A stretch of DNA of 64,000 nucleotides from Azospirillum brasilense (GTDB lineage Bacteria; Pseudomonadota; Alphaproteobacteria; Azospirillales; Azospirillaceae), in contig NZ_CP059449.1 in NCBI RefSeq assembly GCF_022023855.1, positions 1,226,501-1,290,500 on the forward strand, read 5' to 3'. Positions 1 to 64,000 of this stretch are shown piece after piece (the first letter of the stretch is position 1; each line of letters begins with the position of its first letter). The notes beneath the pieces were generated by a model. It was not told the DNA's origin, searched no databases, and saw nothing but the letters and a program-made list of their open reading frames with translations. The position numbers were made by a program, and so were the translations under genes.

Positions 1-73
1 AGCGCCGGGCGGGCTTGACCCGCGCCGGTTGCCGGACCAAAGCTGATCCGTGGGCGGCAAAGAGGGATGGTCG

Positions 74-1120
74 ATGGGCTTGGTCCGGTCTTTCGCGCGC
101 GCCGCGGTGGTCGCCGCGGTTCTGGCGGCGGTGTCCGCGCCATCCGGCGGTCCGCGGGCCGAAACCATGGAGGACGTGCGGGAGCGTGGGCTGCTGCGCT
201 GCGGCGTGTCGTCCAGCGGCGCCGGTCTGGCGGCGGTGGACGACAGCGGCAACTGGCGCGGCTTCTTCGTGGACATGTGCCGGGCGCTGGCCGCCGCCAT
301 CGCCGGCAAGGCCGACCGGGTGGAGTTCGTCGAGACCAACTCCGAGAACCGCTTTGCCATCCTGCGCAACGGCGAGGTGGACGTGGTGATGGAGGGGACG
401 ACCTGGACCCTGCAGCGCGACGCCACCTTCGGCATCGACTTCCCGGCGGTCTACCTGTTCGACGGCCAGGGATTCATCGCGCACCGCGCCCAAGGCGTGG
501 CCCGCCTGTCCGATCTGCCGCCCGGCGCTTCCGTCTGCGTGATCGAGCAGACCACCACCCTGCGCAACCTGGAGGACTGGATGGCCCGCACCGGCGTGCG
601 CTTCCGCCTGAAGCCGGTGCGCTCGACCGAGGGGGCGCTGTCAGCCTTCTTCAACCATCACTGCGACCTCTACACCAGCGACCGCATCGGGCTGCACGCC
701 CAGCGCCTGCTGAAGGCCCCCGAGCGCGACGACTACGTCATCCTGCCGGAGACGATCTCCAAGGAGCCGCTGGGCCCGATGGTCCGCCCGGACGAGCGGC
801 GGTGGTTCGACGTCGTGCGCTGGGTGTTCCTGGCCACCGTCCTGGCCGAGGAGAAGGGGATCACCGCCGCCAACGCCCCGCGTCTGAAGGAGGAGGCCGA
901 GGATCCGGAGGTGCGGCGCCTCCTCGGGGCCACCACCGGGGTCGGCTGGGGGCTGGGGCTGGACGACGACTGGGCCTTCCGCGTGGTCACGCAGGTCGGG
1001 AACTATGGCGAGATTTTCGACCGCCATCTGGGCGCCGCCTCGCCGCTGGGCATCGACCGCGGGATGAACGGGCTGTGGATGAACGGCGGCCTGCACTACG
1101 CCCCGCCGCTTGGGGGATGA
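74..1120 (+). CDS. Periplasmic amino-acid ABC transporter substrate-binding protein (AapJ-like)
   Basis: This is a family-3 solute-binding protein that would capture polar or general L-amino acids in the periplasm. I take the ATG at 74 because AGAGGG lies 7 nt upstream; a GTG at 50 is in frame but has no ribosome site. The 348-residue product opens with a signal peptide (hydrophobic run after LVRSFARAA, ending near PRA-ETMEDV). It continues with the family's CGVS start, [16 protein letters not shown], and a TTWTLQRD segment typical of AapJ/BztA proteins. No permease or ATPase gene lies beside it, so it is an orphan here and may serve an importer encoded elsewhere. The family call is firm; the exact substrate is not. 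Confidence 0.88.
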
Positions 1121-1329
1121 GGGCGGGTGAGGCGGGCGGCGGGCGGCGGCGCTCCGCCATGCCGCTTGGCCGGCCATGCCGCATTGCCTCATTGCCTTCG
1201 CCGCGGCTTTTCCCATGTTGTGGGCATGTTCGGCGAAAGGTTCGGCGAACGCTTCAAATCCGGGCGATCCGCCGCTATGGTGGCGCCTTCCGGGCGCCGC
1301 GCGGCCCGCTTCAGGCAGTTTCCCAGGCC
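1121..1329 (+). other. Intergenic region upstream of trpB
   Basis: About 209 bases lie between the binding-protein stop and trpB. I see no attenuator-like Trp-rich leader peptide, no clear terminator and no convincing sigma-70 hexamers. trpF, which precedes trpB in many alphaproteobacteria, is not present upstream within the window. Confidence 0.4.
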
Positions 1330-2547
1330 ATGACCAGACCCAACACCTACCGTTCCGGTCCCGACGAGCGCGGGCATTTCGGCATCTATGGCGGACGCTT
1401 CGTCGCCGAGACGCTGATGCCCCTGATCCTTGAGGTTGAGAAAGCCTACCGCGAGGCCCGGGCCGATCCCGCCTTCGAGGGCGCGATCCGCGAGCAGCTC
1501 AAGCAGTATGTCGGCCGCCCGAACCCGCTCTACTACGCCGAACGCCTGACGGAGAAGCTCGGCGGCGCGAAGATCTACTTCAAGCGCGAGGAGCTGAACC
1601 ACACCGGCGCGCACAAGATCAACAACTGCATCGGCCAGATCCTGCTCGCCCGCCGCATGGGCAAGAAGCGGATCATCGCCGAGACGGGCGCCGGCCAGCA
1701 TGGTGTCGCGACCGCCACGGTCTGCGCGCTGTTCGACATGCCCTGCGTCATCTACATGGGCGAGACCGACATCGCCCGCCAGCAGCCCAACGTCTTCCGC
1801 ATGAAGCTGCTGGGGGCCGAGGTGGTTCCGGTGACCTCCGGCGCGCGGACGCTGAAGGACGCGATGAACGAGGCGCTGCGCGACTGGGTCACCAACGTCG
1901 CCGACACCTACTACCTGATCGGCACCGCCGCCGGCCCGCACCCGTATCCCGCCATGGTCCGCGACTTCCAGTCGGTGATCGGCGACGAGGTGCGCGTCCA
2001 GATGCAGGAGCTGGAGGGCCGCCTTCCGGACAGCCTCGTCGCCTGCGTCGGCGGCGGGTCCAACGCCATCGGCCTGTTCCATCCCTTCCTCGACGACCCG
2101 TCGGTGCAGATGGTCGCGGTCGAGGCCGCCGGCCACGGCATCGACAAGGGACCGCTTGCCCACGCCGCTTCGATCACCGGCGGGCGCCCCGGCGTTCTGC
2201 ATGGCAACCGCACCTACCTGCTGCAGGACGAGGACGGGCAGATCCTGGAAGGCCACTCCATCTCCGCCGGCCTGGATTATCCGGGTGTCGGGCCGGAGCA
2301 CAGCTGGCTGCACGACATTGGGCGCGTCGAGTATGTCTCGGCCACCGACCAGGAGACGCTGGACGCCTTCCAGCTCTGCGCCCGCACCGAGGGCATCATC
2401 CCCGCGCTGGAATCGGCGCACGCGCTGGCGGAGATCGTGAAGCGCGCCCCGAAACTGCCCAAGGACCACCTGATGGTGCTCTGCCTGTCGGGCCGCGGCG
2501 ACAAGGACATCTTCTCCGTCGCCCAGCATCTGGGAGTGAAGCTGTGA
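1330..2547 (+). CDS. trpB: Tryptophan synthase beta chain
   Basis: This subunit condenses indole with L-serine to give L-tryptophan, using PLP, in the cytoplasmic alpha2-beta2 complex. The 405-residue protein starts at [20 protein letters not shown] and has the TrpB landmarks: [11 protein letters not shown] near the N-terminus, HTGAHKINN with the PLP lysine at K96, the [11 protein letters not shown] loop, and the glycine-rich GGGSNAIG phosphate-binding loop. The length is normal for the family. Its stop overlaps the trpA start (GTGA), so the two subunits are translationally coupled. Identification is certain; the start is the first in-frame ATG with a conserved N-terminus. Confidence 0.97.
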
Positions 2548-3386
2548 GTGTCGCTGTTGACAATGGCCGCATCGCCCGGCGGTTCGCCGCGCTGAAGGCG
2601 GAGGGCCGCGCCGGCCTCGTCACCTTCATCACCGCGGGCGACCCGGATCTGGAGACCTGCCGCGCCGTCCTGCACGGCCTGCCCGCCGCCGGCGCCGACC
2701 TGATCGAGCTGGGGCTGCCCTTCTCCGACCCGATGGCCGATGGCCCGGCGATCCAGGCGGCCAGCCTGCGCGCGCTCCACGCCGGGACGACGGCGCGCAA
2801 GACGCTGGACCTCGTGCGCGGCTTCCGCGCGACGGATGCCGACACGCCGGTGATCCTGATGGGCTATTACAACCCGATCCACGCCTATGGGGTGGACCGC
2901 TTCCTGGCCGACGCCATCGAGGCCGGGGTGGACGGGCTGATCGTCGTCGACCTGCCGCCCGAAGAGGATGAGGAGCTGTGCATTCCGGCGCTGAAGGCCG
3001 GGGTGAACTTCATCCGGCTGGCGACGCCGACCACCGACGACAAGCGCCTGCCGGCGGTTCTCCAGAACACCTCGGGCTTCGTCTATTACGTGTCGATCGC
3101 CGGCATCACCGGCGCGGCCAGCGCCGACAACGCCGCGGTGGGTGCCGCGGTGGAGCGTCTGAAGCGTCACACCGACCTGCCGGTGGCGGTCGGCTTCGGC
3201 ATCAAGACGCCGGAGCAGGCGGCCGATGTCGCCCGCGTCGCCGACGCGGCGGTGGTCGGCTCGGCCATCGTCACGCGGCTGGCCGGCGGGCTGGACGCGG
3301 ACGGCAAGGCCCGTCCGGGTCTGGCCGAGGATGTGCTGGGCTTCGTCCGGGAACTGGCCGGCGGCGTGCGCGGCGCGCGCGTCTGA
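2544..3386 (+). CDS. trpA: Tryptophan synthase alpha chain
   Basis: The alpha subunit cleaves indole-3-glycerol phosphate and channels indole to TrpB. The 280-residue TIM-barrel protein begins at a GTG overlapping the trpB stop by four bases. It has [11 protein letters not shown] with the early barrel strands, [19 protein letters not shown] carrying the catalytic Glu and Asp pocket, VPP-like [10 protein letters not shown], and [11 protein letters not shown] followed by [11 protein letters not shown] near the phosphate site. The length is standard. accD follows after 35 bases, so trpB-trpA-accD-folC probably share a transcript. Confidence 0.97.
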
Positions 3387-3421
3387 GTGCGTCGGCCGAG
3401 CGGGATATCAGGAAGAATTCG

Positions 3422-4417
3422 ATGAACTGGCTTACCAACTACGTCCGTCCCAAGATCCGCGCCCTCTATGCCCGCAAGGAGGTTCCCGACAACCTCTGGC
3501 ACAAGTGCCCGAGCTGCGAGGCGATGCTCTTCCACCGCGATCTGGAGGAGAACCTCAACGTCTGCCAGCATTGCGGCTTCCACATGCGGCTGGACCCGAT
3601 CAAGCGGCTGGCCTCGATGTTCGACGAGGGCGACTACCAGTCGGTGGAGCTGCCGAAGTCGGTGGTCGATCCGCTGAAGTTCCGCGACCAGAAGCGCTAC
3701 ACCGACCGCCTCAAGGAGGCCCAGACCAAGACGGGCCGCCATGACGCCATCGTCGTCGGCTCCGGCCTGATCGGCGGGCAACCGGCGGTCGTCGCGGCCT
3801 TCGACTTCGGCTTCATGGGCGGTTCCATGGGCATCGCGGTGGGCGAGGGCATCCTGGCCGCCGCCCGCACCGCCATCGCCCAGAAGGCGGCGCTGATCGT
3901 CGTCCCGGCCTCGGGCGGGGCGCGCATGCAGGAAGGCATCTTGTCGCTGATGCAGATGCCACGCACCACCATCGCGGTGGAGATGGTCAAGGAAGCCGGC
4001 CTGCCCTACATCGTGGTGCTGACCGACCCGACGACCGGCGGCGTCACCGCCTCCTTCGCGATGATCGGCGACATCCACATCGCCGAGAAGGGCGCGCAGA
4101 TCGGCTTCGCCGGCGCCCGCGTGATCGAGAGCACGATCCGCGAGACCCTGCCGGAGGGCTTCCAGCGCTCCGAATACCTCCAGGAGCACGGCATGGTGGA
4201 CATGGTCGTCCATCGCCGCGACCTGCGCCCGACCCTGTCGCGCGTTCTGACCCTGCTGATGCAGCCGGTCCTGGCCGTCGCGACGGAAGCGCTGCCGGTC
4301 GCGGCCGTCCAGGCGGAGGAGCCGCGCAGCCAGGCCGAGGCCGCCGACGAGACGCCGACCCAGGCCGGCGCCGAAAGGGCCGGCGCCGAGAGGACCGGCT
4401 CCGAGCAGCCGGCCTGA
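3422..4417 (+). CDS. accD: Acetyl-CoA carboxylase carboxyltransferase beta subunit
   Basis: AccD and AccA form the carboxyltransferase that moves the carboxyl group from biotin to acetyl-CoA, giving malonyl-CoA for fatty acid synthesis. The start [15 protein letters not shown] has AGGA a few bases upstream. An N-terminal four-Cys zinc ribbon is visible ([11 protein letters not shown] and NVCQHCGFH), followed by the crotonase-fold domain with [25 protein letters not shown] and [13 protein letters not shown]. The 331-residue length includes a low-complexity C-terminal tail with repeated [11 protein letters not shown]-type units after about residue 290. That tail is variable in the family and probably not catalytic. 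Linkage to trpA and folC is common in alphaproteobacteria. Confidence 0.97.
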
Positions 4418-4424
4418 TCCCGCG

Positions 4425-5723
4425 ATGTCGCTCGCCGATCCGGTTCTCGACCGGCTGAAGAGCCTGCATCCCAAGGTCATCGACCTGTCGCTGGACCGCG
4501 TGCACCGGCTGCTCGCCGCGCTGGACCATCCGGAGCGGCGCCTGCCGCCGGTGGTCCATGTGGCGGGCACCAACGGCAAGGGCTCCACGCTCGCCTTTCT
4601 GCGGGCAATGCTGGAGGCCGCCGGGCTGCGGGTGCATGTCTACACCTCGCCGCACCTCGTGCGCTTCCACGAACGCATCCGGCTGGCCGGCACGCTGATC
4701 GACGACGACCGGCTGGCCGCCCTGCTGGAGGAATGCGAGGCCGCCAACGGCGGCGGGCCCATCACCTTCTTCGAGGTGACGACGGTCGCCGCCCTGCTCG
4801 CCTTCGCGCGGGAACCGGCGGACGTGGTGCTGCTGGAAACCGGGCTGGGCGGGCGGCTGGACGCCACCAACGTGGTGGACCGCCCGGCGGTCACCGCCAT
4901 CACGCGCATCTCCTACGACCACCGCCAGTTCCTCGGCGACACGCTGGAGGCCATCGCGGGCGAGAAGGCAGGCATCTTCAAGCCGGGCGTCCCCGCCGTG
5001 ATCTTCCCGCAGCCCGCGGAGGAGGCCGCCCGCACCCTGGCCATCCGGGCCGAGACGGTGGGCGCGCCGGTTGCCGGCTGGTCGGTCACCCCGACCGAGG
5101 GCGGCTTCCGCTTCGAGAGCGCCCGCCGCCGCATCGATCTGCCGCTGCCGGGGCTGGCCGGGGCGCACCAGATCATCAACGCCGGGGTGGCGCTGGCCTG
5201 CCTGGACCATCTGCCGGCCGTGGTGGCCGAGGCAGTGGATGACGCGGCGGTGCGCCGCGGCCTTGCCGCCGTGGAATGGCCCGCCCGTCTGCAACGGCTG
5301 ACCCGCGGCCCGCTGGCCGACCACCTGCCCGCCGGCTGGGAGCTGTGGCTGGACGGCGGCCACAACGACTCGGCGGGTGAGGTTCTGGCGATCCAGGCCG
5401 CGCGCTGGGCGGAGGAGGAGCCGCAACGGCCGCTGCTGCTGGTCTACGGCATGCTGGCGAGCAAGGAGCCGCGGGAGTTCCTGGGTCCGCTGGCGCCCTT
5501 CGTCACCGCCGCCCGCACCGTCGCCATCCCCGGCGAGGAGGCGTCGCTGACGGCGGAGGACACCGCTGCGGCCACGCGCGCCTGCGGCATCGCCGACAGC
5601 GCGGCGGCGGCGGATGTCAGCGGTGCCTTGGAGGATTTGAAGGGACGGGTCGAAGGGCCGGCCCGCGTGCTGATCTGCGGCTCGCTCTATCTGGCGGGCA
5701 CGGTCCTGGCGGAAAACGGCTGA
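4425..5723 (+). CDS. folC: Bifunctional folylpolyglutamate synthase / dihydrofolate synthase
   Basis: FolC adds glutamate to dihydropteroate and then extends the gamma-glutamyl tail of folates, using ATP in the cytoplasm. The gene starts 7 bases after the accD stop. The 432-residue Mur-ligase-type enzyme shows the ATP-binding P-loop VAGTNGKGSTLAFL, YTSPHLVRFHERI, ETGLGGRLDATN, and the ISYDHRQFLGDTLEAIAGEKAGI segment that contacts substrate. The C-terminal domain has WLDGGHNDSAG. All expected motifs are intact. It is the first of several folate/pterin genes spread over the next 10 kb. Confidence 0.95.
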   Translation: MSLADPVLDRLKSLHPKVIDLSLDRVHRLLAALDHPERRLPPVVHVAGTNGKGSTLAFLRAMLEAAGLRVHVYTSPHLVRFHERIRLAGTLIDDDRLAALLEECEAANGGGPITFFEVTTVAALLAFAREPADVVLLETGLGGRLDATNVVDRPAVTAITRISYDHRQFLGDTLEAIAGEKAGIFKPGVPAVIFPQPAEEAARTLAIRAETVGAPVAGWSVTPTEGGFRFESARRRIDLPLPGLAGAHQIINAGVALACLDHLPAVVAEAVDDAAVRRGLAAVEWPARLQRLTRGPLADHLPAGWELWLDGGHNDSAGEVLAIQAARWAEEEPQRPLLLVYGMLASKEPREFLGPLAPFVTAARTVAIPGEEASLTAEDTAAATRACGIADSAAAADVSGALEDLKGRVEGPARVLICGSLYLAGTVLAENG

Positions 5724-5749
5724 TTCGAAGGGCCGGGCAAGCGGGGGGC

Positions 5750-7429
5750 TCAGCGCCCCTGCTTGCCGTCCAGTTCCAGCATGTTGCGCAGCGCGGCGAG
5801 GGTCTTGCCGAGCGTGCCCGAATCGTCCTTGGCGGTTCTCTTGCCGGACTCGTTGCCTTCCGCCGGCCTGATGGAGTCGGGCTTGGGCTTTTGCGGCGCG
5901 TTCTTGGGGACCGGCTCAACGAGGTCCAGAGGCTCGTCGGCATCGTCCGCCTCCGCTTCCGGCTCCGCCGCGCGGCGCGGCAGCGGCTTGAAGCCGGGCA
6001 AGGCGTCCGCGTCGGGGCGGGTGGGCGCCTCGCTTTTCCAGGCCGGGTGGGGCGGGTCGTCCAGATCGCTTTCCGCTTCGACGAGCGCGCGCAGGGCGCG
6101 CAACGCCTCTTCCATCTCCTGTTCCTGGGCGGACTTGCGCAGCACAGGGGCGCCGTCCTCGTCGGGTTCGTTGTCCCTATCCGCTGTATCCGCGCCCTTG
6201 CGGTTCCAAAAGGCATCGTCGGCGTCGGCCTTCTGGTCCTCCGCTTCGTCGTCCTCCGGACCGTCGTCATCACGATCAACATCGACGTCGTCGGCCGGCT
6301 TGCCCGACCGGCCGAACAGCGGAGTCACCACGCCGCTGTCGCGGTCGTCCTCGTCCTCATCACGGTCGGCGGCGGCCTTCTGGACCATGCTGCGCAGGGC
6401 GGCGATGGTGCGGTCCAGCGGTTCGCTGCCGGTGGGCGCGGGGTCGCGCTCCCGGGGGCGCTCCCACGGCGGCGGGGCCTTGTCCGGATCACGGATGGCG
6501 AAGCCCAGGATGTCATCGTTGGACGGCTCCGCGTCGTCGTCGTCATCGTCCGGATCGGCCTTCCGGGCATTGGTTCTGCCGGCGTCGTCCTCGATCGAAA
6601 AGGCTGGCGGTGGGGACGCAACATCCACAGCCGGAGCACCGTCGCCGCGGCCATCTAGAATGCTGCGCAGCGCCGCGATGGTGCGGTCGAAGGAGCGGGA
6701 GGCCTCGCCGTCCGCATCGTCCTCGACCGCCGGGTGGTTCTGCCGGGCGGGCGGAGCCGGCGGCAGGCCCTCGACCCGATCCGCTTCGTCGCCCTCGCCC
6801 TCACCGTCATCCTCGTCCGCATCTTGGTCCACGAGTGTCCAGCGGCGCGGGCTCCAGTCCTCGTCGTCGTCCCACTCCGTCCCGTCGGCGTCCCGCTCGG
6901 CGGTGTCCGCCGTGTCATCCTCGTGGCCGGCGAGATCGGCGAGCGACACCGGTTCCCACAACGGGCGCCGGCCCGACTCGGGAGCGGCATCACCGTCCGC
7001 GGCCAACCGTTCCAGTTCCAGATCCGTTGCCAGAGTGTCGGGTTCGGGCTGAGCGGCGGGGAAGGGGATCGGCGCCCGCATGGCCGGGGCCGCGTCCTCC
7101 GCCTCCGGCTCGCCCATCGCGTCGCCGCGGGTCCGCACCGCGTCGAGCAGCCCTTGCAGGGCGGCCAGCGGCGCGGCGAAGGACGGGGCGTCCTCCTCCA
7201 TGGTCATCGCCGTCACCGGCGTTGCGAAGGGCGGAGGCGCCGGGCGGCTTTCGGTGTCGCGGGAATTGCAGCGCGAGCAGCGGTAATGGGGGGCGATGGA
7301 CAGGACCGGGTAGTTGGGTCCGAAGCGCCGGTTCATGTCCGCGCGCGGCAACACGCCCTCGTGGCCGCAGGCGCGGCAACGGACGTGCACATCGACCTCG
7401 ATGTCGCGCAGGTAAAGCATGCGTGCCAT
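5750..7429 (-). CDS. Zinc-ribbon protein with long acidic tail and recurring short helix motif
   Basis: I do not recognise a named family. The ATG at 7429 begins MARMLYLRDIEVDVHVRCRA, giving 559 residues. Residues 1-60 form a compact domain with two CxxC pairs (C18/C21 and C51/C54), most likely one zinc site. The rest is predicted to be disordered and very rich in Asp, Glu, Ala and Pro, for example six Asp in a row near residue 295. A short amphipathic motif recurs inside it at about residues 86-97, 248-260, 339-351, 439-451 and 540-553, with the core DRTIAALRS(I/M)(L/V) or close variants. That pattern suggests one partner bound at several points along a flexible chain. There is no signal peptide or membrane segment. 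It is convergent with folC, 26 bases away. Confidence 0.75.
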   Translation of the reverse strand: MARMLYLRDIEVDVHVRCRACGHEGVLPRADMNRRFGPNYPVLSIAPHYRCSRCNSRDTESRPAPPPFATPVTAMTMEEDAPSFAAPLAALQGLLDAVRTRGDAMGEPEAEDAAPAMRAPIPFPAAQPEPDTLATDLELERLAADGDAAPESGRRPLWEPVSLADLAGHEDDTADTAERDADGTEWDDDEDWSPRRWTLVDQDADEDDGEGEGDEADRVEGLPPAPPARQNHPAVEDDADGEASRSFDRTIAALRSILDGRGDGAPAVDVASPPPAFSIEDDAGRTNARKADPDDDDDDAEPSNDDILGFAIRDPDKAPPPWERPRERDPAPTGSEPLDRTIAALRSMVQKAAADRDEDEDDRDSGVVTPLFGRSGKPADDVDVDRDDDGPEDDEAEDQKADADDAFWNRKGADTADRDNEPDEDGAPVLRKSAQEQEMEEALRALRALVEAESDLDDPPHPAWKSEAPTRPDADALPGFKPLPRRAAEPEAEADDADEPLDLVEPVPKNAPQKPKPDSIRPAEGNESGKRTAKDDSGTLGKTLAALRNMLELDGKQGR

Positions 7430-7591
7430 GGGCGCAGTATACGCAGCGGCGTGCCCAAGCCCAGCGGATTCGCCGCCCGCGCCACGTGCCGCGCCGGTGC
7501 CGGCGGTGACCTTTTCGGTCGGCCGTCCCGACGGGCCGTCCCGAGACGGACGGTTGGCAAGTCGCGGCGGAGCCGCTATGTTCAGCGCCGT

Positions 7592-7668
7592 GGCCCCGTA
7601 GCTCATCTGGATAGAGCGACGGTTTCCTAAACCGTAGGCAGCTGGTTCGAGTCCAGCCGGGGTCACCA
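7592..7668 (+). tRNA. tRNA-Arg (anticodon CCT)
   Basis: The sequence folds as a full cloverleaf. The acceptor stem GGCCCCG pairs with CGGGGTC, with one G-T pair. The D arm is GCTC/GAGC, the anticodon stem ACGGT/ACCGT encloses loop TTCCTAA (anticodon CCT, reading AGG), and the T arm GCTGG/CCAGC encloses TTCGAGT. The 3' CCA is encoded at 7666-7668. AGG is a rare arginine codon in GC-rich genomes. Confidence 0.97.
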
Positions 7669-7728
7669 CCTCCTTCCGCGACCGGTTCCGCAGCCTGCTG
7701 GCCCCGCAATCTGATGGAAGGCCTTCCC

Positions 7729-8457
7729 ATGATCGCATCCCTGTTGCAGGACGCCGTTCTCGTCACCGGCGCGGGTCGCCGCGTCGGTCTGCATCTGGCC
7801 GAGCGGATGATGGCGCTGGGGCACCCCGTCGTCGCCCATTACCGCACGCCTACCGACGGTGTGGAGCGGCTGCGCGCGGCCGGGGCGGTCTGTCTGCAAG
7901 GCGATCTGGCCGATCCGGACGGCGGGCCGCGGCTGGCCGATGCCGTGCGGGGCGTGGCGGCCAGCCTGCGGGCGGTGATCCACAACGCCTCGTCCTTCGA
8001 GGTGACGGCGGCGGACACCGCGGACGCGCTGCGGCAGCTCGATGTCTTCCACGCCGTTCATGTCCGCGCGCCCTTCGCGCTGAACCGCGAACTGGCGCCG
8101 CTGCTGGACGCCGGTTCGGCGCGAAGGGCCGACATCGTCCACATCACCGACATCTATGCCGACAACCCCAACCCGGCCTTCGACGCCTATTGCGCCAGCA
8201 AGGCCGGGCTACAGAACCTCGCGCTGTCCTTCGCCAAACGGCTGGCGCCCAAGGTGAAGGTCAACGTCGTCCAGCCGGGGCCGATCCTGTTCAAGGAGTG
8301 GCACGGCCCCGAGGCGCGGGCGCGCGTGCTGTCAGAGACTCTGCTCGGCGAGGAGGGCGGGGTGGAGGCCATCGGCATGGCGGTGGAGGCCATCCTCCGG
8401 AACCACTATCAGACCGGCGCCGTCGTCGCGGTGGACGGTGGCCGGCGTCTCGCCTAA
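7729..8457 (+). CDS. SDR-family pteridine/dihydromonapterin reductase-like protein (FolM-like)
   Basis: This short-chain dehydrogenase probably reduces a dihydropterin (dihydromonapterin or dihydrofolate) with NADPH. I chose the ATG at 7729 because GGAAGG at 7716-7721 is well spaced; an ATG at 7714 is also in frame. In the 242-residue protein the nucleotide-binding motif is TGAGRRVG (residues 13-20). Its Arg-rich form is typical of FolM and pteridine reductases rather than of general SDRs. The HNASSF segment and the catalytic YCASK (Tyr-x3-Lys) follow, then VNVVQPGPI. It lies just after tRNA-Arg and converges on a FolK-like gene, which supports a pterin role. Substrate is inferred. Confidence 0.8.
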   Translation: MIASLLQDAVLVTGAGRRVGLHLAERMMALGHPVVAHYRTPTDGVERLRAAGAVCLQGDLADPDGGPRLADAVRGVAASLRAVIHNASSFEVTAADTADALRQLDVFHAVHVRAPFALNRELAPLLDAGSARRADIVHITDIYADNPNPAFDAYCASKAGLQNLALSFAKRLAPKVKVNVVQPGPILFKEWHGPEARARVLSETLLGEEGGVEAIGMAVEAILRNHYQTGAVVAVDGGRRLA

Positions 8458-8994
8458 CCGGGGGGAGCCGTCGCGGCAACCCGGCAGAACGGCGGCGCAC
8501 AACTCGCCCTGCGGTGGCGGAACGGGGCGCCCGGCGAGCAGAGCGGCGATCTCCGCGAAGGGGACGGCCAGATAGGCGTCCGGGCGCAGGGCCGCCAAGC
8601 TGTCCACCGGAAAGGAGCGGTTCACCCGCCCGATCAGGTCGATGTCGGCAGGGCGGTCGCGCGTCTTGCAGCAGGGGTGGGCGCGGTCGCGGCCCAGCGC
8701 CAGTTCGACACCCACGCACAGCCCCTTGCAGCAGGAGGGGTCCAGCGCGCTCGGCACATAGGCGCAGTAATTGACGAAGGGGTGGGCGCTCGTCATGCCG
8801 ACCGGAGCCGTGCGGTAGAAGCGGCTGACCAGGACGGAACCGAACAGGTCGGCCAGACGGGCCGCGATCCGTGCCGCGTTCCGATCGGGTTCCACGTTCG
8901 TTCCGATTCCCAGAATGTAGCCGTCCAGCGGCAGCGGGGCGGCCGAAACCGGAATCAATGCGTCCATAAGCGTTCCGTCGGGCGGGATGTGCAT
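8332..8994 (-). CDS. folK: Cys-rich 6-hydroxymethyl-dihydropterin pyrophosphokinase (FolK-like)
   Basis: FolK transfers pyrophosphate from ATP to 6-hydroxymethyl-dihydropterin. The frame shows GIGTNVEPDRN, the SRFYRTAPVGM loop, FVNYCAYV, and LGRDRAHPCCKTRDRPADIDL in place of the usual GRxRxxRWGPRxIDLD, so the Mg-binding DxD (DID) is kept. Unusually there are six Cys within 33 residues (77, 88, 89, 93, 108, 109). Start options are 8994 or 8967. The reading frame runs 126 bases into the convergent reductase gene, but a run of six G at 8460-8465 sits exactly where one base fewer would give a stop at 8454, a normal FolK end. The C-terminal 40 or so residues are therefore doubtful. Confidence 0.8.
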   Translation of the reverse strand: MHIPPDGTLMDALIPVSAAPLPLDGYILGIGTNVEPDRNAARIAARLADLFGSVLVSRFYRTAPVGMTSAHPFVNYCAYVPSALDPSCCKGLCVGVELALGRDRAHPCCKTRDRPADIDLIGRVNRSFPVDSLAALRPDAYLAVPFAEIAALLAGRPVPPPQGELCAAVLPGCRDGSPRLGETPATVHRDDGAGLIVVPEDGLHRHADGLHPALLAEQSL

Positions 8995-9099
8995 GGAGAA
9001 GATGTGAAAATCCAGGCGGAAACAATGATGCCGGATCGTTGCGGGTTGATCATTTCACGGGACAAATATGAACGAATTTCGATACACCTTTCCGTATGT

Positions 9100-9132
9100 G
9101 AAAATTCGGCGGCTGATTTTTACAGAATTTTC
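9100..9132 (+). promoter_or_regulatory. Inverted repeat in AT-rich region upstream of the sensor gene pair
   Basis: GAAAATTC (9100-9107) and its exact reverse complement GAATTTTC (9125-9132) flank 17 bases in a stretch that is clearly AT-richer than its surroundings. A related GAATTTC occurs at 9074-9080. The site sits about 70-100 bases before the likely start at 9200, so an operator or a structured leader is possible. No regulator is assigned. Confidence 0.35.
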
Positions 9133-9199
9133 GTTGGATCGTTCGTAGAATGCAATCATGATAAAGGTTGCATGGCCGAATAGCGGACGGTTAGCCGAT

Positions 9200-9709
9200 A
9201 TGGTGGATAGAGTTGTTTGCCGTCTTGTCGCCCTGACGTTGTTTGTACTTGCCGGCGCGGCCAGCGCCGGGACGCTGCCGGAACCGACGGAAAAGCCGAT
9301 TCTGGTCGTGTCGGGGCAGATTGGGGCGACCAACCGCGACGGTGCGGCGGTCTTCGACCGTCCCATGCTGGAAGCGCTGGGCATGGTGTCCTTCACCACC
9401 GCCACCCCCTGGTACAAGGAGCCGGTGACCTTCGAAGGCGTGCCGCTCGCCCGCCTGATGGAGCGTGTGGAGGCGCGCGGCGAAACGCTGACCGCGACGG
9501 CGCTGAACGACTACACCGGCGAAATCCCCATGGACGACGTGCGGAACCGCAAGGTGATCCTGGCGCTGAAGCGCGACGGGGCCTACATGCCGGTCAGCGA
9601 CAAGGGGCCGCTGTTCATCGTCTATGATTTCGACCATGATCCGGAAGCGAACCGGCAGAAATATTTCGCACGCTCGGTCTGGCAGGTCGCCCGGCTGACC
9701 GTGAAGTGA
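9200..9709 (+). CDS. Periplasmic protein resembling the molybdopterin-dependent oxidoreductase (SUOX) fold
   Basis: From the ATG at 9200 the 169-residue product has a clear signal peptide ([19 protein letters not shown], cleaved near ASA-G) and is exported. An upstream in-frame ATG at 9158 would spoil the signal peptide. The mature part has [34 protein letters not shown] and [12 protein letters not shown], with a late [14 protein letters not shown]. These resemble oxidoreductase molybdopterin-binding-domain proteins, but I see no conserved Cys to hold molybdenum. It is probably a ligand-binding relative rather than an enzyme. Its stop overlaps the next gene's GTG start, so it and the histidine kinase are made together and probably work as a sensing pair. 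Confidence 0.75.
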
Positions 9710-11265
9710 AGGCAGCCCTTGTGAGTCCGCCGACCGAGACCGCGCCGAAAGGAAGCTCGCGGCTGTCCCGCCTGCTGGGCTGGGCGTCGGAGGACCGTAC
9801 GCGCCGCATTGGGCTCTGGCTGGCGATCCTGACCGGCGCGTTCGGCCTAGCGGCCGCCTATCTGTCGCTGCTGGTGGTGAATTACGGCGAGGCGTTGCGG
9901 GGCGCCGCGCCCTACAACTTCGCCTGGGCCGCCAGCCAGACGGTGGGGGAGGTGACGCGGCTGGAGCAGCGCATCCTGGCCAGTGCGCTTCCCGGGGCCA
10001 AGGTCGACGCGGACGAGGTGCAGCTCCGCCTGGACATCGTCCGCAACCGCATCGCCGTGCTGGGGCGGGGACAGGCCTCCCTCTTCATGGACCGCTACCC
10101 GCAGCATCGCCGCACGGTGGCCCGGCTGGAGGAGGCGCTGAACAGCGTCGGCACGATCCTGGCCGGGCCGCTGCCGCCGGCGGACAAGGCGCTGGCCGCC
10201 CTGGCGGTTCTGGAGCCCGTCGACCGCGAACTGAACGCCTTCGCCTCCGTCGCCTCCCAGTTCGGCGGGGAGCTGGTGGACGAGGGGCACGACCATCTGC
10301 TCTATCTGCATGGGCTGTTCTCCATGCTGTCGGCCGGTCTGGCGGTCTGCGGCGTTCTGTTCATCACGGTGCTGCTGATCCAGAACCGGGCCATCCGGAA
10401 GGCGCATGACCGGATGGAGGCGATGGCCGGCGCCCTGCGAACGGCCATCGCCCAGGCGGAGGAGGCCAGCCAGGCCAAGACCCGCTTCCTGGCGACCATG
10501 AGCCACGAGCTGCGCACCCCATTGAACGCGATCATCGGCTTTTCCGAGTTGATCCGCGAAGACGGCGACATCGGCGGCGGCGGCCGCGCCACCGCCGTCC
10601 CGTCCGGCAGCACGAAGGAAACCACCCGCCGGGAGAACGCCCAGCGGGAGCACGCCCAGTATGCGGGCTACATCCTGACCAGCGCCCGGCACATGCTGGG
10701 TCTGGTTATCGACATCCTGACGGTCGCCCAGATGGAGTCGGGCCACGCCAACCTGACCTTCGATTCGGTGGACCCGCGCAAGGTGGTCGGCACCGCCATC
10801 GCCACGGTGCTGGGCACCCAGGCCGGGCGGGGCCGGACGATCCGGACGGCGGCGGGGGCGGTCTGGCCGGTGCTTCAGGCCGACGAGCGGGCGGTGCGGC
10901 AGATGATGCTGAACCTGCTGTCCAACGCGGTGAAGTTCAGCACTGCCCCGTCGGCGATCGAGGTGCAGGCGTGGCTGGACCCGCAGGGCGGCTTCGTCAT
11001 CGCCGTGCAGGACCAGGGCATCGGCATGACGCCGGAGCAGATTGGAAAGGCCGCGCAGCCGTTCTATCAGGCGGAGGACGGCGCGACCCGCCGTTTCCAG
11101 GGATCGGGGCTGGGGCTCAGCATCGTGAAGAGCCTGATGGAGGCGCATGGCGGCCGGTTGCTGCTGGAAGGCGCGGCGGGGGCCGGCCTGCGGGCCTCCC
11201 TCCATTTTCCGGCGGAACGGGTCGGCGTGCCGGCGCCGCGTCCGGACCCGGCAAGCCAGGTTTGA
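9706..11265 (+). CDS. Membrane sensor histidine kinase paired with the periplasmic SUOX-fold protein
   Basis: This 519-residue kinase starts at GTG 9706, overlapping the preceding stop (GTGA). Membrane segments lie at about residues 36-58 and 203-226, enclosing a roughly 145-residue periplasmic helical domain. A short linker leads to the HisKA box [19 protein letters not shown] with H267, then the ATPase domain with [18 protein letters not shown] and [18 protein letters not shown]. All catalytic boxes are intact. There is no receiver domain and no adjacent response regulator, so its partner lies elsewhere. Translational coupling suggests the upstream exported protein modulates its periplasmic domain; this is inference. 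Confidence 0.9.
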
Positions 11266-11337
11266 GCAAGCCAGGTTTGAGATCGAGCGGCGTCGGACTT
11301 GCCGGAAATAAGCAAAGCAAAGAAGGGATCGGGTTTT

Positions 11338-12027
11338 ATGACGGTGCAGGCAAATGTTCTCGCCCTCGTGCAGGAGGCGATGGAGGCGCGCCGCTCGAAC
11401 GAGGCGCTCGACACGCCGCTGGACGCCGCGGGCGAGGCGGCCATGATCGACGCCGCGGCGCGGAAGGTCGAAGAACTGCTCGACGTGCTGCGGATCGACC
11501 ACCGCAACGACCACAACACCCGCGACACGCCGCGCCGCGTCGCCAAGATGCTGGTGCGCGAGCTTCTCAAGGGCCGTTTCACGGCGGCGCCCGAACTGAC
11601 CGAATTCCGGAACGCCGAGGAATTCGACCATCTGATCGTCACTGGTCCGATCGCCGTGCGTTCCACCTGCGCGCACCATCTGATGCCGATCTACGGCACG
11701 GCCTTTATCGGCATCCTGCCGGCCAAGGGCGGGAACATCCTGGGCCTGTCCAAGTACGACCGGATCGTCGACCATTTCGCAGCCCGCTTCCAGATCCAGG
11801 AGGAACTGGTCAAGCAGATCGGCAACTTCATCGTCGAGGCCACCCGGCCACGCGGGCTGGCCGTGCGCATCAGCGCCGTTCACATGTGCAAGACCCACCG
11901 CGGCGTGCGCGCCGGCCATGACAGCCGCATGGTCAACAGCTCCTTCCACGGCGAGATGCTGGAATCGCGCGAGCTGCGTGAGGAGTTCCTGAGGGAGTGC
12001 GCGACGCTTGAACGTTCCGCCCGCTGA
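11338..12027 (+). CDS. folE: GTP cyclohydrolase I family protein (divergent paralogue)
   Basis: This 229-residue protein belongs to the FolE fold, which converts GTP to dihydroneopterin triphosphate. The start has GAAGGGA about 9 bases upstream. The zinc ligands are present (TCAHHLMPIYG and HMCKTHRGV), as are SKYDRIV and FQIQEEL, so the active site looks complete. It differs markedly from the canonical FolE encoded at 14278-14943: it has a longer N-terminus (NEALDTPLDAAGEAAM) and little identity outside the motifs. Either it feeds a separate pterin product or it works under other conditions. Keeping two copies 2.3 kb apart argues for specialisation. Confidence 0.88.
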   Translation: MTVQANVLALVQEAMEARRSNEALDTPLDAAGEAAMIDAAARKVEELLDVLRIDHRNDHNTRDTPRRVAKMLVRELLKGRFTAAPELTEFRNAEEFDHLIVTGPIAVRSTCAHHLMPIYGTAFIGILPAKGGNILGLSKYDRIVDHFAARFQIQEELVKQIGNFIVEATRPRGLAVRISAVHMCKTHRGVRAGHDSRMVNSSFHGEMLESRELREEFLRECATLERSAR

Positions 12028-12940
12028 GCGGACTGTTCTGCCCGCCCCGACGGGTGCGAAGTGCCTGACTGTCTTCGCGGGCGTGGAAAGGCGGTTCGGC
12101 ATCGCGGGGGCGGCGCTGCTGATGGCGGCGTCGCTCGCCCTGGTGCTGACCGCCGGGGCGCTGGCCCGCGAACTCGGCGCCCGCTACGGCGCGGCGGAGG
12201 TTCTCTTCCTGCGCTTCCTGCTGTCGCTGCCGGTGGTCGCCGTGGCGGCTTTTGCGATGGCCGGGCGGCGTGCCCTGTCCGTCACCCGGCCCGGCGGCCA
12301 CGCGGTGCGGGCGCTGAGCGGCGTCGGCGCCGCGCTGATCTTCTACGCGGCGACCCAGCATCTGCCCTTCGCCGATCTGGTCGCCCTGTCCTACGCGGCG
12401 CCCCTGTTCGTGGTGCTGCTGTCCGGCCCGGCCATCGGGGAACGGGTGGGGGCGGCCTCCGCCGTCTGCGTCGCGCTGGGGATGGCCGGGGTCTTCCTGA
12501 TCGCCCCGCCGACGCGGTTGGAGCCGTGGAGCCTCGCCATGCTCGTCATGGCCTTCCTCAACGCGGTCTGCATCCTGGCGACCCGGCGGACGGCCCAGGC
12601 CGACGGGCCGGCGGCCACCGGGCTGGTCTTCGTGCTGGCTGGGTGCCTGCTGACCGCCCCGGCGGCCCTGCTGACCGGCTTCCGGATGCCCGAGCCGGCG
12701 GATCTGCCGGTCTTCCTGCTGCTGGGTTTCGCCGCGGGGGCGGCCATTCTGCTGAACGCCGCCGCCTTCCGCCGAGCGCCGGCGGCGCTGCTGGCGCCCA
12801 TCGACTATCTGGGGATTGCGGCCTCGGCGGCCATCGGCTTCCTATGGTGGGGCGAAAGCCCGTCGTCCGCGGTGTTGCTGGGCGGGGGGCTGATCGCTGC
12901 CGCCGGGCTGGGAACCCTGTGGACCGGCGCCCGGCGCTGA
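12008..12940 (+). CDS. EamA/DMT-family transporter
   Basis: This is a ten-helix membrane protein of the drug/metabolite transporter superfamily, made of two EamA repeats, probably exporting a small metabolite. The frame opens at TTG 12008, 10 bases after GAGGGAG and inside the end of the cyclohydrolase gene. A GTG at 12083 or ATG at 12122 are alternatives, so the first 25-38 residues are uncertain. Typical features are FLRFLLSLPVV, the LSGVGAALIFYAATQHLPFADLVALSYAAPLF helix pair, and near the end APIDYLGIAASAAIGFLWWGE. Substrate is unknown. Overlap with the cyclohydrolase gene implies co-transcription. Confidence 0.85.
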   Translation: MNVPPAERTVLPAPTGAKCLTVFAGVERRFGIAGAALLMAASLALVLTAGALARELGARYGAAEVLFLRFLLSLPVVAVAAFAMAGRRALSVTRPGGHAVRALSGVGAALIFYAATQHLPFADLVALSYAAPLFVVLLSGPAIGERVGAASAVCVALGMAGVFLIAPPTRLEPWSLAMLVMAFLNAVCILATRRTAQADGPAATGLVFVLAGCLLTAPAALLTGFRMPEPADLPVFLLLGFAAGAAILLNAAAFRRAPAALLAPIDYLGIAASAAIGFLWWGESPSSAVLLGGGLIAAAGLGTLWTGARR

Positions 12941-12959
12941 CGGCTTCCGCCTGTTTCGC

Positions 12960-13442
12960 CTACTGCACCACGATCCGTCGCACCACGGCCTTGGTGGCGC
13001 GGGCCAGATCCGCCGGGGCCAGGGCGATCTGCAGGCCGCGCCGCCCGCCGTTGACGACCATTTCCGGCAGGGTCTCGGCGCTGGAATCGATGAAGGTGGG
13101 AAGGGCCTTGCGCTGGCCCAGCGGGCTGATGCCGCCGACCATGTAGCCGGTGGTGCGCTCCGCCAGGGCGGGGTCGGCGAGATCGGCCTTCTTGGCCCCG
13201 GCGGCGGCGGCCAGCGCCTTCAGGTCCAGCTTCGCCGCGACGGGGATGACGACGCAGGCCAGCGCCTTCGGCTCCAGCTGGACGATCAGCGTCTTGTAGA
13301 CCACCGCCGGGTCCAGCCCCATGGCCGCCGCGGCGTGCAGGCCGATGGCGTCCGCCGAGGGGTCGTACTCATACTCCATCAGGCGGTGGGCCATCCCTGC
13401 CGCCTTCGCCGCGTTCACCGCCGGTGTGACCTTCGCCGCCAT
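12960..13442 (-). CDS. ybaK: Cys-tRNA(Pro)/Cys-tRNA(Cys) deacylase YbaK-type
   Basis: This YbaK/EbsC-family enzyme hydrolyses Cys mischarged onto tRNA-Pro, a translation quality-control step. The ATG at 13442 gives 160 residues, the usual length. Recognisable features are KVTPAVNAAKAAGMAH at the start, LHAAAAMGLDPAVVYKTLIV with the conserved Lys, CVVIPVAAKLDLKALA, GGISPLGQRKALPTFID and the C-terminal GGRRGLQIALAPADLARAT. It converges on the EamA transporter gene and is divergent from the response regulator gene. Confidence 0.93.
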   Translation of the reverse strand: MAAKVTPAVNAAKAAGMAHRLMEYEYDPSADAIGLHAAAAMGLDPAVVYKTLIVQLEPKALACVVIPVAAKLDLKALAAAAGAKKADLADPALAERTTGYMVGGISPLGQRKALPTFIDSSAETLPEMVVNGGRRGLQIALAPADLARATKAVVRRIVVQ

Positions 13443-13565
13443 CTCGACCTTGCTCCCCAGGCGCGGATTCGCCCTTTCATGCCGGGAGCTTAGCAGACCG
13501 CCCCAGCGAGGGGGAGAGGGGGACGGAGGGGAGGGCGCAACGCCGCGGTGCACCCCTTTCGACGA

Positions 13566-13586
13566 CGCAATTTTGCCCAAATTGCG
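13566..13586 (+). promoter_or_regulatory. Perfect 8-bp inverted repeat upstream of REC-Fis regulator
   Basis: CGCAATTT (13566-13573) and AAATTGCG (13579-13586) are exact reverse complements separated by TGCCC. The site is about 92 bases before the regulator's ATG, within the 235-base region between divergent genes. It would suit an operator for either gene, possibly autoregulation by the Fis-type regulator. It lacks a T-tract and does not follow a gene end, so a terminator is unlikely. Confidence 0.35.
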
Positions 13587-13677
13587 CCGGTGTTCATGCC
13601 AACGCGCCTTGGACAGACGGGGCGCCTGCCGCGATTCTGACCGCCGGCCCGTTCCCCGGTCGGAGAGTTGGAGAATC

Positions 13678-14265
13678 ATGGTCCCACGCACGCTGCTTGT
13701 CGTCGATGACGATCCCACCCTGGAGGTTCGGGTCCAGGACGCCTTGCCGGTGTGCCGGATCGTGGCCGCGGGCGGCGTGGCGGACGCGCTGGAGGCGGTG
13801 CGGGCGCACCGGCCCCCGGTGGTCGCCCTGTCGGTCGATCTGGCGCGGCTCGACGAGTCGCCGCGCGAAGGCGGCGACGGTCTGGACGTCCTGTCGCTGA
13901 TCCTTGGGGAGGCGCCGTCGATCAAGGTCATCGCGCTCGCCCCGCGCGACCAACGGGTGCTGGCGGTGCGCGCGGTGGCCCGCGGCGCCCACGAGGTGTG
14001 CGGCAAGCCGATCGACGCGCAGGAGCTGGCCGGGGTGGTGCAGCGCGCCTTCCAGCGCGCCGACCTGGAGCTGGAAGGGCGCCGGCTGGCCACAGGGGAC
14101 GCCCCGCCGACCCTGCGCGTCCTGCGTGACGAGACGGAGCGGCGCGCCCTGCTCGACACGCTGGCCCGCTCCGGCGGCAACCTGTCGGCGACGGCCCGCC
14201 TGCTCGGGGTCAGCCGCCCGACGCTCTACAGCCTGCTGCGCCAGCACGGCATCCGCGCCGATTGA
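13678..14265 (+). CDS. Atypical response regulator with C-terminal Fis-type helix-turn-helix
   Basis: The 195-residue protein has a receiver domain (1-125) and a Fis-type DNA-binding C-terminus ending SGGNLSATARLLGVSRPTLYSLLRQHG. It resembles the receiver plus Fis ends of PrsR-type regulators without the AAA+ core. The acidic pocket VVDDDP and the KPID lysine are conserved. The acceptor region reads VVALSVDLARL rather than the usual LDLGLP, so the Asp is displaced or lost, and the switch Thr/Ser after strand 4 is Ala (IALAPRD). It may be phosphorylated weakly or not at all. GGAG lies just before the ATG. No partner kinase is adjacent. Confidence 0.82.
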   Translation: MVPRTLLVVDDDPTLEVRVQDALPVCRIVAAGGVADALEAVRAHRPPVVALSVDLARLDESPREGGDGLDVLSLILGEAPSIKVIALAPRDQRVLAVRAVARGAHEVCGKPIDAQELAGVVQRAFQRADLELEGRRLATGDAPPTLRVLRDETERRALLDTLARSGGNLSATARLLGVSRPTLYSLLRQHGIRAD

Positions 14266-14277
14266 CGCAGCGACGCG

Positions 14278-14943
14278 TCATTCGGCGCGCGAGCCGGGAT
14301 TGCCGATCATCGACAGGAACTCCCGTCGGGTGGACGGGTCGCTGCGGAAGGCGCCCAGCATCCGGCTGGTCACCATGGTGACGCCGGTCTTGTGCACGCC
14401 GCGGGTGGTCATGCACTGGTGCTGCGCCTCGATCACCACGGCGACGCCTTCGGGCTGAAGCACCTGATCGATGGCGTTGGCGATCTGCGCCGTCATCTTC
14501 TCCTGGATTTGCAGGCGCTTGGCATAGGCCTCGACGAGCCGCGCCAGCTTGGAGATGCCGACGACCCGTTGCCGGGGCAGGTAGGCGACGTGCGCCTTGC
14601 CGATGATCGGCACCATGTGGTGCTCGCAGTAGGACTCCAGACGGATGTCGCGCAGGACGACCATCTCGTCGTAGCCGTCGGTCTCCTCGAAGGTGCGCGC
14701 GAGGATTTCCTCCGGGTCGATGGCGTAACCGGCGAAGAACTCCTCGTAGGAGCGGACCACCCGGTCCGGCGTACCCACCAGACCCTCACGCGCCGGATCG
14801 TCGCCGGCCCAGCGGATCAGTGTGCGGACGGCATCCTCGGCCTCGGCACGGGTGGGGCGCGCGATCTCGCCATGGCCGGTGCCGGCGGGGTGGCCGGGGC
14901 CGCGGAGGACATTGTCGGCGTGCGGAGTCTTGGAAGCCGTCAC
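14278..14943 (-). CDS. folE: GTP cyclohydrolase I
   Basis: This is the canonical FolE, converting GTP to 7,8-dihydroneopterin triphosphate for folate synthesis. The 221-residue protein begins at GTG 14943 ([11 protein letters not shown]) and contains [19 protein letters not shown], the zinc site [42 protein letters not shown], and [13 protein letters not shown] with the remaining Cys ligand. The C-terminus [15 protein letters not shown] is typical. Compared with the paralogue at 11338 it is the closer match to housekeeping enzymes. Confidence 0.96.
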
Positions 14944-15238
14944 GGGGCGAAGCCTTTCGATTCCTGGTCAAACAGGTTCTGATCACATGCGGGCCGTCGC
15001 CGCGGCACACAATGCCGGAGCCGGCAAGTCAGGTATGAATACGGCCCACTGCTCGCCCGGATCACCGGGATTTTCGAGAAAGCCGGCAGGCCGCAGGGCG
15101 GAGTATGGCGCAAGTGGGTTCGATGGCCCCACAGTCAAGGCGCCGGGCGCAGCCTTTCAGCGCGTGCTGCGGCGATTGGTTGCACGCGCCCGGTGGTTTT
15201 TCAATGCCGGCCGTCGGGCGCCTGTCATGCGCCCGGCG

Positions 15239-15631
15239 TCAGTTCAGTTGGCGGGGCTGGTGCGGGCTGTCGAGCGAGAAGGCGGGGACCGCCACGTCGA
15301 AGGCCTCGCCGCCGCCCGTTTCGAAGCGGTAGGAGCCGACCATGATCCCGGATGGCGTGGGAAGCGGCGTTCCGCTGGTGTATTCGAAGCTGCCGCCGGG
15401 TTCCAGCACCGGCTGTTCGCCCACCACGCCCGGCCCGCGAACCTCCTGCACGCGCCCCAGCGCGTCGGTGATGTGCCAATAGCGTGTGCGCAGCCGGACG
15501 GTTTCCTGGCCTTCGTTCTCGATCCGGACGTGATAGGCCCAGACATAGCGGCTTTCGGCGGGCATGGACTGCTCGTCGAGAAAGACCGGCTGGACGGTGA
15601 CGCGGATCGCGCGGGTGACTTTCGTGTACAT
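15239..15631 (-). CDS. apaG: ApaG (DUF525) protein
   Basis: ApaG is a small beta-sandwich protein; in enterobacteria it is linked to Ap4A hydrolase and Co/Mg phenotypes, but its biochemical role is unclear. The ATG at 15631 gives 130 residues, the normal size. Conserved landmarks are [28 protein letters not shown]-like [16 protein letters not shown], the [14 protein letters not shown] glycine-rich loop and [12 protein letters not shown]. No apaH or ksgA partner lies nearby. Confidence 0.95.
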
Positions 15632-16048
15632 GGCGGCACTCCCAGTCCTGAGAATAGGGGTGGGGGAAAGCGCCTGTCCAGTGGTGGAGCGGGGGACACC
15701 CCCTCCGGATGCCCCGAAGCAGCGGGGCGGGGCCGCGGCGATGCATGCAGGACACACCGGGAAGCCATGCGCAACGGGCCGCTTCCGGCCCTTTCACGAT
15801 CGCTTGAACCCCCTGTCGGCTGGTGTTATATGCGAGGTCCCTGCAACGGCCGAAGAGCCTTGCCCATGTCTCGTCCGCACAGCATCAGCATCCGACGACG
15901 ACGCCACGCCGCGCTGCGCGCGGTTGCGGCCGTCTTTGGGTCGCGTGCGGACGCTTCGGGTCTCCGCCGGCACTGATCCGGCGCTCCCCCGGCGCGGCGG
16001 CGCGATCCGCCTCCGACCACAGTCTTTCTGCCGGGAAGCCCCCTTGAC
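15632..16048 (+). other. 417-base gap between apaG and the acetyltransferase gene
   Basis: The gap holds the apaG promoter side and the leader of the downstream acetyltransferase gene. The only AT-rich patch is TGTTATATG near 15823. A 36-codon frame (15866-15976) encodes a very Arg-rich peptide with no clear ribosome site and I do not accept it as a gene. No repeat, tRNA or terminator is visible. Confidence 0.35.
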
Positions 16049-16708
16049 ATGATGATCTCCCTGGAAGAGCCGCGGCACGACGCGGCGATCGAAGCCCTGC
16101 TCGACCGGTCCTTCGGCCCGGATCGTTTCAAGAAGACCGCCTACAAGCTGCGGGAGGGCGTCGCCCCGATCCCGGAGCTCGGCTTCGTCGCCATCGAGCA
16201 TGACGAACTGGGCAACGAGATTCTGGAGGGCACGATCCGCTACTGGCCGGTGACCGTCGGCGGAACGGTGCCGGCGCTCCTGCTCGGCCCGATCGCGGTG
16301 TCGGACCGGCTGCAGGGCGGCGGGCTTGGCAGCAAACTGATCCGGATGAGCTTGAACAAGGCGGCGGCGCTGGGTCACCGGGCGGTGATCCTGGTCGGTG
16401 ACGCGCCCTATTACGCACGGTTCGGCTTCACGCGGGAGCTGACGCTGGACATGGCGCTGCCGGGTCCGGTGGATCTCGACCGTTTCCTCGGCCTGGAACT
16501 GGTCCCCGGCGCCTTGGCCGGTGCTGCCGGCATGGTGGCCGCCCCGACGGTGGACGAGGGCTACGGGGTGCCCGCGAACGAGGACGTTCGGCAGGAGGCC
16601 GGCGGCACCGCCTTGTTTCCGCGACTGATCTCGCCGCTGGTGTCGGTTTTCGCCGCTTCCTCGCGGGAACTTGCCGAATCCCGCCTGTGGCATGCTCGAA
16701 CCGCTTGA
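16049..16708 (+). CDS. GNAT-family N-acetyltransferase (YhbS-like)
   Basis: The 219-residue protein has a GNAT fold in its first 150 residues. It begins EPRHDAAIEALLDRSFGPDRFKKTAYKLREG, a start typical of YhbS-type acetyltransferases, and contains LLLGPIAVSDRLQGGGLGSKLI, where the acetyl-CoA pyrophosphate loop R/Q-x2-G-x-G lies, then AVILVGDAPYYARFGF with the Tyr near the active site. The last 70 residues are less conserved. The acceptor substrate is unknown. Two ATGs (16049, 16052) are adjacent; GGGAAG lies upstream. Confidence 0.88.
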   Translation: MMISLEEPRHDAAIEALLDRSFGPDRFKKTAYKLREGVAPIPELGFVAIEHDELGNEILEGTIRYWPVTVGGTVPALLLGPIAVSDRLQGGGLGSKLIRMSLNKAAALGHRAVILVGDAPYYARFGFTRELTLDMALPGPVDLDRFLGLELVPGALAGAAGMVAAPTVDEGYGVPANEDVRQEAGGTALFPRLISPLVSVFAASSRELAESRLWHARTA

Positions 16709-16743
16709 AAGCGGCGAAAGCGTCGCCTATAAACATGCGGCGC

Positions 16744-16817
16744 GCGGGTGTAGCTCAATGGTAGAGCAGAAGCTTCCCAAGCTTACGACGAGGGTTCGAT
16801 TCCCTTCACCCGCTCCA
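16744..16817 (+). tRNA. tRNA-Gly (anticodon CCC)
   Basis: The acceptor stem GCGGGTG/CACCCGC is perfect, the D arm is GCTC/GAGC, the anticodon loop TTCCCAA has CCC for GGG codons, and the T arm GAGGG/CCCTT carries TTCGATT. The first anticodon-stem pair (G27-A43) is a mismatch. CCA is encoded at 16815-16817. Confidence 0.96.
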
Positions 16818-16933
16818 ACACCTTCCCTAAGAAATCAGAAGTCTGCTAAAGCCCTGACATTGAGGGCGCGCAGGCGTGTGGGGTGGCCGCGGACACTGGT
16901 CCGGCGGCCTGATCCCCGTTGTGAAACCGGTGT

Positions 16934-17161
16934 TTACCGGTGCTTGCCGTTGTTGGAGGTCAGGGCTCCCACCGCGGCGCCGGCCGCGCCACCGATCACA
17001 CCGCCCATCACGGCGCTGCCCCCCGTCAGGGCGCCGACCGCGGCACCGCCCGCGGCGCCGATGGCGCCGCCCGACAGCGTGCGCTGTTCGCGGTGGCTGA
17101 GGTTTGAGCAGCCCGTCAGAACAAGGCCGCCAACCACGATCACTGCCAGTTTCTTCACCAT
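16934..17161 (-). CDS. Small glycine-zipper lipoprotein (OsmB/YMGG-like)
   Basis: The 75-residue protein starts at ATG 17161 behind a good TAGGA ribosome site. Its signal peptide ends in a lipobox (LVLTGCS), so the Cys would be lipidated and the protein anchored in the envelope. The mature part is mostly glycine-zipper: SGGAIGAAGGAAVGALTGG, GGVIGGAAGAAVGAL, then a basic tail NNGKHR. Such proteins insert into or stabilise membranes and are often induced by osmotic or general stress. I looked for a GGAAC-N16-18-CGTT EcfG promoter upstream and did not find one. Confidence 0.85.
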   Translation of the reverse strand: MVKKLAVIVVGGLVLTGCSNLSHREQRTLSGGAIGAAGGAAVGALTGGSAVMGGVIGGAAGAAVGALTSNNGKHR

Positions 17162-17570
17162 GATCCTACCCGTTTTTTTTCCCTGCATTCTTGGGTGCCG
17201 CCAGCCTCGGGAGCCAGCGGCCAAGCCTGCGCTTGCGTCGCATGCTTACGGAATGAACACACGTCTGCGTGTGACTATTCCGGGACGAAAGGCATAAAAA
17301 CCATCCCTAATAGGGTGATTTCGCCTTCTTTCCCTCTCTCTAAGATAGGTGTGCGGGGTCGTTCAGCAAAGCTAATGGGAACAGCATGCAGGCTCCAATG
17401 AAAAACTTTAATAATTTTCTGGTTATTGCTTGTTTACCATCATGCCGCGTTGAAACGTTGCACTGATTTGGGCGCGTTTCCTCTTTACATCACCAAAGTT
17501 GCATGGAAAGTTCAGTCTTCTAACGATCTGCGTCACATGGTAGGCGCAGGCTCATCGGAAACGTCCCAGG
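17162..17570 (+). other. 409-base AT-richer gap with stem-loop
   Basis: This region is the AT-richest stretch of the first 20 kb. It contains a stem-loop at 17250-17281 (outer GGAAT/ATTCC, inner CACACG-TCTG-CGTGTG) and the short palindrome CCCTAATAGGG near 17304. It also carries the promoter of the lipoprotein gene on the minus strand. No gene, tRNA or long repeat is supported. A small RNA cannot be excluded. Confidence 0.35.
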
Positions 17571-17972
17571 ATGCCCCCCATGCTGCATCTTTCCAGGCTG
17601 CAGGCCCTTGCCGTTCCCCCGGCGAGCCGTCCGAGTGATCGCCGCGAACGGCATCCGCTGCAGCCGGTCCGTGTCCATCCTTGCGCGCCGGCCTTTGAAC
17701 GTTCGGATGCGGCGATTCATCCAGCTGTTCCGGCGGCGGTTCCGGCGGTTGCCCAATCCACGTCCCAGCCCCGCCCAGTCTCCGGCGGGGAGCCGTTGGC
17801 CCGCGTCATCCATATGGCGACCACCGGCGTGTGGGTGGTGAAGCGCCAGGGCCGGATGCTCGAAATCGAAGGACGGATGCATTGGAGCTGTCAGCGCTCC
17901 CTCGCGTCGGACGCGGAGCGCGCCGGCGTCGCCCTGTCCGATCTGGTTGTGAACACCGGTCGCCAGCTCTGA
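17571..17972 (+). CDS. Hypothetical protein
   Basis: This 133-residue frame ends 19 bases before a strong terminator, which supports it as a transcribed unit. The first 75 residues are Pro, Ala and Arg rich and look unlike a folded domain. From the in-frame ATG at 17814 the product (MATTGVWVVKRQGRMLEIEG, about 52 residues) looks more protein-like and may be the true gene. No family is recognised and there is no signal peptide. Confidence 0.4.
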   Translation: MPPMLHLSRLQALAVPPASRPSDRRERHPLQPVRVHPCAPAFERSDAAIHPAVPAAVPAVAQSTSQPRPVSGGEPLARVIHMATTGVWVVKRQGRMLEIEGRMHWSCQRSLASDAERAGVALSDLVVNTGRQL

Positions 17973-17990
17973 TCCGGTGGTGAGAAAACG

Positions 17991-18021
17991 AAAGAGCGGC
18001 GCCCGCAAGCGCCGCTCTTTT
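17991..18021. terminator. Bidirectional rho-independent terminator
   Basis: AAAGAGCGGCGC and GCGCCGCTCTTT form a 12-bp stem with a 6-base loop and a T-tract on the plus strand and its A-tract counterpart on the other side. It separates the plus-strand hypothetical gene from the minus-strand ABC operon ending at 18050, and can serve both. Confidence 0.85.
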
Positions 18022-18049
18022 GCATGTTCCGGTCCGGAAGGGTGCCGCG

Positions 18050-18838
18050 TCAGCGCTCCATCGTCACGGCCTTGATGGTCTCGACACGGATCTCCTCGGT
18101 CAGCCGTTCCTTGTAGGCGGCGAACTCCGGGGTGGTCTTGACCTTGTAGGACCGGGGGTGCGGCAGTTCGATGGGGATGTCGCACTTGATGCGGCCGGGG
18201 CGGGCCGACATCACCACGACGCGGCTGGCCATGAAGATGGCCTCGTCGATGTCGTGGGTGACGAACATCACCGTCTTGCGGTCGGCCTCCCAGATGCCCA
18301 GCAGCAGCTCCTGCATCAGCTCGCGCGTCTGGTGGTCCAGCGCGCCGAAGGGCTCGTCGAGCAGCAGCATCTTCGGATCATTCGCCAGCGCGCGGGCCAG
18401 CGCCGTGCGCTGCTGCATGCCGCCGGACAGCTGGGCCGGGTGGTGGTTCTCGAATCCCTTCAGCCCGACCTGGGCCAGGAAGCGGTCGGCGATCGCCAAC
18501 TGCTCTGCCCGCGGCAGGCCGCGCTCGCGCAGGCCGAAGCAGACGTTGTCGCGCACGGTCAGCCAGGGGAACAGCGTGTAGGACTGGAACACCATGCCGC
18601 GGTCCGGGCCGGGGCCGGACACCGCCTTGCCCTCCAGCAGCACCTCGCCGGCGCTCGGTGTCTCCAGACCGGCGACGATGCGCAGCAGCGTGGACTTGCC
18701 GCAGCCCGATGGCCCCAGGATGGTGATGAAGTCGTTGTCGGCGACCTCCAGGCTCGTCGGCATCAGCGCGCGGGTCGGCGCCGTGCTGTTGCGGCTGGGA
18801 AAGGTCTTCTCGACGTTGCGGATGGACAGCTTGCTCAT
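18050..18838 (-). CDS. ABC transporter ATP-binding protein (TauB/SsuB type)
   Basis: This 262-residue ATPase powers a nitrate/sulfonate/taurine-type importer. It has Walker A GPSGCGKSTLLRI, the Q-loop VFQSYTLFPWLTV, signature LSGGMQQRTALARAL, Walker B MLLLDEPFGALD and the His switch VTHD. The C-terminal IPIELPHPRSYKV is typical of the TauB/SsuB branch. It is the last gene of a three-gene operon, starting 9 bases after the permease stop. Confidence 0.93.
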   Translation of the reverse strand: MSKLSIRNVEKTFPSRNSTAPTRALMPTSLEVADNDFITILGPSGCGKSTLLRIVAGLETPSAGEVLLEGKAVSGPGPDRGMVFQSYTLFPWLTVRDNVCFGLRERGLPRAEQLAIADRFLAQVGLKGFENHHPAQLSGGMQQRTALARALANDPKMLLLDEPFGALDHQTRELMQELLLGIWEADRKTVMFVTHDIDEAIFMASRVVVMSARPGRIKCDIPIELPHPRSYKVKTTPEFAAYKERLTEEIRVETIKAVTMER

Positions 18839-18847
18839 GGCCGGCGC

Positions 18848-19636
18848 TTATCGTCCTTTGGCCCACGGGAAGAGACGGGCGTTGAGCGCCCGGAACAGCA
18901 GGTCGGTGATCAGGCCGATCACGCCGATGATGAAGATGCCGAAGATCATCTGCCCGGTGTCGAGGAAGCGCTGGGCGTCGATGATCATGTGGCCGATGCC
19001 GCGCGACGCGCCCACCAACTCCGCCACGATCACGTAGGTCCATGCCCAGCCGAGCACGAGGCGCAGCGCCTCGAAGATCTGCGGCGAGGCGGCGGGCAGC
19101 AGGACGCGCAGCACCACGCCGTCGCGCTTGGCGCCCAGCGTGTAGGCGGCCTCCACCAGATCGCTGCGGATGCCCGACACGATGACCGTCACCATGATGA
19201 TGAGCTGGAAGACAGAGCCGATGAAGATGACGAGGATCTTCTGCAGCTCCCCCACACCCGCCCACAGGATCAGCAGCGGGATGAAGGCCGAGGCCGGCAG
19301 GTAGCGGGCGAAGGACACGAAGGCCTCGAAGAAGGCCTCCACCGGCTTGAAGGCCCCCATCAGGATGCCCAGCGGCACCGCCAGGGCGGCGGCCATGACG
19401 AAGCCGGCGAAGACGCGCCAGACCGTGACGGCGATGTCCTCGGCGAAGCCGAACTCCCGGAACAGCGCGATGCCCGCCGTCAGCGTGTCGCCGGGCGAGG
19501 CCAGGAACAGCGGCTTCACGAAGCCGCCGTAGGTGGCGATACCCCAGCCCAGGAAGAACAGCACGAAGCAGGCGATGCCCAGCACCGTGCGCAGCGCCGG
19601 AGCGACCGGCTTCAGCGGAGTGAAGAGGGGGGACAT
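18848..19636 (-). CDS. ABC transporter permease (TauC/SsuC type)
   Basis: This 262-residue inner-membrane protein begins MSPLFTPLKPVAPALRTVLG and has about six membrane helices. The permease EAA loop is visible (EAAYTLGAKRDGVVLRVLLP), followed by RLVLGWAWTYVIVAELVGA and GIGHMIIDAQRFLDTG, hallmarks of the TauC/SsuC family. It lies between the binding-protein gene (131 bases upstream, with a large palindrome in the gap) and the ATPase gene. Confidence 0.93.
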   Translation of the reverse strand: MSPLFTPLKPVAPALRTVLGIACFVLFFLGWGIATYGGFVKPLFLASPGDTLTAGIALFREFGFAEDIAVTVWRVFAGFVMAAALAVPLGILMGAFKPVEAFFEAFVSFARYLPASAFIPLLILWAGVGELQKILVIFIGSVFQLIIMVTVIVSGIRSDLVEAAYTLGAKRDGVVLRVLLPAASPQIFEALRLVLGWAWTYVIVAELVGASRGIGHMIIDAQRFLDTGQMIFGIFIIGVIGLITDLLFRALNARLFPWAKGR

Positions 19637-19677
19637 GGGATTGGTGGACCGTTGTCGGAATCTTATGAAAACACGGG

Positions 19678-19760
19678 CCCCCACCCTAACCCTCCCCCGC
19701 TGCGCAGGGGAGGGGATAGCTCCCTCCCTTGCCGAAGGCGGGGGAGGGCTGGGGTGGGGG
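19678..19760. repeat. Large palindromic intergenic element inside the ABC operon
   Basis: Two 23-base arms (19678-19700 and 19738-19760) are near-perfect reverse complements made of CCCCCACCC and CCCTCCCCCGC blocks. Between them sits a second hairpin (GGGGAGGGG-ATAG-CTCCCTCCC). The element lies in the binding-protein/permease gap, where a stable RNA structure could protect or terminate the upstream mRNA and so lower permease output. It resembles dispersed REP-like intergenic palindromes. Confidence 0.7.
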
Positions 19761-19767
19761 CAAGACT

Positions 19768-20718
19768 TTACTTCACGAAGGACGTGTCGGTCATGCTGTC
19801 CAGGCTCGGCGGCGCCTTGCGGATCAGCTTGGCCTCCAGCATCACGTCCTGGACCTCCTTGATGAAGGTCGGCATGGTCTTGGTCAGATACTCGACGTTG
19901 CCGGCCTTGTCGTACCACAGCACGGTCTTCGCGGAGGAGGCGAACTGCTCCGGCGTCTGGTTGACGTCGCGGGCCATGATCTCGAAGGCCTTCTTCTCGT
20001 CCTGCTTGATCGCGTCCAGCGCCTCGAACCAGCTGTCGACGAAGGCCTTCACGACCTTCGGGTTCTTCTGGATGTAGTCGGGCTGGAAGGCCAGCGTGTC
20101 GATGATGACGCCCGGCGTCTGGTCCGACGTGACGATGATCTTGCCGTTGGCCTCGCGCACCTTGGACAGGTACGGCTCGTAGGTCACGGCGGCGTCGAAC
20201 TGGCCGGCGACGAAGGCGTTGGCGGCGTCGGACGGCTGGAGGTTGACGGTCTGCACGTCACCGATCGACAACCCGTTCTTCTTCAGCACATAGGCCAGCC
20301 AGAACTGCGGCACGCCGCCATACTGCACGGCCACCTGCTTGCCCTTCAGGTCGGCGAGGCCGTTGATCGCGTCGCGCACGACGATGCCGTCGCCGCCGTG
20401 CGAGCTGTCGAGCACCAGGACCTGCGTCACGTCCACGCCGGAGGAGGCGTAGAGCAGGTGCGTGTCCACCGTGGTGGTGATCGCCTGCACCTCGCCCGCC
20501 GCCATCGCCTGGTGGCGGTTGGAGGTCGGCATCTTCTTGATCTCGACCTCGATGCCGTTCTTCTTGAAGATGCCGGTCTCCTTGGCCAGCGTGATCGGCG
20601 CGAAGCCGGTCCAGCCACTCATCGCCACGGTCACCTTGGTCTGCGCCGAGGCCGAAACCGCGCACAGCCCGGCGACGGCCGCCGCAAGGGCTCCGGCCAT
20701 CCACGACGTCTTCCTCAT
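19768..20718 (-). CDS. ABC transporter substrate-binding protein (TauA/SsuA/NrtA-like)
   Basis: This 316-residue periplasmic protein supplies the importer encoded downstream. The start follows a GGGGGA ribosome site. A signal peptide is evident (MRKTSWMAGALAAAVAGLCAV, cleaved near ASAQ). The mature protein begins KVTVAMSGWTGFAPITLAKE and has the helix GIFKKNGIEVEI, then GDGIVVRDAINGLADLKGK and AAVTYEPYLSKVREANG, all characteristic of the family that binds taurine, sulfonates, nitrate or pyrimidine precursors. The ligand cannot be fixed from sequence alone. Confidence 0.9.
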   Translation of the reverse strand: MRKTSWMAGALAAAVAGLCAVSASAQTKVTVAMSGWTGFAPITLAKETGIFKKNGIEVEIKKMPTSNRHQAMAAGEVQAITTTVDTHLLYASSGVDVTQVLVLDSSHGGDGIVVRDAINGLADLKGKQVAVQYGGVPQFWLAYVLKKNGLSIGDVQTVNLQPSDAANAFVAGQFDAAVTYEPYLSKVREANGKIIVTSDQTPGVIIDTLAFQPDYIQKNPKVVKAFVDSWFEALDAIKQDEKKAFEIMARDVNQTPEQFASSAKTVLWYDKAGNVEYLTKTMPTFIKEVQDVMLEAKLIRKAPPSLDSMTDTSFVK

Positions 20719-20998
20719 GATCCCCCGCTCCCGGTTCTGAAGGTGTCTTTTGATCGCGCCGGGCGGCGGCCCGCCGCCCACGCATCCGTGTGCCGCATTG
20801 TGCACGCCTGTGGGGTGGGTGGGAAGGGATGGGCACCACCTTGGCCGCAGACCTGACCTTCGTCGGATGGTGCGAATGGAAGCCCTTGCAACCAAAGGCT
20901 TATTGGGATGCTTGCGTGCCCAATCCATATACCAACTGAACAAACCGCGACGGGTGTATGCCGTTCTTTTGGGCACCACAGAGGGGAGGCCGGACAGG

Positions 20999-21229
20999 AT
21001 GCGCTCCATGGACCCGATGAACCCGCCGATGAACGCGATGGACCGCCAGCGGACGCTGGACTATTTCGAACGACTCGGCCGGGACAAGGTGCGGCTGTAC
21101 AGCGCCATCGACTGCGACCGTTACCTGGGCGGCTGGCAGGTGCGCGAACTGGCCGACCAGTGGCTGGCGGAGAAGGCCGAGGAGGAGCGCCCGGTGCCGC
21201 TGTGGCGGCGGATCGTCCGGCGGCGCTGA
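20999..21229 (+). CDS. Small hypothetical protein
   Basis: A 76-residue frame starts at ATG 20999 after a purine-rich GAGGGGAGG at 20981-20989. The product begins with a Met/Pro-rich stretch (MRSMDPMNPPMNAMDRQRT) followed by a helical region with YFERLGRDKVRLYSAIDCDR and WQVRELADQWLAEKAEEER, ending in basic RRIVRRR. It looks like a real soluble cytoplasmic protein, but no family is recognised. It converges on the large hybrid kinase gene, with 21 bases between stops. Confidence 0.6.
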   Translation: MRSMDPMNPPMNAMDRQRTLDYFERLGRDKVRLYSAIDCDRYLGGWQVRELADQWLAEKAEEERPVPLWRRIVRRR

Positions 21230-21250
21230 CGCCGCACGTCTTTCGGCCGT

Positions 21251-24208
21251 TTACGCCGCTCCGGCGTTGGCCATCATCTTGCGCAGGTCGTTGGGGAAGA
21301 CCGGCTTGTGCAGGATGCTGAAGCCGTTGCGGCGGGCCTCGTCCAGCCGTTCCGGGGCGGTGTCGCCGGTCAGGATGATGCCCGGCACGTCCTTGCCGAC
21401 CAGACCCTGCACCGCGGCCAGCGCTTCCGGACCGGTCCGCCCCTGCTGGAGTTGATAGTCGGCCAGCACGATCTGCGGACGGCGCCCGTCGGCGCGCAAC
21501 CGTTCCAGCGCTTGATCGCCCGACCGCGCGGTCAGCACGCTGTAGCCCCAGCCCTCCAGCATCGCCTTCAGGCCGAGCAGGATGATCGCCTCGTCGTCGA
21601 TGACCAGCACCATGCCCTTGGTCGCGCAGTCGTTGGCGGCCTGCCGGAAGAGGTCCATGGCGGGCGGCGGGACGGCGGCGCGGGGCCTCTCCACGACGAC
21701 GCGCGGCATCTCCACCGAGAAGACGGAGCCGATCCCCTCCTTCGAGCGCACGCGCACGCGGTGGTCGAGCAGCTTCGACAGGCGCTTGACGATGGCGAGG
21801 CCGAGGCCCAGCCCGCGGTCGCCGCTGCCCTGGATCTGGGTGAACTCCTCGAAGATGTCCTCCAGCCGGTCGGCGGGAATGCCGACGCCGCTGTCCCACA
21901 CCTCGACGCGCAGCCGGTCGGGGCCGCTGCGGCGGCAGCCGATCAGGATGCGGCCCTGGCGGGTGTAACGCAGCGCGTTCTCGATCAGGTTGCGCAGGAT
22001 GCGCTCCAGATGCGACGGGTCGGTGCGCACCCAGGCCCGCGTCGGGACGGCGCGCAGCTCCAGCCCCTTCTGGGCGGCGCGCGGCGCGTATTCGGCGACC
22101 AGACGGCCCAGGACCTGACCCAGCCGGACCTCCGCCGGGTTGGCGGCGATCTTGCCGGATTCCAGCCGCGACATGTCGAGCAGGCCGTCCAGCAGGCCCT
22201 TCAGCGTGTCCAGCGCCTGGCGCATGTTGTCGAGCAGCGGCAGGCTGGGGTGGCCCTGCAGGCGGTCGCCCAGCGCGGCGGCGAAGAGGTAGAGCGACTG
22301 CACGGGCTGGCGCAGGTCGTGGCTGGCCACGGCCAGGAACTTCGACTTGCCGGCGGCGGCCTGCTCCGCCTCCTCCCGCGCGCGGCGCAGGTCGGCCTCG
22401 GCCTGCTTGCGGCCGGTCACATCGACGGCGGCGCAGGTGATGCCGGCCAGCGCGCCGTCAGGGCCGCGCAGCGGGTCGATGGTCATGTCGTAGAAATGGT
22501 CCTGCCCGGCGTGGCGGATGCGGACCTCCTCGCGCACGCCCTCGCCGGTGTCCAGCGCGCGGCGCTTGATGGCGGTCAGGGCTTCGGCGTCGGCGGCGTC
22601 CTCGAACACCTCGAAGTCGGTCTTGCCGACGACGCGTTCCGCCGTGTAGCCGAGCGCCGGGTTGTGCATCCAGGTGTAGCGCAGGGCGCAATCCTGGTTG
22701 AACACCACGACGCCGGAGTTGCGCAGCGCCGTGCGGAAGCGCTCGTTGGCGACGCGCAGCGCCTCCTCGGTGGACTTGCGCTCGGTGATGTCGATGCCCG
22801 AGACAATCAGGTGGGTGATCCGCCCCTCGGCTCCGCGCATCGGGGTAACCCGCATCTCCATGATCGCCGCGCGGTCTCCGGCGATGCGCACCGGCGCGTC
22901 GAAGCGCGCGGAGTCGCCGTGGGCGGCGCGCTCCACCGCCGTGCGCAGGCGGTCGCCCGCGGCCCCGGCGAAGGCGCGCCCGCAGGCCTCGTGGAAGGGG
23001 TGGCCGACGATCTGCTCGACCGGCAGGCCGGACGCCTGGACGGCGGTCTGGTTGACCTGAAGCACGTCGCCCGTCGGGCTCAGCACTCCGACGAAGGTCG
23101 GCAGGGCGTCCAGGACGGCGCGCAGATGCTCCTCCGAACCGCGCAGCGCGCGCTCGCGGGCCTCCAGCGTCTCGGCCATGGCGTCGAAGGCGCGGCCGAG
23201 CTGGCCGATCTCCGACTTGCGGTCCACCAGACCGGCCCGCGCGCTGGAGTTGCCGGCGCTCCACCCCTGGGTGGCGCGGATCAGCGCCTCGACCGGGCGG
23301 CGGATGAACAGGGTGCCGCCGATCCAGGCGGCCAGGATGGCGACCAGCAGCCCGGTCAGCGTCATCAGCAGGCCCTGGCGGGTGGCACGGTCGATGGTGC
23401 CGGCCACGGCGGTGTGGTCGAGTCCGACGCTGATGAACAGGTCGCGCGTGCCCTGGCGGGACGGCGAATAGGCGAGCACCCGCGCCACCCCGTCCATTCC
23501 CGGCAGGGTGATGACGCCGCCGCGCGGTTCGCCCAGCAGATTCATATAGGGCTGCGGCACGCGCTCGCCGCGCTGGGCGATGCCGTTGGGCAGCTTGACC
23601 AGGATGGTGCCGTTGCGGTCGGTGACCAGCAGGCTGGCGTTCTCGGGCAGGGGGCGCGCCGCGAAGTTGGTGGCCAGCCAGGGCAGGTCGAGGCCGAGCG
23701 TCACTACCCCGGCGACCGTGCCGGCCTCGTCGCGGAAGGGAACGGCGAAGGGCAGCATGGCGGTGCCGGGCTCCGCCGCCGGGCCGGGAGTCGTCCATTC
23801 GCCGACGACGAAGCGGCCTTCCTCCAACGCGCGGCGGACGTAGGGAAGGTCGACGGCGGCGGGGGCGCTGCTGGGGATGGCGCTGCACAGAACGGCGCCG
23901 TCGCGGTCCAGGACGGTCAGGTTGCGGTATTCGGGGGCGCGTTGGGCCAACCGGATCAGATGGGCCTGGCATTGGGCATAGTCGCCGGACCGCAGAGCGG
24001 CCGATTCCGCGATGGAGGTGACCATCAGTCGCGCGCCGTCGACGATCCGCGCCTGCTCTCCCTCGACCAGATGCAGCAGCCGTTGGGCCTGGGCCGCGAC
24101 TTCCTCGGCGCGTTCCGCACGGAACTGGAACACGCTGTAGGCCTGGATGCCCAGGGCCGGCAGGACGGCCAGAAGCACCAGGAGGAAAAGGCGGGCCAGC
24201 AAGGTCAT
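21251..24208 (-). CDS. Hybrid sensor histidine kinase (Cache, HAMP, two PAS, HisKA, HATPase, REC)
   Basis: This roughly 985-residue kinase starts best at ATG 24208 (MTLLARLFLLVLLAVLPALG) with GGGAG upstream; ATG 24226 is in frame. A first membrane helix precedes a double-Cache-like periplasmic sensor (about 30-275), then a second helix with TGLLVAILAAWIGGTLF, a HAMP linker, and two PAS domains ending in ITERKSTEEAL and VTGRKQAEADL. The HisKA box is VASHDLRQPVQSLYLFAAAL with H630, followed by LIENALRYT, GVGIPADRLEDIFEEF and GLGLGLAIVKRL. The C-terminal receiver has VLADYQLQQG with D917. The HDLRQP box is typical of hybrid kinases that act on a partner through the terminal receiver. The signal is unknown. 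Confidence 0.92.
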   Translation of the reverse strand: MTLLARLFLLVLLAVLPALGIQAYSVFQFRAERAEEVAAQAQRLLHLVEGEQARIVDGARLMVTSIAESAALRSGDYAQCQAHLIRLAQRAPEYRNLTVLDRDGAVLCSAIPSSAPAAVDLPYVRRALEEGRFVVGEWTTPGPAAEPGTAMLPFAVPFRDEAGTVAGVVTLGLDLPWLATNFAARPLPENASLLVTDRNGTILVKLPNGIAQRGERVPQPYMNLLGEPRGGVITLPGMDGVARVLAYSPSRQGTRDLFISVGLDHTAVAGTIDRATRQGLLMTLTGLLVAILAAWIGGTLFIRRPVEALIRATQGWSAGNSSARAGLVDRKSEIGQLGRAFDAMAETLEARERALRGSEEHLRAVLDALPTFVGVLSPTGDVLQVNQTAVQASGLPVEQIVGHPFHEACGRAFAGAAGDRLRTAVERAAHGDSARFDAPVRIAGDRAAIMEMRVTPMRGAEGRITHLIVSGIDITERKSTEEALRVANERFRTALRNSGVVVFNQDCALRYTWMHNPALGYTAERVVGKTDFEVFEDAADAEALTAIKRRALDTGEGVREEVRIRHAGQDHFYDMTIDPLRGPDGALAGITCAAVDVTGRKQAEADLRRAREEAEQAAAGKSKFLAVASHDLRQPVQSLYLFAAALGDRLQGHPSLPLLDNMRQALDTLKGLLDGLLDMSRLESGKIAANPAEVRLGQVLGRLVAEYAPRAAQKGLELRAVPTRAWVRTDPSHLERILRNLIENALRYTRQGRILIGCRRSGPDRLRVEVWDSGVGIPADRLEDIFEEFTQIQGSGDRGLGLGLAIVKRLSKLLDHRVRVRSKEGIGSVFSVEMPRVVVERPRAAVPPPAMDLFRQAANDCATKGMVLVIDDEAIILLGLKAMLEGWGYSVLTARSGDQALERLRADGRRPQIVLADYQLQQGRTGPEALAAVQGLVGKDVPGIILTGDTAPERLDEARRNGFSILHKPVFPNDLRKMMANAGAA

Positions 24209-24226
24209 CGTGTCACAGGCTCCCAT

Positions 24227-24533
24227 CGGGCGGGAAAGCAGCCGGAACCAAAAGTCCGCTATCGTTTCGCCTGTGTTCCGAATAACCTTTGCATGGTTAA
24301 ATCGCAGTTAATGAGCAGGATTTATTTTCTTTCAGGCCGGCAACTTACAGGGTTCCTGCGGGCAATAAAGGGGTAGTTTGGATCGTGGCGTTGAAGATTT
24401 ACTTCTGAAGTTCTCCTAAAATTTTTGGAATTCTGTTATCGAAGGAGGTAATCACCAGTCCTTTCGATGGGGGAGCCGACGCAGGTCGGCACCGGGTGTC
24501 TCCAAGACAAGGCACCCGGTGCGTCGTGGCGGA
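24227..24533. other. 307-base gap with AT-rich core and stem-loops
   Basis: The gap carries the promoter side of the hybrid kinase gene and the 3' end of the SGDL-repeat gene, both on the minus strand. An AT-rich core spans roughly 24265-24440. On the plus strand a near-perfect stem (ATCGAAGGA 24438-24446 with TCCTTTCGAT 24459-24468) encloses a consensus Shine-Dalgarno AAGGAGGT with no start codon at usable spacing. Tandem hairpins follow at 24475-24522. Confidence 0.4.
24475..24522 (-). terminator. Tandem hairpins downstream of the SGDL-repeat gene
   Basis: GCACCGGGTG (24489-24498) pairs perfectly with CACCCGGTGC (24513-24522). Immediately beyond, GCCGAC (24475-24480) pairs with GTCGGC (24485-24490). 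They start 12 bases after the minus-strand stop. There is no T-tract, so termination is plausible rather than shown. Confidence 0.45.
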
Positions 24534-25190
24534 TCAGGCCAGCGTGTCCACGCCCTGCGAACCGCGCGGCGCCAGGGATGAAAAAGCCTTCTGCGCGCCG
24601 GACAGATCACCCGACTGAAGCGCGCCGCTCATGCTTTGCAGGGCTGTCTTGAACAGGTCGGCCACCGACGAGGAGGAGGATGACGAGGAGGACGCGTTGT
24701 CGTCCGACGTCTCCTGCAGGAAGGAAAGCAGCGACGAGACGGACTCCTGCGCGGCCGACAGGTCGCCGGATTGCAGAGCCTGCGACAGACTGCCCATGGC
24801 GTCCTTCATCGCGTCCGGCGGCCCATCCGCGCCGCCCGGCGGCGGACCGGGAGGCGGACCGCCAGCACCGCCGGGGCCGCCCTGTCCCTTGGCGCCCTTC
24901 GGACCGTTCGCCTCGAAGGCCTGCTGGACCTGCGAGACGTCTCCGGTCTGCAGCGCGTCGCCCACGGCGGTCAGCATCTTGTTGAGGGGGGAGTTGGCGT
25001 CGGACGCCGAACCGCTCTGGCTTTGCAGTTTGGACAGCGAATCATAAGCGCTCTGGATCGAATCGAGGTCACCGGATTTTACGGCGTCCTTCAACTGATG
25101 CATGCCGTCGCGGATGTCCTTGCCCGGTCCGGCGGCCCGCTGCTGGGCGATGCCGGACATGGCCGATGACGTCACGCTTGAGATGGACAT
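24534..25190 (-). CDS. Protein with four SGDL helical repeats, Gly/Pro hinge and poly-Ser run
   Basis: The 218-residue product starts at ATG 25190 with GGAG six bases upstream. Four copies of a unit with core A(L/V)QSGDLxxAQxAFxSL lie at about residues 33-53, 76-93, 136-154 and 187-206. The second and third are separated by a Gly/Pro-rich hinge (around 100-125), and a run of nine Ser (167-175) precedes the fourth. The repeats look like short helix pairs. The N-terminus MSISSVTSSAMSGIAQQ resembles secreted or surface-appendage proteins lacking a classical signal peptide. Similar SGDL proteins occur in other proteobacteria as uncharacterised genes (recollection, not checked). No function is assigned. 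Confidence 0.75.
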   Translation of the reverse strand: MSISSVTSSAMSGIAQQRAAGPGKDIRDGMHQLKDAVKSGDLDSIQSAYDSLSKLQSQSGSASDANSPLNKMLTAVGDALQTGDVSQVQQAFEANGPKGAKGQGGPGGAGGPPPGPPPGGADGPPDAMKDAMGSLSQALQSGDLSAAQESVSSLLSFLQETSDDNASSSSSSSSSVADLFKTALQSMSGALQSGDLSGAQKAFSSLAPRGSQGVDTLA

Positions 25191-25446
25191 GGCGTTCTCC
25201 TTCGTCCTGTGCCGGACTCCGCCGTGCGGACGGAGTTCGGTCTGGACGGGGCGGGTTGCGGATGCCGGATTGGACGCGCGTCCGCCGCGATTCCTGCGCG
25301 GCGTCCAGGAAATATTTCTCTGCAACTCTTTGGCGAAGCGTTACCTTGGGTGGATGTGCGTGTCTGCCACAACCCATGGTGAATGCGGAAAGCATGCCGC
25401 CGCTGAACCGGATCACCCACTTCCAGAGGAGCAGGGGCGTGCTACA

Positions 25447-27174
25447 GTGCACACCTCGCCGCTCCGGAAGACCCGCTTGCCCTTGAAGTCCCATCATCGT
25501 CCGCTGGTTCTTCTGGTGCTGGCCGCGCTGCTGCCGCTGGTTGTCCTGTCCGCGGTTCTCGGCGGCGCCTGGCTGCGCGGGCAGCAGAGCGCGATGGAAG
25601 CCAACGCCGTCGCCCTTGTGGACCGCCTGTCGGCCCTTGTGGACCGCGAGTTGTCCGCGCAGACGGACGCGCTGAAGGCGGTGGCGGCGTCGCCCCTGCT
25701 GGACGGTCTGGCCGCGGGCCGCGAACTCGACGCCGTGACCTTCTTCGAATACGCCGAGCGGGTGCAGAGCGCGCTTCCCCTGTGGTCGACCATCGTCCTC
25801 AGCGATGTCGAGGGCAACCGGCTGGTCGACGCTCCCTTCCTGGTGGGCGGTGTCCGGGGCAGGGTGCTGGAGATGGACAGCCATCGGCGCGTGGTGGAGA
25901 CGGGCAAGCCGGCGGTCGGTACGATCCTGCGCGGCCCGCGCGGCGGCTACGCCTTCCCCATCCGCGTTCCGGTGACGCGCAACGGCGCGCCGGTCGCCGT
26001 CCTCTCGGCGGTGGTGATGCCGGAGGCATTCCAGAGCCTGCTGTTCGGTAACAGCCTGCCGACGGGCTGGATCGCTGCGGTCATAGACGCTGAAGGGCGT
26101 CTGGTGGCACGGGCCGGCGGCGACGCGGACATGATCGGGCGCCACGCCAGCGAAAACGCGCTCCGCGCCCGCCGCGCCGCCGGCAGCGGCGTCTATGAGG
26201 GAATGAGCCTGGAGGGCGCGCCGACGGTGGTCGCCTTCCGCTCGCTGCCCGACTACGGGTGGTCGGTTCACTTCGCCATCCCCCAGGACGCCTATCGGGC
26301 ACCGGTCTCCAACGCGCTGTGGCTGGCCGGGGCGGGGACGTTGGCCAGCCTGTTGATGGCCGGCGCCTTCCTGTTGCTCCTCGCCCGCGAGTTGCGGCTG
26401 CGCCGCCGCCAGGAGGCGGCGCGGGAGGAAAGTCTGCGGCTGGAGGCCCTGGGCCGCATGACCGGCGGCGTCGCCCATGACATCGCCAATCTGCTGACCG
26501 TGGTGATGAGCGGCATCGCCGCCATCCGCAGCCGTCCCGACGATCCGGAGCGCATCGCCCGCGTGCTGCCCGAGATCGAGGGTGCCGTGGCGCGCGGGCA
26601 GGCGCTGATGCGGCAGATGGCCGCCTTCGGCCGGCGCAGCGTCTATGAGCCGGTGCCCTTCCGCCTTCAGAGCCGCAAGGCGTCTTTGGAGGCCCTGCTG
26701 GCGCGCTCCGCCGGCAGCGCGGTGGGCACCGTCCTGATCGTTCCGGACGACCTCTGGCCGATCATCGCCGATCCGGACGCCATGGAGGTGGCGCTGCTCA
26801 ATCTGGCGGTGAACGCGCGCGACGCCATGCCGGAGGGTGGCGCGCTGACCGTCATGGCGGAAAACCGCGCCCTGTCGGGGCGGCGGAGCGACGACACCGG
26901 CCTGACCGGCGATTTCGTGGCGCTGGCCGTCCGCGACACCGGAACCGGCATCCCGCCGGAGCATCTGCGCCGCATCTTCGAACCCTTCTTCACCACCAAG
27001 CCAGATGGCAAGGGGACCGGGCTGGGGCTCAGCCAGGTCTTCGGCTTCGCCCGGCAGTCGGGCGGGACGGTCACGGTGACCAGCACGGTCGGGGCCGGCA
27101 CCACCGTCACGCTCTATCTGCCGCGGGCGGCGACGGACGACGGTGCCGGCCGACCCGGGCCGCAGCCGGAATAG
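25447..27174 (+). CDS. Cache-domain sensor histidine kinase with AHD-type phosphoacceptor box
   Basis: From GTG 25447 the product has 575 residues; TTG 25477 with GGAAG six bases upstream is a good alternative. A membrane helix (PLVLLVLAALLPLVVLSAVL) leads to a Cache-like periplasmic domain with FPIRVPVTRNG and SLPDYGWSVHFAIP, and a second helix near residue 295. The phosphoacceptor motif is GGVAHDIANLLTVV with H344; most relatives read AHDFNNLL. The ATPase domain has LNLAVNARDAMPEGG, DTGTGIPPEHLRRIFEPFFTTK and GTGLGLSQVFGFARQSGG. There is no receiver domain. It lies 52 bases upstream of the amidoligase gene on the same strand. Confidence 0.88.
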   Translation: MHTSPLRKTRLPLKSHHRPLVLLVLAALLPLVVLSAVLGGAWLRGQQSAMEANAVALVDRLSALVDRELSAQTDALKAVAASPLLDGLAAGRELDAVTFFEYAERVQSALPLWSTIVLSDVEGNRLVDAPFLVGGVRGRVLEMDSHRRVVETGKPAVGTILRGPRGGYAFPIRVPVTRNGAPVAVLSAVVMPEAFQSLLFGNSLPTGWIAAVIDAEGRLVARAGGDADMIGRHASENALRARRAAGSGVYEGMSLEGAPTVVAFRSLPDYGWSVHFAIPQDAYRAPVSNALWLAGAGTLASLLMAGAFLLLLARELRLRRRQEAAREESLRLEALGRMTGGVAHDIANLLTVVMSGIAAIRSRPDDPERIARVLPEIEGAVARGQALMRQMAAFGRRSVYEPVPFRLQSRKASLEALLARSAGSAVGTVLIVPDDLWPIIADPDAMEVALLNLAVNARDAMPEGGALTVMAENRALSGRRSDDTGLTGDFVALAVRDTGTGIPPEHLRRIFEPFFTTKPDGKGTGLGLSQVFGFARQSGGTVTVTSTVGAGTTVTLYLPRAATDDGAGRPGPQPE

Positions 27175-27226
27175 TGATGAGGGCGGCGGGGAACCGCCAT
27201 GCCGCGCGCCGTGTTGAACGGGCGCC

Positions 27227-28240
27227 ATGGACACCGCATTCCGCACGCCCCCCCATTCCACCACGACGGACGGCGCCCCGCGCACGGTCGGCGTGGAGGT
27301 CGAATTCGCCAACCTTGACGCCCCGTCCGCGGCGGCGGTGGTGCGCGGCCTTTACGGCGGCGCGCTGGAGCCGGAGAGTCCGCACCGCTGCCGGGTGACC
27401 GGCACGCGGCTGGGCGATTTCGCGGTGGAGCTGGACATGCGCTCCGCGCATCCGGGCAAGCCGGAGGCCGGCAATGCGGAAGACGGCGACGCCGGTCCGC
27501 TGGGAAAAGCGGTGGGCAAGGCGGTGGATGGCGTGGTGGAGGCGCTGCGGCCCTGGTGGGGCAACATCGGCAGCCTCGTCATGCCCTTCGAGATCGCCGC
27601 CCCGCCCATTCCCATCGCCCGGCTGGCCGAACTGGAACCGCTGTTCACCGCCCTGAGCGCCCAGGGGGCCGCCGGCACGGACGCCAGCCCGCTGTTCGCC
27701 TTCGGCCTGCACCTGAACCCGCAGGTGGCGCGCACCGACGGCGCGTATGTGCTGGACCATCTGAAGGCCTTTCTGCTGCTGGCCCCCTGGCTGCGCCGCG
27801 AGATCCGCGTGGACCCGACCCGGCGCCTGACCGGTTTCATCGCCGCCTTCCCGACGGACTACGCGGTGAAGGTGGTCGATCCCGCCTACCGTCCCGACCT
27901 CGACGGGCTGATCGGCGACTATCTGGAGGCCAATCCAACCCGCAACCGCGAGCTGGACCTGTTTCCGCTGTTCGCCCATCTCGCCCCGGAGACGATGGCG
28001 GCCAAGCTGAACGACCCGCATGTGCGGCCCCGCCCGACCTTCCATTACCGTCTGCCGAACGCCCGGCTGGGCGACCCGGACTGGAGTCTGGCCCAGGATT
28101 GGAACCGCTGGGTCGCGGTGGAGGACCTGGCGGCGGACCGCGACCGGCTCGACGCTCTGGGGGCTGACTTCCGCGCCTTCGCCGTGCGCAAGGCGCTGGA
28201 CGGCTGGGCCGCCGAGGCGGGCCGGCGGCTTGCCGTCTGA
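27227..28240 (+). CDS. Amidoligase family protein (glutamine-synthetase-like fold)
   Basis: This 337-residue protein belongs to the Amidoligase_2 family, relatives of glutamine synthetase and glutamate-cysteine ligase predicted to form amide bonds between a carboxylate and an amine using ATP. The hallmark N-terminal strand is TVGVEVEFANLD with metal-binding E24 and E26. FAFGLHLNPQ (H162) corresponds to the second metal/ATP strand, and NPTRNRELDLFPLFAHL (about 237-252) is the late Arg-bearing motif. The gene is followed after 10 bases by a class-I amidotransferase gene, a pairing known for this family from comparative genomics (Iyer and Aravind). The acceptor and product are unknown. Confidence 0.88.
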   Translation: MDTAFRTPPHSTTTDGAPRTVGVEVEFANLDAPSAAAVVRGLYGGALEPESPHRCRVTGTRLGDFAVELDMRSAHPGKPEAGNAEDGDAGPLGKAVGKAVDGVVEALRPWWGNIGSLVMPFEIAAPPIPIARLAELEPLFTALSAQGAAGTDASPLFAFGLHLNPQVARTDGAYVLDHLKAFLLLAPWLRREIRVDPTRRLTGFIAAFPTDYAVKVVDPAYRPDLDGLIGDYLEANPTRNRELDLFPLFAHLAPETMAAKLNDPHVRPRPTFHYRLPNARLGDPDWSLAQDWNRWVAVEDLAADRDRLDALGADFRAFAVRKALDGWAAEAGRRLAV

Positions 28241-28250
28241 CGGGGGCGAC

Positions 28251-28964
28251 ATGGCCGCCTTCATCGCAAGGGGACGCCCCCTGATCGGAGTCACCGCGTC
28301 GGTGCACGGCAGCCGCATCGCCTGGTGGGCGAACCGTCTGGCGCTGCGCCGCGCCGGGGCGCGGGCGGTGCGCATCACGGCGCGCGACCCCTTTCCCATC
28401 GAGCGGCTGGACGGCCTGGTGGTCGGCGGCGGCGACGACATCGATGCCGCCCTCTACGGCGAGACCGCCCTCCCGAAGATGCGCATCGATCCGGAGCGCG
28501 ACCGGTTGGAGCTGTGCGCGCTGGACGGCGCGGCGGCGCGGCGGCTTCCCGTGCTGGGCATCTGCCGGGGCTCGCAGATGATCAACGTGCACCGCGGCGG
28601 CTCGCTGCTCACCGACATCCACGAAGTGTACGAGGAGGCGCCGCGCCTGCGCACCGTCCTGCCGCGCAAGCGCATCCGCATCGACCCGCGCAGCCATCTC
28701 TACCGCATCCTGGGCATCGCCGAATGCCGGGTCAACGCCCTGCACCATCAGGCGGTGGACCGGCTGGGCGACGGCCTGCGCGTGGTGGCGCGCGAGACGG
28801 TGGGGATCGTCCAGGGGATTGAGGCGATCCACCACCCCTTCCTGATCGGGGTGCAGTGGCATCCCGAATATCTGGTCGCCGACCAACGCCAGCAGGCGCT
28901 GTTCCGCACCCTGGCCGCCACCGCCGCCGGTGCGGCCAGCCTGGAGGACGCCGCGGCCTTGTGA
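28251..28964 (+). CDS. Class-I glutamine amidotransferase-like hydrolase (peptidase C26 / PuuD-like)
   Basis: The 237-residue protein is related to gamma-glutamyl-gamma-aminobutyrate hydrolase. The nucleophile elbow is LGICRGSQMINV with C105, and the HPE dyad is GVQWHPEYLVADQRQQ with H204 and E206, so the Cys-His-Glu triad is intact. VVGGGDDIDAALYGE and ALHHQAVD match the PuuD branch. It could release amine from a gamma-glutamyl or related amide, or trim the amidoligase product. Tight linkage to the amidoligase gene (10-base gap) argues that they act on the same compound. Confidence 0.88.
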   Translation: MAAFIARGRPLIGVTASVHGSRIAWWANRLALRRAGARAVRITARDPFPIERLDGLVVGGGDDIDAALYGETALPKMRIDPERDRLELCALDGAAARRLPVLGICRGSQMINVHRGGSLLTDIHEVYEEAPRLRTVLPRKRIRIDPRSHLYRILGIAECRVNALHHQAVDRLGDGLRVVARETVGIVQGIEAIHHPFLIGVQWHPEYLVADQRQQALFRTLAATAAGAASLEDAAAL

Positions 28965-29037
28965 TCGCTCCTTCTGTGCAACCGCTCCTTAACTGTTCGT
29001 TGTGCCACCATTTCCCTCGCGCGCGGAAGCGGTTATC

Positions 29038-29063
29038 CTAACGATCGGGCCTAACGATCGGGC
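29038..29063 (+). repeat. Tandem 13-bp direct repeat upstream of a kinase gene
   Basis: CTAACGATCGGGC occurs twice back to back (29038-29050, 29051-29063), each containing the palindrome CGATCG. It ends 26 bases before the kinase GTG and just before its GGAGGGG ribosome site, so it is probably in the mRNA leader or a regulator site. Confidence 0.6.
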
Positions 29064-29089
29064 CGCCGCAACGGCGGAGGGGCAAGGGC

Positions 29090-31420
29090 GTGACGGAGAA
29101 ACAGACGGGCCGGCGGCTTCGGCTGCACACGGTGACGATGATCACCGCGCTGGCCACGGCGTTTCTGATGGCCGGGCTGACGCTCGGGGTGGGCGGCGCC
29201 TTCGTCCGGGTGCTCGACCTCGCGGAGGAGGCGGACCGCGCCATCGTTCCCCAGATCGCCCGCCAGCACCAATACGCCGTCTTCGCCGCCCGCATGGGCC
29301 AGCTCGCCGAGGCCGTCCTGCGCTCCCGCTCGCCGGAGGAGCGTGCCGGCGCTCTGGCCGAGGTGGAGGGCGTGTCGCAACGCTTCGCGGCGGACGCGGC
29401 GGCCCCGGAACTGCTGCAACGGCTCGAGCAGGCCATCCAGGCGGTCCGCCGCACCGCGGAGCGGGCCGACGCCATCGACGCCCTGGCGGCCCGGGCCGTC
29501 GCTCTGCAGCGCAAGGGGGACGAGGCGTTCCTCAGCCTGCTGCGCTCCGGCGCGCCCCTGGCGGTGCAGGAGCCCTACCACCGCGCGCTGGAGGCGCTGG
29601 CCGCCGGCCTGATCGCGACGGACACGGAACAGCTCGCCGGTGAGGTCGCCCGCTTCCACGAGCACGCCGCCGCGGTGGTGAACGCGCTGATCCCGCTGGA
29701 GCCGGGGGACCGGGCGCCGCTGGCCCGCACGGCGCGCGACCTTGACGGGCTGGGCGAGCTGTTCACCCTGCGCCGGACCATCCTGTCGGAGGCGGGGCTG
29801 ATGGGGCTGGAGACGGAAATCGCCCACGGCGTGCTGAACGACCTCAGCGGCAGCCTGACCGACGCCGCCGCGACCAACACGCGGCGCATCGCCGACACCT
29901 TGACCGATCAGGCGCGCAGCGGCCTGTGGATCGTGCTGGTCGGGCTGGGCATCGCCTCGGCGGTGCAGACGGTGCTCTACGTGCTGCTGCGCGTTCATGT
30001 GGTTCGCCCGATCCGCCGCGCCTCGCAGGCGTTGGCCATGGTGCAGAAGGAGCGCCGGACCGTCCGCCTGCCGCCGGCCCTCTTCGCCGAGCTTCAGGCC
30101 ATCTCCACCAGCGTGGAGCGGTTCGGCACGGCGCTGGTGGAAACCCACGCCTATGCCGAGGCGCTGAAGGCGGGGGAGGAGCGGATGCGTGCGATCCTGG
30201 CGGCCTCGCCCTTTCCCATCGTGATCGCGCGGCGGTCGGACGACGCCGTCCTGTTCGCCAACCCGCAGGCCGAGGCGCTGTTCGGGACCGGGGGGCCGCG
30301 GCTGGCGCTGACGCGCAACGCGCGCTTCTTCGTCCGCCCGTCCGACGCCGCCCGACTGTCCCGTCTGGTGGCCGAGCAGGGGGCGGCGAGCGATCTGGAG
30401 ATGGAGATGCGCACCGCCGGGGGGCGGCCCTTCTGGGCGATGATCTCCGCGGTGGAGATCCACGACGTGGACGAGCCGGCCATCCTCATCGCCGTCAACG
30501 ACATCACCCTGCGCAAGCGGTCGGAGGAGGAGACGGAGGCCGCCAAGCAGCGCGCCGAGAGCGCCCTGGCCGACCTGCGCGACACCCAGGCCCACCTGAT
30601 CCAGGCGGAGAAGATGGCCTCGCTCGGCGGGATGGTGGCGGGGGTGGCGCATGAGGTGAACACGCCGGTGGGCATCGCCCTGACCGGCATCACCCACTTG
30701 GCCGACCAGACCCGGAAGGTGGTCCGCGGGGTCGAGGCCAACACGCTGCGCCGCGCCGACTTCACCGGCTACCTGACCACAGCAGGGGAGGCCTGCCGGC
30801 TGATCGAGAGCAACCTGAACCGCGCCGCCGAGCTGATCCAGAGCTTCAAGCAGACCGCCGTGGACCAGACCAGCGAGGAGCGGCGCCGCGTCGATCTGGC
30901 CGCCTACCTGGACGACGTGCTGACCAGCCTACGCCCGCGGCTGAAGCAGACTCCCCACCGCGTGGTGATCGACTGTCCGGCGGGCCTGTGGGTGGACAGC
31001 TATCCCGGCGCTCTGTTCCAGGTCCTGACCAACCTGACCATGAACGCGGTGGTCCACGCCTATCCGGACGGGCGGGCCGGCACGCTGACCGTCGCCGTGA
31101 CCCGCCCCACCCCGCAGGAGGTCGAGCTGCGCTTTTGCGACGACGGTTGCGGCATTCCCGCCGCGCATCTGGGGCGCGTCTTCGACCCCTTCTTCACGAC
31201 GCGGCGTGGCGAGGGGGGAAGCGGGCTCGGCCTGCACATCGTCTACAACATCATGACCACCCGCCTGCGCGGCAGCATCCGGGTGGAAAGCCGGGAGTGC
31301 GGCCAGGAGAGCGCCCAGAAGAGTGGAGGCACCTGCTTCGTCCTGCGCTTCCCCATCGAGGCCCCTCCCGTGGTTGATGCCGGCGAACCGGCTGCGATCA
31401 GGCCGGAGCCCGCAATCTGA
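29090..31420 (+). CDS. Large sensor histidine kinase with PAS domain (HAHEVNTPVG class)
   Basis: The 776-residue kinase starts at GTG 29090 behind GGAGGGG. It has a first membrane helix (about 15-38), a long helical periplasmic sensor of roughly 240 residues, a second helix near 285, a HAMP-like linker, one PAS domain (about 365-485) and a coiled region. The phosphoacceptor box is GMVAGVAHEVNTPVGIALTG with H521, followed by LTNLTMNAVVHAYPDG, DDGCGIPAAHLGRVFDPFFTT and GGSGLGLHIVYNI. This is the kinase class often seen with long helical sensors. No response regulator is adjacent. A terminator follows. Confidence 0.9.
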   Translation: MTEKQTGRRLRLHTVTMITALATAFLMAGLTLGVGGAFVRVLDLAEEADRAIVPQIARQHQYAVFAARMGQLAEAVLRSRSPEERAGALAEVEGVSQRFAADAAAPELLQRLEQAIQAVRRTAERADAIDALAARAVALQRKGDEAFLSLLRSGAPLAVQEPYHRALEALAAGLIATDTEQLAGEVARFHEHAAAVVNALIPLEPGDRAPLARTARDLDGLGELFTLRRTILSEAGLMGLETEIAHGVLNDLSGSLTDAAATNTRRIADTLTDQARSGLWIVLVGLGIASAVQTVLYVLLRVHVVRPIRRASQALAMVQKERRTVRLPPALFAELQAISTSVERFGTALVETHAYAEALKAGEERMRAILAASPFPIVIARRSDDAVLFANPQAEALFGTGGPRLALTRNARFFVRPSDAARLSRLVAEQGAASDLEMEMRTAGGRPFWAMISAVEIHDVDEPAILIAVNDITLRKRSEEETEAAKQRAESALADLRDTQAHLIQAEKMASLGGMVAGVAHEVNTPVGIALTGITHLADQTRKVVRGVEANTLRRADFTGYLTTAGEACRLIESNLNRAAELIQSFKQTAVDQTSEERRRVDLAAYLDDVLTSLRPRLKQTPHRVVIDCPAGLWVDSYPGALFQVLTNLTMNAVVHAYPDGRAGTLTVAVTRPTPQEVELRFCDDGCGIPAAHLGRVFDPFFTTRRGEGGSGLGLHIVYNIMTTRLRGSIRVESRECGQESAQKSGGTCFVLRFPIEAPPVVDAGEPAAIRPEPAI

Positions 31421-31455
31421 AACGAAAAAAGGCGCGCCGGAGGTCCCGGCGCGCC
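31421..31455. terminator. Bidirectional terminator
   Basis: GGCGCGCCGG (31431-31440) and CCGGCGCGCC (31446-31455) form a perfect 10-bp stem with loop AGGTC. The A6 before the stem gives a T-tract for the minus-strand gene ending at 31480, while the plus-strand kinase ends just upstream. Confidence 0.8.
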
Positions 31456-31479
31456 CTTCGCTGCAAAGCTTGAAGGCCG

Positions 31480-31899
31480 TTACTTGCTGCCGTCCGGGCC
31501 GCAATTCGGGGTGCCCGGCGGGCAGTGGGTGCCGGTCGCGGTCTGGTTGTCGCGGGCCGGGTTGCTGCTGGTGGCGCTGCCCAGGCCCGACGGCGCGGTG
31601 GTCTGGCCCTGCCAGGTGCCGCCCGACGAGCCGCTGCCCATGGTGCCGTTGCCCATGGTGCTGCCCGACGAACCGGGCACGGTGGTCCCCGGGGTGTTCA
31701 TGGTGCCGGTCGAGCCGGCGGTGCCCGGCGTGGTGACGCTGCCCGGGGTGGAGCCGGGGCCGGAGGTGCTCAGGCCGGTGGACGGCGATGTGGTGGTGCT
31801 GGGAACGGTCGGGCTCACGGCGGTGCCGCCCGACTGGGCGACGGCGGAGCCGGCCATCAGGGCGAGGGCCGACGCGGCGGCGATCAACAGGGTACGCAT
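31480..31899 (-). CDS. Exported Ser/Thr/Gly/Pro-rich low-complexity protein
   Basis: I choose the ATG at 31899 because GGAGAG lies six bases upstream; ATG 31905 adds two residues. The 139-residue product has a signal peptide (MRTLLIAAASALALMAGSAVAQ) and a mature part made almost wholly of Ser, Thr, Gly and Pro, with loosely repeated (S/T)PG(S/T)-type units such as GSTPGSVTTPGTAGSTG. Two Cys appear near the C-terminus in THCPPGTPNCGPDG, perhaps a disulfide. It is probably a disordered periplasmic or surface protein. No function is known. Confidence 0.75.
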   Translation of the reverse strand: MRTLLIAAASALALMAGSAVAQSGGTAVSPTVPSTTTSPSTGLSTSGPGSTPGSVTTPGTAGSTGTMNTPGTTVPGSSGSTMGNGTMGSGSSGGTWQGQTTAPSGLGSATSSNPARDNQTATGTHCPPGTPNCGPDGSK

Positions 31900-32215
31900 C
31901 CTCATCTCTCCATCTGGTGGCGGCGCCCTTTGGCCGGGCGCCTTCCTGGCGGGGGTTTCAGTCCGGCGCCCTGCGGCGCGCCCGTCCCCCATTCGCCCAT
32001 CCCCAACAGAAGGCCCGGCGCATCGTTGCGGAGAAACCGGACGGTCATCCAATCTTTTGGTCCGATCTTTTGGCGGGCCGCCCGCCGTCCGGGCGTTCCG
32101 TCCGCCCCCACCCGGATGCGGATGCCGGGCGATTCCGGAGCAGCCGGTCGCCTTGCGGAACAGGCCGCCGCCGGAAGAGTTGACGCAAGCACCGCTACGG
32201 CACGTCGAGGCAGGA
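31900..32215. other. 316-base divergent promoter region
   Basis: This gap separates divergent genes and should hold both promoters. The only distinct structure is a 13-base-period direct repeat, ATCTTTTGG at 32051-32059 and 32064-32072, in a locally AT-rich patch; the first copy is part of CCAATCTTTTGG. It could be a regulator binding site. Nothing else is supported. Confidence 0.35.
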
Positions 32216-33799
32216 ATGAGCGAACATCGGGATGCGGCGGACCTTGCCGGGGCGCGGCCCATCCTCCGCCCCGGCGCCACCTGCTGGCGGACCGAGCGGG
32301 CGGACCGGGTGGCCGTGCTGGTCGACGGCGCCGCCTTCTTCGCGGCGGTGCGCGCCGCCTTGCTGCGGGCGCGGCGGTCGGTGATCCTGCTCGGCTGGGA
32401 CATCGATCCGCGGATGCGCCTCGACCCCCACGACCCGGAAACGCTGGGCGATTTCCTTGCCCGCCTGATCCATCACCGCCCGTCGCTGCAGATCCACGCG
32501 CTGAAGTGGGACATGCCGTTCCCCATTTCGCTGGAGCATCCCCACGGACCGCTGGAGCGGCTGAATCGGCGCACTGGCCCGCGGCTGACACTGGAACTGG
32601 ACGACGCCCTGCCGGTGGGCGCGGCGCAGCACCAGAAGCTGGTGGTGGTCGACGACGCGCTGGCCTTCTGCGGCGGCATCGATCTGGCCGGCGACCGCTG
32701 GGACACGCCCGAGCATCGCGACAACGACCCGCGCCGCCGCTGGCCGACCGGGGAGCTTCACGCCCCGCGCCACGACGTGATGATGGCGGTGGACGGCCCC
32801 GCCGCCCGCGCGCTGGGGCTGATGGCGCGCGAGCGCTGGAGCCACGCCACGGGGCAGGCGCTGCCGCCCCCGCCGCCGGACGTTGTTTCGGATTGGGGCG
32901 CCGATCCCTGGCCGGAGGGGCTGCACCCGCTGATCACCGACGCGGATGTGGGCATTGCCCGCACGCTTCCCGACTGTCTGGTCGGCCGTCCGGTCCGCGA
33001 GAACGAGGCGCTGACCTTCGCCGCCATCGCCGAGGCGCGCCACAGCATCTACTTGGAGAACCAATATTTCGCCTCCTTCCGCGTGGCCGAGGCGCTGGCC
33101 CGGCGGCTGCACGAGCCGGACGGGCCGGAGGTGGTCGTCGTCGTCCCCATGGAAAGCCCGAGCTGGTTCGACCGCATGGCCATGGACACGCCGCGCGGCG
33201 TGGTGCTTCAGGAGCTGCGCGCCGCCGACCGTCATGGGCGGCTGCGCGCCATGACCCCGCTGACCGAGGGCGGCAACGGCATCGTCGTGCATTCCAAGCT
33301 GATGGTGGTGGACGACCGGCTGCTGCGCATCGGGTCGAGCAACCTGAACAACCGCTCCATGGGCTACGACACGGAATGCGATCTGGCGGTGGAGGCGCCG
33401 CCCGGCGACCGCAGCACCGCCAGCGCCATCGGCGCGGTGCGCAACCGCCTGCTGGCCGAGCATATGGGCGTGGACCCGTCGGAGATGACCGCCGCCGTCC
33501 GCGCCACCGGCCGTCTGGTGGCCGCCATCGACCGGTTGAACAAACCGTCCGGACGCCGTCTGGCGCCGCTGCCCGACACCGACCCCGGCCTGACCGAGCA
33601 GGCCTTCGCCGCCCTGCGCATCGCCGATCCCGATCGTCCGGAGGAAGCCTGGGCCGTGTGGAAGCGCATGCCTCCGGCCCCGGCGCCGGCCCGCTCCCTG
33701 ACCCGCGCGGTGGGGGCGGCCCTGTTCACCGCCGGGGCGATCGCCGGGGTCTACGCCGTCGCGCGGGCGATGGTCGAGACCGAGCGCGGCGACCGCTGA
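32216..33799 (+). CDS. Phospholipase D family protein
   Basis: This 527-residue enzyme has two HxKxxxxD motifs, so it should cleave or transfer phosphatidyl groups. The first is HQKLVVVDDALAFCGGIDL (H139) and the second HSKLMVVDDRLLRIGSSNLN (H359). Other features are RRSVILLGWDIDPRMRL, typical of bacterial PLDs related to eukaryotic PLD, and YLENQYFAS before the second half. The C-terminus has a hydrophobic segment (AVGAALFTAGAIAGVYAV) that may anchor it to the inner membrane. There is no N-terminal signal peptide. The start ATG has AGGA directly upstream, a rather short spacing. Confidence 0.92.
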   Translation: MSEHRDAADLAGARPILRPGATCWRTERADRVAVLVDGAAFFAAVRAALLRARRSVILLGWDIDPRMRLDPHDPETLGDFLARLIHHRPSLQIHALKWDMPFPISLEHPHGPLERLNRRTGPRLTLELDDALPVGAAQHQKLVVVDDALAFCGGIDLAGDRWDTPEHRDNDPRRRWPTGELHAPRHDVMMAVDGPAARALGLMARERWSHATGQALPPPPPDVVSDWGADPWPEGLHPLITDADVGIARTLPDCLVGRPVRENEALTFAAIAEARHSIYLENQYFASFRVAEALARRLHEPDGPEVVVVVPMESPSWFDRMAMDTPRGVVLQELRAADRHGRLRAMTPLTEGGNGIVVHSKLMVVDDRLLRIGSSNLNNRSMGYDTECDLAVEAPPGDRSTASAIGAVRNRLLAEHMGVDPSEMTAAVRATGRLVAAIDRLNKPSGRRLAPLPDTDPGLTEQAFAALRIADPDRPEEAWAVWKRMPPAPAPARSLTRAVGAALFTAGAIAGVYAVARAMVETERGDR

Positions 33800-33820
33800 G
33801 CGGCGCGGCGCACAGGTCGG

Positions 33821-35098
33821 TCAGGCGGCGCGCTTCCGGATGGCGGACAGGCCGCGCAGATCCTCCTCCAGCCCGTTCAGCCGGGCCAGCCCGCCGCTGA
33901 TCGCGTCCAGCTCCCGCCGCAGCCCCTCGGGAACGCGCAGGTCCCCGGCGAAACCGGCCAGCGTGTCGGCCAGGGAGTCGCCCAGCCGGTCCAACTCGCC
34001 CATCAGCCGCCGCTCGTGCCCGGCGACGTCCTGCTGGCCGGCGCTGAGGCTTTGCAGGCGGTCGGCCAGATCGGACAGCAGCGCGTGCTCGGCGGCCACC
34101 TTCGCCTGGGCGTCCTGCCCGGCGATCTGTTGGGCGATCGCCTGCTGCATGCGGTCGATGCCCTTCTGGATCACCTGGATGGCCTCGTTCGACTGGCGGG
34201 CCAGATCGCGCACCTCGTTCGCCACCACGCGGAAGCCGTGGCCGTACTCCCCGGCCCGCGTCGCCTCGATGGCGGCGTTCAACGCCAGCATGTTGGTGGC
34301 GGACATGATGCGGGTGATGGCGTTGACCGAATCCTCCAGCGCGCGGGACTCCGCGACGATCTGCTCGAACCGCGTCAGGTCGGAGGTCGCCTCCGCCCGG
34401 CGGCGGTCCAGATGCTCCTGGAGGTTGGCGAGAAGCGCGTGGTTTTCCGTCGCGCAACGCTGGGCGTCGTCGTGGCGGCCGGCGATCTGCACCCCGCTGT
34501 CGCGGATGAAGCCGACCAGGGCGGCCACCGCGTCCTGCGTGTCGGACAGACGGGCGCACAGGGCCTGCACCTCCCGCTCCGCCTGATCGAGCGCCCCGCC
34601 GACGCGGACCTTGGCCAGTTCGACCGCCTGCGGCACCTCGGCGATGGCGCGCTCCGCCTCCGGTGGAATGCCCTGGGGGCGGCGCGCGAAGGCCAGCCGG
34701 GCCGCGCACAGGCTGCCGAACTCGTCCAGCGGGCCGTCCATGCCGTTGTCGCGCAGCAGGCGGCGCCAGTCCTCCGAATCCCGGTGCAGGGTGACGAACA
34801 GGCGGTTGGCCTCGTCCGTCGTCAGCGTCTCGCCGTCGAAGGTCAGATGTTCGTGCGGAATGAAGTTGAACAGCGACGTGACCATCGTCCGCCGCGTTTC
34901 CAGAACCCAATATTGCACGACCATCACCACCATGATGGTGACGATCATGCCGAGCGCCGCCGCCGGCCCCTCCGGCACGCCGAAACGGTGCAGCGTGGCG
35001 TTCCACAGCGGGTTGAGGAGAACCACCACCACGATCACCGGAAGGCCGATGATGAGGAGAAGCAGAGCCTGCGCCTTCAAAAATCCCCTGCTGAGCAT
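33821..35098 (-). CDS. Methyl-accepting chemotaxis-like protein with two membrane helices
   Basis: The 425-residue protein has membrane helices at about residues 8-30 and 45-66 with only a short exposed loop between them, so it lacks a large periplasmic sensor. The signalling hairpin tip is recognisable ([38 protein letters not shown]), with helical arms on both sides. It would report on the membrane or cytoplasm to a CheA kinase. I chose ATG 35098 with GAGGGAG upstream; ATG 35128 is in frame. The C-terminal helical arm is longer than usual and lacks an obvious CheR-binding pentapeptide. Confidence 0.85.
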
Positions 35099-35401
35099 CG
35101 CTCCCTCGTCACCCTGTCCAGTGGTCATTCCGAATCCCCGCGCAATCAAAAGGACGCTGTGGTCACTCATGTTCGCGCATCGTAAAACCACATACCGTAA
35201 AAGGTAAAGAAGCATTGATTTTGCTCTGCATTCGAGACAATTTTTCCGAATGACCGCGCTTCCGGCGCAATGGTGATGCGGGACGGGAAAGTCGGAACGG
35301 GAAAAACGACCGAAATCAGGCCGGAATAGAAGCGGGCGAGCCGTTTCCGGCCCGCCCGTTCTTGTTCAAGCGCAATGTGCGTCAAATCGCAGCATGGCCC
35401 G
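35099..35401. other. 303-base gap between chemoreceptor-like gene and OmpA lipoprotein gene
   Basis: The region carries the promoter side of the chemoreceptor gene (AT-rich around 35180-35260) and the 3' end of the OmpA-type gene, both on the minus strand. A weak stem (CGGGCG 35333-35338 with CGCCCG 35353-35358, plus GCC/GGC inside) could terminate the latter. No gene is evident. Confidence 0.35.
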
Positions 35402-36169
35402 TCAGGAGCGCGTCTCCGCCACCGAGCCCGGCTCGGAGATCACGATGTCCACCCGCCGGTTCTGCTGGCGTCCCGACTCCGTGCTGTTGGATGCGACCGG
35501 CTGGGCCGACCCCAGGCCCTGGGCGGCGATGCGGCTGGGGTTGACGCCGCGCGCGGTGAGCGCGTCGCGCACCGCCATGGCCCGCTCCTCCGACAGGCGC
35601 AGGTTGGTGGCCGACGAGCCGGTGGTGTCGGTGTAGCCCTCGATCCGGACGGTCCGTTCCGGGTTGCGCTGGAGGAAGTTGGCGAGTTCCCCCAGCCGCG
35701 CGTCGGCGCCGGAGGTCAGCCGCGCGCTGCCGGTGGCGAACAGCACGTCGCCCAGCGACATCACCAGCCCGCGCTCCGTCCGCTCCGCCTGAAGGGCGCG
35801 GATCTGGTCCTGGAGGCGGTAGGTCTCGGCGTTGGCGACGACCTGCTGCGCGCCCTTCATCGCCGCCACATCCTGGGCGATCTGGAGCTGCCGGTTGGCG
35901 AGATAGGCCTGATGGTCCATCTCCGCGGTGTTGCCGTCGCTGCGCGCCCGCTCGCCGCGCTGCAGCGCCTCTTCGGCGCGGCGCAGCTCCAGCGTGGCGT
36001 TGCTCGCCAGCTGCGGGTTGGCGGCGGCGCCGGAATAGGACTGGCGCGCCTGGGCCAGGGCCGGGGTGTCGTCCGGGGTGGCGCAGGCGCCGAGCGACAG
36101 GGCGACGACGCCGAGCGACGCCAGAACCAGGCTTTTCCTCACCGTTTGGGACTTCCTTGTGGTGTGCAT
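35402..36169 (-). CDS. OmpA-family lipoprotein with N-terminal DUF4398-like domain
   Basis: The 255-residue protein has a lipobox signal (LGVVALSLGACATP), a helical DUF4398-like region (LAQARQSYSGAAANPQLASN, then ELRRAEEALQRGERARSDGN), a coiled stretch, and a C-terminal OmpA peptidoglycan-binding domain: LGDVLFATGSARLTSGADARL, IEGYTDTTGS, NLRLSEERAMAVRDAL and NRRVDIVI. It would tether the outer membrane to the cell wall. Its ATG overlaps the stop of the upstream gene by one base (TGATG), so it is translationally coupled to a second DUF4398 lipoprotein. The family is clear; the specific role is not. Confidence 0.92.
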   Translation of the reverse strand: MHTTRKSQTVRKSLVLASLGVVALSLGACATPDDTPALAQARQSYSGAAANPQLASNATLELRRAEEALQRGERARSDGNTAEMDHQAYLANRQLQIAQDVAAMKGAQQVVANAETYRLQDQIRALQAERTERGLVMSLGDVLFATGSARLTSGADARLGELANFLQRNPERTVRIEGYTDTTGSSATNLRLSEERAMAVRDALTARGVNPSRIAAQGLGSAQPVASNSTESGRQQNRRVDIVISEPGSVAETRS

Positions 36170-36684
36170 CACGGCGTGCCCTCCAGCGTGCGCGGGGAGT
36201 CCCAAGTCGAGGTTCCGCTCATGCCCGACGGGGCCAGGGGAGCGGTGGCGGAGGCGGCGGGCGCCCGGCCCGGAACCGAAGCGCCCGGCATACCAGTGTT
36301 GGGCAGGCCGGCGTTGGGGTTGGCGAGTGTGCGCACCGCGCTGGCGGCCTGCTGCGCCGTCGCGCGCTGCGAGCGCACGGTGGCGAGTTCGGCGTCGGCC
36401 TGCGCCTGTTCGGCGAGGCGGCGGGCCTGGGTCCGCTCGTCCTCGCGCATGGCGGCGTCGGCGGCGGCCAGCTTCTCGCGGGCGGACTGGAACTCCGCGG
36501 GGGCGTGCTGGAGGGCGCCGGCCCGTTCGGCCTGCTGGATGGCCTGCGCCGAGGCGCCGAGCTGGGCGGTCGGCGGTGGCACGCTGCCGGCGCAGGCGGC
36601 CAGACCGACCGACGCCGACAGGATGACGGCGGCCCTCCATCCCACCCTGGGCCATCCGAATGTCGAAGTGCTGTTGCGGTTCAT
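36169..36684 (-). CDS. DUF4398 lipoprotein
   Basis: The 171-residue product starts at ATG 36684 (MNRNSTSTFGWPRVGW) with a lipobox LAACAGS near residue 27. It then has a DUF4398-type helical segment: LGASAQAIQQAERAGALQHA, AEFQSAREKLAAADAAM and RRLAEQAQADAELAT. The last 50 residues are Pro/Gly/Ala rich. DUF4398 proteins are often paired with OmpA-domain partners, and here the two genes overlap by one base. They probably form an envelope complex of unknown function. Confidence 0.87.
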   Translation of the reverse strand: MNRNSTSTFGWPRVGWRAAVILSASVGLAACAGSVPPPTAQLGASAQAIQQAERAGALQHAPAEFQSAREKLAAADAAMREDERTQARRLAEQAQADAELATVRSQRATAQQAASAVRTLANPNAGLPNTGMPGASVPGRAPAASATAPLAPSGMSGTSTWDSPRTLEGTP

Positions 36685-36804
36685 GCTGCGGCTTCCCGAA
36701 TGACCGCGGCGCACGGCCGCGGGAGAGTGAACGCCGCTCCAACGCGCCGCCGGGTGGAAGGTTCCTTGTCCGCACATCCGCGCCGGGAAACGCCCCGCTT
36801 GCGC

Positions 36805-36837
36805 ACAAAAAAGACGGCCGGGGGAGTGCCCCGGCCG
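36805..36837 (-). terminator. Terminator of the curlin-like repeat gene
   Basis: CGGCCGGGG (36815-36823) pairs with CCCCGGCCG (36829-36837), loop GAGTG. On the minus strand the stem is followed by a run of T (A6 at 36807-36812 on plus). It lies about 38 bases after the repeat-protein stop. Confidence 0.8.
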
Positions 36838-36874
36838 CAGGTCTGCCTGGATGGGAGGGGGGATGAGGAGGAAC

Positions 36875-37399
36875 TTACTTCTGGATGCCGATGACCTGCT
36901 GCTGGGCCTTGTTGCCGATGCCGGCGGCGAGGTTGGAGACGGTGCCGAGGTTCTGGTTGAACAGGGCGCCCGGCGCGCCGAACTGCATGGCCTTGACCTG
37001 CTGCTGGGCGGTGTTGCCGATGCCGACCGCGCTGTTGCTGACGTTGCCGGCGTTGCTGTTGAAGCCGCCCAGAGCGAAGGGCGTCTTCACCCCGCCGCCC
37101 ATCCCGCCCGTCTGGACGCCGAAGACCTGCTGCTTGGCCTTGTTGCCGACGCCGGCGGCGAGGTTGGAGACGTTGCCCAGGTTGGAGGCGGTGCCGAAGG
37201 GCCCGGCCAGCCCGCCACCGGCCTGCACGCCGAAGACCTGCTGCTGCGCCTTGTTCTGGATGCCCGCGGCGGTGTTGGAGATGACGCCCAGGTTGCTGGT
37301 GCTGCCCATCGGGATGCCGCCGGTCATCAGGTCGCCGGCGAAGGCCGGGGCGGAGCACAGGACGGCGACGGCGGCGGCGATCAGGGTGATGCGGCGCAT
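36875..37399 (-). CDS. Secreted protein with four curlin-like repeats
   Basis: The 174-residue product has a strong ribosome site (GGAAGGAA) and a signal peptide (MRRITLIAAAVAVLCSAPAFA, cleaved before GDL). The mature part is four copies of a 25-residue unit at about 35-59, 72-96, 115-139 and 149-173, separated by Gly/Pro/Phe-rich linkers. The unit reads roughly SNLGxVSNxAAGIGNKAQQ followed by QVxGxQ, with invariant Asn, Gly, Ala and Gln at regular spacing. That spacing recalls curli subunit repeats (S-x5-Q-x4-N-x5-Q) and predicts stacked beta-turns. I infer an amyloid-like or surface fibre protein. No csg-type secretion genes are adjacent. Confidence 0.8.
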   Translation of the reverse strand: MRRITLIAAAVAVLCSAPAFAGDLMTGGIPMGSTSNLGVISNTAAGIQNKAQQQVFGVQAGGGLAGPFGTASNLGNVSNLAAGVGNKAKQQVFGVQTGGMGGGVKTPFALGGFNSNAGNVSNSAVGIGNTAQQQVKAMQFGAPGALFNQNLGTVSNLAAGIGNKAQQQVIGIQK

Positions 37400-37569
37400 G
37401 GTGTGGTTTCCTTCCGGTGTCTGGGGGAGTTGGCTTCTGGAGGATTTGACTGCCGGTTCCGTCTGCGTCGGGGCCCGGCCTGTTCGATGACCAGACAGTA
37501 CGCCCCGCCGCCCATCCCCGCTGTGGCCTGCGCCACACCCGGACGCGGTTTGCTTTCGGTGCCGTATGC

Positions 37570-37583
37570 TTGACGTTCATCAA
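37570..37583 (+). promoter_or_regulatory. FNR/NnrR-type box upstream of nnrU-like gene
   Basis: TTGACGTTCATCAA is a 14-bp dyad matching the FNR-family consensus TTGAT-N4-ATCAA at nine of ten positions. It lies 36 bases before the NnrU ATG. Since NnrU family genes are under nitric-oxide or oxygen-responsive FNR-type regulators in other alphaproteobacteria, the site is in an expected place. If it acts at -41.5, transcription would begin almost at the start codon. Confidence 0.65.
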
Positions 37584-37619
37584 GACTCCGTCCGGCAAAG
37601 CGGTGTTTCCTTGCGGCCC

Positions 37620-38285
37620 ATGACCACCGACCTTCTCCTCGCCGCCCTGTTCCTGTTCGCCACCCACGCCGTGCCGTCCTGGCCGGGGGTGCGGCCGTGG
37701 CTGATCGCCCGGATGGGACGGGGCGGGTTCGTCGCCCTGCATTCGCTTGGCTCGCTGCTGGCGCTCGGCCTGTTCGTCTGGGCCTACCGCGAGGCCGGGG
37801 GCGGAGAGCCGCTGTTCCTTCCCGCCGGATGGGCGCCGCCGCTCGTCGTCGCGCTGATGCCGCTGTCCTTCCTGCTGATCGCCGCCCGCGTCACCAGCAA
37901 GGCCGGCGAGCCCGACGCCCCCAACCCGCCGCGCGGCATCTACCGGATCACCCGCTTTCCCGGCAGCATGGGGCTGTTGCTGTGGGCGCTGCTGCATCTG
38001 CAAGCCACCGGGGACGGGCGGCGGGTCGTGCTGTTCGTCGCGATGGCGGCCATCGCCCTGTTCGCCATGGTCAAGAACGACTGGCTGCTGCGCCGCGGTG
38101 CTGCCGGGCGGGCCTACCGGGCAGAGACCTCCGCGCTTCCCTTCGCCGCCATCCTGGCCGGACGCCAAAGCTTCCGTCCCGGAGAGATCGGCTGGGACCG
38201 TGTTCTGGGCGCGCTCGCCGCCTATGCCGCGATGATCGCCGTGCATCCCTGGCTGTTCGGAGTCAGCCCGCTCTATTGGCTGTAG
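37620..38285 (+). CDS. NnrU family integral membrane protein
   Basis: The 221-residue protein has about six membrane helices and the NnrU-family start (LLLAALFLFATHAVPSWPGVRP), followed by GFVALHSLGSLLALGLFVWAY, NPPRGIYRITRFPGSMGLLLWALLHL with its conserved His, and MVKNDWLLRRG. NnrU is associated with nitric-oxide metabolism and denitrification and is related to isoprenoid/NnrS-type membrane enzymes, but its reaction is not known. The ATG at 37620 lies just downstream of an FNR-type dyad. An ATG at 37566 is in frame but would include that box. Confidence 0.9.
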   Translation: MTTDLLLAALFLFATHAVPSWPGVRPWLIARMGRGGFVALHSLGSLLALGLFVWAYREAGGGEPLFLPAGWAPPLVVALMPLSFLLIAARVTSKAGEPDAPNPPRGIYRITRFPGSMGLLLWALLHLQATGDGRRVVLFVAMAAIALFAMVKNDWLLRRGAAGRAYRAETSALPFAAILAGRQSFRPGEIGWDRVLGALAAYAAMIAVHPWLFGVSPLYWL

Positions 38286-38362
38286 CGGGAAGGTTTGCGG
38301 CACGCCGCGCCGCTCCGCCTGTTGACGGTCATGAATGCAGACCGCCGAGGAGGGACAGCGCC

Positions 38363-38632
38363 ATGGAGCATCACACCGGCCCCGACGACCCCCGCGTCCG
38401 CGAGCGCGCTCATGCCATCTGGGAGCGGGAGGGCCGTCCCGAGGGGCGCCACATCGAGCATTGGCAGCAGGCCGCCCGCGAGATCGCCGAGGAGGACGCC
38501 GTCCCCGGTCCGGAGGCCGGGCTGCAAACCCCCGACAGCGCCAGCGAGCGCGCTCTGCACGAGGCCGCCGAGCATCTGCGCGGCGTGGACGCGCACAGCC
38601 ACCACCGCCAGTCGTCGACGGCGGAAGGCTGA
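38363..38632 (+). CDS. DUF2934 domain protein
   Basis: This 89-residue soluble protein has a strong GAGGAGGGA ribosome site. The DUF2934 core is clear: DDPRVRERAHAIWEREGRPE followed by HIEHWQQAAREIAEED, a short helix pair seen in many small proteobacterial stress-associated proteins. The remainder is acidic and His-rich (AEHLRGVDAHSHHRQSS). Function is unknown. Confidence 0.85.
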   Translation: MEHHTGPDDPRVRERAHAIWEREGRPEGRHIEHWQQAAREIAEEDAVPGPEAGLQTPDSASERALHEAAEHLRGVDAHSHHRQSSTAEG

Positions 38633-38651
38633 TCGGGCGGAAGGCTGATCG

Positions 38652-39374
38652 TCAGTCCTCGTCGTCCAGGGACAGCTGACGGACTTCCAGTCGCGGATCG
38701 GGCTGCGGCAGCGGGCGCGGCTCCGCCGCCCGGCCCGCGGCGGGAGGCGCGGCGGCGCGCGGCGGGCGCAGCGGCTTGTTCACCGTGCCCCGCGGCCCGA
38801 TGCTCTGCTCGTCGCCGAAGTCGGGCAGGGGCGGGCAGCGGTCCATCACCGCGCGCATCAGCACGGCGACGCGGTCCGTCTGCTTGCGCAGGCCCTGCCC
38901 ACGCTCCCCGTCGTAGAGCGGGTCGTCGAGGAACTTGCGGATCTCCATCAGCGCGCGGAACTCCACCCCCACCGTCTCATGGGTGCCGATGGGCAGTGCC
39001 TTGACCCGTGCGAAGGTGTTGAAGAAGCCCAGGCTCTCCTCCACGAACAGGATCACCATGCGGGCGTGCAGGCGTTCCAGCGCGGTGGTCATCGGGCCGA
39101 TCAGCTCCTCCATCTCCGACGGGGCGGCGTCCAGCCGTTCCTGGGTCACCGCCGCCAGCGAGAAGAAGTCGCGCACCTTGCGGGAGAATTTGCGGTAGCG
39201 GCCCATCCCGCCGACCGACACCCGCTCCCGCGCCGCCGCCGCCAGATCCGCGCACTTTTTCAGCATGTCGTCGAGCCGCATCAGCATGCGGGCGACCTCG
39301 CGCTGGCGCTGGGCCGCGCTGACCATGGGGGCGGGCGGTGCCTGCCGGCGGGGAGGGGAGGGGCGGCCGATCAT
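38652..39374 (-). CDS. Hypothetical helical protein downstream of a DegP-type protease
   Basis: The 240-residue protein is predicted to be mostly helical and soluble, with AAQRQREVARMLMRLDDMLK, GRYRKFSRKVRDFFSLAAVT and LERLHARMVILFVEESLGF, then a Pro/Ala/Arg-rich tail ending in acidic LSLDDED. There is no signal peptide or metal motif. It is encoded 34 bases after the DegP-like gene on the same strand and may be co-transcribed. I do not recognise a family. Confidence 0.65.
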   Translation of the reverse strand: MIGRPSPPRRQAPPAPMVSAAQRQREVARMLMRLDDMLKKCADLAAAARERVSVGGMGRYRKFSRKVRDFFSLAAVTQERLDAAPSEMEELIGPMTTALERLHARMVILFVEESLGFFNTFARVKALPIGTHETVGVEFRALMEIRKFLDDPLYDGERGQGLRKQTDRVAVLMRAVMDRCPPLPDFGDEQSIGPRGTVNKPLRPPRAAAPPAAGRAAEPRPLPQPDPRLEVRQLSLDDED

Positions 39375-39408
39375 CAGGAACTGGTTATCATGCTCTGGCG
39401 CGCCGGGT

Positions 39409-40515
39409 CTAATTCCCCGTGCGAACGTTGAGGACCCGCTCGCTGCCGCCGCGCAGGACGGTCACCTGAAGCGGCGTGCCGACCCGCACCAGCCCCATGC
39501 GGTTGCGGAAGTCGGTGGCGCTGCGCACCGGGCGTCCGTTCACCGCGGTCACCACGTCGCCACTGCGGAAACCGGCGCGGTCGGCGGCGGACCCGCGCTC
39601 CACCTGGGCGATGACCGCCCCGGCGTCGCCGGCCAGATTCATGCTGTCCGCCAGATCGGGGGTCAGGTCCTGGATGGAGACACCCAGCCGGCCGCGCCGC
39701 ACTTCGCCATACTCGACCAACTGCTCCATCACCGAGCGGACGATGCTGACCGGGACGGCGAAGCCGATGCCGACCGACCCGCCCGCCGGGCCGATGATGG
39801 CAGTGTTGATGCCGACCAGCTCCCCGTTGAAGTTCACCAGCGCGCCGCCGGAATTGCCGGGGTTGATGGAGGCGTCGGTCTGGATGAAGTCCTCGTATCC
39901 CTCGATCTTCAGACCGCTGCGGCCGAGCGCCGAGACGATGCCGGAGGTCACCGTCTGGCCCAGCCCGAAGGGGTTGCCGATGGCGACCAGGAAATCGCCG
40001 ACCTTGAGCTGGTCCGAATCGCCCCAGGGCAGGGCGGTCAGCTTCTCCGCCTCGATCTTCAGCAGCGCGATGTCGGTCGCCGCGTCCCGCCCGACCAACT
40101 TGGCGCGCAGGCGGCGGCGGTCCTTCAGGGTGACGGCAATCTCCTGCGCGTTCTCCACCACATGGGCGTTGGTGATGACGTAGCCGCGCCGCGCGTCCAC
40201 GATCACGCCCGACCCGGCGCTGACCTGCGGGCGGGCCTGCTGCTCTGGAACGTTGAAGAAGCGGCGGAAGAAGGGGTCGCGGAGCAGCGGGTTCTCGGCC
40301 TGCGGCGCCCGCGACAGGACGGCGATGTTGACGACGGCGGGGGTTACCTGTTCCAGCATCGGCGCGATGGTCGTCACCCCGGTGACCCCGGCGGGCAGGG
40401 CCGCGGCGGCGGGGGCCAGACCCGCGCCCGGAACGCCGATCCCCAAAAGCCCGGCCATGCACGCCGCCCCCGCAAACCGAAGCGCCGCGAACCGAAGCGT
40501 CGTCCTCATCGGCAT
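39409..40515 (-). CDS. Periplasmic serine protease, DegP/HtrA family with one PDZ domain
   Basis: The 368-residue protease degrades or refolds misfolded envelope proteins. ATG 40515 follows AGGAACGGGGA. A signal peptide spans the first 40 or so residues. The catalytic triad is H118 (TNAHVVEN), D148 (ATDIALLKI) and S222 (NPGNSGGAL); the loop IGNPFGLGQTVTSGIVSALG is standard. A single PDZ domain (about 270-365) carries LGVSIQDLTP and GFRSGDVVTAVNGRPV. One PDZ domain and short length fit the DegS/HhoB branch or the two-domain periplasmic HtrA forms rather than full DegP. Confidence 0.93.
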   Translation of the reverse strand: MPMRTTLRFAALRFAGAACMAGLLGIGVPGAGLAPAAAALPAGVTGVTTIAPMLEQVTPAVVNIAVLSRAPQAENPLLRDPFFRRFFNVPEQQARPQVSAGSGVIVDARRGYVITNAHVVENAQEIAVTLKDRRRLRAKLVGRDAATDIALLKIEAEKLTALPWGDSDQLKVGDFLVAIGNPFGLGQTVTSGIVSALGRSGLKIEGYEDFIQTDASINPGNSGGALVNFNGELVGINTAIIGPAGGSVGIGFAVPVSIVRSVMEQLVEYGEVRRGRLGVSIQDLTPDLADSMNLAGDAGAVIAQVERGSAADRAGFRSGDVVTAVNGRPVRSATDFRNRMGLVRVGTPLQVTVLRGGSERVLNVRTGN

Positions 40516-40968
40516 CTTGTCCCCGTTCCTGTTGTTCCGAACCGTGCTCAAGCGGCTGTGCCTGTCCGAGCCTGGCATGCCGGGCTTGGCGCGGCTGATG
40601 TGGGCGAAGGGCGCTGGCGGATCAAGCCTGCGCCCCCTTTGCCCCACCGCGCACCGCGACGGGGCGGAGGAGTATAGGGCAGCGGCGGCGGCGGGAGAAT
40701 CCTTGATGCCGTGGTGCGGCCTCCGTTCCCGGCCTCATCCCTTGATTGGCTCCCATGCGTGTTCTCCATGATTGGTTGCATGATGGCGGGGTGCGGCATC
40801 GAGGCACCGCCCATGACTTCATTAAGACTTTGTTCAGCGGGATCTGCGAGGCAGAGATGTGCAGGATTTGTCTGAAATCCAGGCCATGTCTGGTGTAACC
40901 TCAGTTTTCCTAAGACGTGCTTTCCTCCATGGCGGATTCTCAACAGCGGCCCGCCGACGGTGACGACG

Positions 40969-41946
40969 ATGAGCGACGTTCCTCTGATGGAACTGACCGA
41001 GCATGACTACCTCCAGATGGAGGAGGCGCTGTCGCAGACCGCGCGCGGCCGCGCGTTCCTGCGCATGCGCGACCGACGATCCCGCGTGGTCGCGGTGGAC
41101 GAGTTCCACCGGCTGACCGGCGCGCTGGAGCAGCAGGTCAACCGGCTGCGCGGGGTGGACCCCGGCGCCTTGCCCCGTCCGGTGCCGGGTGGCGGGGTGG
41201 GGCAAGGCTTGGGGGATGGCCTGCAGCTTCAGCAGGAGTTGATGTCGATCACCCAGGTGGTGCGCGAGACGCGCAGCGACATCGCCGCACTGCGCCCCGC
41301 CGACACCGGCTCGAACCGCATCGAGGCGGCGACCGGCGAGCTGGACGAGATCGTCGCAGCGACCGAGCGCGCCACCACCGACATCCTGAACGCCACCGAG
41401 AAGATCCAGGAGATCACCCAGGGCATCCCGCGCACCGATCCCGACATCGCGGAGATGGTCGACGCCATCGACGCCTGGAGCATCGAGATCATGACCGCCT
41501 GCGCCTTCCAGGACATCACCGGTCAGCGCACCACCAAGGTGGTCAACACGCTGCGCTACATCGAGCAGCGCGTGAACACGATGATCGAGATCTGGGGCGT
41601 CGACCGCATCGCCACCGCCTCGGAAACCGCGTCCATGGGCGAGGGAGCGTCCCACCGTAAGCTGGGCGACACCCGGCCCGACGCGCATCTGCTGAACGGC
41701 CCGCAGCTCGGCGGGCCGGAGGTCAGCCAGGACGACATCGACGCCCTGTTCGACACGCTGGCCACCCAGATCCCCCAGGTGCTGGAACGGGCGGAACCGG
41801 CCGAGGCGCCAGCACCGCCCCCTCCACCTCCGTCTCCGCCTCCCGCCGCTGCGAAGCCGGCCCCGCGACCCGCCGCCCCGGCGCCCGAACCGTCGGGCGG
41901 CGGCAGCGAGATTTCGCAGGCCGACATCGACGCGCTGTTCGCCTGA
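40969..41946 (+). CDS. cheZ: Protein phosphatase CheZ with two CheY-binding peptide motifs
   Basis: CheZ removes phosphate from CheY-P to end flagellar signals. The 325-residue protein has the four-helix core with AFQDITGQRTTKVVNTLRYIE; by alignment with the E. coli enzyme the catalytic Gln is Q186 and the Asp is D182. The C-terminus ends in SQADIDALFA, the CheY-P docking helix, and a second copy, SQDDIDALF, lies at 253-261. The two are joined by a long Pro/Ala linker. ATG 40969 was chosen; GTG 40960 is in frame. It has no adjacent che genes; its neighbour is a pentapeptide-repeat gene 7 bases downstream. Confidence 0.9.
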   Translation: MSDVPLMELTEHDYLQMEEALSQTARGRAFLRMRDRRSRVVAVDEFHRLTGALEQQVNRLRGVDPGALPRPVPGGGVGQGLGDGLQLQQELMSITQVVRETRSDIAALRPADTGSNRIEAATGELDEIVAATERATTDILNATEKIQEITQGIPRTDPDIAEMVDAIDAWSIEIMTACAFQDITGQRTTKVVNTLRYIEQRVNTMIEIWGVDRIATASETASMGEGASHRKLGDTRPDAHLLNGPQLGGPEVSQDDIDALFDTLATQIPQVLERAEPAEAPAPPPPPPSPPPAAAKPAPRPAAPAPEPSGGGSEISQADIDALFA

Positions 41947-41953
41947 GGCGCCG

Positions 41954-43228
41954 ATGGCGAACGACGGCTCCCACAAGTCCCGGATACGCTTGAGCCAGGA
42001 GCAGCTGGACCGGGTGTGCGAGCGCCATGTCCGCTTCACCGAGGGGCGGCCCAACGGCGCCCGCGCCAACCTGCCCTTCTTCGACCTGACCGGGCTCGAC
42101 CTGTCGGGCCGCAACCTGACCGGCGCGCATCTGTCCGGCGCCATCCTGCGCGACGCCCGGATGCAGGGAACGATCCTGGACCACGCCGACCTCTACGGCG
42201 CGGACCTGCGCGGCGCCGACCTGACGGAGGCGCGGCTCTACCGCACCGACATGCGCGGCGCCAACGTACGCGGCGCCATCCTGGACGGCGCGGTGATGGT
42301 GGAGGTCGACCTGCGCGACGGCAGCGTCGCCAACCGCAGCGCGTCCGGCGAGCTGAAGGTGGTCGGGTTCGAGCCGGGACCGGCGGACATGGCCTCGGCC
42401 AAGCTGACCAACGCCGACATGGCGCGGGCCAAGCTGTCGGGCAGCTTCGCGCGGGCGGCCGACTTCACCAACTCCCGCCTGTCGGGGGCGCGGCTCCAGC
42501 GCACCGACCTGCGCGACTGCAACTTCTCCGGCGCCGACCTCCAGGGGGCCGACCTGAACGGCGCCGACCTGCGCGGCGCCATCCTGGACGGTGCCAAGGT
42601 GTCGGAGCTGGACCTCGTCACCTCCATCCGCACCGACGAGGAAGCGGCGGTGGCGGCCCAGATGCCCCAGCCGATTCCGGAGCCGGACGAGGACCCGGCG
42701 GCGGAGCCCGCCCATCCGGCAATCCCGGCGGCGGACATCGAGATCCTGCTGCACCAGCACCTGTTGTGGCTCGGCACCAGCGGCCAGAAGGGGCGCCAGC
42801 TCGACCTGACCGGCCTGAACCTCGACGGAGCGGACCTGTCGGGCAAGGTGCTGACGCTCGCCAAGGGCTCCGGCGTTCGGCTGCGCCACGCCCGGCTGAA
42901 CGGCGCGCAGCTCCAGGCGGCCCAGTTCGACGGCGCCGATCTGCGCTCCGCCGACCTGCGCGGCGCCGACCTGCGCGGCGCGAAGCTGGACCGCGCGATC
43001 CTCATCGACGGGTGTCTGGACGGGGCCAACCTGGGGATGCTGCTGATCAGCGCCGGGGCGAAGGTGATGCGCGCTTCGCTGGTGCGCGCCCGCATGGCCG
43101 GCGCCTCGCTCAGCGCGACGAACATGAAGGGCTGCGACCTGACGCTGGCCGACCTGACCGGCTGCGACCGCAGCAGCGCGATCTTCGACGAGGCCATTCT
43201 GGACGGCGCCCGGCTGGGCAATGCGTAG
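41954..43228 (+). CDS. Pentapeptide-repeat protein
   Basis: The 424-residue cytoplasmic protein consists of two runs of A(D/N)LxX pentapeptide repeats (about 45-215 and 275-420), which fold as right-handed quadrilateral beta-helices, for example LYGADLRGADLTEARL and LRSADLRGADLRGAKL. An acidic Pro-rich linker (about 220-255) joins them, and a short N-terminal helix (RIRLSQEQLDRVCERHVRF) precedes the first. Such proteins can mimic DNA or act as scaffolds. Only 7 bases separate it from cheZ, so co-expression with the phosphatase is likely. Function is unknown. Confidence 0.9.
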   Translation: MANDGSHKSRIRLSQEQLDRVCERHVRFTEGRPNGARANLPFFDLTGLDLSGRNLTGAHLSGAILRDARMQGTILDHADLYGADLRGADLTEARLYRTDMRGANVRGAILDGAVMVEVDLRDGSVANRSASGELKVVGFEPGPADMASAKLTNADMARAKLSGSFARAADFTNSRLSGARLQRTDLRDCNFSGADLQGADLNGADLRGAILDGAKVSELDLVTSIRTDEEAAVAAQMPQPIPEPDEDPAAEPAHPAIPAADIEILLHQHLLWLGTSGQKGRQLDLTGLNLDGADLSGKVLTLAKGSGVRLRHARLNGAQLQAAQFDGADLRSADLRGADLRGAKLDRAILIDGCLDGANLGMLLISAGAKVMRASLVRARMAGASLSATNMKGCDLTLADLTGCDRSSAIFDEAILDGARLGNA

Positions 43229-43319
43229 GGTTCGGGGCCGATTCGCCACAGAGGCGCGGAGGCCCCTTCCTGCGGTCCCTCGCGCCTTCGGGTCTTCGCG
43301 GTGAAAAAGACGACGCCCC

Positions 43320-44330
43320 TCAGCGTCCCTCTTCGCGGAACGGCCGCGACAGCAGCCCGTCGATCGTCGCGTCCAGCCCGGCGCCGTGGTTCAGGATGGC
43401 GTCCACGGCGGCGCACAGCGGCATGTCGACGCCCTTCTCCCCGGCCAGCCCGACCACCGCGGCGGCGGTGTAGACGCCCTCGGCGACGGAGCGGCGCTCC
43501 GCCAGCACCTCGGCCAGCGTCCGGCCGGCGCCCAGGGCGGCGCCCAGCGACATGTTGCGCGATTGCAGGCTGGAGCAGGTCAGCGTCAGATCGCCCAGCC
43601 CGGACAGCCCCATCAGCGTCTCCGGCCGTCCGCCGAGCGCCAGGGCCAGCCGCGTGATCTCCGCCAGCCCGCGCGTGATCAGCGCCGCCCTTGCGTTGTC
43701 GCCCAGCTTGCGGCCCTCCACCACGCCGCAGGCGATGGCCAGCACGTTCTTCACCGCCCCGCCGATCTGCGAGCCCACCACGTCGTCGGACAGGTAGGGG
43801 CGGAAGGTGCGGCTGCCCAGCGCCTCGACCAGCCGGGCGCCCAGCGCGGCGTCGGCGCAGGCGAGCGTCACCGCGGTCGGCAGGCCGCGCGCCACCTCCG
43901 CCGCGAAGGTCGGACCGGACAGCACGGCCAGCGGGGTGCCCACCGGCAGCGCGGCGGCGGCGGCCTCGCTCATCAGCGCGTGGCTGTCCAGCTCGATCCC
44001 CTTGGCGCAGATGACCAGCGGGGTGCCCGGCCGCAGATGCGTTGCGAGGCCGGCGCAGGCGCTGCGCAGATGCTGGGCAGGGGTGACGAGCAGGATGGCG
44101 TCGCAGGCGGCAACCTCGGCCAAGTCGCCGGTTGCGCGCAACTCGGCGGGCAGGGTCACGCCCGGCAGATAGTCGCGGTTCTCCCGTGCGGCGTTGACCG
44201 ACTCGACCACCGCCGGCTCGCGCGCCCACAGCAGGGCCTCCCGCCCGGCGCGCAGGGCGGCCAGAGCCAGCGCCGTGCCCCAGGCCCCGCCGCCGATCAC
44301 GCCGATGCGCCGGAAGTCCGTTGCCGCCAT
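43320..44330 (-). CDS. gpsA: Glycerol-3-phosphate dehydrogenase [NAD(P)+]
   Basis: GpsA reduces dihydroxyacetone phosphate to sn-glycerol 3-phosphate for phospholipid synthesis. The 336-residue enzyme has the Rossmann motif [14 protein letters not shown], the [20 protein letters not shown] segment, and the catalytic region [18 protein letters not shown] with the conserved Lys, then [14 protein letters not shown] and [12 protein letters not shown]. It is intact. It lies downstream of tsaD and a GNAT gene on the same strand; tsaD-gpsA linkage is common in alphaproteobacteria. Confidence 0.97.
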
Positions 44331-44413
44331 GAATGCCCCCGATTGTAAGATGTGCCTTGTAAGGTTTTGCCCGCCTGTTTAGGCGGAGCGTCCCCCGTCC
44401 GCAACCCGGACGG

Positions 44414-44882
44414 TCAAGCCTCCGGCGTCAGCAGAAGCTTCATCCCGACATGGCTCGCCCGGAAGCCCAGCCGCTCGTAGAAGCGGTGGGCGTCGGTGCG
44501 CCGGGTCTGGCTGGTCAGTTGCACCATCACGCAGCCCTCGGCGCGGGCCAGCGCGATGGCGTGCCGCATCATGGCGCTGCCGATGCCCTGGCCGCGCAGC
44601 GCGCTGTCCACCTTCACCGCCTCCACCGTCGCCCCGCGCCGCCCCCCGGCGGGCCAGCCCGTGGGTGACGGTGAACTGGAAGCAGCCGACGATCCGCCCG
44701 TCCCGCTCCGCCAGCACGATGGCATTGCCCGGCTGCGCCGCCATGCGGTCGAAGGCGTCCCAATAGAGCGGGTCCAGCGGCTCGCCGTAGACGTCGCCAC
44801 CCGTGGACAGGGCGTCGTCGGCGGTCAGCCGGACGATCGCCGGCACGTCGTCGCGCCCGGCGGTGCGGAAGGTCAGGGCCAT
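44414..44882 (-). pseudogene. GNAT acetyltransferase, frame disrupted
   Basis: The N-terminal half reads in one frame ([20 protein letters not shown], then AIVLAERDGRIVGCFQFTV). The C-terminal half is in another frame, with VDSALRGQGIGSAMMRHAIA holding the acetyl-CoA loop and AHRFYERLGFRASHVGMKL. The switch coincides with a run of six C at 44642-44647 (G on the coding strand). Removing one base restores a normal 155-residue GNAT. Total span is 3n+1, as expected. It may be a sequencing error, a phase-variable run or a young pseudogene. It starts 13 bases after tsaD. Confidence 0.8.
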
Positions 44883-44895
44883 GCCGAAATCATCC

Positions 44896-45970
44896 TCACG
44901 CCTTCACGCCGGAGCCGACCCCGGCCTTGCCGATGGCCGGCTTCGCGGTCGGATCGAGCGGCCAGCGCGGGCGCGGCGCGAAGTCCAGCGGGTCGGTCTG
45001 GCCCAGCCGCAATCGCTCGATCCCCGCCCAGGCGATCATCGCCGCATTGTCGGTGCACAGCCGCAGCGGGCGGCGCCACGAAGGGCATGCCCTCGCGGTC
45101 GGCCAGCTTTTGCAGGCGGGCGCGCAGCGTCTTGTTGGCCGCCACGCCGCCGGCCACCACCAGGGCGCCGCTCTGCGGGTGCATCTCCTTGAACTGGCGC
45201 ATGGCGCGGGCGCAGCGGTCGGCCATCACCTCGGCCACCGTGGTCTGGAAGGCGGCGGCGAGGTCGGCCTGATCCTCCCCGGACAGGGGCATCCCCAGCT
45301 CCTCGACATGGCGCCGCACCGCGGTCTTCAGGCCGGAGAAGGAGAAGTCGCAGCCGGGGCGCCCGACCATCGGGCGCGGCAGGTCGAAGCGGCCCGGATT
45401 CGTCGCCAGCGCCGCCGCCTTCTCCAGCAGCGGCCCGCCGGGATAGCCGAGGCCGAGCAGCTTGGCCGTCTTGTCGAACGCCTCCCCCACCGCGTCGTCG
45501 ATGGTGGTGCCGAGCCGCCGGTACCGGCCCACCCCCTCGACCACCAGAAGCTGGCAGTGCCCGCCGGACACCAGAAGCAGCAGGTAGGGGAAGGGCACGT
45601 CGTCGGTCAGCCGGGCGGTCAGCGCGTGGCCTTCCAGATGGTTCACCGCGACGAAGGGCAGTCCGCGCGCCGCGGCGATGGCCTTGGCGGTCATCACTCC
45701 GACGATCACCCCGCCGATCAGCCCCGGCCCGCCGGTCGCCGCCACGGCGTCGATGTCGGCGAAGCCCAGCCCGGAGTCGGCCATGGCGCGGCGGATCAGC
45801 CCGTCCAGATGCTCCAGATGGGCGCGCGCGGCGATTTCCGGCACCACCCCGCCATAGGGCGTGTGGTCGTCCAGCTGCGACAGCACCACGTCGGCGCGGA
45901 TCTCCCGCGCGTCGGTCACGATGGCCGCCGCCGTCTCGTCGCAGCTCGTTTCGATTCCAAGAACGATCAT
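44896..45970 (-). CDS. tsaD: tRNA N6-adenosine threonylcarbamoyltransferase, frame disrupted near the 3' end
   Basis: TsaD makes t6A37 in ANN-reading tRNAs and is essential in most bacteria. The start [18 protein letters not shown] and the motifs [48 protein letters not shown] and [14 protein letters not shown] are perfect. After MPFVAPP the frame degrades, but [13 protein letters not shown] and a normal C-terminus ending GVGSGVKA continue one frame over, to a stop at 44896. The change maps to 45068-45070, where one base fewer restores a 357-residue protein. I suspect a sequence error since loss would normally be lethal. Confidence 0.9.
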
Positions 45971-46042
45971 GGCCGCCAAACTAGCCGTCTCCACCGCTCT
46001 GGTATAGGGTCTTGACCCGGATTCCTCAGGGTTTCGACCTTC

Positions 46043-46879
46043 ATGAACAAAGACGTCCCCGACGACGACGCCAGCATCGTCTATTACGACGGCGACTATC
46101 CGTCGCTGGAGATCGGGGAGGCGCGGGCGGAGCACGCCGCGACGCTCGCCCGGCTCGGCATGCTGGGCGACGTGCCCTTCTACAAGGAGCGCGCGGCGGA
46201 GACCGGCGGCCCGGTCCTTGAGATCGGCTGCGGCACCGGGCGCCTGACCATCCCGCTGGCCCGCACCGGGCACGAGGTGTGGGCGGTGGACGTTTCCGCC
46301 GCCATGCTCGACCAGCTCCGCGCCAAGCTGGCGCGCGAGGCGCCGGAGGTGCAGGCCCGCGTCCATCCGGTGCGGCAGGACGCCACGGCGCTCGATCTGC
46401 CGGTGCGGGACTTCCGGCTCGCCGTCATTCCCTTCAACGTGCTGATGCTGATCCCGGAACTGGCGGCGGAGCGCCGCGCGCTGGCCGCCGCCGCCGCCCA
46501 TCTGGCGCCGGGCGGCACGCTGGCGCTGGACGTGATGAATCCGCTGACGCTGCCGATGGACGCCGAGACGAAGCCCAGCCCGTCGGAGCCGCGGCGTAGC
46601 CCGCGCAACGGCAACAGCTACATCCGCAACACGATGGCCTCCCGCCTCGACGAGGAGCAGTGCCAGCGCATCCACGGCTGGTACGACGAGCTGTTGCCGG
46701 ACGGCAAGATCGTGGTGACCGAATACGGCTTCACCTGGCGGATGATCTTCCGCTACGAGCTGGAGCTGATGCTGGAAAGCGCCGGATTCGCGATCGAACG
46801 GCTGGCCGGCGATTTCGAAGACGCCGCCTGGACGGTGGACAGCCGCCGCATGATCGTCACGGCGCGGCGCGCATCCTGA
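46043..46879 (+). CDS. Class I SAM-dependent methyltransferase
   Basis: The 278-residue protein has the Rossmann methyltransferase core: motif [19 protein letters not shown], the acidic [15 protein letters not shown], and [14 protein letters not shown] with IPFNVLMLI. Its N-terminus ([20 protein letters not shown]) and C-terminal [20 protein letters not shown] are typical of small-molecule methyltransferases. Substrate is unknown. It is inserted between tsaD (divergent) and hemC, which are usually immediate neighbours. Confidence 0.85.
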
Positions 46880-46966
46880 GACGCGCAGCAAAGTGTTTCA
46901 CCAAAGAGTAGCACGCCCGTCACCAGGGCTTGCAAACCGCGGTGGATCGCCTAGAACACTGGCCTC

Positions 46967-47893
46967 ATGACCCAACCGCTCCGCATCGGCACGCGCGGCA
47001 GCCCGCTGGCGCTGGCGCAGGCCCACGAGACCCGCGACCGGCTGATCGCGGCGCACCCGCATCTGGCCGCCCCCGGCGCCATCGAGATCGTCGTCTTCAA
47101 GACGACCGGCGACCGCATCCTGGACCGCACGCTGGCCGAGGCCGGCGGCAAGGGCCTGTTCACCAAGGAACTGGAGGACGCGCTGCTGGAAGGCAGCGCC
47201 GACCTCGCCGTCCATTCGATGAAGGACGTGCCGACCTGGATGCCGGAGGGGCTGGAGATCGCCACGCTCCTGCCGCGCGAGGACACACGCGACGCCTTCT
47301 TCTCGCGCGGCGGACACACGGTGGACACGCTGCCCGCCGGCTCCGTCGTCGGCACCGCCGGGTTGCGCCGTCAGGCCCAGATCCTGGAGCGGCGCCCCGA
47401 CCTCAAGGTCGTGCCCTTCCGCGGCAACGTGCAGACGCGCCTCGCCAAGCTGGAGGCCGGGGAGGTCGATGCCACCCTGCTGGCGCTCGCCGGGCTGCGC
47501 CGTCTCGGCCTGACCGACCGCATCACCGCCGTGCTGGAGCATGACGAAATGCTTCCCGCCGTCGCCCAGGGCGCCATCGGCATCGAGATCCGCAGCGCCG
47601 ACGACGCCACCCGCGCCTTGCTCGCCCCGCTGAACTGCGCCGCCACCGCGGCCCGCGTGACGGCGGAGCGCGCCTTGCTCGCCATGCTCGACGGCTCCTG
47701 CCGCACCCCCATCGCCGCTCTGTCCACGCTGGACGGCGACCGGCTGCACCTGAAGGCCAAGGTGCTGTCCAACGACGGGCGGCAGGTCTTCCGGGCCGAG
47801 CGCAGCGGCAACGCAAGCGATGCCGCCGCCATCGGCGCCGACGCCGGTGCGGAGATCAAGGCGGTCCTGCCGCCCGACTTCTTCAAGAGCTGA
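46967..47893 (+). CDS. hemC: Porphobilinogen deaminase (hydroxymethylbilane synthase)
   Basis: HemC joins four porphobilinogens into hydroxymethylbilane. The 308-residue enzyme has the family start RIGTRGSPLALAQAHETRD, TTGDRILDRTLAEAGGKGLFTKELEDALL, the catalytic Asp region DLAVHSMKDVPTW, GTAGLRRQAQIL and FRGNVQTRL, and the dipyrromethane-cofactor Cys in LDGSCRTPIAAL (C245). It is intact and first in hemC-hemD-mitofilin-HemY. Confidence 0.97.
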   Translation: MTQPLRIGTRGSPLALAQAHETRDRLIAAHPHLAAPGAIEIVVFKTTGDRILDRTLAEAGGKGLFTKELEDALLEGSADLAVHSMKDVPTWMPEGLEIATLLPREDTRDAFFSRGGHTVDTLPAGSVVGTAGLRRQAQILERRPDLKVVPFRGNVQTRLAKLEAGEVDATLLALAGLRRLGLTDRITAVLEHDEMLPAVAQGAIGIEIRSADDATRALLAPLNCAATAARVTAERALLAMLDGSCRTPIAALSTLDGDRLHLKAKVLSNDGRQVFRAERSGNASDAAAIGADAGAEIKAVLPPDFFKS

Positions 47894-47906
47894 CGGGCGG
47901 CCGGCG

Positions 47907-48662
47907 ATGGCGGGCCCCCACCTCCTGGTCACCCGTCCGGCGGAGGATTCCGAGCCGCTGGCGGCCCGTCTGCGCGCGCTGGGATTCGCCGTGTCGGTGG
48001 AACCGATGCTGGACATCCGCTGGCTGGACGGGCCGGAGCCGGACATGGGGAACGTACAGGCCCTCCTCTTCACCAGCGCAAACGGCGTACGGGGCTACAC
48101 CAGACGTACGAACCGGCTTGACCGTCCGGTCTATGCGGTCGGCGACGCCACCGCGACCGCCGCCCGCGCGGCCGGTTTCACGCGGGTGGAAAGCGCGTCC
48201 GGCGACGTGTACGCGCTGGCCGATCTGGTGCGCCGACGCTGCAGCGCAGCGGCGGGACCGCTACTTCATGTCGCAGGAACCAAGCTTGCCGGCGACCTGT
48301 CGGCGCTGCTGGGCGAGGCCGGATTTTCCATCCTGCGGGAAACGCTGTACGACGCCGTTCCGAGCGTGCGGCTGTCGGACGGCACGGCGGCGCTGTTGCG
48401 TACGGGAACACTGGACGCCGTGTTGTTTTTCTCTCCCCGTACCGCCCGTTCGTTTGTTAGGCTTGTCGCCGAGGCCGGGCTCATCGACCGCTGTCGTACA
48501 GTGGACGCGCTCTGCCTCAGCCCCGCGGTCGCGGAGGCTGCCCGCGCGTACGGTGAGCTGGGAGTGACACCGTGGCAGAACGTACGGGTGGCGCCACGGC
48601 CGGAGCAGGACTCTCTGCTCGGCCTGCTGCCGGAAGCATCCGGCGGCACGGGCCGGGCTTGA
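47907..48662 (+). CDS. hemD: Uroporphyrinogen-III synthase
   Basis: HemD inverts ring D and cyclises hydroxymethylbilane to uroporphyrinogen III. The 251-residue protein is a typical weakly conserved HemD: LLVTRPAEDSEPLAARLRAL, ALLFTSANGVRGYTRR, PVYAVGDATATAARAAGF, LHVAGTKLAGDLSALL, LDAVLFFSPRTARSFV and LSPAVAEAARAYG. It starts 13 bases after hemC. From about residue 50 the codon use differs from its neighbours (GTA, AGA, ACA, TTT, TCT, CTT) and the tetramer GTAC occurs ten times in 532 bases. Confidence 0.92.
   Translation: MAGPHLLVTRPAEDSEPLAARLRALGFAVSVEPMLDIRWLDGPEPDMGNVQALLFTSANGVRGYTRRTNRLDRPVYAVGDATATAARAAGFTRVESASGDVYALADLVRRRCSAAAGPLLHVAGTKLAGDLSALLGEAGFSILRETLYDAVPSVRLSDGTAALLRTGTLDAVLFFSPRTARSFVRLVAEAGLIDRCRTVDALCLSPAVAEAARAYGELGVTPWQNVRVAPRPEQDSLLGLLPEASGGTGRA
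48054..48585. other. GTAC-dense segment inside hemD
   Basis: GTAC occurs at 48054, 48087, 48106, 48209, 48347, 48400, 48439, 48496, 48548 and 48582; eight are preceded by C and four extend to CGTACGG. hemC upstream and the mitofilin gene downstream appear to have none. Several copies use codons otherwise rare here (GTA, ACA). Confidence 0.8.
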
Positions 48663-48724
48663 GCGCATCCGCTTGGGGGCTTGTGTGGCGTTCGTTGAGA
48701 ACAACTGCGACCAGAAGGCACCCA

Positions 48725-50572
48725 ATGACCTCTCGCCCAGGCTCCGAACACGAGGCTGACCCGAACGGCCACACGCCGTCCGACCAGAACCAGACGCCCC
48801 AGAACCAGATGGCCGACCAGAATCAAGTGGGCGGCGGCCCCGCCGTCGAGCGCATCATCGAACGCTTCGGCGGCATCCGCCCCATGGCCCACAAGCTGGA
48901 CATCCCGGTCACCACGGTGCAGGGCTGGAAGAAGCGCGGCGCCATTCCGCTGGCCCGCCACGCCGATCTCCGCGCCTCCGCCGCCAAGCACCGGATCAAG
49001 CTGAGCGAAGCCGACCTGGAAGCCGCCACGCCGAGCGAGGACCGCAACGCTCCCGACGCCGCCGGGTCGGTGATCCCGCTGCCGCCGGACGCCCCTGTCA
49101 TCGCGTCGACCGCTCCCCTCTCCGAAAGCGCCGAGCCCGTCAAGGCCGAGGACACCCTGCCGGGCGCCGACACGCTGCCGGGCGGTGGCCCGGTGCCGGC
49201 CACGGACCTGCCGCCCTCCATCCTGCCGCCCGCCGCGGACACTCTGCCGCCCTCCACTTTGTCGGGCGCCGACACGCTGCCCAGCGACGGCGTGAAGGCC
49301 GAGACGATCAAGGGCGAGGAGATCCGCTCCGAAGAGGTCAAGGTCGAGGAGACCCGGATCGAGGAGGCCAAGGCCGATCCCTTCAAGCCGGAAGAGGTCA
49401 AGAGCGAGACACCGCCGCCGGTGGAACCCCCCGCCCCCGCCTACACCTCCTCCTATGAGCCGCCGCGCTACGAGGCGCCGCGCGAGGAGCGCAAGTCCGG
49501 CGCCGGCTTCGCCACCGCCGTCTCGCTGATCGCCCTGCTGGTTGGCGCCGCCGCCCTCTCGCAGCCCTGGTGGGGTCCGCGCGTCCCCGGCTGGCCCACC
49601 GCCGGCGGTCCCGCCGCTCCGGTTGCCACGGCGCCAGCGCCGCAGCCCGACCCGGCCCTGCGCAACCAGATCCAGCAGCTGTCCGAACGCCTCGCCAAGC
49701 TGGAGCAGCGCTCCGCCGCCCCGGCCGAGGGCAACGCCGCCGCCGGCATCGACCAGCAGACGCTGGACAACGCCGTCGGCCAGCTCACCGCCCGCATCCA
49801 GCAGCTTGAGGAGCGTCCGCAGGCCGCCGCCGCCTCCGCCCCCGCCGAGCCCGACCCGCGTGTGGCCCAGCTGACCGAGCAGCTCGGCCAAGTCCAGCAG
49901 CGCGTCGAGGCCGTGGGCAGCGAGGCCCAGGCCGCCGGGCAGATCCGCCAGGAGGTGGACGCGCTGAAGCAGGAGCTGGCCGCCGTCAACCAGGCGGTGG
50001 AGACCCGCCGCGACGCCGCCACCGCCGCCCAGGCGCTGGTGCTCGCCGCCGGGCAGCTCCGCTCCGCCCTGGCCGCCGGGCAACCGTTCCAGCAGGAACT
50101 CCAGGCCGTCCGCGCCGTGGCGTCGGGCGATGCGCAGGTGACGCAGCCGCTGGAGGCCGTCACCGGCTACGCCGCCAAGGGCGTGCCGACGCAGCCGCAG
50201 CTCACCGACCGTTTCACCGCCATGGCCTCCGACATCGTGCGCGCCGACAACCAGGGCGAGGGCAACGACTGGGTGGAGCAGGTCACCGGCAAGATCGCCA
50301 CGCTGGTCACCGTCCGCCGCTCGGGCGGCGACGCGGTCGGCGACGGCGTCTCGGCGGTGGTCGCCCGTGCCGAAGCCGCCCTGCAGGCCGGCAACCTCGG
50401 CGGCGCGGTCAAGGAGCTGGCGGCCCTGAAGGGTCCGGCGGCGCAGGTCGCCGCCCCGTGGATCGCCGACGCCAAGGCCCGTCTGGCCGCCAACGAGGCC
50501 GGCCAGCAGCTCACCAACCGCGCCATCGGCCTGCTGTCGCAGTCCGCCGGTGTCAAGGGGGCGGCCCAATGA
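48725..50572 (+). CDS. Mitofilin-like inner membrane protein with N-terminal helix-turn-helix-like domain
   Basis: This 615-residue protein is the alphaproteobacterial mitofilin/Mic60-like product normally found after hemD. Residues 41-95 form a predicted helix-turn-helix (VERIIERFGGIRPMAHKLDI, then VTTVQGWKKRGAIP). A long Pro/Glu-rich linker with repeated ADTLP and EE(V/I)K units follows, then a membrane helix (about 261-281: FATAVSLIALLVGAAAL), a coiled coil (LRNQIQQLSERLAKLEQR, QQTLDNAVGQLTARIQQLEE) and the C-terminal mitofilin domain with LVLAAGQLRSAL and FQQELQAVRAV. It overlaps the HemY-like gene by four bases. The HTH portion would face the cytoplasm. Confidence 0.88.
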   Translation: MTSRPGSEHEADPNGHTPSDQNQTPQNQMADQNQVGGGPAVERIIERFGGIRPMAHKLDIPVTTVQGWKKRGAIPLARHADLRASAAKHRIKLSEADLEAATPSEDRNAPDAAGSVIPLPPDAPVIASTAPLSESAEPVKAEDTLPGADTLPGGGPVPATDLPPSILPPAADTLPPSTLSGADTLPSDGVKAETIKGEEIRSEEVKVEETRIEEAKADPFKPEEVKSETPPPVEPPAPAYTSSYEPPRYEAPREERKSGAGFATAVSLIALLVGAAALSQPWWGPRVPGWPTAGGPAAPVATAPAPQPDPALRNQIQQLSERLAKLEQRSAAPAEGNAAAGIDQQTLDNAVGQLTARIQQLEERPQAAAASAPAEPDPRVAQLTEQLGQVQQRVEAVGSEAQAAGQIRQEVDALKQELAAVNQAVETRRDAATAAQALVLAAGQLRSALAAGQPFQQELQAVRAVASGDAQVTQPLEAVTGYAAKGVPTQPQLTDRFTAMASDIVRADNQGEGNDWVEQVTGKIATLVTVRRSGGDAVGDGVSAVVARAEAALQAGNLGGAVKELAALKGPAAQVAAPWIADAKARLAANEAGQQLTNRAIGLLSQSAGVKGAAQ

Positions 50573-51978
50573 CACGCGCCATCTGGTTCATCATCAAGGT
50601 CGCCATCGTCGTCGCGATCGCGGTCTGGCTGGCCAACCACCCCGGCACCGTCGCCATCAACTGGCAGGGCTACGTCGTCGAGACCGGCTTCGGCATCGCC
50701 ATCCTGATCGGCATCGCCGCCCTGGCGGCGGGCATCGTCCTCTACCGGCTGGGCCGCGCCATCCTCGGCGCGCCGCGCAACTTCGGCCGCTACCGCCGGT
50801 CGCGGCGGCGCGAGCGCGGCTATCAGGCGCTGACCCGCGGCATGGTCGCCGTCGCCGCCGGCGACGCCACGACCGCCCGCAAGATGGCGCGCAAGGCCGA
50901 CGGGCTGCTCAACGAGCCGCCGCTGACCATGCTGCTGTCGGCCCAGGCCGCCCAGCTCCAGGGCGACGACCGCGCGGCGAAGGAATACTTCACCGCCATG
51001 CTCGACCGGCCGGAGACCGCCTTCCTCGGCCTGCGCGGCCTGCTGACGCAGTCGCTGAAGGCCGGTGACCGGGTGGAGGCGCTGCAGCTCGCCCGCCGTG
51101 CCCAGTCGCTCCAGCCCAACACACCCTGGCTGCTCGGCACGCTGTACGACCTGGAAGCCCGCTCGGGCGAATGGGCAGCGGCGGAAGGCACGCTGCAGCA
51201 GGCCGTGCAGGCCGGCGCCATCAACCCCGATGACGGCCGCCGCCACCGCGCCACCCTGCTTCTGGAGCGCAGCTTCGAGGCGGAGCGCCGCGGCCGGTCC
51301 GACTCGGCCCTCTCGCACGCCCAGGCGGCGCACGACCTGCTGTCCGGCTTCGTCCCGGCGGCGGCCCGCGCGGCCCGGCTGCAGATGGCTATCGGCAAAC
51401 ACAAGAACGCCGCCAAGACCCTCGAGCGCTGCTGGCGCGTCAACCCGCACCCGGATCTGACCTCGGCCTACCGGGAGGTGGTTTCCAGCTACGACCCGAT
51501 GACCCGGGTGAAGATGTTCGAGAAGCTGCGCAACCACGCCCCCAACGACGTCGAGTCGCTGCTCGCCGTGGCCCGCGCCGCCCTCGACGCCCAGCTGTGG
51601 GGCGAGGCCCGCGCCCATCTGACCAAGGCGCTGGAGATGCGGCCCTCCCGCCGCGTCTTCCAACTCCTGGCCGAGCTGGAGCGGGCGGAGCGGCAGGACG
51701 AGGAGGCGGCGCGCGCCTGGCTGGCTCAGGCGGCCAACGCCCCGGCGGACGCGGCCTGGACCTGCACCGCCTGCAACGCGGTCAGCCCGAGCTGGGGCGG
51801 CCTGTGCGGCCATTGCGGCGCCTTCGACAGCCTGGAATGGAAGACCCCGACCGTCAGCATGTCGCTGATGAGCCCGGAGTCCGCTCCGACGGCCATCGCC
51901 CACCATGCGACGGAGCCGGTCACCGGCCAGCCGGGCGTCGCGCCCGGAGGCCAGATCGCTCCCCAGGGAGCGACCTGA
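50569..51978 (+). CDS. HemY-like TPR membrane protein with C-terminal zinc ribbon
   Basis: This 469-residue protein matches the HemY N-terminal family: two membrane helices (IWFIIKVAIVVAIAVWLANH and GIAILIGIAALAAGIVLY) followed by tetratricopeptide-like helices (ERGYQALTRGMVAVAAGDA, ALQLARRAQSLQPNTPWLL). Despite the name, it is not protoporphyrinogen oxidase. Near the C-terminus C399-x2-C402 and C413-x2-C416 (WTCTACNAVSPSWGGLCGHC) form a rubredoxin-like zinc ribbon similar to that of LapB/YciM. Its ATG overlaps the mitofilin stop (ATGA). A strong terminator follows. Confidence 0.9.
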   Translation: MTRAIWFIIKVAIVVAIAVWLANHPGTVAINWQGYVVETGFGIAILIGIAALAAGIVLYRLGRAILGAPRNFGRYRRSRRRERGYQALTRGMVAVAAGDATTARKMARKADGLLNEPPLTMLLSAQAAQLQGDDRAAKEYFTAMLDRPETAFLGLRGLLTQSLKAGDRVEALQLARRAQSLQPNTPWLLGTLYDLEARSGEWAAAEGTLQQAVQAGAINPDDGRRHRATLLLERSFEAERRGRSDSALSHAQAAHDLLSGFVPAAARAARLQMAIGKHKNAAKTLERCWRVNPHPDLTSAYREVVSSYDPMTRVKMFEKLRNHAPNDVESLLAVARAALDAQLWGEARAHLTKALEMRPSRRVFQLLAELERAERQDEEAARAWLAQAANAPADAAWTCTACNAVSPSWGGLCGHCGAFDSLEWKTPTVSMSLMSPESAPTAIAHHATEPVTGQPGVAPGGQIAPQGAT

Positions 51979-52218
51979 AGCGGGGCGTGCTTCGCTTCGG
52001 ACCGCGACGGCGGTCCCGGTCGCATCAGCAGAAAGCCCCTTCCCGGTCCGCCGGGAAGGGGCTTTTTCTTTGCCGGGACGGTGAGCCACGGAGACGGACG
52101 CACGGGGAGCCGTCCGGTGGCGCTTCGCTTTCCGGGAAATCATGAGCAAGTCTGTAATTATTGCAACATCGGATATAATGTGAAAGACTTCGGCCTAGCC
52201 GCAATCGGAGTCCGTTTC
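51979..52218 (+). other. Gap after the heme operon
   Basis: After the terminator at 52032-52070 comes an AT-rich patch around 52150-52190 with a perfect TATAAT at 52174-52179 but no good -35 element at 16-18 bases. It lies 40 bases before a small frame beginning at 52219. Nothing else is visible. Confidence 0.4.
52032..52070 (+). terminator. Strong rho-independent terminator of the hem operon
   Basis: AAAGCCCCTTCCCGG (52032-52046) and CCGGGAAGGGGCTTT (52051-52065) form a perfect 15-bp stem with loop TCCG and a T-rich tail. Confidence 0.93.
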
Positions 52219-52338
52219 ATGTTCGCCCCACCGCACCCGCTCGCCCTGCTGGCGCTCCGCGCCGCCGCACTGCTGAAGGCCGGGCGGATGACCGCCGCGG
52301 GGCGGAGCGTGGACGGGCGAAAACAGCGCGAGGCCTGA
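52219..52338 (+). CDS. Possible small protein (39 aa)
   Basis: ATG 52219 has GGAG eight bases upstream and a perfect TATAAT hexamer 40 bases upstream. The peptide has an amphipathic or membrane-seeking start (FAPPHPLALLALRAAALLKA) and a basic tail ending DGRKQREA. No family is known. The promoter-like context, unusual in this GC-rich DNA, is the main support; the frame is short enough to occur by chance. Confidence 0.35.
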   Translation: MFAPPHPLALLALRAAALLKAGRMTAAGRSVDGRKQREA

Positions 52339-52515
52339 ACGAAACCGCTGCAAAGGCGGTCCGGAACGTCTCGGCCGTCCGCCGCCGCTGCGCGCGCCTT
52401 TCCTCTGGCTGCATCGCTGACACCACCGCCAGCGGATAGGCCGCGCGTCGCGGCACCTTCCGCGGCGGTCGCGGCTGCGCTAGGCTCCCGCCCAACCGAA
52501 CGGGAGACCCAAGCC

Positions 52516-52800
52516 ATGCTCTACATGTTCCATTGCACCGACAAGGCCGGCGCCGCCCAGGTGCGGACCGACAACCGCCCCGCCCATCTGGCCTATCTGG
52601 AAGCGCACGCCGACCGCCTGTTCGCCGCCGGCCCGCTGCTGTCCGACGATGGCCAGGGCATGGCCGGCAGCCTGCTGATCGTGGAGTGCGCCGACGAGGC
52701 CGCCGCGAAGGACTTCGCCGCCAACGACCCCTACGCCCAGGCCGGGCTGTTCGAGAGCGTGGAGATCCGGGCGTGGCGCCGGGTCTACCCGAAGTCCTGA
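52516..52800 (+). CDS. YciI family protein
   Basis: The 94-residue protein is a ferredoxin-like YciI domain: MLYMFHCTDKAGAAQVRTDN, RPAHLAYLEAHADRLFAAGPL, and DDGQGMAGSLLIVECADEAA with the catalytic-type His and Asp of the family, ending DPYAQAGLFESVEIRAWRRV. Some YciI proteins act as dehydrochlorinases or lactonases, but most are unassigned. It is followed 16 bases later by the EVE gene; YciI-EVE pairs occur next to tsaD/gpsA in related bacteria. Confidence 0.93.
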   Translation: MLYMFHCTDKAGAAQVRTDNRPAHLAYLEAHADRLFAAGPLLSDDGQGMAGSLLIVECADEAAAKDFAANDPYAQAGLFESVEIRAWRRVYPKS

Positions 52801-52816
52801 CCGGGGGCGGACGGCG

Positions 52817-53230
52817 ATGGCCCGCTGGCTTCTGAAGTCGGAGCCCTTCAAATATTCGTGGGAGCGCATGGTCGCCGACGGCTCCACCCATTGGGACGGC
52901 GTGCGCAACCATCAGGCGTCGAACAACCTGAAGGCCATGAAGGTCGGCGACCGGGCCTTCTTCTACCACTCGAACGAGGGGCTGGAGGTGGTCGGCGTCG
53001 TCGAGGTCGCGCGGGAGTACTACCCGGACCCGAGCGACGAGGCGGGGCGCTTCGGCATGGTCGACGTGCGGGCGCTGCTGCCCGTGAAGACGCCGGTCAC
53101 GCTGAAGACGATGAAGGCCGACCCGCTTCTTCAGGGCATGGCCCTGGTCAAGCAGTCGCGCCTGTCGGTCTGCCCGGTGTCGGACGCCGAATGGGCGCAT
53201 GTCTGCGCGCTGGCCGGGATCGAGGCCTGA
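52817..53230 (+). CDS. EVE domain protein
   Basis: The 137-residue protein is a stand-alone EVE domain, a PUA-like fold related to eukaryotic YTH and thymocyte nuclear protein 1 that binds modified bases. It has the family start MARWLLKSEPFKYSWERM, THWDGVRNHQASNNLKAMKVGD, FFYHSNEG, VGVVEVAREYYPDP and the C-terminal LVKQSRLSVCPVSDAEW. It may sense modified nucleotides in RNA or DNA. It is co-directional with the YciI gene. Confidence 0.95.
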   Translation: MARWLLKSEPFKYSWERMVADGSTHWDGVRNHQASNNLKAMKVGDRAFFYHSNEGLEVVGVVEVAREYYPDPSDEAGRFGMVDVRALLPVKTPVTLKTMKADPLLQGMALVKQSRLSVCPVSDAEWAHVCALAGIEA

Positions 53231-53275
53231 CGGTTCCCTGGATCTATCAAGAACGCGGCCGTCTGCGGCGGCGGA

Positions 53276-53593
53276 TCAGTCCGCCGGTTCGCAGATGGCC
53301 GCCTGGAAATCCTGCGTGGCCTGAAGCATCCGGCGGGCCAGCGCCTGCATCTCCGCCGCGGCTCCGGCGAAGCCCGCGTCTTCGCCGAACGGGGCCAGGG
53401 CGGCCGAACCGGACGCCTCCAACTCGGCCAGCGACGCCGTGCGCAGGGCAGCGTCGATCACCATCAGGCTGGTGCGGCTGCCCATCTCCGACAGGCGCCC
53501 GGCCAGTTCCATGCCCGGTTCCATGCCCTGTCCGGCGCCGCCACCAGTCGTGCCGTTTCCGGTGGTGCCGTCCGCGTTGGTCGTGCTGGCCAT
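53276..53593 (-). CDS. Hypothetical phasin-like helical protein
   Basis: From ATG 53593 the product is 105 residues: a Gly/Thr-rich start (MASTTNADGTTGNGTTGGGA) and a helical body (LAGRLSEMGSRTSLMVIDAA, ALARRMLQATQDFQAAI). ATG 53623 and an ATG at 53683 are in frame. The helical part is reminiscent of phasin-type proteins, but the similarity is weak. No signal peptide. Confidence 0.5.
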   Translation of the reverse strand: MASTTNADGTTGNGTTGGGAGQGMEPGMELAGRLSEMGSRTSLMVIDAALRTASLAELEASGSAALAPFGEDAGFAGAAAEMQALARRMLQATQDFQAAICEPAD

Positions 53594-53821
53594 GCCGGTG
53601 CCCTGCTGTTGGGTGAACAGCATGCACGCTAACGATGAGGCGGTTAAGACCGGGTTAAGCGGCCCTCCGCGGGGCGTTCTCATGCTTTCGTGCTATGCGC
53701 GACAAATAGTCGCGCTGTCGTGTCGCCGCGGAAGCCGGTGAATTCAAAAGAACGGGCGGTGCGCTGCAACAAAGTGGAACGGAAAGCCCCGATGGAGGGG
53801 GCGGACAATCAGCCGTTCTGC

Positions 53822-53850
53822 TTGTGGTGACGGGAACTTGTGTGGATAAT
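53822..53850 (+). promoter_or_regulatory. Putative sigma-70 promoter of acs
   Basis: TTGTGG (53822-53827) and GATAAT (53845-53850) are spaced by exactly 17 bases, in an AT-richer stretch 85 bases before the acs ATG. The -10 matches consensus at five of six positions; the -35 is weak. Confidence 0.4.
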
Positions 53851-53934
53851 GTCCCGCAACAGGGGCGGCCGGAAACCGCTCCCCAACAGCCCTTCAGGGC
53901 GTAACCAGAAGCACTACGGGGGAATCGCGAGCCA

Positions 53935-55875
<1,941 letters not shown>

Positions 55876-55904
55876 TCGCGGCGTTCATCGGGGTTTGTCT
55901 ACGG

Positions 55905-55935
55905 ACCGGGGGCCTTCGTGGCCCCCGGTTTCGTT
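55905..55935. terminator. Terminator after acs
   Basis: ACCGGGGGCC (55905-55914) and GGCCCCCGGT (55920-55929) make a perfect 10-bp stem with loop TTCGT, followed by TTCGTTTT. It lies between convergent genes. Confidence 0.88.
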
Positions 55936-55944
55936 TTGGGGCCG

Positions 55945-56301
55945 TTATCTGGGAGCGGTGTCCGATCCGCCGGACGCGCCGCTGCCGGATTGGGTCTTCA
56001 CGGCTTCGGCGGTGCCGGGCTTCAGGCCGGACTCGCCGCTCGCCGCGTCGGGGACGGAGCCGATGCGGCCCTGCGCGCGGGTCTCCGCCGCGTTCTTCTG
56101 CTTCTCGGTGCGGCGCTCGCCCAGAGTCGGGTCCTGGGCGCCGGTCGATTCCATCCAGGCTTCGCCCTGGGACGGCGGGGCGGCACCGAGACCGCCCTCC
56201 ATCGTCTTGGCGTCCTGCGCCACGACGGCTCCGGACAGGGCGAGGCTGGCGGCCAGCAAGGCGATGGCGCCGGGGACGTAAGACGAGGCCTGGGTCGTCA
56301 T
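55945..56301 (-). CDS. Small exported hypothetical protein
   Basis: The 118-residue product has a very strong ribosome site (AAGGAGGAG) and a signal peptide (YVPGAIALLAASLALSGAVVAQ). The mature part is polar, Gly/Ser/Glu-rich and probably disordered (GSGASGGSDTAPR at the end), with a QGEAWMESTGAQDPTLGERR core. No family is recognised. The strong ribosome site suggests high expression. Confidence 0.7.
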   Translation of the reverse strand: MTTQASSYVPGAIALLAASLALSGAVVAQDAKTMEGGLGAAPPSQGEAWMESTGAQDPTLGERRTEKQKNAAETRAQGRIGSVPDAASGESGLKPGTAEAVKTQSGSGASGGSDTAPR

Positions 56302-56381
56302 GGTTCGCTCTCCTCCTTGGTGGGAGGGGCAACAGCGGAGCGAGACGGCGGGTTCCCGAATCATCCTTTGGTGGAGCCGGG

Positions 56382-56867
56382 TTAGCCCATGCCCGTCCCG
56401 TCGCACCAGGGTTGGCGCCGGTCGCCGTGATAGCGACGGGCGAGCCCCGCTTCGATCAGCGCGGCCGATAGGTCGGTGCCTCCGCCGGTCAGCACGCGGG
56501 CGCGCACCCGCCCGCCATATTTGTCAGGCTGGACGTCGAGCAGCCGCACCGGGGCGGCTCCGATCAGGCGGCGCGCGTGGTCGCGGGCGGTCTCCGCCAG
56601 TTCGCGCTCACGGGGGCAGCGGGCGCGCATCTCCGGCGCGTCCAGCCCGTCCATCCGGACATGGGTTTCCACCACCTGACCCAGCCAGATGGTGGCGCGC
56701 ACCAGCAGCGTGTCGCCATCCAGAACCTCCAACACCTCCGCTGGGATCGGGCCGGGCAGGGCGGGCGGAGCGGCCTGGACGGTGCCGGCCAGCAATGCGG
56801 AGAGAAACGCCAGCCATAACCGGGTGGAGCGGGGCGGGCATGGGGTGATGAACTTGGGCGATCCCAT
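56382..56867 (-). CDS. Thermonuclease-family (SNase-like) protein
   Basis: The 161-residue protein has a signal peptide (LWLAFLSALLAGTVQAA) and an OB-fold nuclease domain with EVLEVLDGDTLLVRA, HVRMDGLDAPEMRARCPRE, DKYGGRVRARVL and LIEAGLARRY. The catalytic Arg-Asp-Glu set of staphylococcal nuclease is broadly kept (RMDGLDAPE and DKYGGRVRA), so it is probably an exported calcium-dependent nuclease or a related binding protein. Confidence 0.85.
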   Translation of the reverse strand: MGSPKFITPCPPRSTRLWLAFLSALLAGTVQAAPPALPGPIPAEVLEVLDGDTLLVRATIWLGQVVETHVRMDGLDAPEMRARCPRERELAETARDHARRLIGAAPVRLLDVQPDKYGGRVRARVLTGGGTDLSAALIEAGLARRYHGDRRQPWCDGTGMG

Positions 56868-57029
56868 GGCGCGACCTCACCGGGCACCGGTTCGCGAAAG
56901 GGCGAACCGGTCACAGAGTAGCGCGCGAACCAGAACACATCAAGCACAATCTAGGTATTATGTCCTGAATGCGTATGTATTCAATTCTCGAACGGGAATG
57001 CGAAGGCAATTGATCCTAAGGGTGTCGGC

Positions 57030-57227
57030 TTAGAAGTCCGAGCAGCGGCCCTTGAACTCCCAATCGCCGAAGCGGGTCGGCTCCGGTCCCTGGGGACCGC
57101 CGATTTCGCCGGGCATCTGCTCGGGTCCCTTGGCGCCGGTCTCGGGGGTCGTTTCGGCGTCGGGCTTCGGGGTGTCGGGCTTCGGGGTGTCCTGTGGTGC
57201 CGGGCTGGTGGTCTTCGTCTCGGTCAT
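57030..57227 (-). CDS. DUF1674 protein (succinate dehydrogenase assembly factor 4-like)
   Basis: The 65-residue protein has a Pro/Thr/Lys-rich start and the invariant DUF1674 C-terminus ([20 protein letters not shown], then SDF). Its mitochondrial relative SDHAF4 binds flavinylated SdhA and assists complex II assembly. It is divergent from htpX; association with htpX, rsmB and purH is typical of alphaproteobacteria. Confidence 0.92.
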
Positions 57228-57381
57228 GGCCGTCCTCTGGGGTCGGGTGCGGTGCCGGGCCATCTTGAACGATGCCTTCCGCCAAGCCCATATCACCAGA
57301 CAGGCCCGGCGGAAAGCCCCGCCGGGGCCATCTCGTCCAACCAACAGTGAAACCGTCCAGAAGATCGCCCGGAACATCGCC

Positions 57382-58272
57382 ATGACCAGCTACGTGAAGA
57401 CCACCATCCTCCTCGCCGGCCTGACCGCCCTGTTCATGGGCATCGGCTATCTGATCGGCGGCAAGGGCGGCATGATGATCGCCTTCGTCATGGCGCTGGG
57501 CATGAACCTGTTCAGCTACTGGAACTCCGGCGACATGGTGCTGTCCATGTACGGCGCGCGGGAGGTCGACGCCTACACCGCTCCCGAATATTACGGCATC
57601 GTCCAGCAGCTGGCCGAGCGCGCCGGCCTGCCGATGCCGCGCGTCTACATCATGGAGAACGACCAGCCCAACGCCTTCGCCACCGGGCGCAACCCGGAGA
57701 ACGCCGCGGTCGCCGCCACCACCGGCCTGCTGCGCCTGCTGAGCCCGGAGGAGATCGCCGGCGTCATGGCGCATGAGCTGGCCCATGTGAAGAACCGCGA
57801 CACGCTGATCATGACGATCACCGCGACCATCGCGGGCGCCATCTCCATGCTCGCCAACTTCGGCATGTTCTTCGGCGCGTCGCAGAGCAACAGCCAGAAC
57901 GGGCAGGGCGGCAACCCGCTGGGGCTGATCGGCGGCATCCTGGTTGCCATCCTGGCCCCCTTCGCCGCGATGATCGTGCAGATGGCGATCAGCCGCACCC
58001 GCGAGTACGAGGCCGACCGCATCGGCGCGGAGATCTGCGGGCGTCCGCTGTGGCTGGCCGACGCGCTGACCCGCATCCACAACTACGCCCACCAGATCCC
58101 CAATTACGCGGCGGAATCCAACCCGGCCACGGCACACCTGTTCATCGCCAACCCGCTGCACGGGCGCAGCCTCGACAGCCTGTTCTCCACCCATCCGAAC
58201 ATGGAGGAGCGGGTGCGCCGCCTGCGCGGCATGGCCGGTCCCTCCTTCATGCCGCGCAGCCCCTGGGGGTGA
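57382..58272 (+). CDS. htpX: Membrane zinc metalloprotease HtpX
   Basis: HtpX is an M48 inner-membrane protease that clears misfolded membrane proteins. The 296-residue protein has two N-terminal helices ([21 protein letters not shown]), the cytoplasmic start [14 protein letters not shown], the zinc motif [14 protein letters not shown] (H131, E132, H135), two further helices, the third-ligand motif [15 protein letters not shown], and a C-terminal [17 protein letters not shown]. All features are intact. Confidence 0.96.
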
Positions 58273-58363
58273 GCGGAGACGGCTCGGTTCGCGGTTGCGT
58301 GACGAAAGGCGTAAGACTACTTTCCCCCTGCTTGCCGATTGTGGGGCGATCAGGGGGAACCGC

Positions 58364-59296
58364 ATGTCCGACGTCACGAAATACCGCCTCGTCACCCGGT
58401 CCGACTTCGACGGGCTGGTTTGCGCCGTGCTCCTAAAGGAGTTGGGCATTCTCGACGAGATCAAGTTCGTGCATCCCAAGGACATGCAGGACGGCAAGGT
58501 CGAGATTTCCGACCGCGACATCACCACCAATCTGCCCTATGTGCCCGGCGTCCATCTCGCCTTCGACCACCATCTGTCGGAGACGATCCGCGTCGGCAAG
58601 CGCGACAACCACATCATTGAGGCCGACGCCCCCTCCGCCGCTCGCGTCGTCTACAATTACTACGGCGGCAAGGAGCGCTTCCCGACCATCTCCAACGCGA
58701 TGATGGCCGCGGTCGATCAGGCCGACTCCGCCCAGTACGGCATCGAGGACATCCTGAAGCCGCAGGGCTGGGCCCTGCTGAACTTCATCATGGACGCGCG
58801 CACGGGCCTCGGCCGCTTCCGCGATTTCCGCATCTCCAACTATCAGCTGATGATGGAGCTGATCGACTATTGCCGCAGCCACGGCATCGACGAGATCCTC
58901 GCCCTGCCCGACGTGAAGGAGCGGGTGGACCTCTACACCGAGCATGAGGCGAAGTTCTCCGACCAGCTCGCCCGCTGCAGCACGATCCGCGGCAATGTCG
59001 TGGTCATCGACCTGCGGCGGGAGGAGACCATCTACGCAGGCAACCGCTTCATGATCTACGCCATGTACCCGGAAGCGAACGTGTCGATCCACGTGCTGTG
59101 GGGTCTGAAGCAGCAGAACACGGTGCTGGCCTGCGGCAAGTCGATCATCAACCGCAGCTCCAAGACCAACATCGGCCCGCTGATGCTGGAATACGGCGGC
59201 GGCGGCCACGAGGCCGCGGGCACCTGCCAAGTGGACAACGACAAGGCCGAGGCGGTGCTGGAGGAGATCGTCGGGCGCATGCGCGCCGACGGCTGA
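58364..59296 (+). CDS. DHH family phosphoesterase
   Basis: The 310-residue protein belongs to the DHH/DHHA1 phosphoesterases (NrnA, exopolyphosphatase relatives). Motifs are RSDFDGLVCAVLL, LAFDHHLSET with the DHH metal ligands, DAPSAARVVYNYYGG, AVDQADSAQYG, and the C-terminal substrate loop EYGGGGHEAAGTCQV. It probably cleaves short oligonucleotides, cyclic dinucleotide products or similar phosphodiesters. The gene for a small hypothetical protein starts 8 bases downstream. Confidence 0.9.
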   Translation: MSDVTKYRLVTRSDFDGLVCAVLLKELGILDEIKFVHPKDMQDGKVEISDRDITTNLPYVPGVHLAFDHHLSETIRVGKRDNHIIEADAPSAARVVYNYYGGKERFPTISNAMMAAVDQADSAQYGIEDILKPQGWALLNFIMDARTGLGRFRDFRISNYQLMMELIDYCRSHGIDEILALPDVKERVDLYTEHEAKFSDQLARCSTIRGNVVVIDLRREETIYAGNRFMIYAMYPEANVSIHVLWGLKQQNTVLACGKSIINRSSKTNIGPLMLEYGGGGHEAAGTCQVDNDKAEAVLEEIVGRMRADG

Positions 59297-59304
59297 CGGG
59301 GATC

Positions 59305-60069
59305 GTGCCGGATCTGTTTCTCGACAAGACCGCGCTGTTCGATGCGGGCTGGCTGAGCGTTTCCACCGCCACCAGCCGGGATGACGTGCTCCTCCGCATC
59401 GCCGAGGCCGAACGCCGTGCCGAGGCGGCGGTGGAGCAACTCGGACAGACGCTGAGCCAGGGCGGAATTCCGGCTTCCGGTGCGGCGGCGGAGCGCGACC
59501 GGCGCATCGACGCCTTGCTGGCGCTGGAGACGCGCGGCATCCCCGCTTCCGGCGCCGCGGCGGACGGGGCGGTGGAGCGTGTCATGATGGAGGTCGGCTT
59601 CCGCAAGCGCGACCTGATGCCCCGCTTCCACGAGCTGGCCGAGCATTGCCGCGCCGTCCACCGCCGCGCCCTGGCCATGGCGCGGGACGCGCGCTGGGCG
59701 CTGATGCTGGAGCGCGCCGCCGCCGACCCCGGCGGGCCGTCCAGCCCCATCCAGGGAACCGGGACCCGCTACGTCAAGAGCGACCGCTACGACGCCCGCG
59801 CCGCGCGCAGCCTGCCGCCGGACGACCGCGTGCGCGCCGACCGTTTCCTCAAGCGGCTGGGCGAGGACCCGGTGCCGCCAGAGCTGGAGCTGACCGCGTT
59901 GGAGGGAACAGGTCTGGAAGGGGCGGGGCTGTGGGCGATGAAGGCGGGCAACGGCAACCGTTTCATCCTGCGCCGGGGTGAGCTGCGGGGTGTCGCCTGC
60001 TTCTTCGTCGAGGACGTCGGCCCCTATCCCGACCACGAAGGCGGACGGCGGGGCGCCCTGGCCCGCTGA
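59305..60069 (+). CDS. Hypothetical protein with internal GIPASGAAA repeat
   Basis: From GTG 59305 the product is 254 residues. The first half is helical (RIAEAERRAEAAVEQLGQTL) and contains the nonapeptide GIPASGAAA twice (54-62 and 78-86) with RRIDALLALETR between. Middle helices MPRFHELAEHCRAVHRRALA follow. The last 70 residues have LTALEGTGLEGAGLWAMKAG followed by NGNRFILRRGELRGVACFFV, vaguely like RelE/ParE-fold beta sheets, which I note only as a possibility. It is probably co-transcribed with the DHH gene (8-base gap). Confidence 0.65.
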   Translation: MPDLFLDKTALFDAGWLSVSTATSRDDVLLRIAEAERRAEAAVEQLGQTLSQGGIPASGAAAERDRRIDALLALETRGIPASGAAADGAVERVMMEVGFRKRDLMPRFHELAEHCRAVHRRALAMARDARWALMLERAAADPGGPSSPIQGTGTRYVKSDRYDARAARSLPPDDRVRADRFLKRLGEDPVPPELELTALEGTGLEGAGLWAMKAGNGNRFILRRGELRGVACFFVEDVGPYPDHEGGRRGALAR

Positions 60070-60155
60070 GGCCCTTGCCGAGAAGAGTCCGAATCCGCTC
60101 GGCCCCGCGCTGCGGCTACTCGACACCCGCGGCCCGGCGCGCTACATCCAGCGGC

Positions 60156-61470
60156 ATGTCCGACGCCTCCCTTGCCGCGCGCTCCGCCGCGCTTGATCTT
60201 CTGCGCGATGTGCTGCGCAAGTCCATCCCCTTCGACGATGCGTTCGAGGCGCATCCGGAGTTGCGTGGGCTCGACCCGCGCGACCGCGGCTTCGTGCGGC
60301 TTCTGACCGCCACCGTGCTGCGCCGGCTCGGCCAGATCGACGCGCTGATCCAGGGCAGCCTCGCCAAGCCGGGTCTGCCCAAGGCCACCGTGCACGACAT
60401 CCTGCGGCTGGGCGCGGCCCAACTCGTCTTCCTCGGCACGCCCGCCCACGCCGCCGTCGACACGGCGGTGGAATTGGCCGCGGCCCGGGGAGCCGAACCC
60501 TACAAGGGCCTGATCAACGCCGTCCTGCGCCGCATCGGGCGCGAGGGGACGGAGTTGGCCGCCCAGCAGGACGCCGGGCGCCTGAACACGCCGGACTGGC
60601 TGTGGCTGGCCTGGCGGCAGGCCTACGGCATCGGCCGCACCCGCGGCATCGTCGAGGCGCACCTGCACGAGGCGCCGCTGGACATCACCGTCAAGGCCGA
60701 TCCCGCGGTGTGGGCGGAGCGGCTGGAGGCCCGGCTGCTGCCCACCGGCACGTTGCGCCGCGCCGCCGGCGGCAACCTGACGGAGCTGCCGGGCTTCGCC
60801 GAGGGCGCGTGGTGGGTGCAGGACCTCGCCGCCTCGCTGCCGGCCAAGCTGTTCGGCGATCTGGCGGGCAAGCGCGTCTACGACCTGTGCGCGGCGCCCG
60901 GCGGCAAGACCGCGCAACTCGTCGCACAGGGTGCAGAGGTGACGGCGGTCGACCGCTCCGCCAAGCGGCTGGAGCGGGTGCGGGAGAATCTAGCCCGCCT
61001 CAACCTGTCGGCGGAGGTGCTGGCGACCGACGCCGCCACCTGGACCCCCGACCAGCCCGCCGACGCGGTGCTGCTCGATGCTCCCTGCTCGGCCACCGGG
61101 GCGATCCGCCGCCATCCCGACATCCTGCGGGTCAAGTCGCCGGAGGACATCGCCAAGCTGGCCAAGGCGCAGAGCCGCCTGCTGGCCCACGCCGTCGATC
61201 TGGTGAAGCCGGGCGGAACGCTGATCTACTGCACCTGCCATCCAGCCGGAGGAGGGCGAGGCGCAGATCGACCGCATCCTAGCCCGCGACAAGCGGGTCG
61301 AGCGCCTGCCCATCACGCCGGCCGATCTGGGTGGCGGCCATGCGGGGGATGGCAATTTGGCCGAGTTGATCAACGAGCGCGGTGAGGTACGATCCCTGCC
61401 GGGCATGCTCGGGGACCTCGGCGGCATCGACGGGTTCTTCGTGGCAAGGCTGCGACGGTTGCACGATTAG
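60156..61470 (+). CDS. rsmB: 16S rRNA (cytosine-967-C5)-methyltransferase, frame disrupted near 3' end
   Basis: RsmB methylates C967 of 16S rRNA. The N-terminal NusB-like domain (RSAALDLLRDVLRKS, RGLDPRDRGFVRLLTATVLRR) and catalytic domain are clear: YDLCAAPGGKTAQLVAQG, VLLDAPCSATGAIRRHPDIL and LIYCTC. After the TC catalytic motif the frame shifts; QPEEGEAQIDRILARDKRVE and the terminal GGIDGFFVARLRRL continue one frame over to TAG at 61468. The break lies at 61237-61242, where the expected SLQPEE is shortened, consistent with a net change of +1 or -2. The second catalytic Cys is retained before the break. Confidence 0.9.
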
Positions 61471-61619
61471 GGCACCACCGGCTTGCGGGGGTCGAGGCGA
61501 ATTTGATACGACAACAGGATGCATCCCCCCGATCGCCCGAATGCCTTCAGCGAAGCGCCGGTCATCGCCTTCCCCTGCCGTGTGACGGGGTGAGCCGATG
61601 AGCGCCGGGCCGTGGGAAA

Positions 61620-63251
61620 ATGGGCCGCTTGCGGGACGGCGTCGCGCAGATCGCCTTCGGCAACCCGATCTACAAGCTGACCTTGGGCGGCCGCGCGCCG
61701 ACCGCCCTGTCCGCCGTGCCGCCGGACCCCTGGCCGGGCGACGCCGGGGACGGCTCGGCGATCCTGGCCGGCGTCTTCCGCTTCGGCGGGCAAGCCGCGG
61801 CGGCCGACGCCCACGGCGCGCCGAACTGGCGGGCCGGCAGCGCCGTTTGGCAGGACGCCCTGCACGGCTTCGAATGGCTGCGCGATCTGCGCGCGGTCGG
61901 CGGCGACACGGCGCGGCGGCGCGCCCGCGCGCTGGTGCTGTCCTGGCTGGACCATAACGGCGGCTGGAACGCCCAGACGTGGGCGCCAGAGGTGCTGGGC
62001 GCCCGCATCGCCGCCTGGATCGGTCTGCACGACTTCTACTGCGCCTCCGCCGACGACGAATTCCGCGCCGCGGTCTTCGACAGCCTCGCCCGTCAGGTCA
62101 AGCATCTGACCCGCGTGGTGCCCGGCGCGCTGGACGGCAAGGCGCTGGTCACCGCGGCCAAGGGCCTCGTCTATGGCGGCTTCTGCCTGCCGGAGCATGA
62201 GCGGATCGGCCAGGACGCGCTGAAGCTGCTGGAGCGGGAACTGCCGCGCCAGATCCTGCCGGACGGCGGCCATGTCGAACGCTGCCCCTCGGTGCAGCTG
62301 CGCATCCTGCGCGACCTGATCGACATGCGGTCGGTCCTGCGCACCGCCCGCGCCGACGTGCCGGAGGCGCTGCAGCACGCCATCGACCGCATGACCCCGG
62401 CCCTGCGCTTCTTCCGCCACGGCGACGGCGGGCTTGCCCTGTTCAACGGCGGGCGGGAGGAGGACGCGGCGCTGGTCGACACGGTGCTGGCCCAGGCCGA
62501 CGCCCGCGGGCGCCCGCTGAAGAGCGCGCCGCACACCGGCTTCGAGCGGCTGATCGCCGGGCGGACCATGGTGCTGATGGACACCGGCGTGCCGCCGGTC
62601 ACCGGGCTGGACGCCACCGCCCACGCCGGCACCCTGTCGCTGGAGATGTCGGTCGGCAAGGAGCGGCTGATCGTCAATTGCGGCGCCCATCCGGTGAAGA
62701 CCGGTCCCTGGCGCGCCGCGCTGGCCGGCACCGCCGCCCATTCCACCGTCGTGCTGGCCGAGACCAACTCGTCGGAGGTGATCGAGGAGGGCGGGCTGGG
62801 CCGCCGCCCCTCCCATGTCGGCTGCGAGCGGCAGGAGAACGACGGGGCGGTGCTGGTCGTCGCCACCCACAACGGCTACAGCCGCAACTTCGGCTATCTG
62901 CACCGCCGCCGCGTCTATCTGGCGGAGAACGGCGAGGACCTGCGCGGCGAGGACATGCTGGAGCCGGTGATCGGCGCCACGCCTGAGCCGCGGCCCTTTA
63001 CCATCCGCTTCCACCTGCACCCCGCGGTCCAGGCGACCCTCGTCCAGGGCGGGCAGGTGCAGTTGAAGCTGCCGAGCGGGGCCGCTTGGCGGCTGCGCGC
63101 CTCGGGCGGCACGCTGGAGCTGGAGGAGAGCATTTATCTGGGCAGCGGCGACGAGCCGCGGCGGACCACCCAGATCGCCGTCTCCGGACATACCGGCTCC
63201 GCCATCAAGACGGTGAAATGGGCCTTGCGCCGCGAGCGCAAGGGGGGGTAA
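61620..63251 (+). CDS. Heparinase II/III family protein
   Basis: The 543-residue protein has an alpha-helical toroid N-terminal half (PNWRAGSAVWQDALHGFEWL, WDxHNGGWN-like SWLDHNGGWNAQTW, HVERCPSVQLRILRDLIDM) and a C-terminal beta-sandwich with the Heparinase II/III signature (ERLIVNCGAHPVKTGPWRAA, GTAAHSTVVLAETNSSE, HNGYSRNFGYLHRRRVYLAE). It is a predicted uronate-polysaccharide lyase. In alphaproteobacteria it commonly sits between rsmB and purH, suggesting a housekeeping envelope role. No signal peptide is obvious. Confidence 0.9.
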   Translation: MGRLRDGVAQIAFGNPIYKLTLGGRAPTALSAVPPDPWPGDAGDGSAILAGVFRFGGQAAAADAHGAPNWRAGSAVWQDALHGFEWLRDLRAVGGDTARRRARALVLSWLDHNGGWNAQTWAPEVLGARIAAWIGLHDFYCASADDEFRAAVFDSLARQVKHLTRVVPGALDGKALVTAAKGLVYGGFCLPEHERIGQDALKLLERELPRQILPDGGHVERCPSVQLRILRDLIDMRSVLRTARADVPEALQHAIDRMTPALRFFRHGDGGLALFNGGREEDAALVDTVLAQADARGRPLKSAPHTGFERLIAGRTMVLMDTGVPPVTGLDATAHAGTLSLEMSVGKERLIVNCGAHPVKTGPWRAALAGTAAHSTVVLAETNSSEVIEEGGLGRRPSHVGCERQENDGAVLVVATHNGYSRNFGYLHRRRVYLAENGEDLRGEDMLEPVIGATPEPRPFTIRFHLHPAVQATLVQGGQVQLKLPSGAAWRLRASGGTLELEESIYLGSGDEPRRTTQIAVSGHTGSAIKTVKWALRRERKGG

Positions 63252-63470
63252 ACCGCGCGCATCCGCGGCGGACAGGCCGTGGGAATACGGATCGGTGCCT
63301 GTTTCGAGAGTCTGTGGAGTGTTCGCCCTGCGACCGTAACCCTCGCCCGGGCGGGGGGGACGAAGCGGGGTGTTTCGCTTTTCCGGATCGGTCAGGTCCC
63401 CGACGGCTCAGGTCCCGTCTTCCCATGCCCGGTCCGCCGCAGCCGGTTCCATGACAGCCAGGATGCCCCG

Positions 63471-64000
63471 ATGAGCCCGCCGAACGTCGCCCACTCGCCC
63501 GCCCCCGATCTCGTCCGCATCACGCGCGCGCTGATCTCCGTGTCCGACAAGACGGGCCTCGTCGCGCTCGGTCAGGCGCTGGCGGCCAAGGGCGTGGAGA
63601 TCCTGTCCACCGGCGGCTCCGCCCAGCGGCTGGCCGAGGCCGGCATCCCGGTGAAGGAGGTCTCCGACCACACCGGCTTCCCGGAGATCATGGACGGGCG
63701 CGTCAAGACGCTGCACCCGCGCGTGCACGGCGGCATCCTGGCCCGCCGCGACATCCACGCCGAGGCGATGACCACCCACGACATCCCGCCGATCGACCTC
63801 GTGGTGGTGAACCTCTACCCGTTCGAGGCGACGGTGTCGAAGGGCGCCGACTACGCCAACTGCGTGGAGAACATCGACATCGGCGGCCCGGCGATGATCC
63901 GCGCCGCGGCCAAGAACCATGACTTCGTCACCGTCGTCACCGACCCCGAGGATTACGAGGCGGTGCTGGACGAACTGGCGACCCACGACGGCGCGGTCAC
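63471..64000 (+). CDS. purH: Bifunctional AICAR transformylase / IMP cyclohydrolase, 5' part
   Basis: PurH carries out the last two steps of IMP synthesis. The frame opens at ATG 63471 ([20 protein letters not shown]) and runs off the window end. The MGS-like IMP cyclohydrolase domain is clear: [80 protein letters not shown] and [19 protein letters not shown] looked for a ZTP riboswitch in the 219-base leader and did not see its conserved core. Confidence 0.97.

Follow-up and report, generated by a model that had tools for sequence, protein, structure and literature searches.

The window analysed here is a stretch of 64,000 nucleotides from a 7.39 Mb Azospirillum-type genome (Azospirillum brasilense, NZ_CP059449.1). 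It contains two genes on the same strand, separated by 10 bases, which encode an Amidoligase_2 protein and a class-I amidotransferase-fold hydrolase. This two-gene layout had been described in an initial annotation made from the letters of the DNA, and both open reading frames (ORFs) were recovered as follows (window positions):

25102–27174, forward strand: sensor histidine kinase ORF lying upstream, with an unsettled start codon; flanks the system without belonging to it
27227–28240, forward strand: Amidoligase_2 gene (337 amino acids), predicted ATP-dependent carboxylate-amine ligase of the glutamine-synthetase-like type
27296–27304, forward strand: codons E24-V-E26 of the amidoligase, presumed metal/ATP site; E24 and E26 invariant in 69 rows and also in 64 paired and 16 solo-clade rows
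27434–27436, forward strand: codon D70, acidic residue invariant in the 69-row alignment and in the paired and solo-clade rows
27590–27592, forward strand: codon E122, acidic residue invariant in the same alignments as D70
27821–27823, forward strand: codon R199, candidate partner-tied residue
28031–28051, forward strand: codons R269 to R275, RPxxHxR motif
28251–28964, forward strand: class-I amidotransferase-fold hydrolase gene (237 amino acids, Peptidase_C26), partner of the amidoligase
28563–28565, forward strand: codon C105 of the hydrolase, presumed nucleophile (GICRG)
28860–28868, forward strand: codons H204-P-E206, remainder of the presumed catalytic triad
29090–31420, forward strand: PAS sensor histidine kinase ORF lying downstream; flanks the system without belonging to it

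Profile searches bore out both family assignments. The amidoligase matched PF12224 with 171.3 bits (cut-off 22) over positions 2–244 of the 245 in the profile. The hydrolase matched PF07722 (Peptidase_C26) with 149.7 bits (cut-off 20.5; positions 56–219 of 219) and PF00117 (GATase) with 49.3 bits (cut-off 22.8). In an alignment of 69 paired amidoligases, the one in the window included, E24, E26, D70, E122, N164, R199, R239, R269, H273 and R275 were invariant, so that the conserved acidic residues and the late arginine and histidine residues were in place in every row. The motif that the annotation had called a late Arg motif corresponds to R269-P-x-x-H273-x-R275. The Cys-His-Glu triad of the hydrolase (C105, H204, E206) was likewise invariant in the 69 partner hydrolases. 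The active-site residues had thus been numbered correctly and described rightly as intact, and E24 and E26, the loss of which had been named as grounds for giving up the proposal, were present in all aligned rows. In comparisons with eight members of the genus, dN/dS was 0.08–0.33 for the amidoligase and 0.05–0.40 for the hydrolase, indicating that both genes are under purifying selection.

No NCBIfam model matched the amidoligase at E 0.01. In the PDB, its sequence gave only short matches to unrelated proteins, agglutinins among them (best E 0.00088), and none to YbdK, glutamate-cysteine ligase or glutamine synthetase. Most of the highest-ranking fold matches to the structure model (mean pLDDT 89.8) were to these three proteins, with YbdK (probability 0.85, E 0.036), glutamine synthetase and plant glutamate-cysteine ligase among the best. 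The lowest E-value was 0.022, and there was no fold match at E ≤ 0.001. The predicted resemblance to the glutamine-synthetase type is therefore weak, right in kind but not proof.

The structure model of the hydrolase (mean pLDDT 92.0) was closest in Foldseek to Lin1909 (7.9e-22), SpuA (2.8e-21) and PuuD (9.5e-21), while the matches to other glutamine amidotransferases began at 2.3e-13. The same three proteins ranked first in a phmmer search, followed by GMP synthase. In sequence and predicted fold, the hydrolase thus groups with PuuD, SpuA and Lin1909 ahead of the ammonia-supplying subunits. In the models this separation is clear by E-values only and less so by TM-scores, since small GMP synthase subunits superpose on the model of the hydrolase at target-normalised TM-scores of 0.70–0.84, like SpuA and PuuD. 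Several more specific assignments were rejected, the score being far under the cut-off of each NCBIfam model listed for the hydrolase. The hydrolase scored 83.3 bits against the PuuD equivalog model (NF008471; cut-off 266), and the models for GMP synthase, CTP synthase and anthranilate-type glutaminases that were listed were all far under their cut-offs. The Campylobacter gamma-glutamyl-CDP-amidate hydrolase is a class-I enzyme that removes a glutamyl group after a ligase-like step; its model (NF045546) was matched weakly (36.8 bits, cut-off 250), and the hydrolase in the window is no member of that family.

The genome of the window contains a second gene that is closer to PuuD (G000:C1:918153-918812; loci L220 and L232) and is divergent from a spermidine synthase gene. 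Its product scored 248 bits against C26 and 216 bits against PuuD, under the cut-off of 266. Since this separate PuuD-like gene lies beside the spermidine synthase gene, the amidoligase-paired hydrolase is not the likely polyamine hydrolase of the cell.

A profile built from the partner hydrolases was used to search 337 genomes of the class, and up to eight candidates were scored in each genome. The subfamily stood apart: 22 genomes had a hydrolase at 238.8 bits or more and the next score was 187.2 bits. The high scores are partly built in, as 20 of the 21 hydrolases from amidoligase genomes are rows of the profile itself; the absence of other hydrolases above 187.2 bits is not a product of profile membership. 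Amidoligase genes were present in 21 of the 22 genomes, and the 22nd (G326) had an ATP-grasp gene. Conversely, the amidoligase genomes of the class that lacked the hydrolase subfamily were G175, with an amidoligase of the solo clade described below, and G199, with a 42.6-bit amidoligase hit.

PF12224 was detected in 51 of 82 genomes of the window's family, in 23 of 337 genomes of the class and in 22 of 349 genomes of the phylum sample. It was also found in 83 of 121 genomes from a family taken as Halomonadaceae on the basis of shared contigs and the tree, a count of the amidoligase profile alone. Of the 51 genomes of the window's family, 40 were checked, and 35 of these had the pair while five had only the solo type. 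Among 87 non-redundant loci of the amidoligase, 69 also carry the hydrolase gene, which in all of them comes next downstream in the same orientation with gaps of −58 to +111 bases; it is missing from the other 18. This set leaves out L126–L132 and L137 as repeat places (L137 = L112) and L094 as a 42.6-bit hit. In a second, overlapping set of named loci, comprising the best 80 of 575 confirmed matches, the hydrolase followed directly in 77. The three misses differed in kind. In L203, the end of the contig cuts off the hydrolase, the start of which is visible. In L183, no hydrolase was found beside the amidoligase or elsewhere in the genome at E 1e-10. In the L198 genome (G732, a metagenome assembly), the genes are unlinked and the hydrolase (329.6 bits) lies on another contig, after a TRAP transporter gene.

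In 27 of the 29 loci L002–L030, the gap was 4–24 bases. In 30 of the 40 other paired loci, five of which are from the window's family, the two ORFs overlapped, with the overlaps being approximate as start codons were chosen by script. In the listed pairs, the amidoligase and the hydrolase were always separate ORFs and never one. Single loci showed further arrangements. The hydrolase gene in L006/L131 (G044) is seemingly split over two reading frames, with the amidoligase intact. In L153 (9962–10585), from a metagenome-assembled genome, the amidoligase ORF is broken and the adjoining hydrolase intact. On plasmid pDSHI02 of Dinoroseobacter shibae (L138, 2207–4351), a dihydroneopterin aldolase gene of the same orientation precedes the pair.

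The pairing is thus conserved across relatives, as the initial annotation had supposed; the absence of conserved pairing, which it had held would count against the proposal, applies only in part, to a clade of unpaired amidoligases. In a tree of 82 chosen amidoligases (including 9 of the 29 from L002–L030 and 18 of the 80 named loci, with 12 redundant or odd rows left out), 16 of the 18 unpaired sequences formed one clade with a support of 100/100, nested among paired sequences. Second copies in Azospirillum belong to this clade, as do copies on plasmids of Microvirga and Rhodovastum. The nesting of the clade in the midpoint-rooted tree points to loss, not gain, of the hydrolase. All 16 sequences have kept E24, E26, D70, E122, R239, R269, H273 and R275. 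Position 199 is an arginine in 64 of 64 paired rows and in only three of the 16 solo-clade rows, and N240 and P270 are relaxed in the solo clade as well. R199 is therefore a candidate, from the alignment, for a residue tied to the hydrolase partner. In A. argentinense, the solo copy (clade loci L115–L125 and L134–L137) precedes a response regulator and a sensor kinase gene and is near an undecaprenyl-diphosphate phosphatase gene; by clustering, the arrangement in L116, L117, L119 and L120 is similar.

The ligase of the pair is occasionally replaced. ATP-grasp–hydrolase pairs were found at five loci (L229, L235, L237, L238 and L239), a count that leaves out the weaker ATP-grasp plasmid hits H14–H19 and the hydrolase hits H27–H32. 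In G326, the hydrolase gene comes directly after an ATP-grasp gene whose product matched PF02655 (28.5 bits) and PF02786 (27.3 bits), both above the cut-offs. In G855, an ATP-grasp protein 46% identical to that of G326 is followed by a hydrolase 51% identical to that of the window over residues 10–218. PF12224 was not found in the whole genomes of G326 and G855 by the same family search that was positive in other genomes. A plasmid of Phenylobacterium zucineum (NC_011143.1) carries two copies of the pair, annotated as ATP-grasp (L238 and L239), each with phosphoglycerate mutase, ZIP transporter and diacylglycerol kinase genes upstream. The same ATP-grasp–hydrolase arrangement is present on a plasmid of Xanthobacter autotrophicus, where the ATP-grasp gene is unannotated (39.3% identity by tblastn) and its ORF extends past the match, in a frame other than that of the hydrolase. 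This form is rare, occurring in one of the 337 class genomes (E 1e-50) and in two of 17 genomes in the order of G326.

A hydrolase tree was constructed from 55 sequences, namely 48 amidoligase partners, five ATP-grasp partners, one unlinked and one PuuD-like hydrolase (L084b was dropped). Four of the ATP-grasp partners grouped together, with one amidoligase partner as their sister, and the fifth was placed elsewhere. A single clade of all five was rejected (p-AU 0.0018), in a test that was set after sight of the first tree and on a group defined by its ligase partner. The PuuD-like row had a long branch and many deep forks were weak, with 18 of 51 inner branches starred. Because the hydrolases of the ATP-grasp pairs do not form one clade in this tree, the ligase half was probably swapped at least twice. 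The pairing itself is of an already known kind; pairs of an amidoligase and an amidotransferase are reportedly described in Iyer 2009. The interchangeable ligase is the new element: we could not find a report of such a swap in print in the literature searched, a search that Iyer 2009 lay outside.

The surroundings of the pair were compared by neighbour clustering, in 60 loci plus the window and in 80 named loci (the best 80 of 575) plus the window. Only the hydrolase recurred at a fixed place across lineages, and the fixed third partner that the annotation had suggested looking for was not found in either set. Clustering of the 60 loci gave two broad clusters, of 24 and 20 loci, with scattered positions. 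Among the 80 named loci and the window, the recurrent neighbours were lineage-bound: a mechanosensitive channel (40 loci), endonuclease V (38), a redoxin (30) and OsmC (22), as identified by scanning one representative of each cluster. In L157–L218, most of them from Halomonadaceae, the pair is preceded by a large MscS-type channel gene in divergent orientation (40 of the 80 named loci), and redoxin or OsmC-like genes follow the pair in many loci. At single plasmid loci, the gene just upstream encodes an aldehyde dehydrogenase, a dihydroneopterin aldolase or an MFS transporter; no pattern is claimed.

In the window, the pair has a sensor kinase on each side, in keeping with the statement that no carrier or transporter gene is directly adjacent. 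The upstream kinase ORF ends at 27174, and its position 52 bases before the amidoligase on the same strand was as described; its Cache match of 25.2 bits is under the Pfam cut-off of 45. With gaps of 52, 10 and 125 bases, the four genes on one strand might be taken for a signalling operon of kinase, amidoligase, hydrolase and kinase, the product of the pair being sensed by the kinases. An upstream kinase homologue was present in six of 81 loci (the window and the best 80 of 575), those with an amidoligase 85–93% identical to that of the window, and a downstream homologue in six of the same 81. Neither kinase is in that place at most of the pairs compared, so that a part for the upstream kinase is not supported, a sensor kinase was rejected as a component of the system, and a four-gene signalling operon is very improbable. 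Among the 60 loci of the other set, L127 and L129 too have an upstream gene of the same orientation that belongs to a broad kinase cluster. A hybrid sensor kinase ORF is found at 21251–24226 of the window (359.8 bits to the NahK/ErcS family model, cut-off 400).

We hypothesize, with about even confidence, that the pair would be a two-enzyme module of an ATP-driven ligase forming a gamma-glutamyl (or similar) amide and a hydrolase of gamma-glutamyl amides, a reading drawn from sequence families and structure models. The two proteins would be made together. The amidoligase would activate a carboxylate with ATP, most likely the gamma-carboxyl group of glutamate, and join it to the amine of a metabolite. 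Cys105 of the hydrolase would then attack the gamma-glutamyl amide and, via a glutamyl-thioester, yield glutamate and the amine. From family membership and co-occurrence we infer this chemistry of the steps, glutamate as the substrate, the order of events and that both enzymes share one gamma-glutamyl compound. By analogy, the logic would resemble that of PuuA/PuuD or EgtA/EgtC, in which a glutamyl cap is added and then removed. No enzyme is encoded between the ligase and the hydrolase, however, and a pure make-and-break pair would therefore be a futile cycle.

The main rival is a two-subunit glutamine-dependent amidotransferase, in which the C26 protein would hydrolyse glutamine and deliver ammonia to the amidoligase for the ATP-dependent amidation of a carboxylate. 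Glutaminase subunits serve synthases of unrelated folds, such as GMP synthase, carbamoyl-phosphate synthase and CTP synthase, which would suit the ligase swap, and the fixed gene order and overlapping ORFs would suit a stoichiometric complex. R199, invariant in the 64 paired rows and variable in the solo clade, behaves as a contact or ammonia-handling residue might; N240 and P270 are also less constrained in that clade. The ORF overlap, the fixed order, R199 and the easy exchange of the ligase would thus be at home in a two-subunit amidotransferase too. In sequence and in fold E-values, however, the hydrolase is nearer to stand-alone gamma-glutamyl-amide hydrolases than to glutaminase subunits; moreover, the two genes are unlinked in one metagenome assembly and are never joined in one ORF in the listed pairs. 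Family and predicted fold hence favour the adding and removing of a glutamyl cap, and we regard the two-subunit enzyme as somewhat unlikely. Less probable still is a role of the hydrolase in proofreading or recycling, in which it would clear glutamyl by-products made by a ligase that acts mainly on another substrate, such as a protein or a cell-envelope peptide. The solo clade indicates that the ligase can work without the hydrolase, and the Halomonadaceae neighbours that were scanned (mechanosensitive channel, redoxin, OsmC-like) suggest no obvious pathway, as this explanation would have it. Yet the co-occurrence of ligase and hydrolase is near complete outside the solo clade, only the hydrolase recurs beside the amidoligase across lineages, and no gene for a peptide or protein substrate stands out.

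The proposed make-and-remove module can be set beside several known systems. PuuA/PuuD and SpuI/SpuA are pathways of gamma-glutamylated polyamines. They likewise combine a glutamine-synthetase-type ligase with a C26 gamma-glutamyl-amide hydrolase, with the same triad and the same predicted hydrolase fold. The pair in the window differs from them in that its ligase is an Amidoligase_2 protein and no enzyme is encoded between the two genes, although at one plasmid locus an aldehyde dehydrogenase gene immediately precedes the pair. In the ergothioneine pathway, the glutamyl group is added by EgtA, a glutamine-synthetase-type ligase, and removed by EgtC, an amidotransferase-fold hydrolase. The on/off logic is alike, but EgtC is a class II enzyme, whereas the hydrolase of the window belongs to class I.

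The system takes its simplest form in this pair, which consists of two genes without a constant third partner. Many bacteria keep the ligase and the hydrolase side by side, which makes the pair well suited to the search for a new small molecule. The exchange of the ligase is a lead that both ligases may do the same chemistry for the same hydrolase. A broader reading, which we offer only tentatively and consider possible, is a general amide-forming machine of two parts, one of them a dedicated C26 subfamily that would work with interchangeable ATP-dependent ligases of unrelated folds (Amidoligase_2 or ATP-grasp). The ligase would have been exchanged at least two times, and the amide metabolite would be common to Halomonadaceae and Azospirillum.

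The initial annotation had also named an assigned function for close homologues as grounds for giving up the proposal; in the portions of the papers that were accessible, no function for close homologues and no characterised Amidoligase_2 member was found. The accessible portions of six papers (PMC12239564, PMC12096838, PMC3765264, PMC12419801, PMC8939145 and PMC7824862) give no function for Amidoligase_2, most of them only citing Iyer 2009. Phages offer a partial likeness, in that genes for an Amidoligase_2 and an amidotransferase occur together in one stretch or one genome. As far as the accessible text goes, phage UFV-P2 has, besides its Amidoligase_2, genes for a class-II amidotransferase, an ATP-grasp enzyme and a cyclotransferase-like protein (PMC3890496), and OM43 phages carry PF12224 and PF13522, for which roles are suggested but left open (PMC10580990). 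In both cases, the amidotransferase, as described there, is of class II (PF13522) and not of class I as in the window. The planctomycete Phage-ZRK32 is listed with an amidoligase, a glutamine amidotransferase, a glutathione synthase and a gamma-glutamylcyclotransferase, and the class of the amidotransferase is not stated in the accessible part of the paper (PMC10945688). A tblastn search with the amidoligase of the window retrieved no phage relatives at E 0.01. In the UFV-P2 stretch (L233; JX863101.2, 6000–15000), genes for a COOH-NH2 ligase, an amidoligase, a class-II amidotransferase, an ATP-grasp protein and a cyclotransferase-like protein were found, so that both types of ligase occur together.
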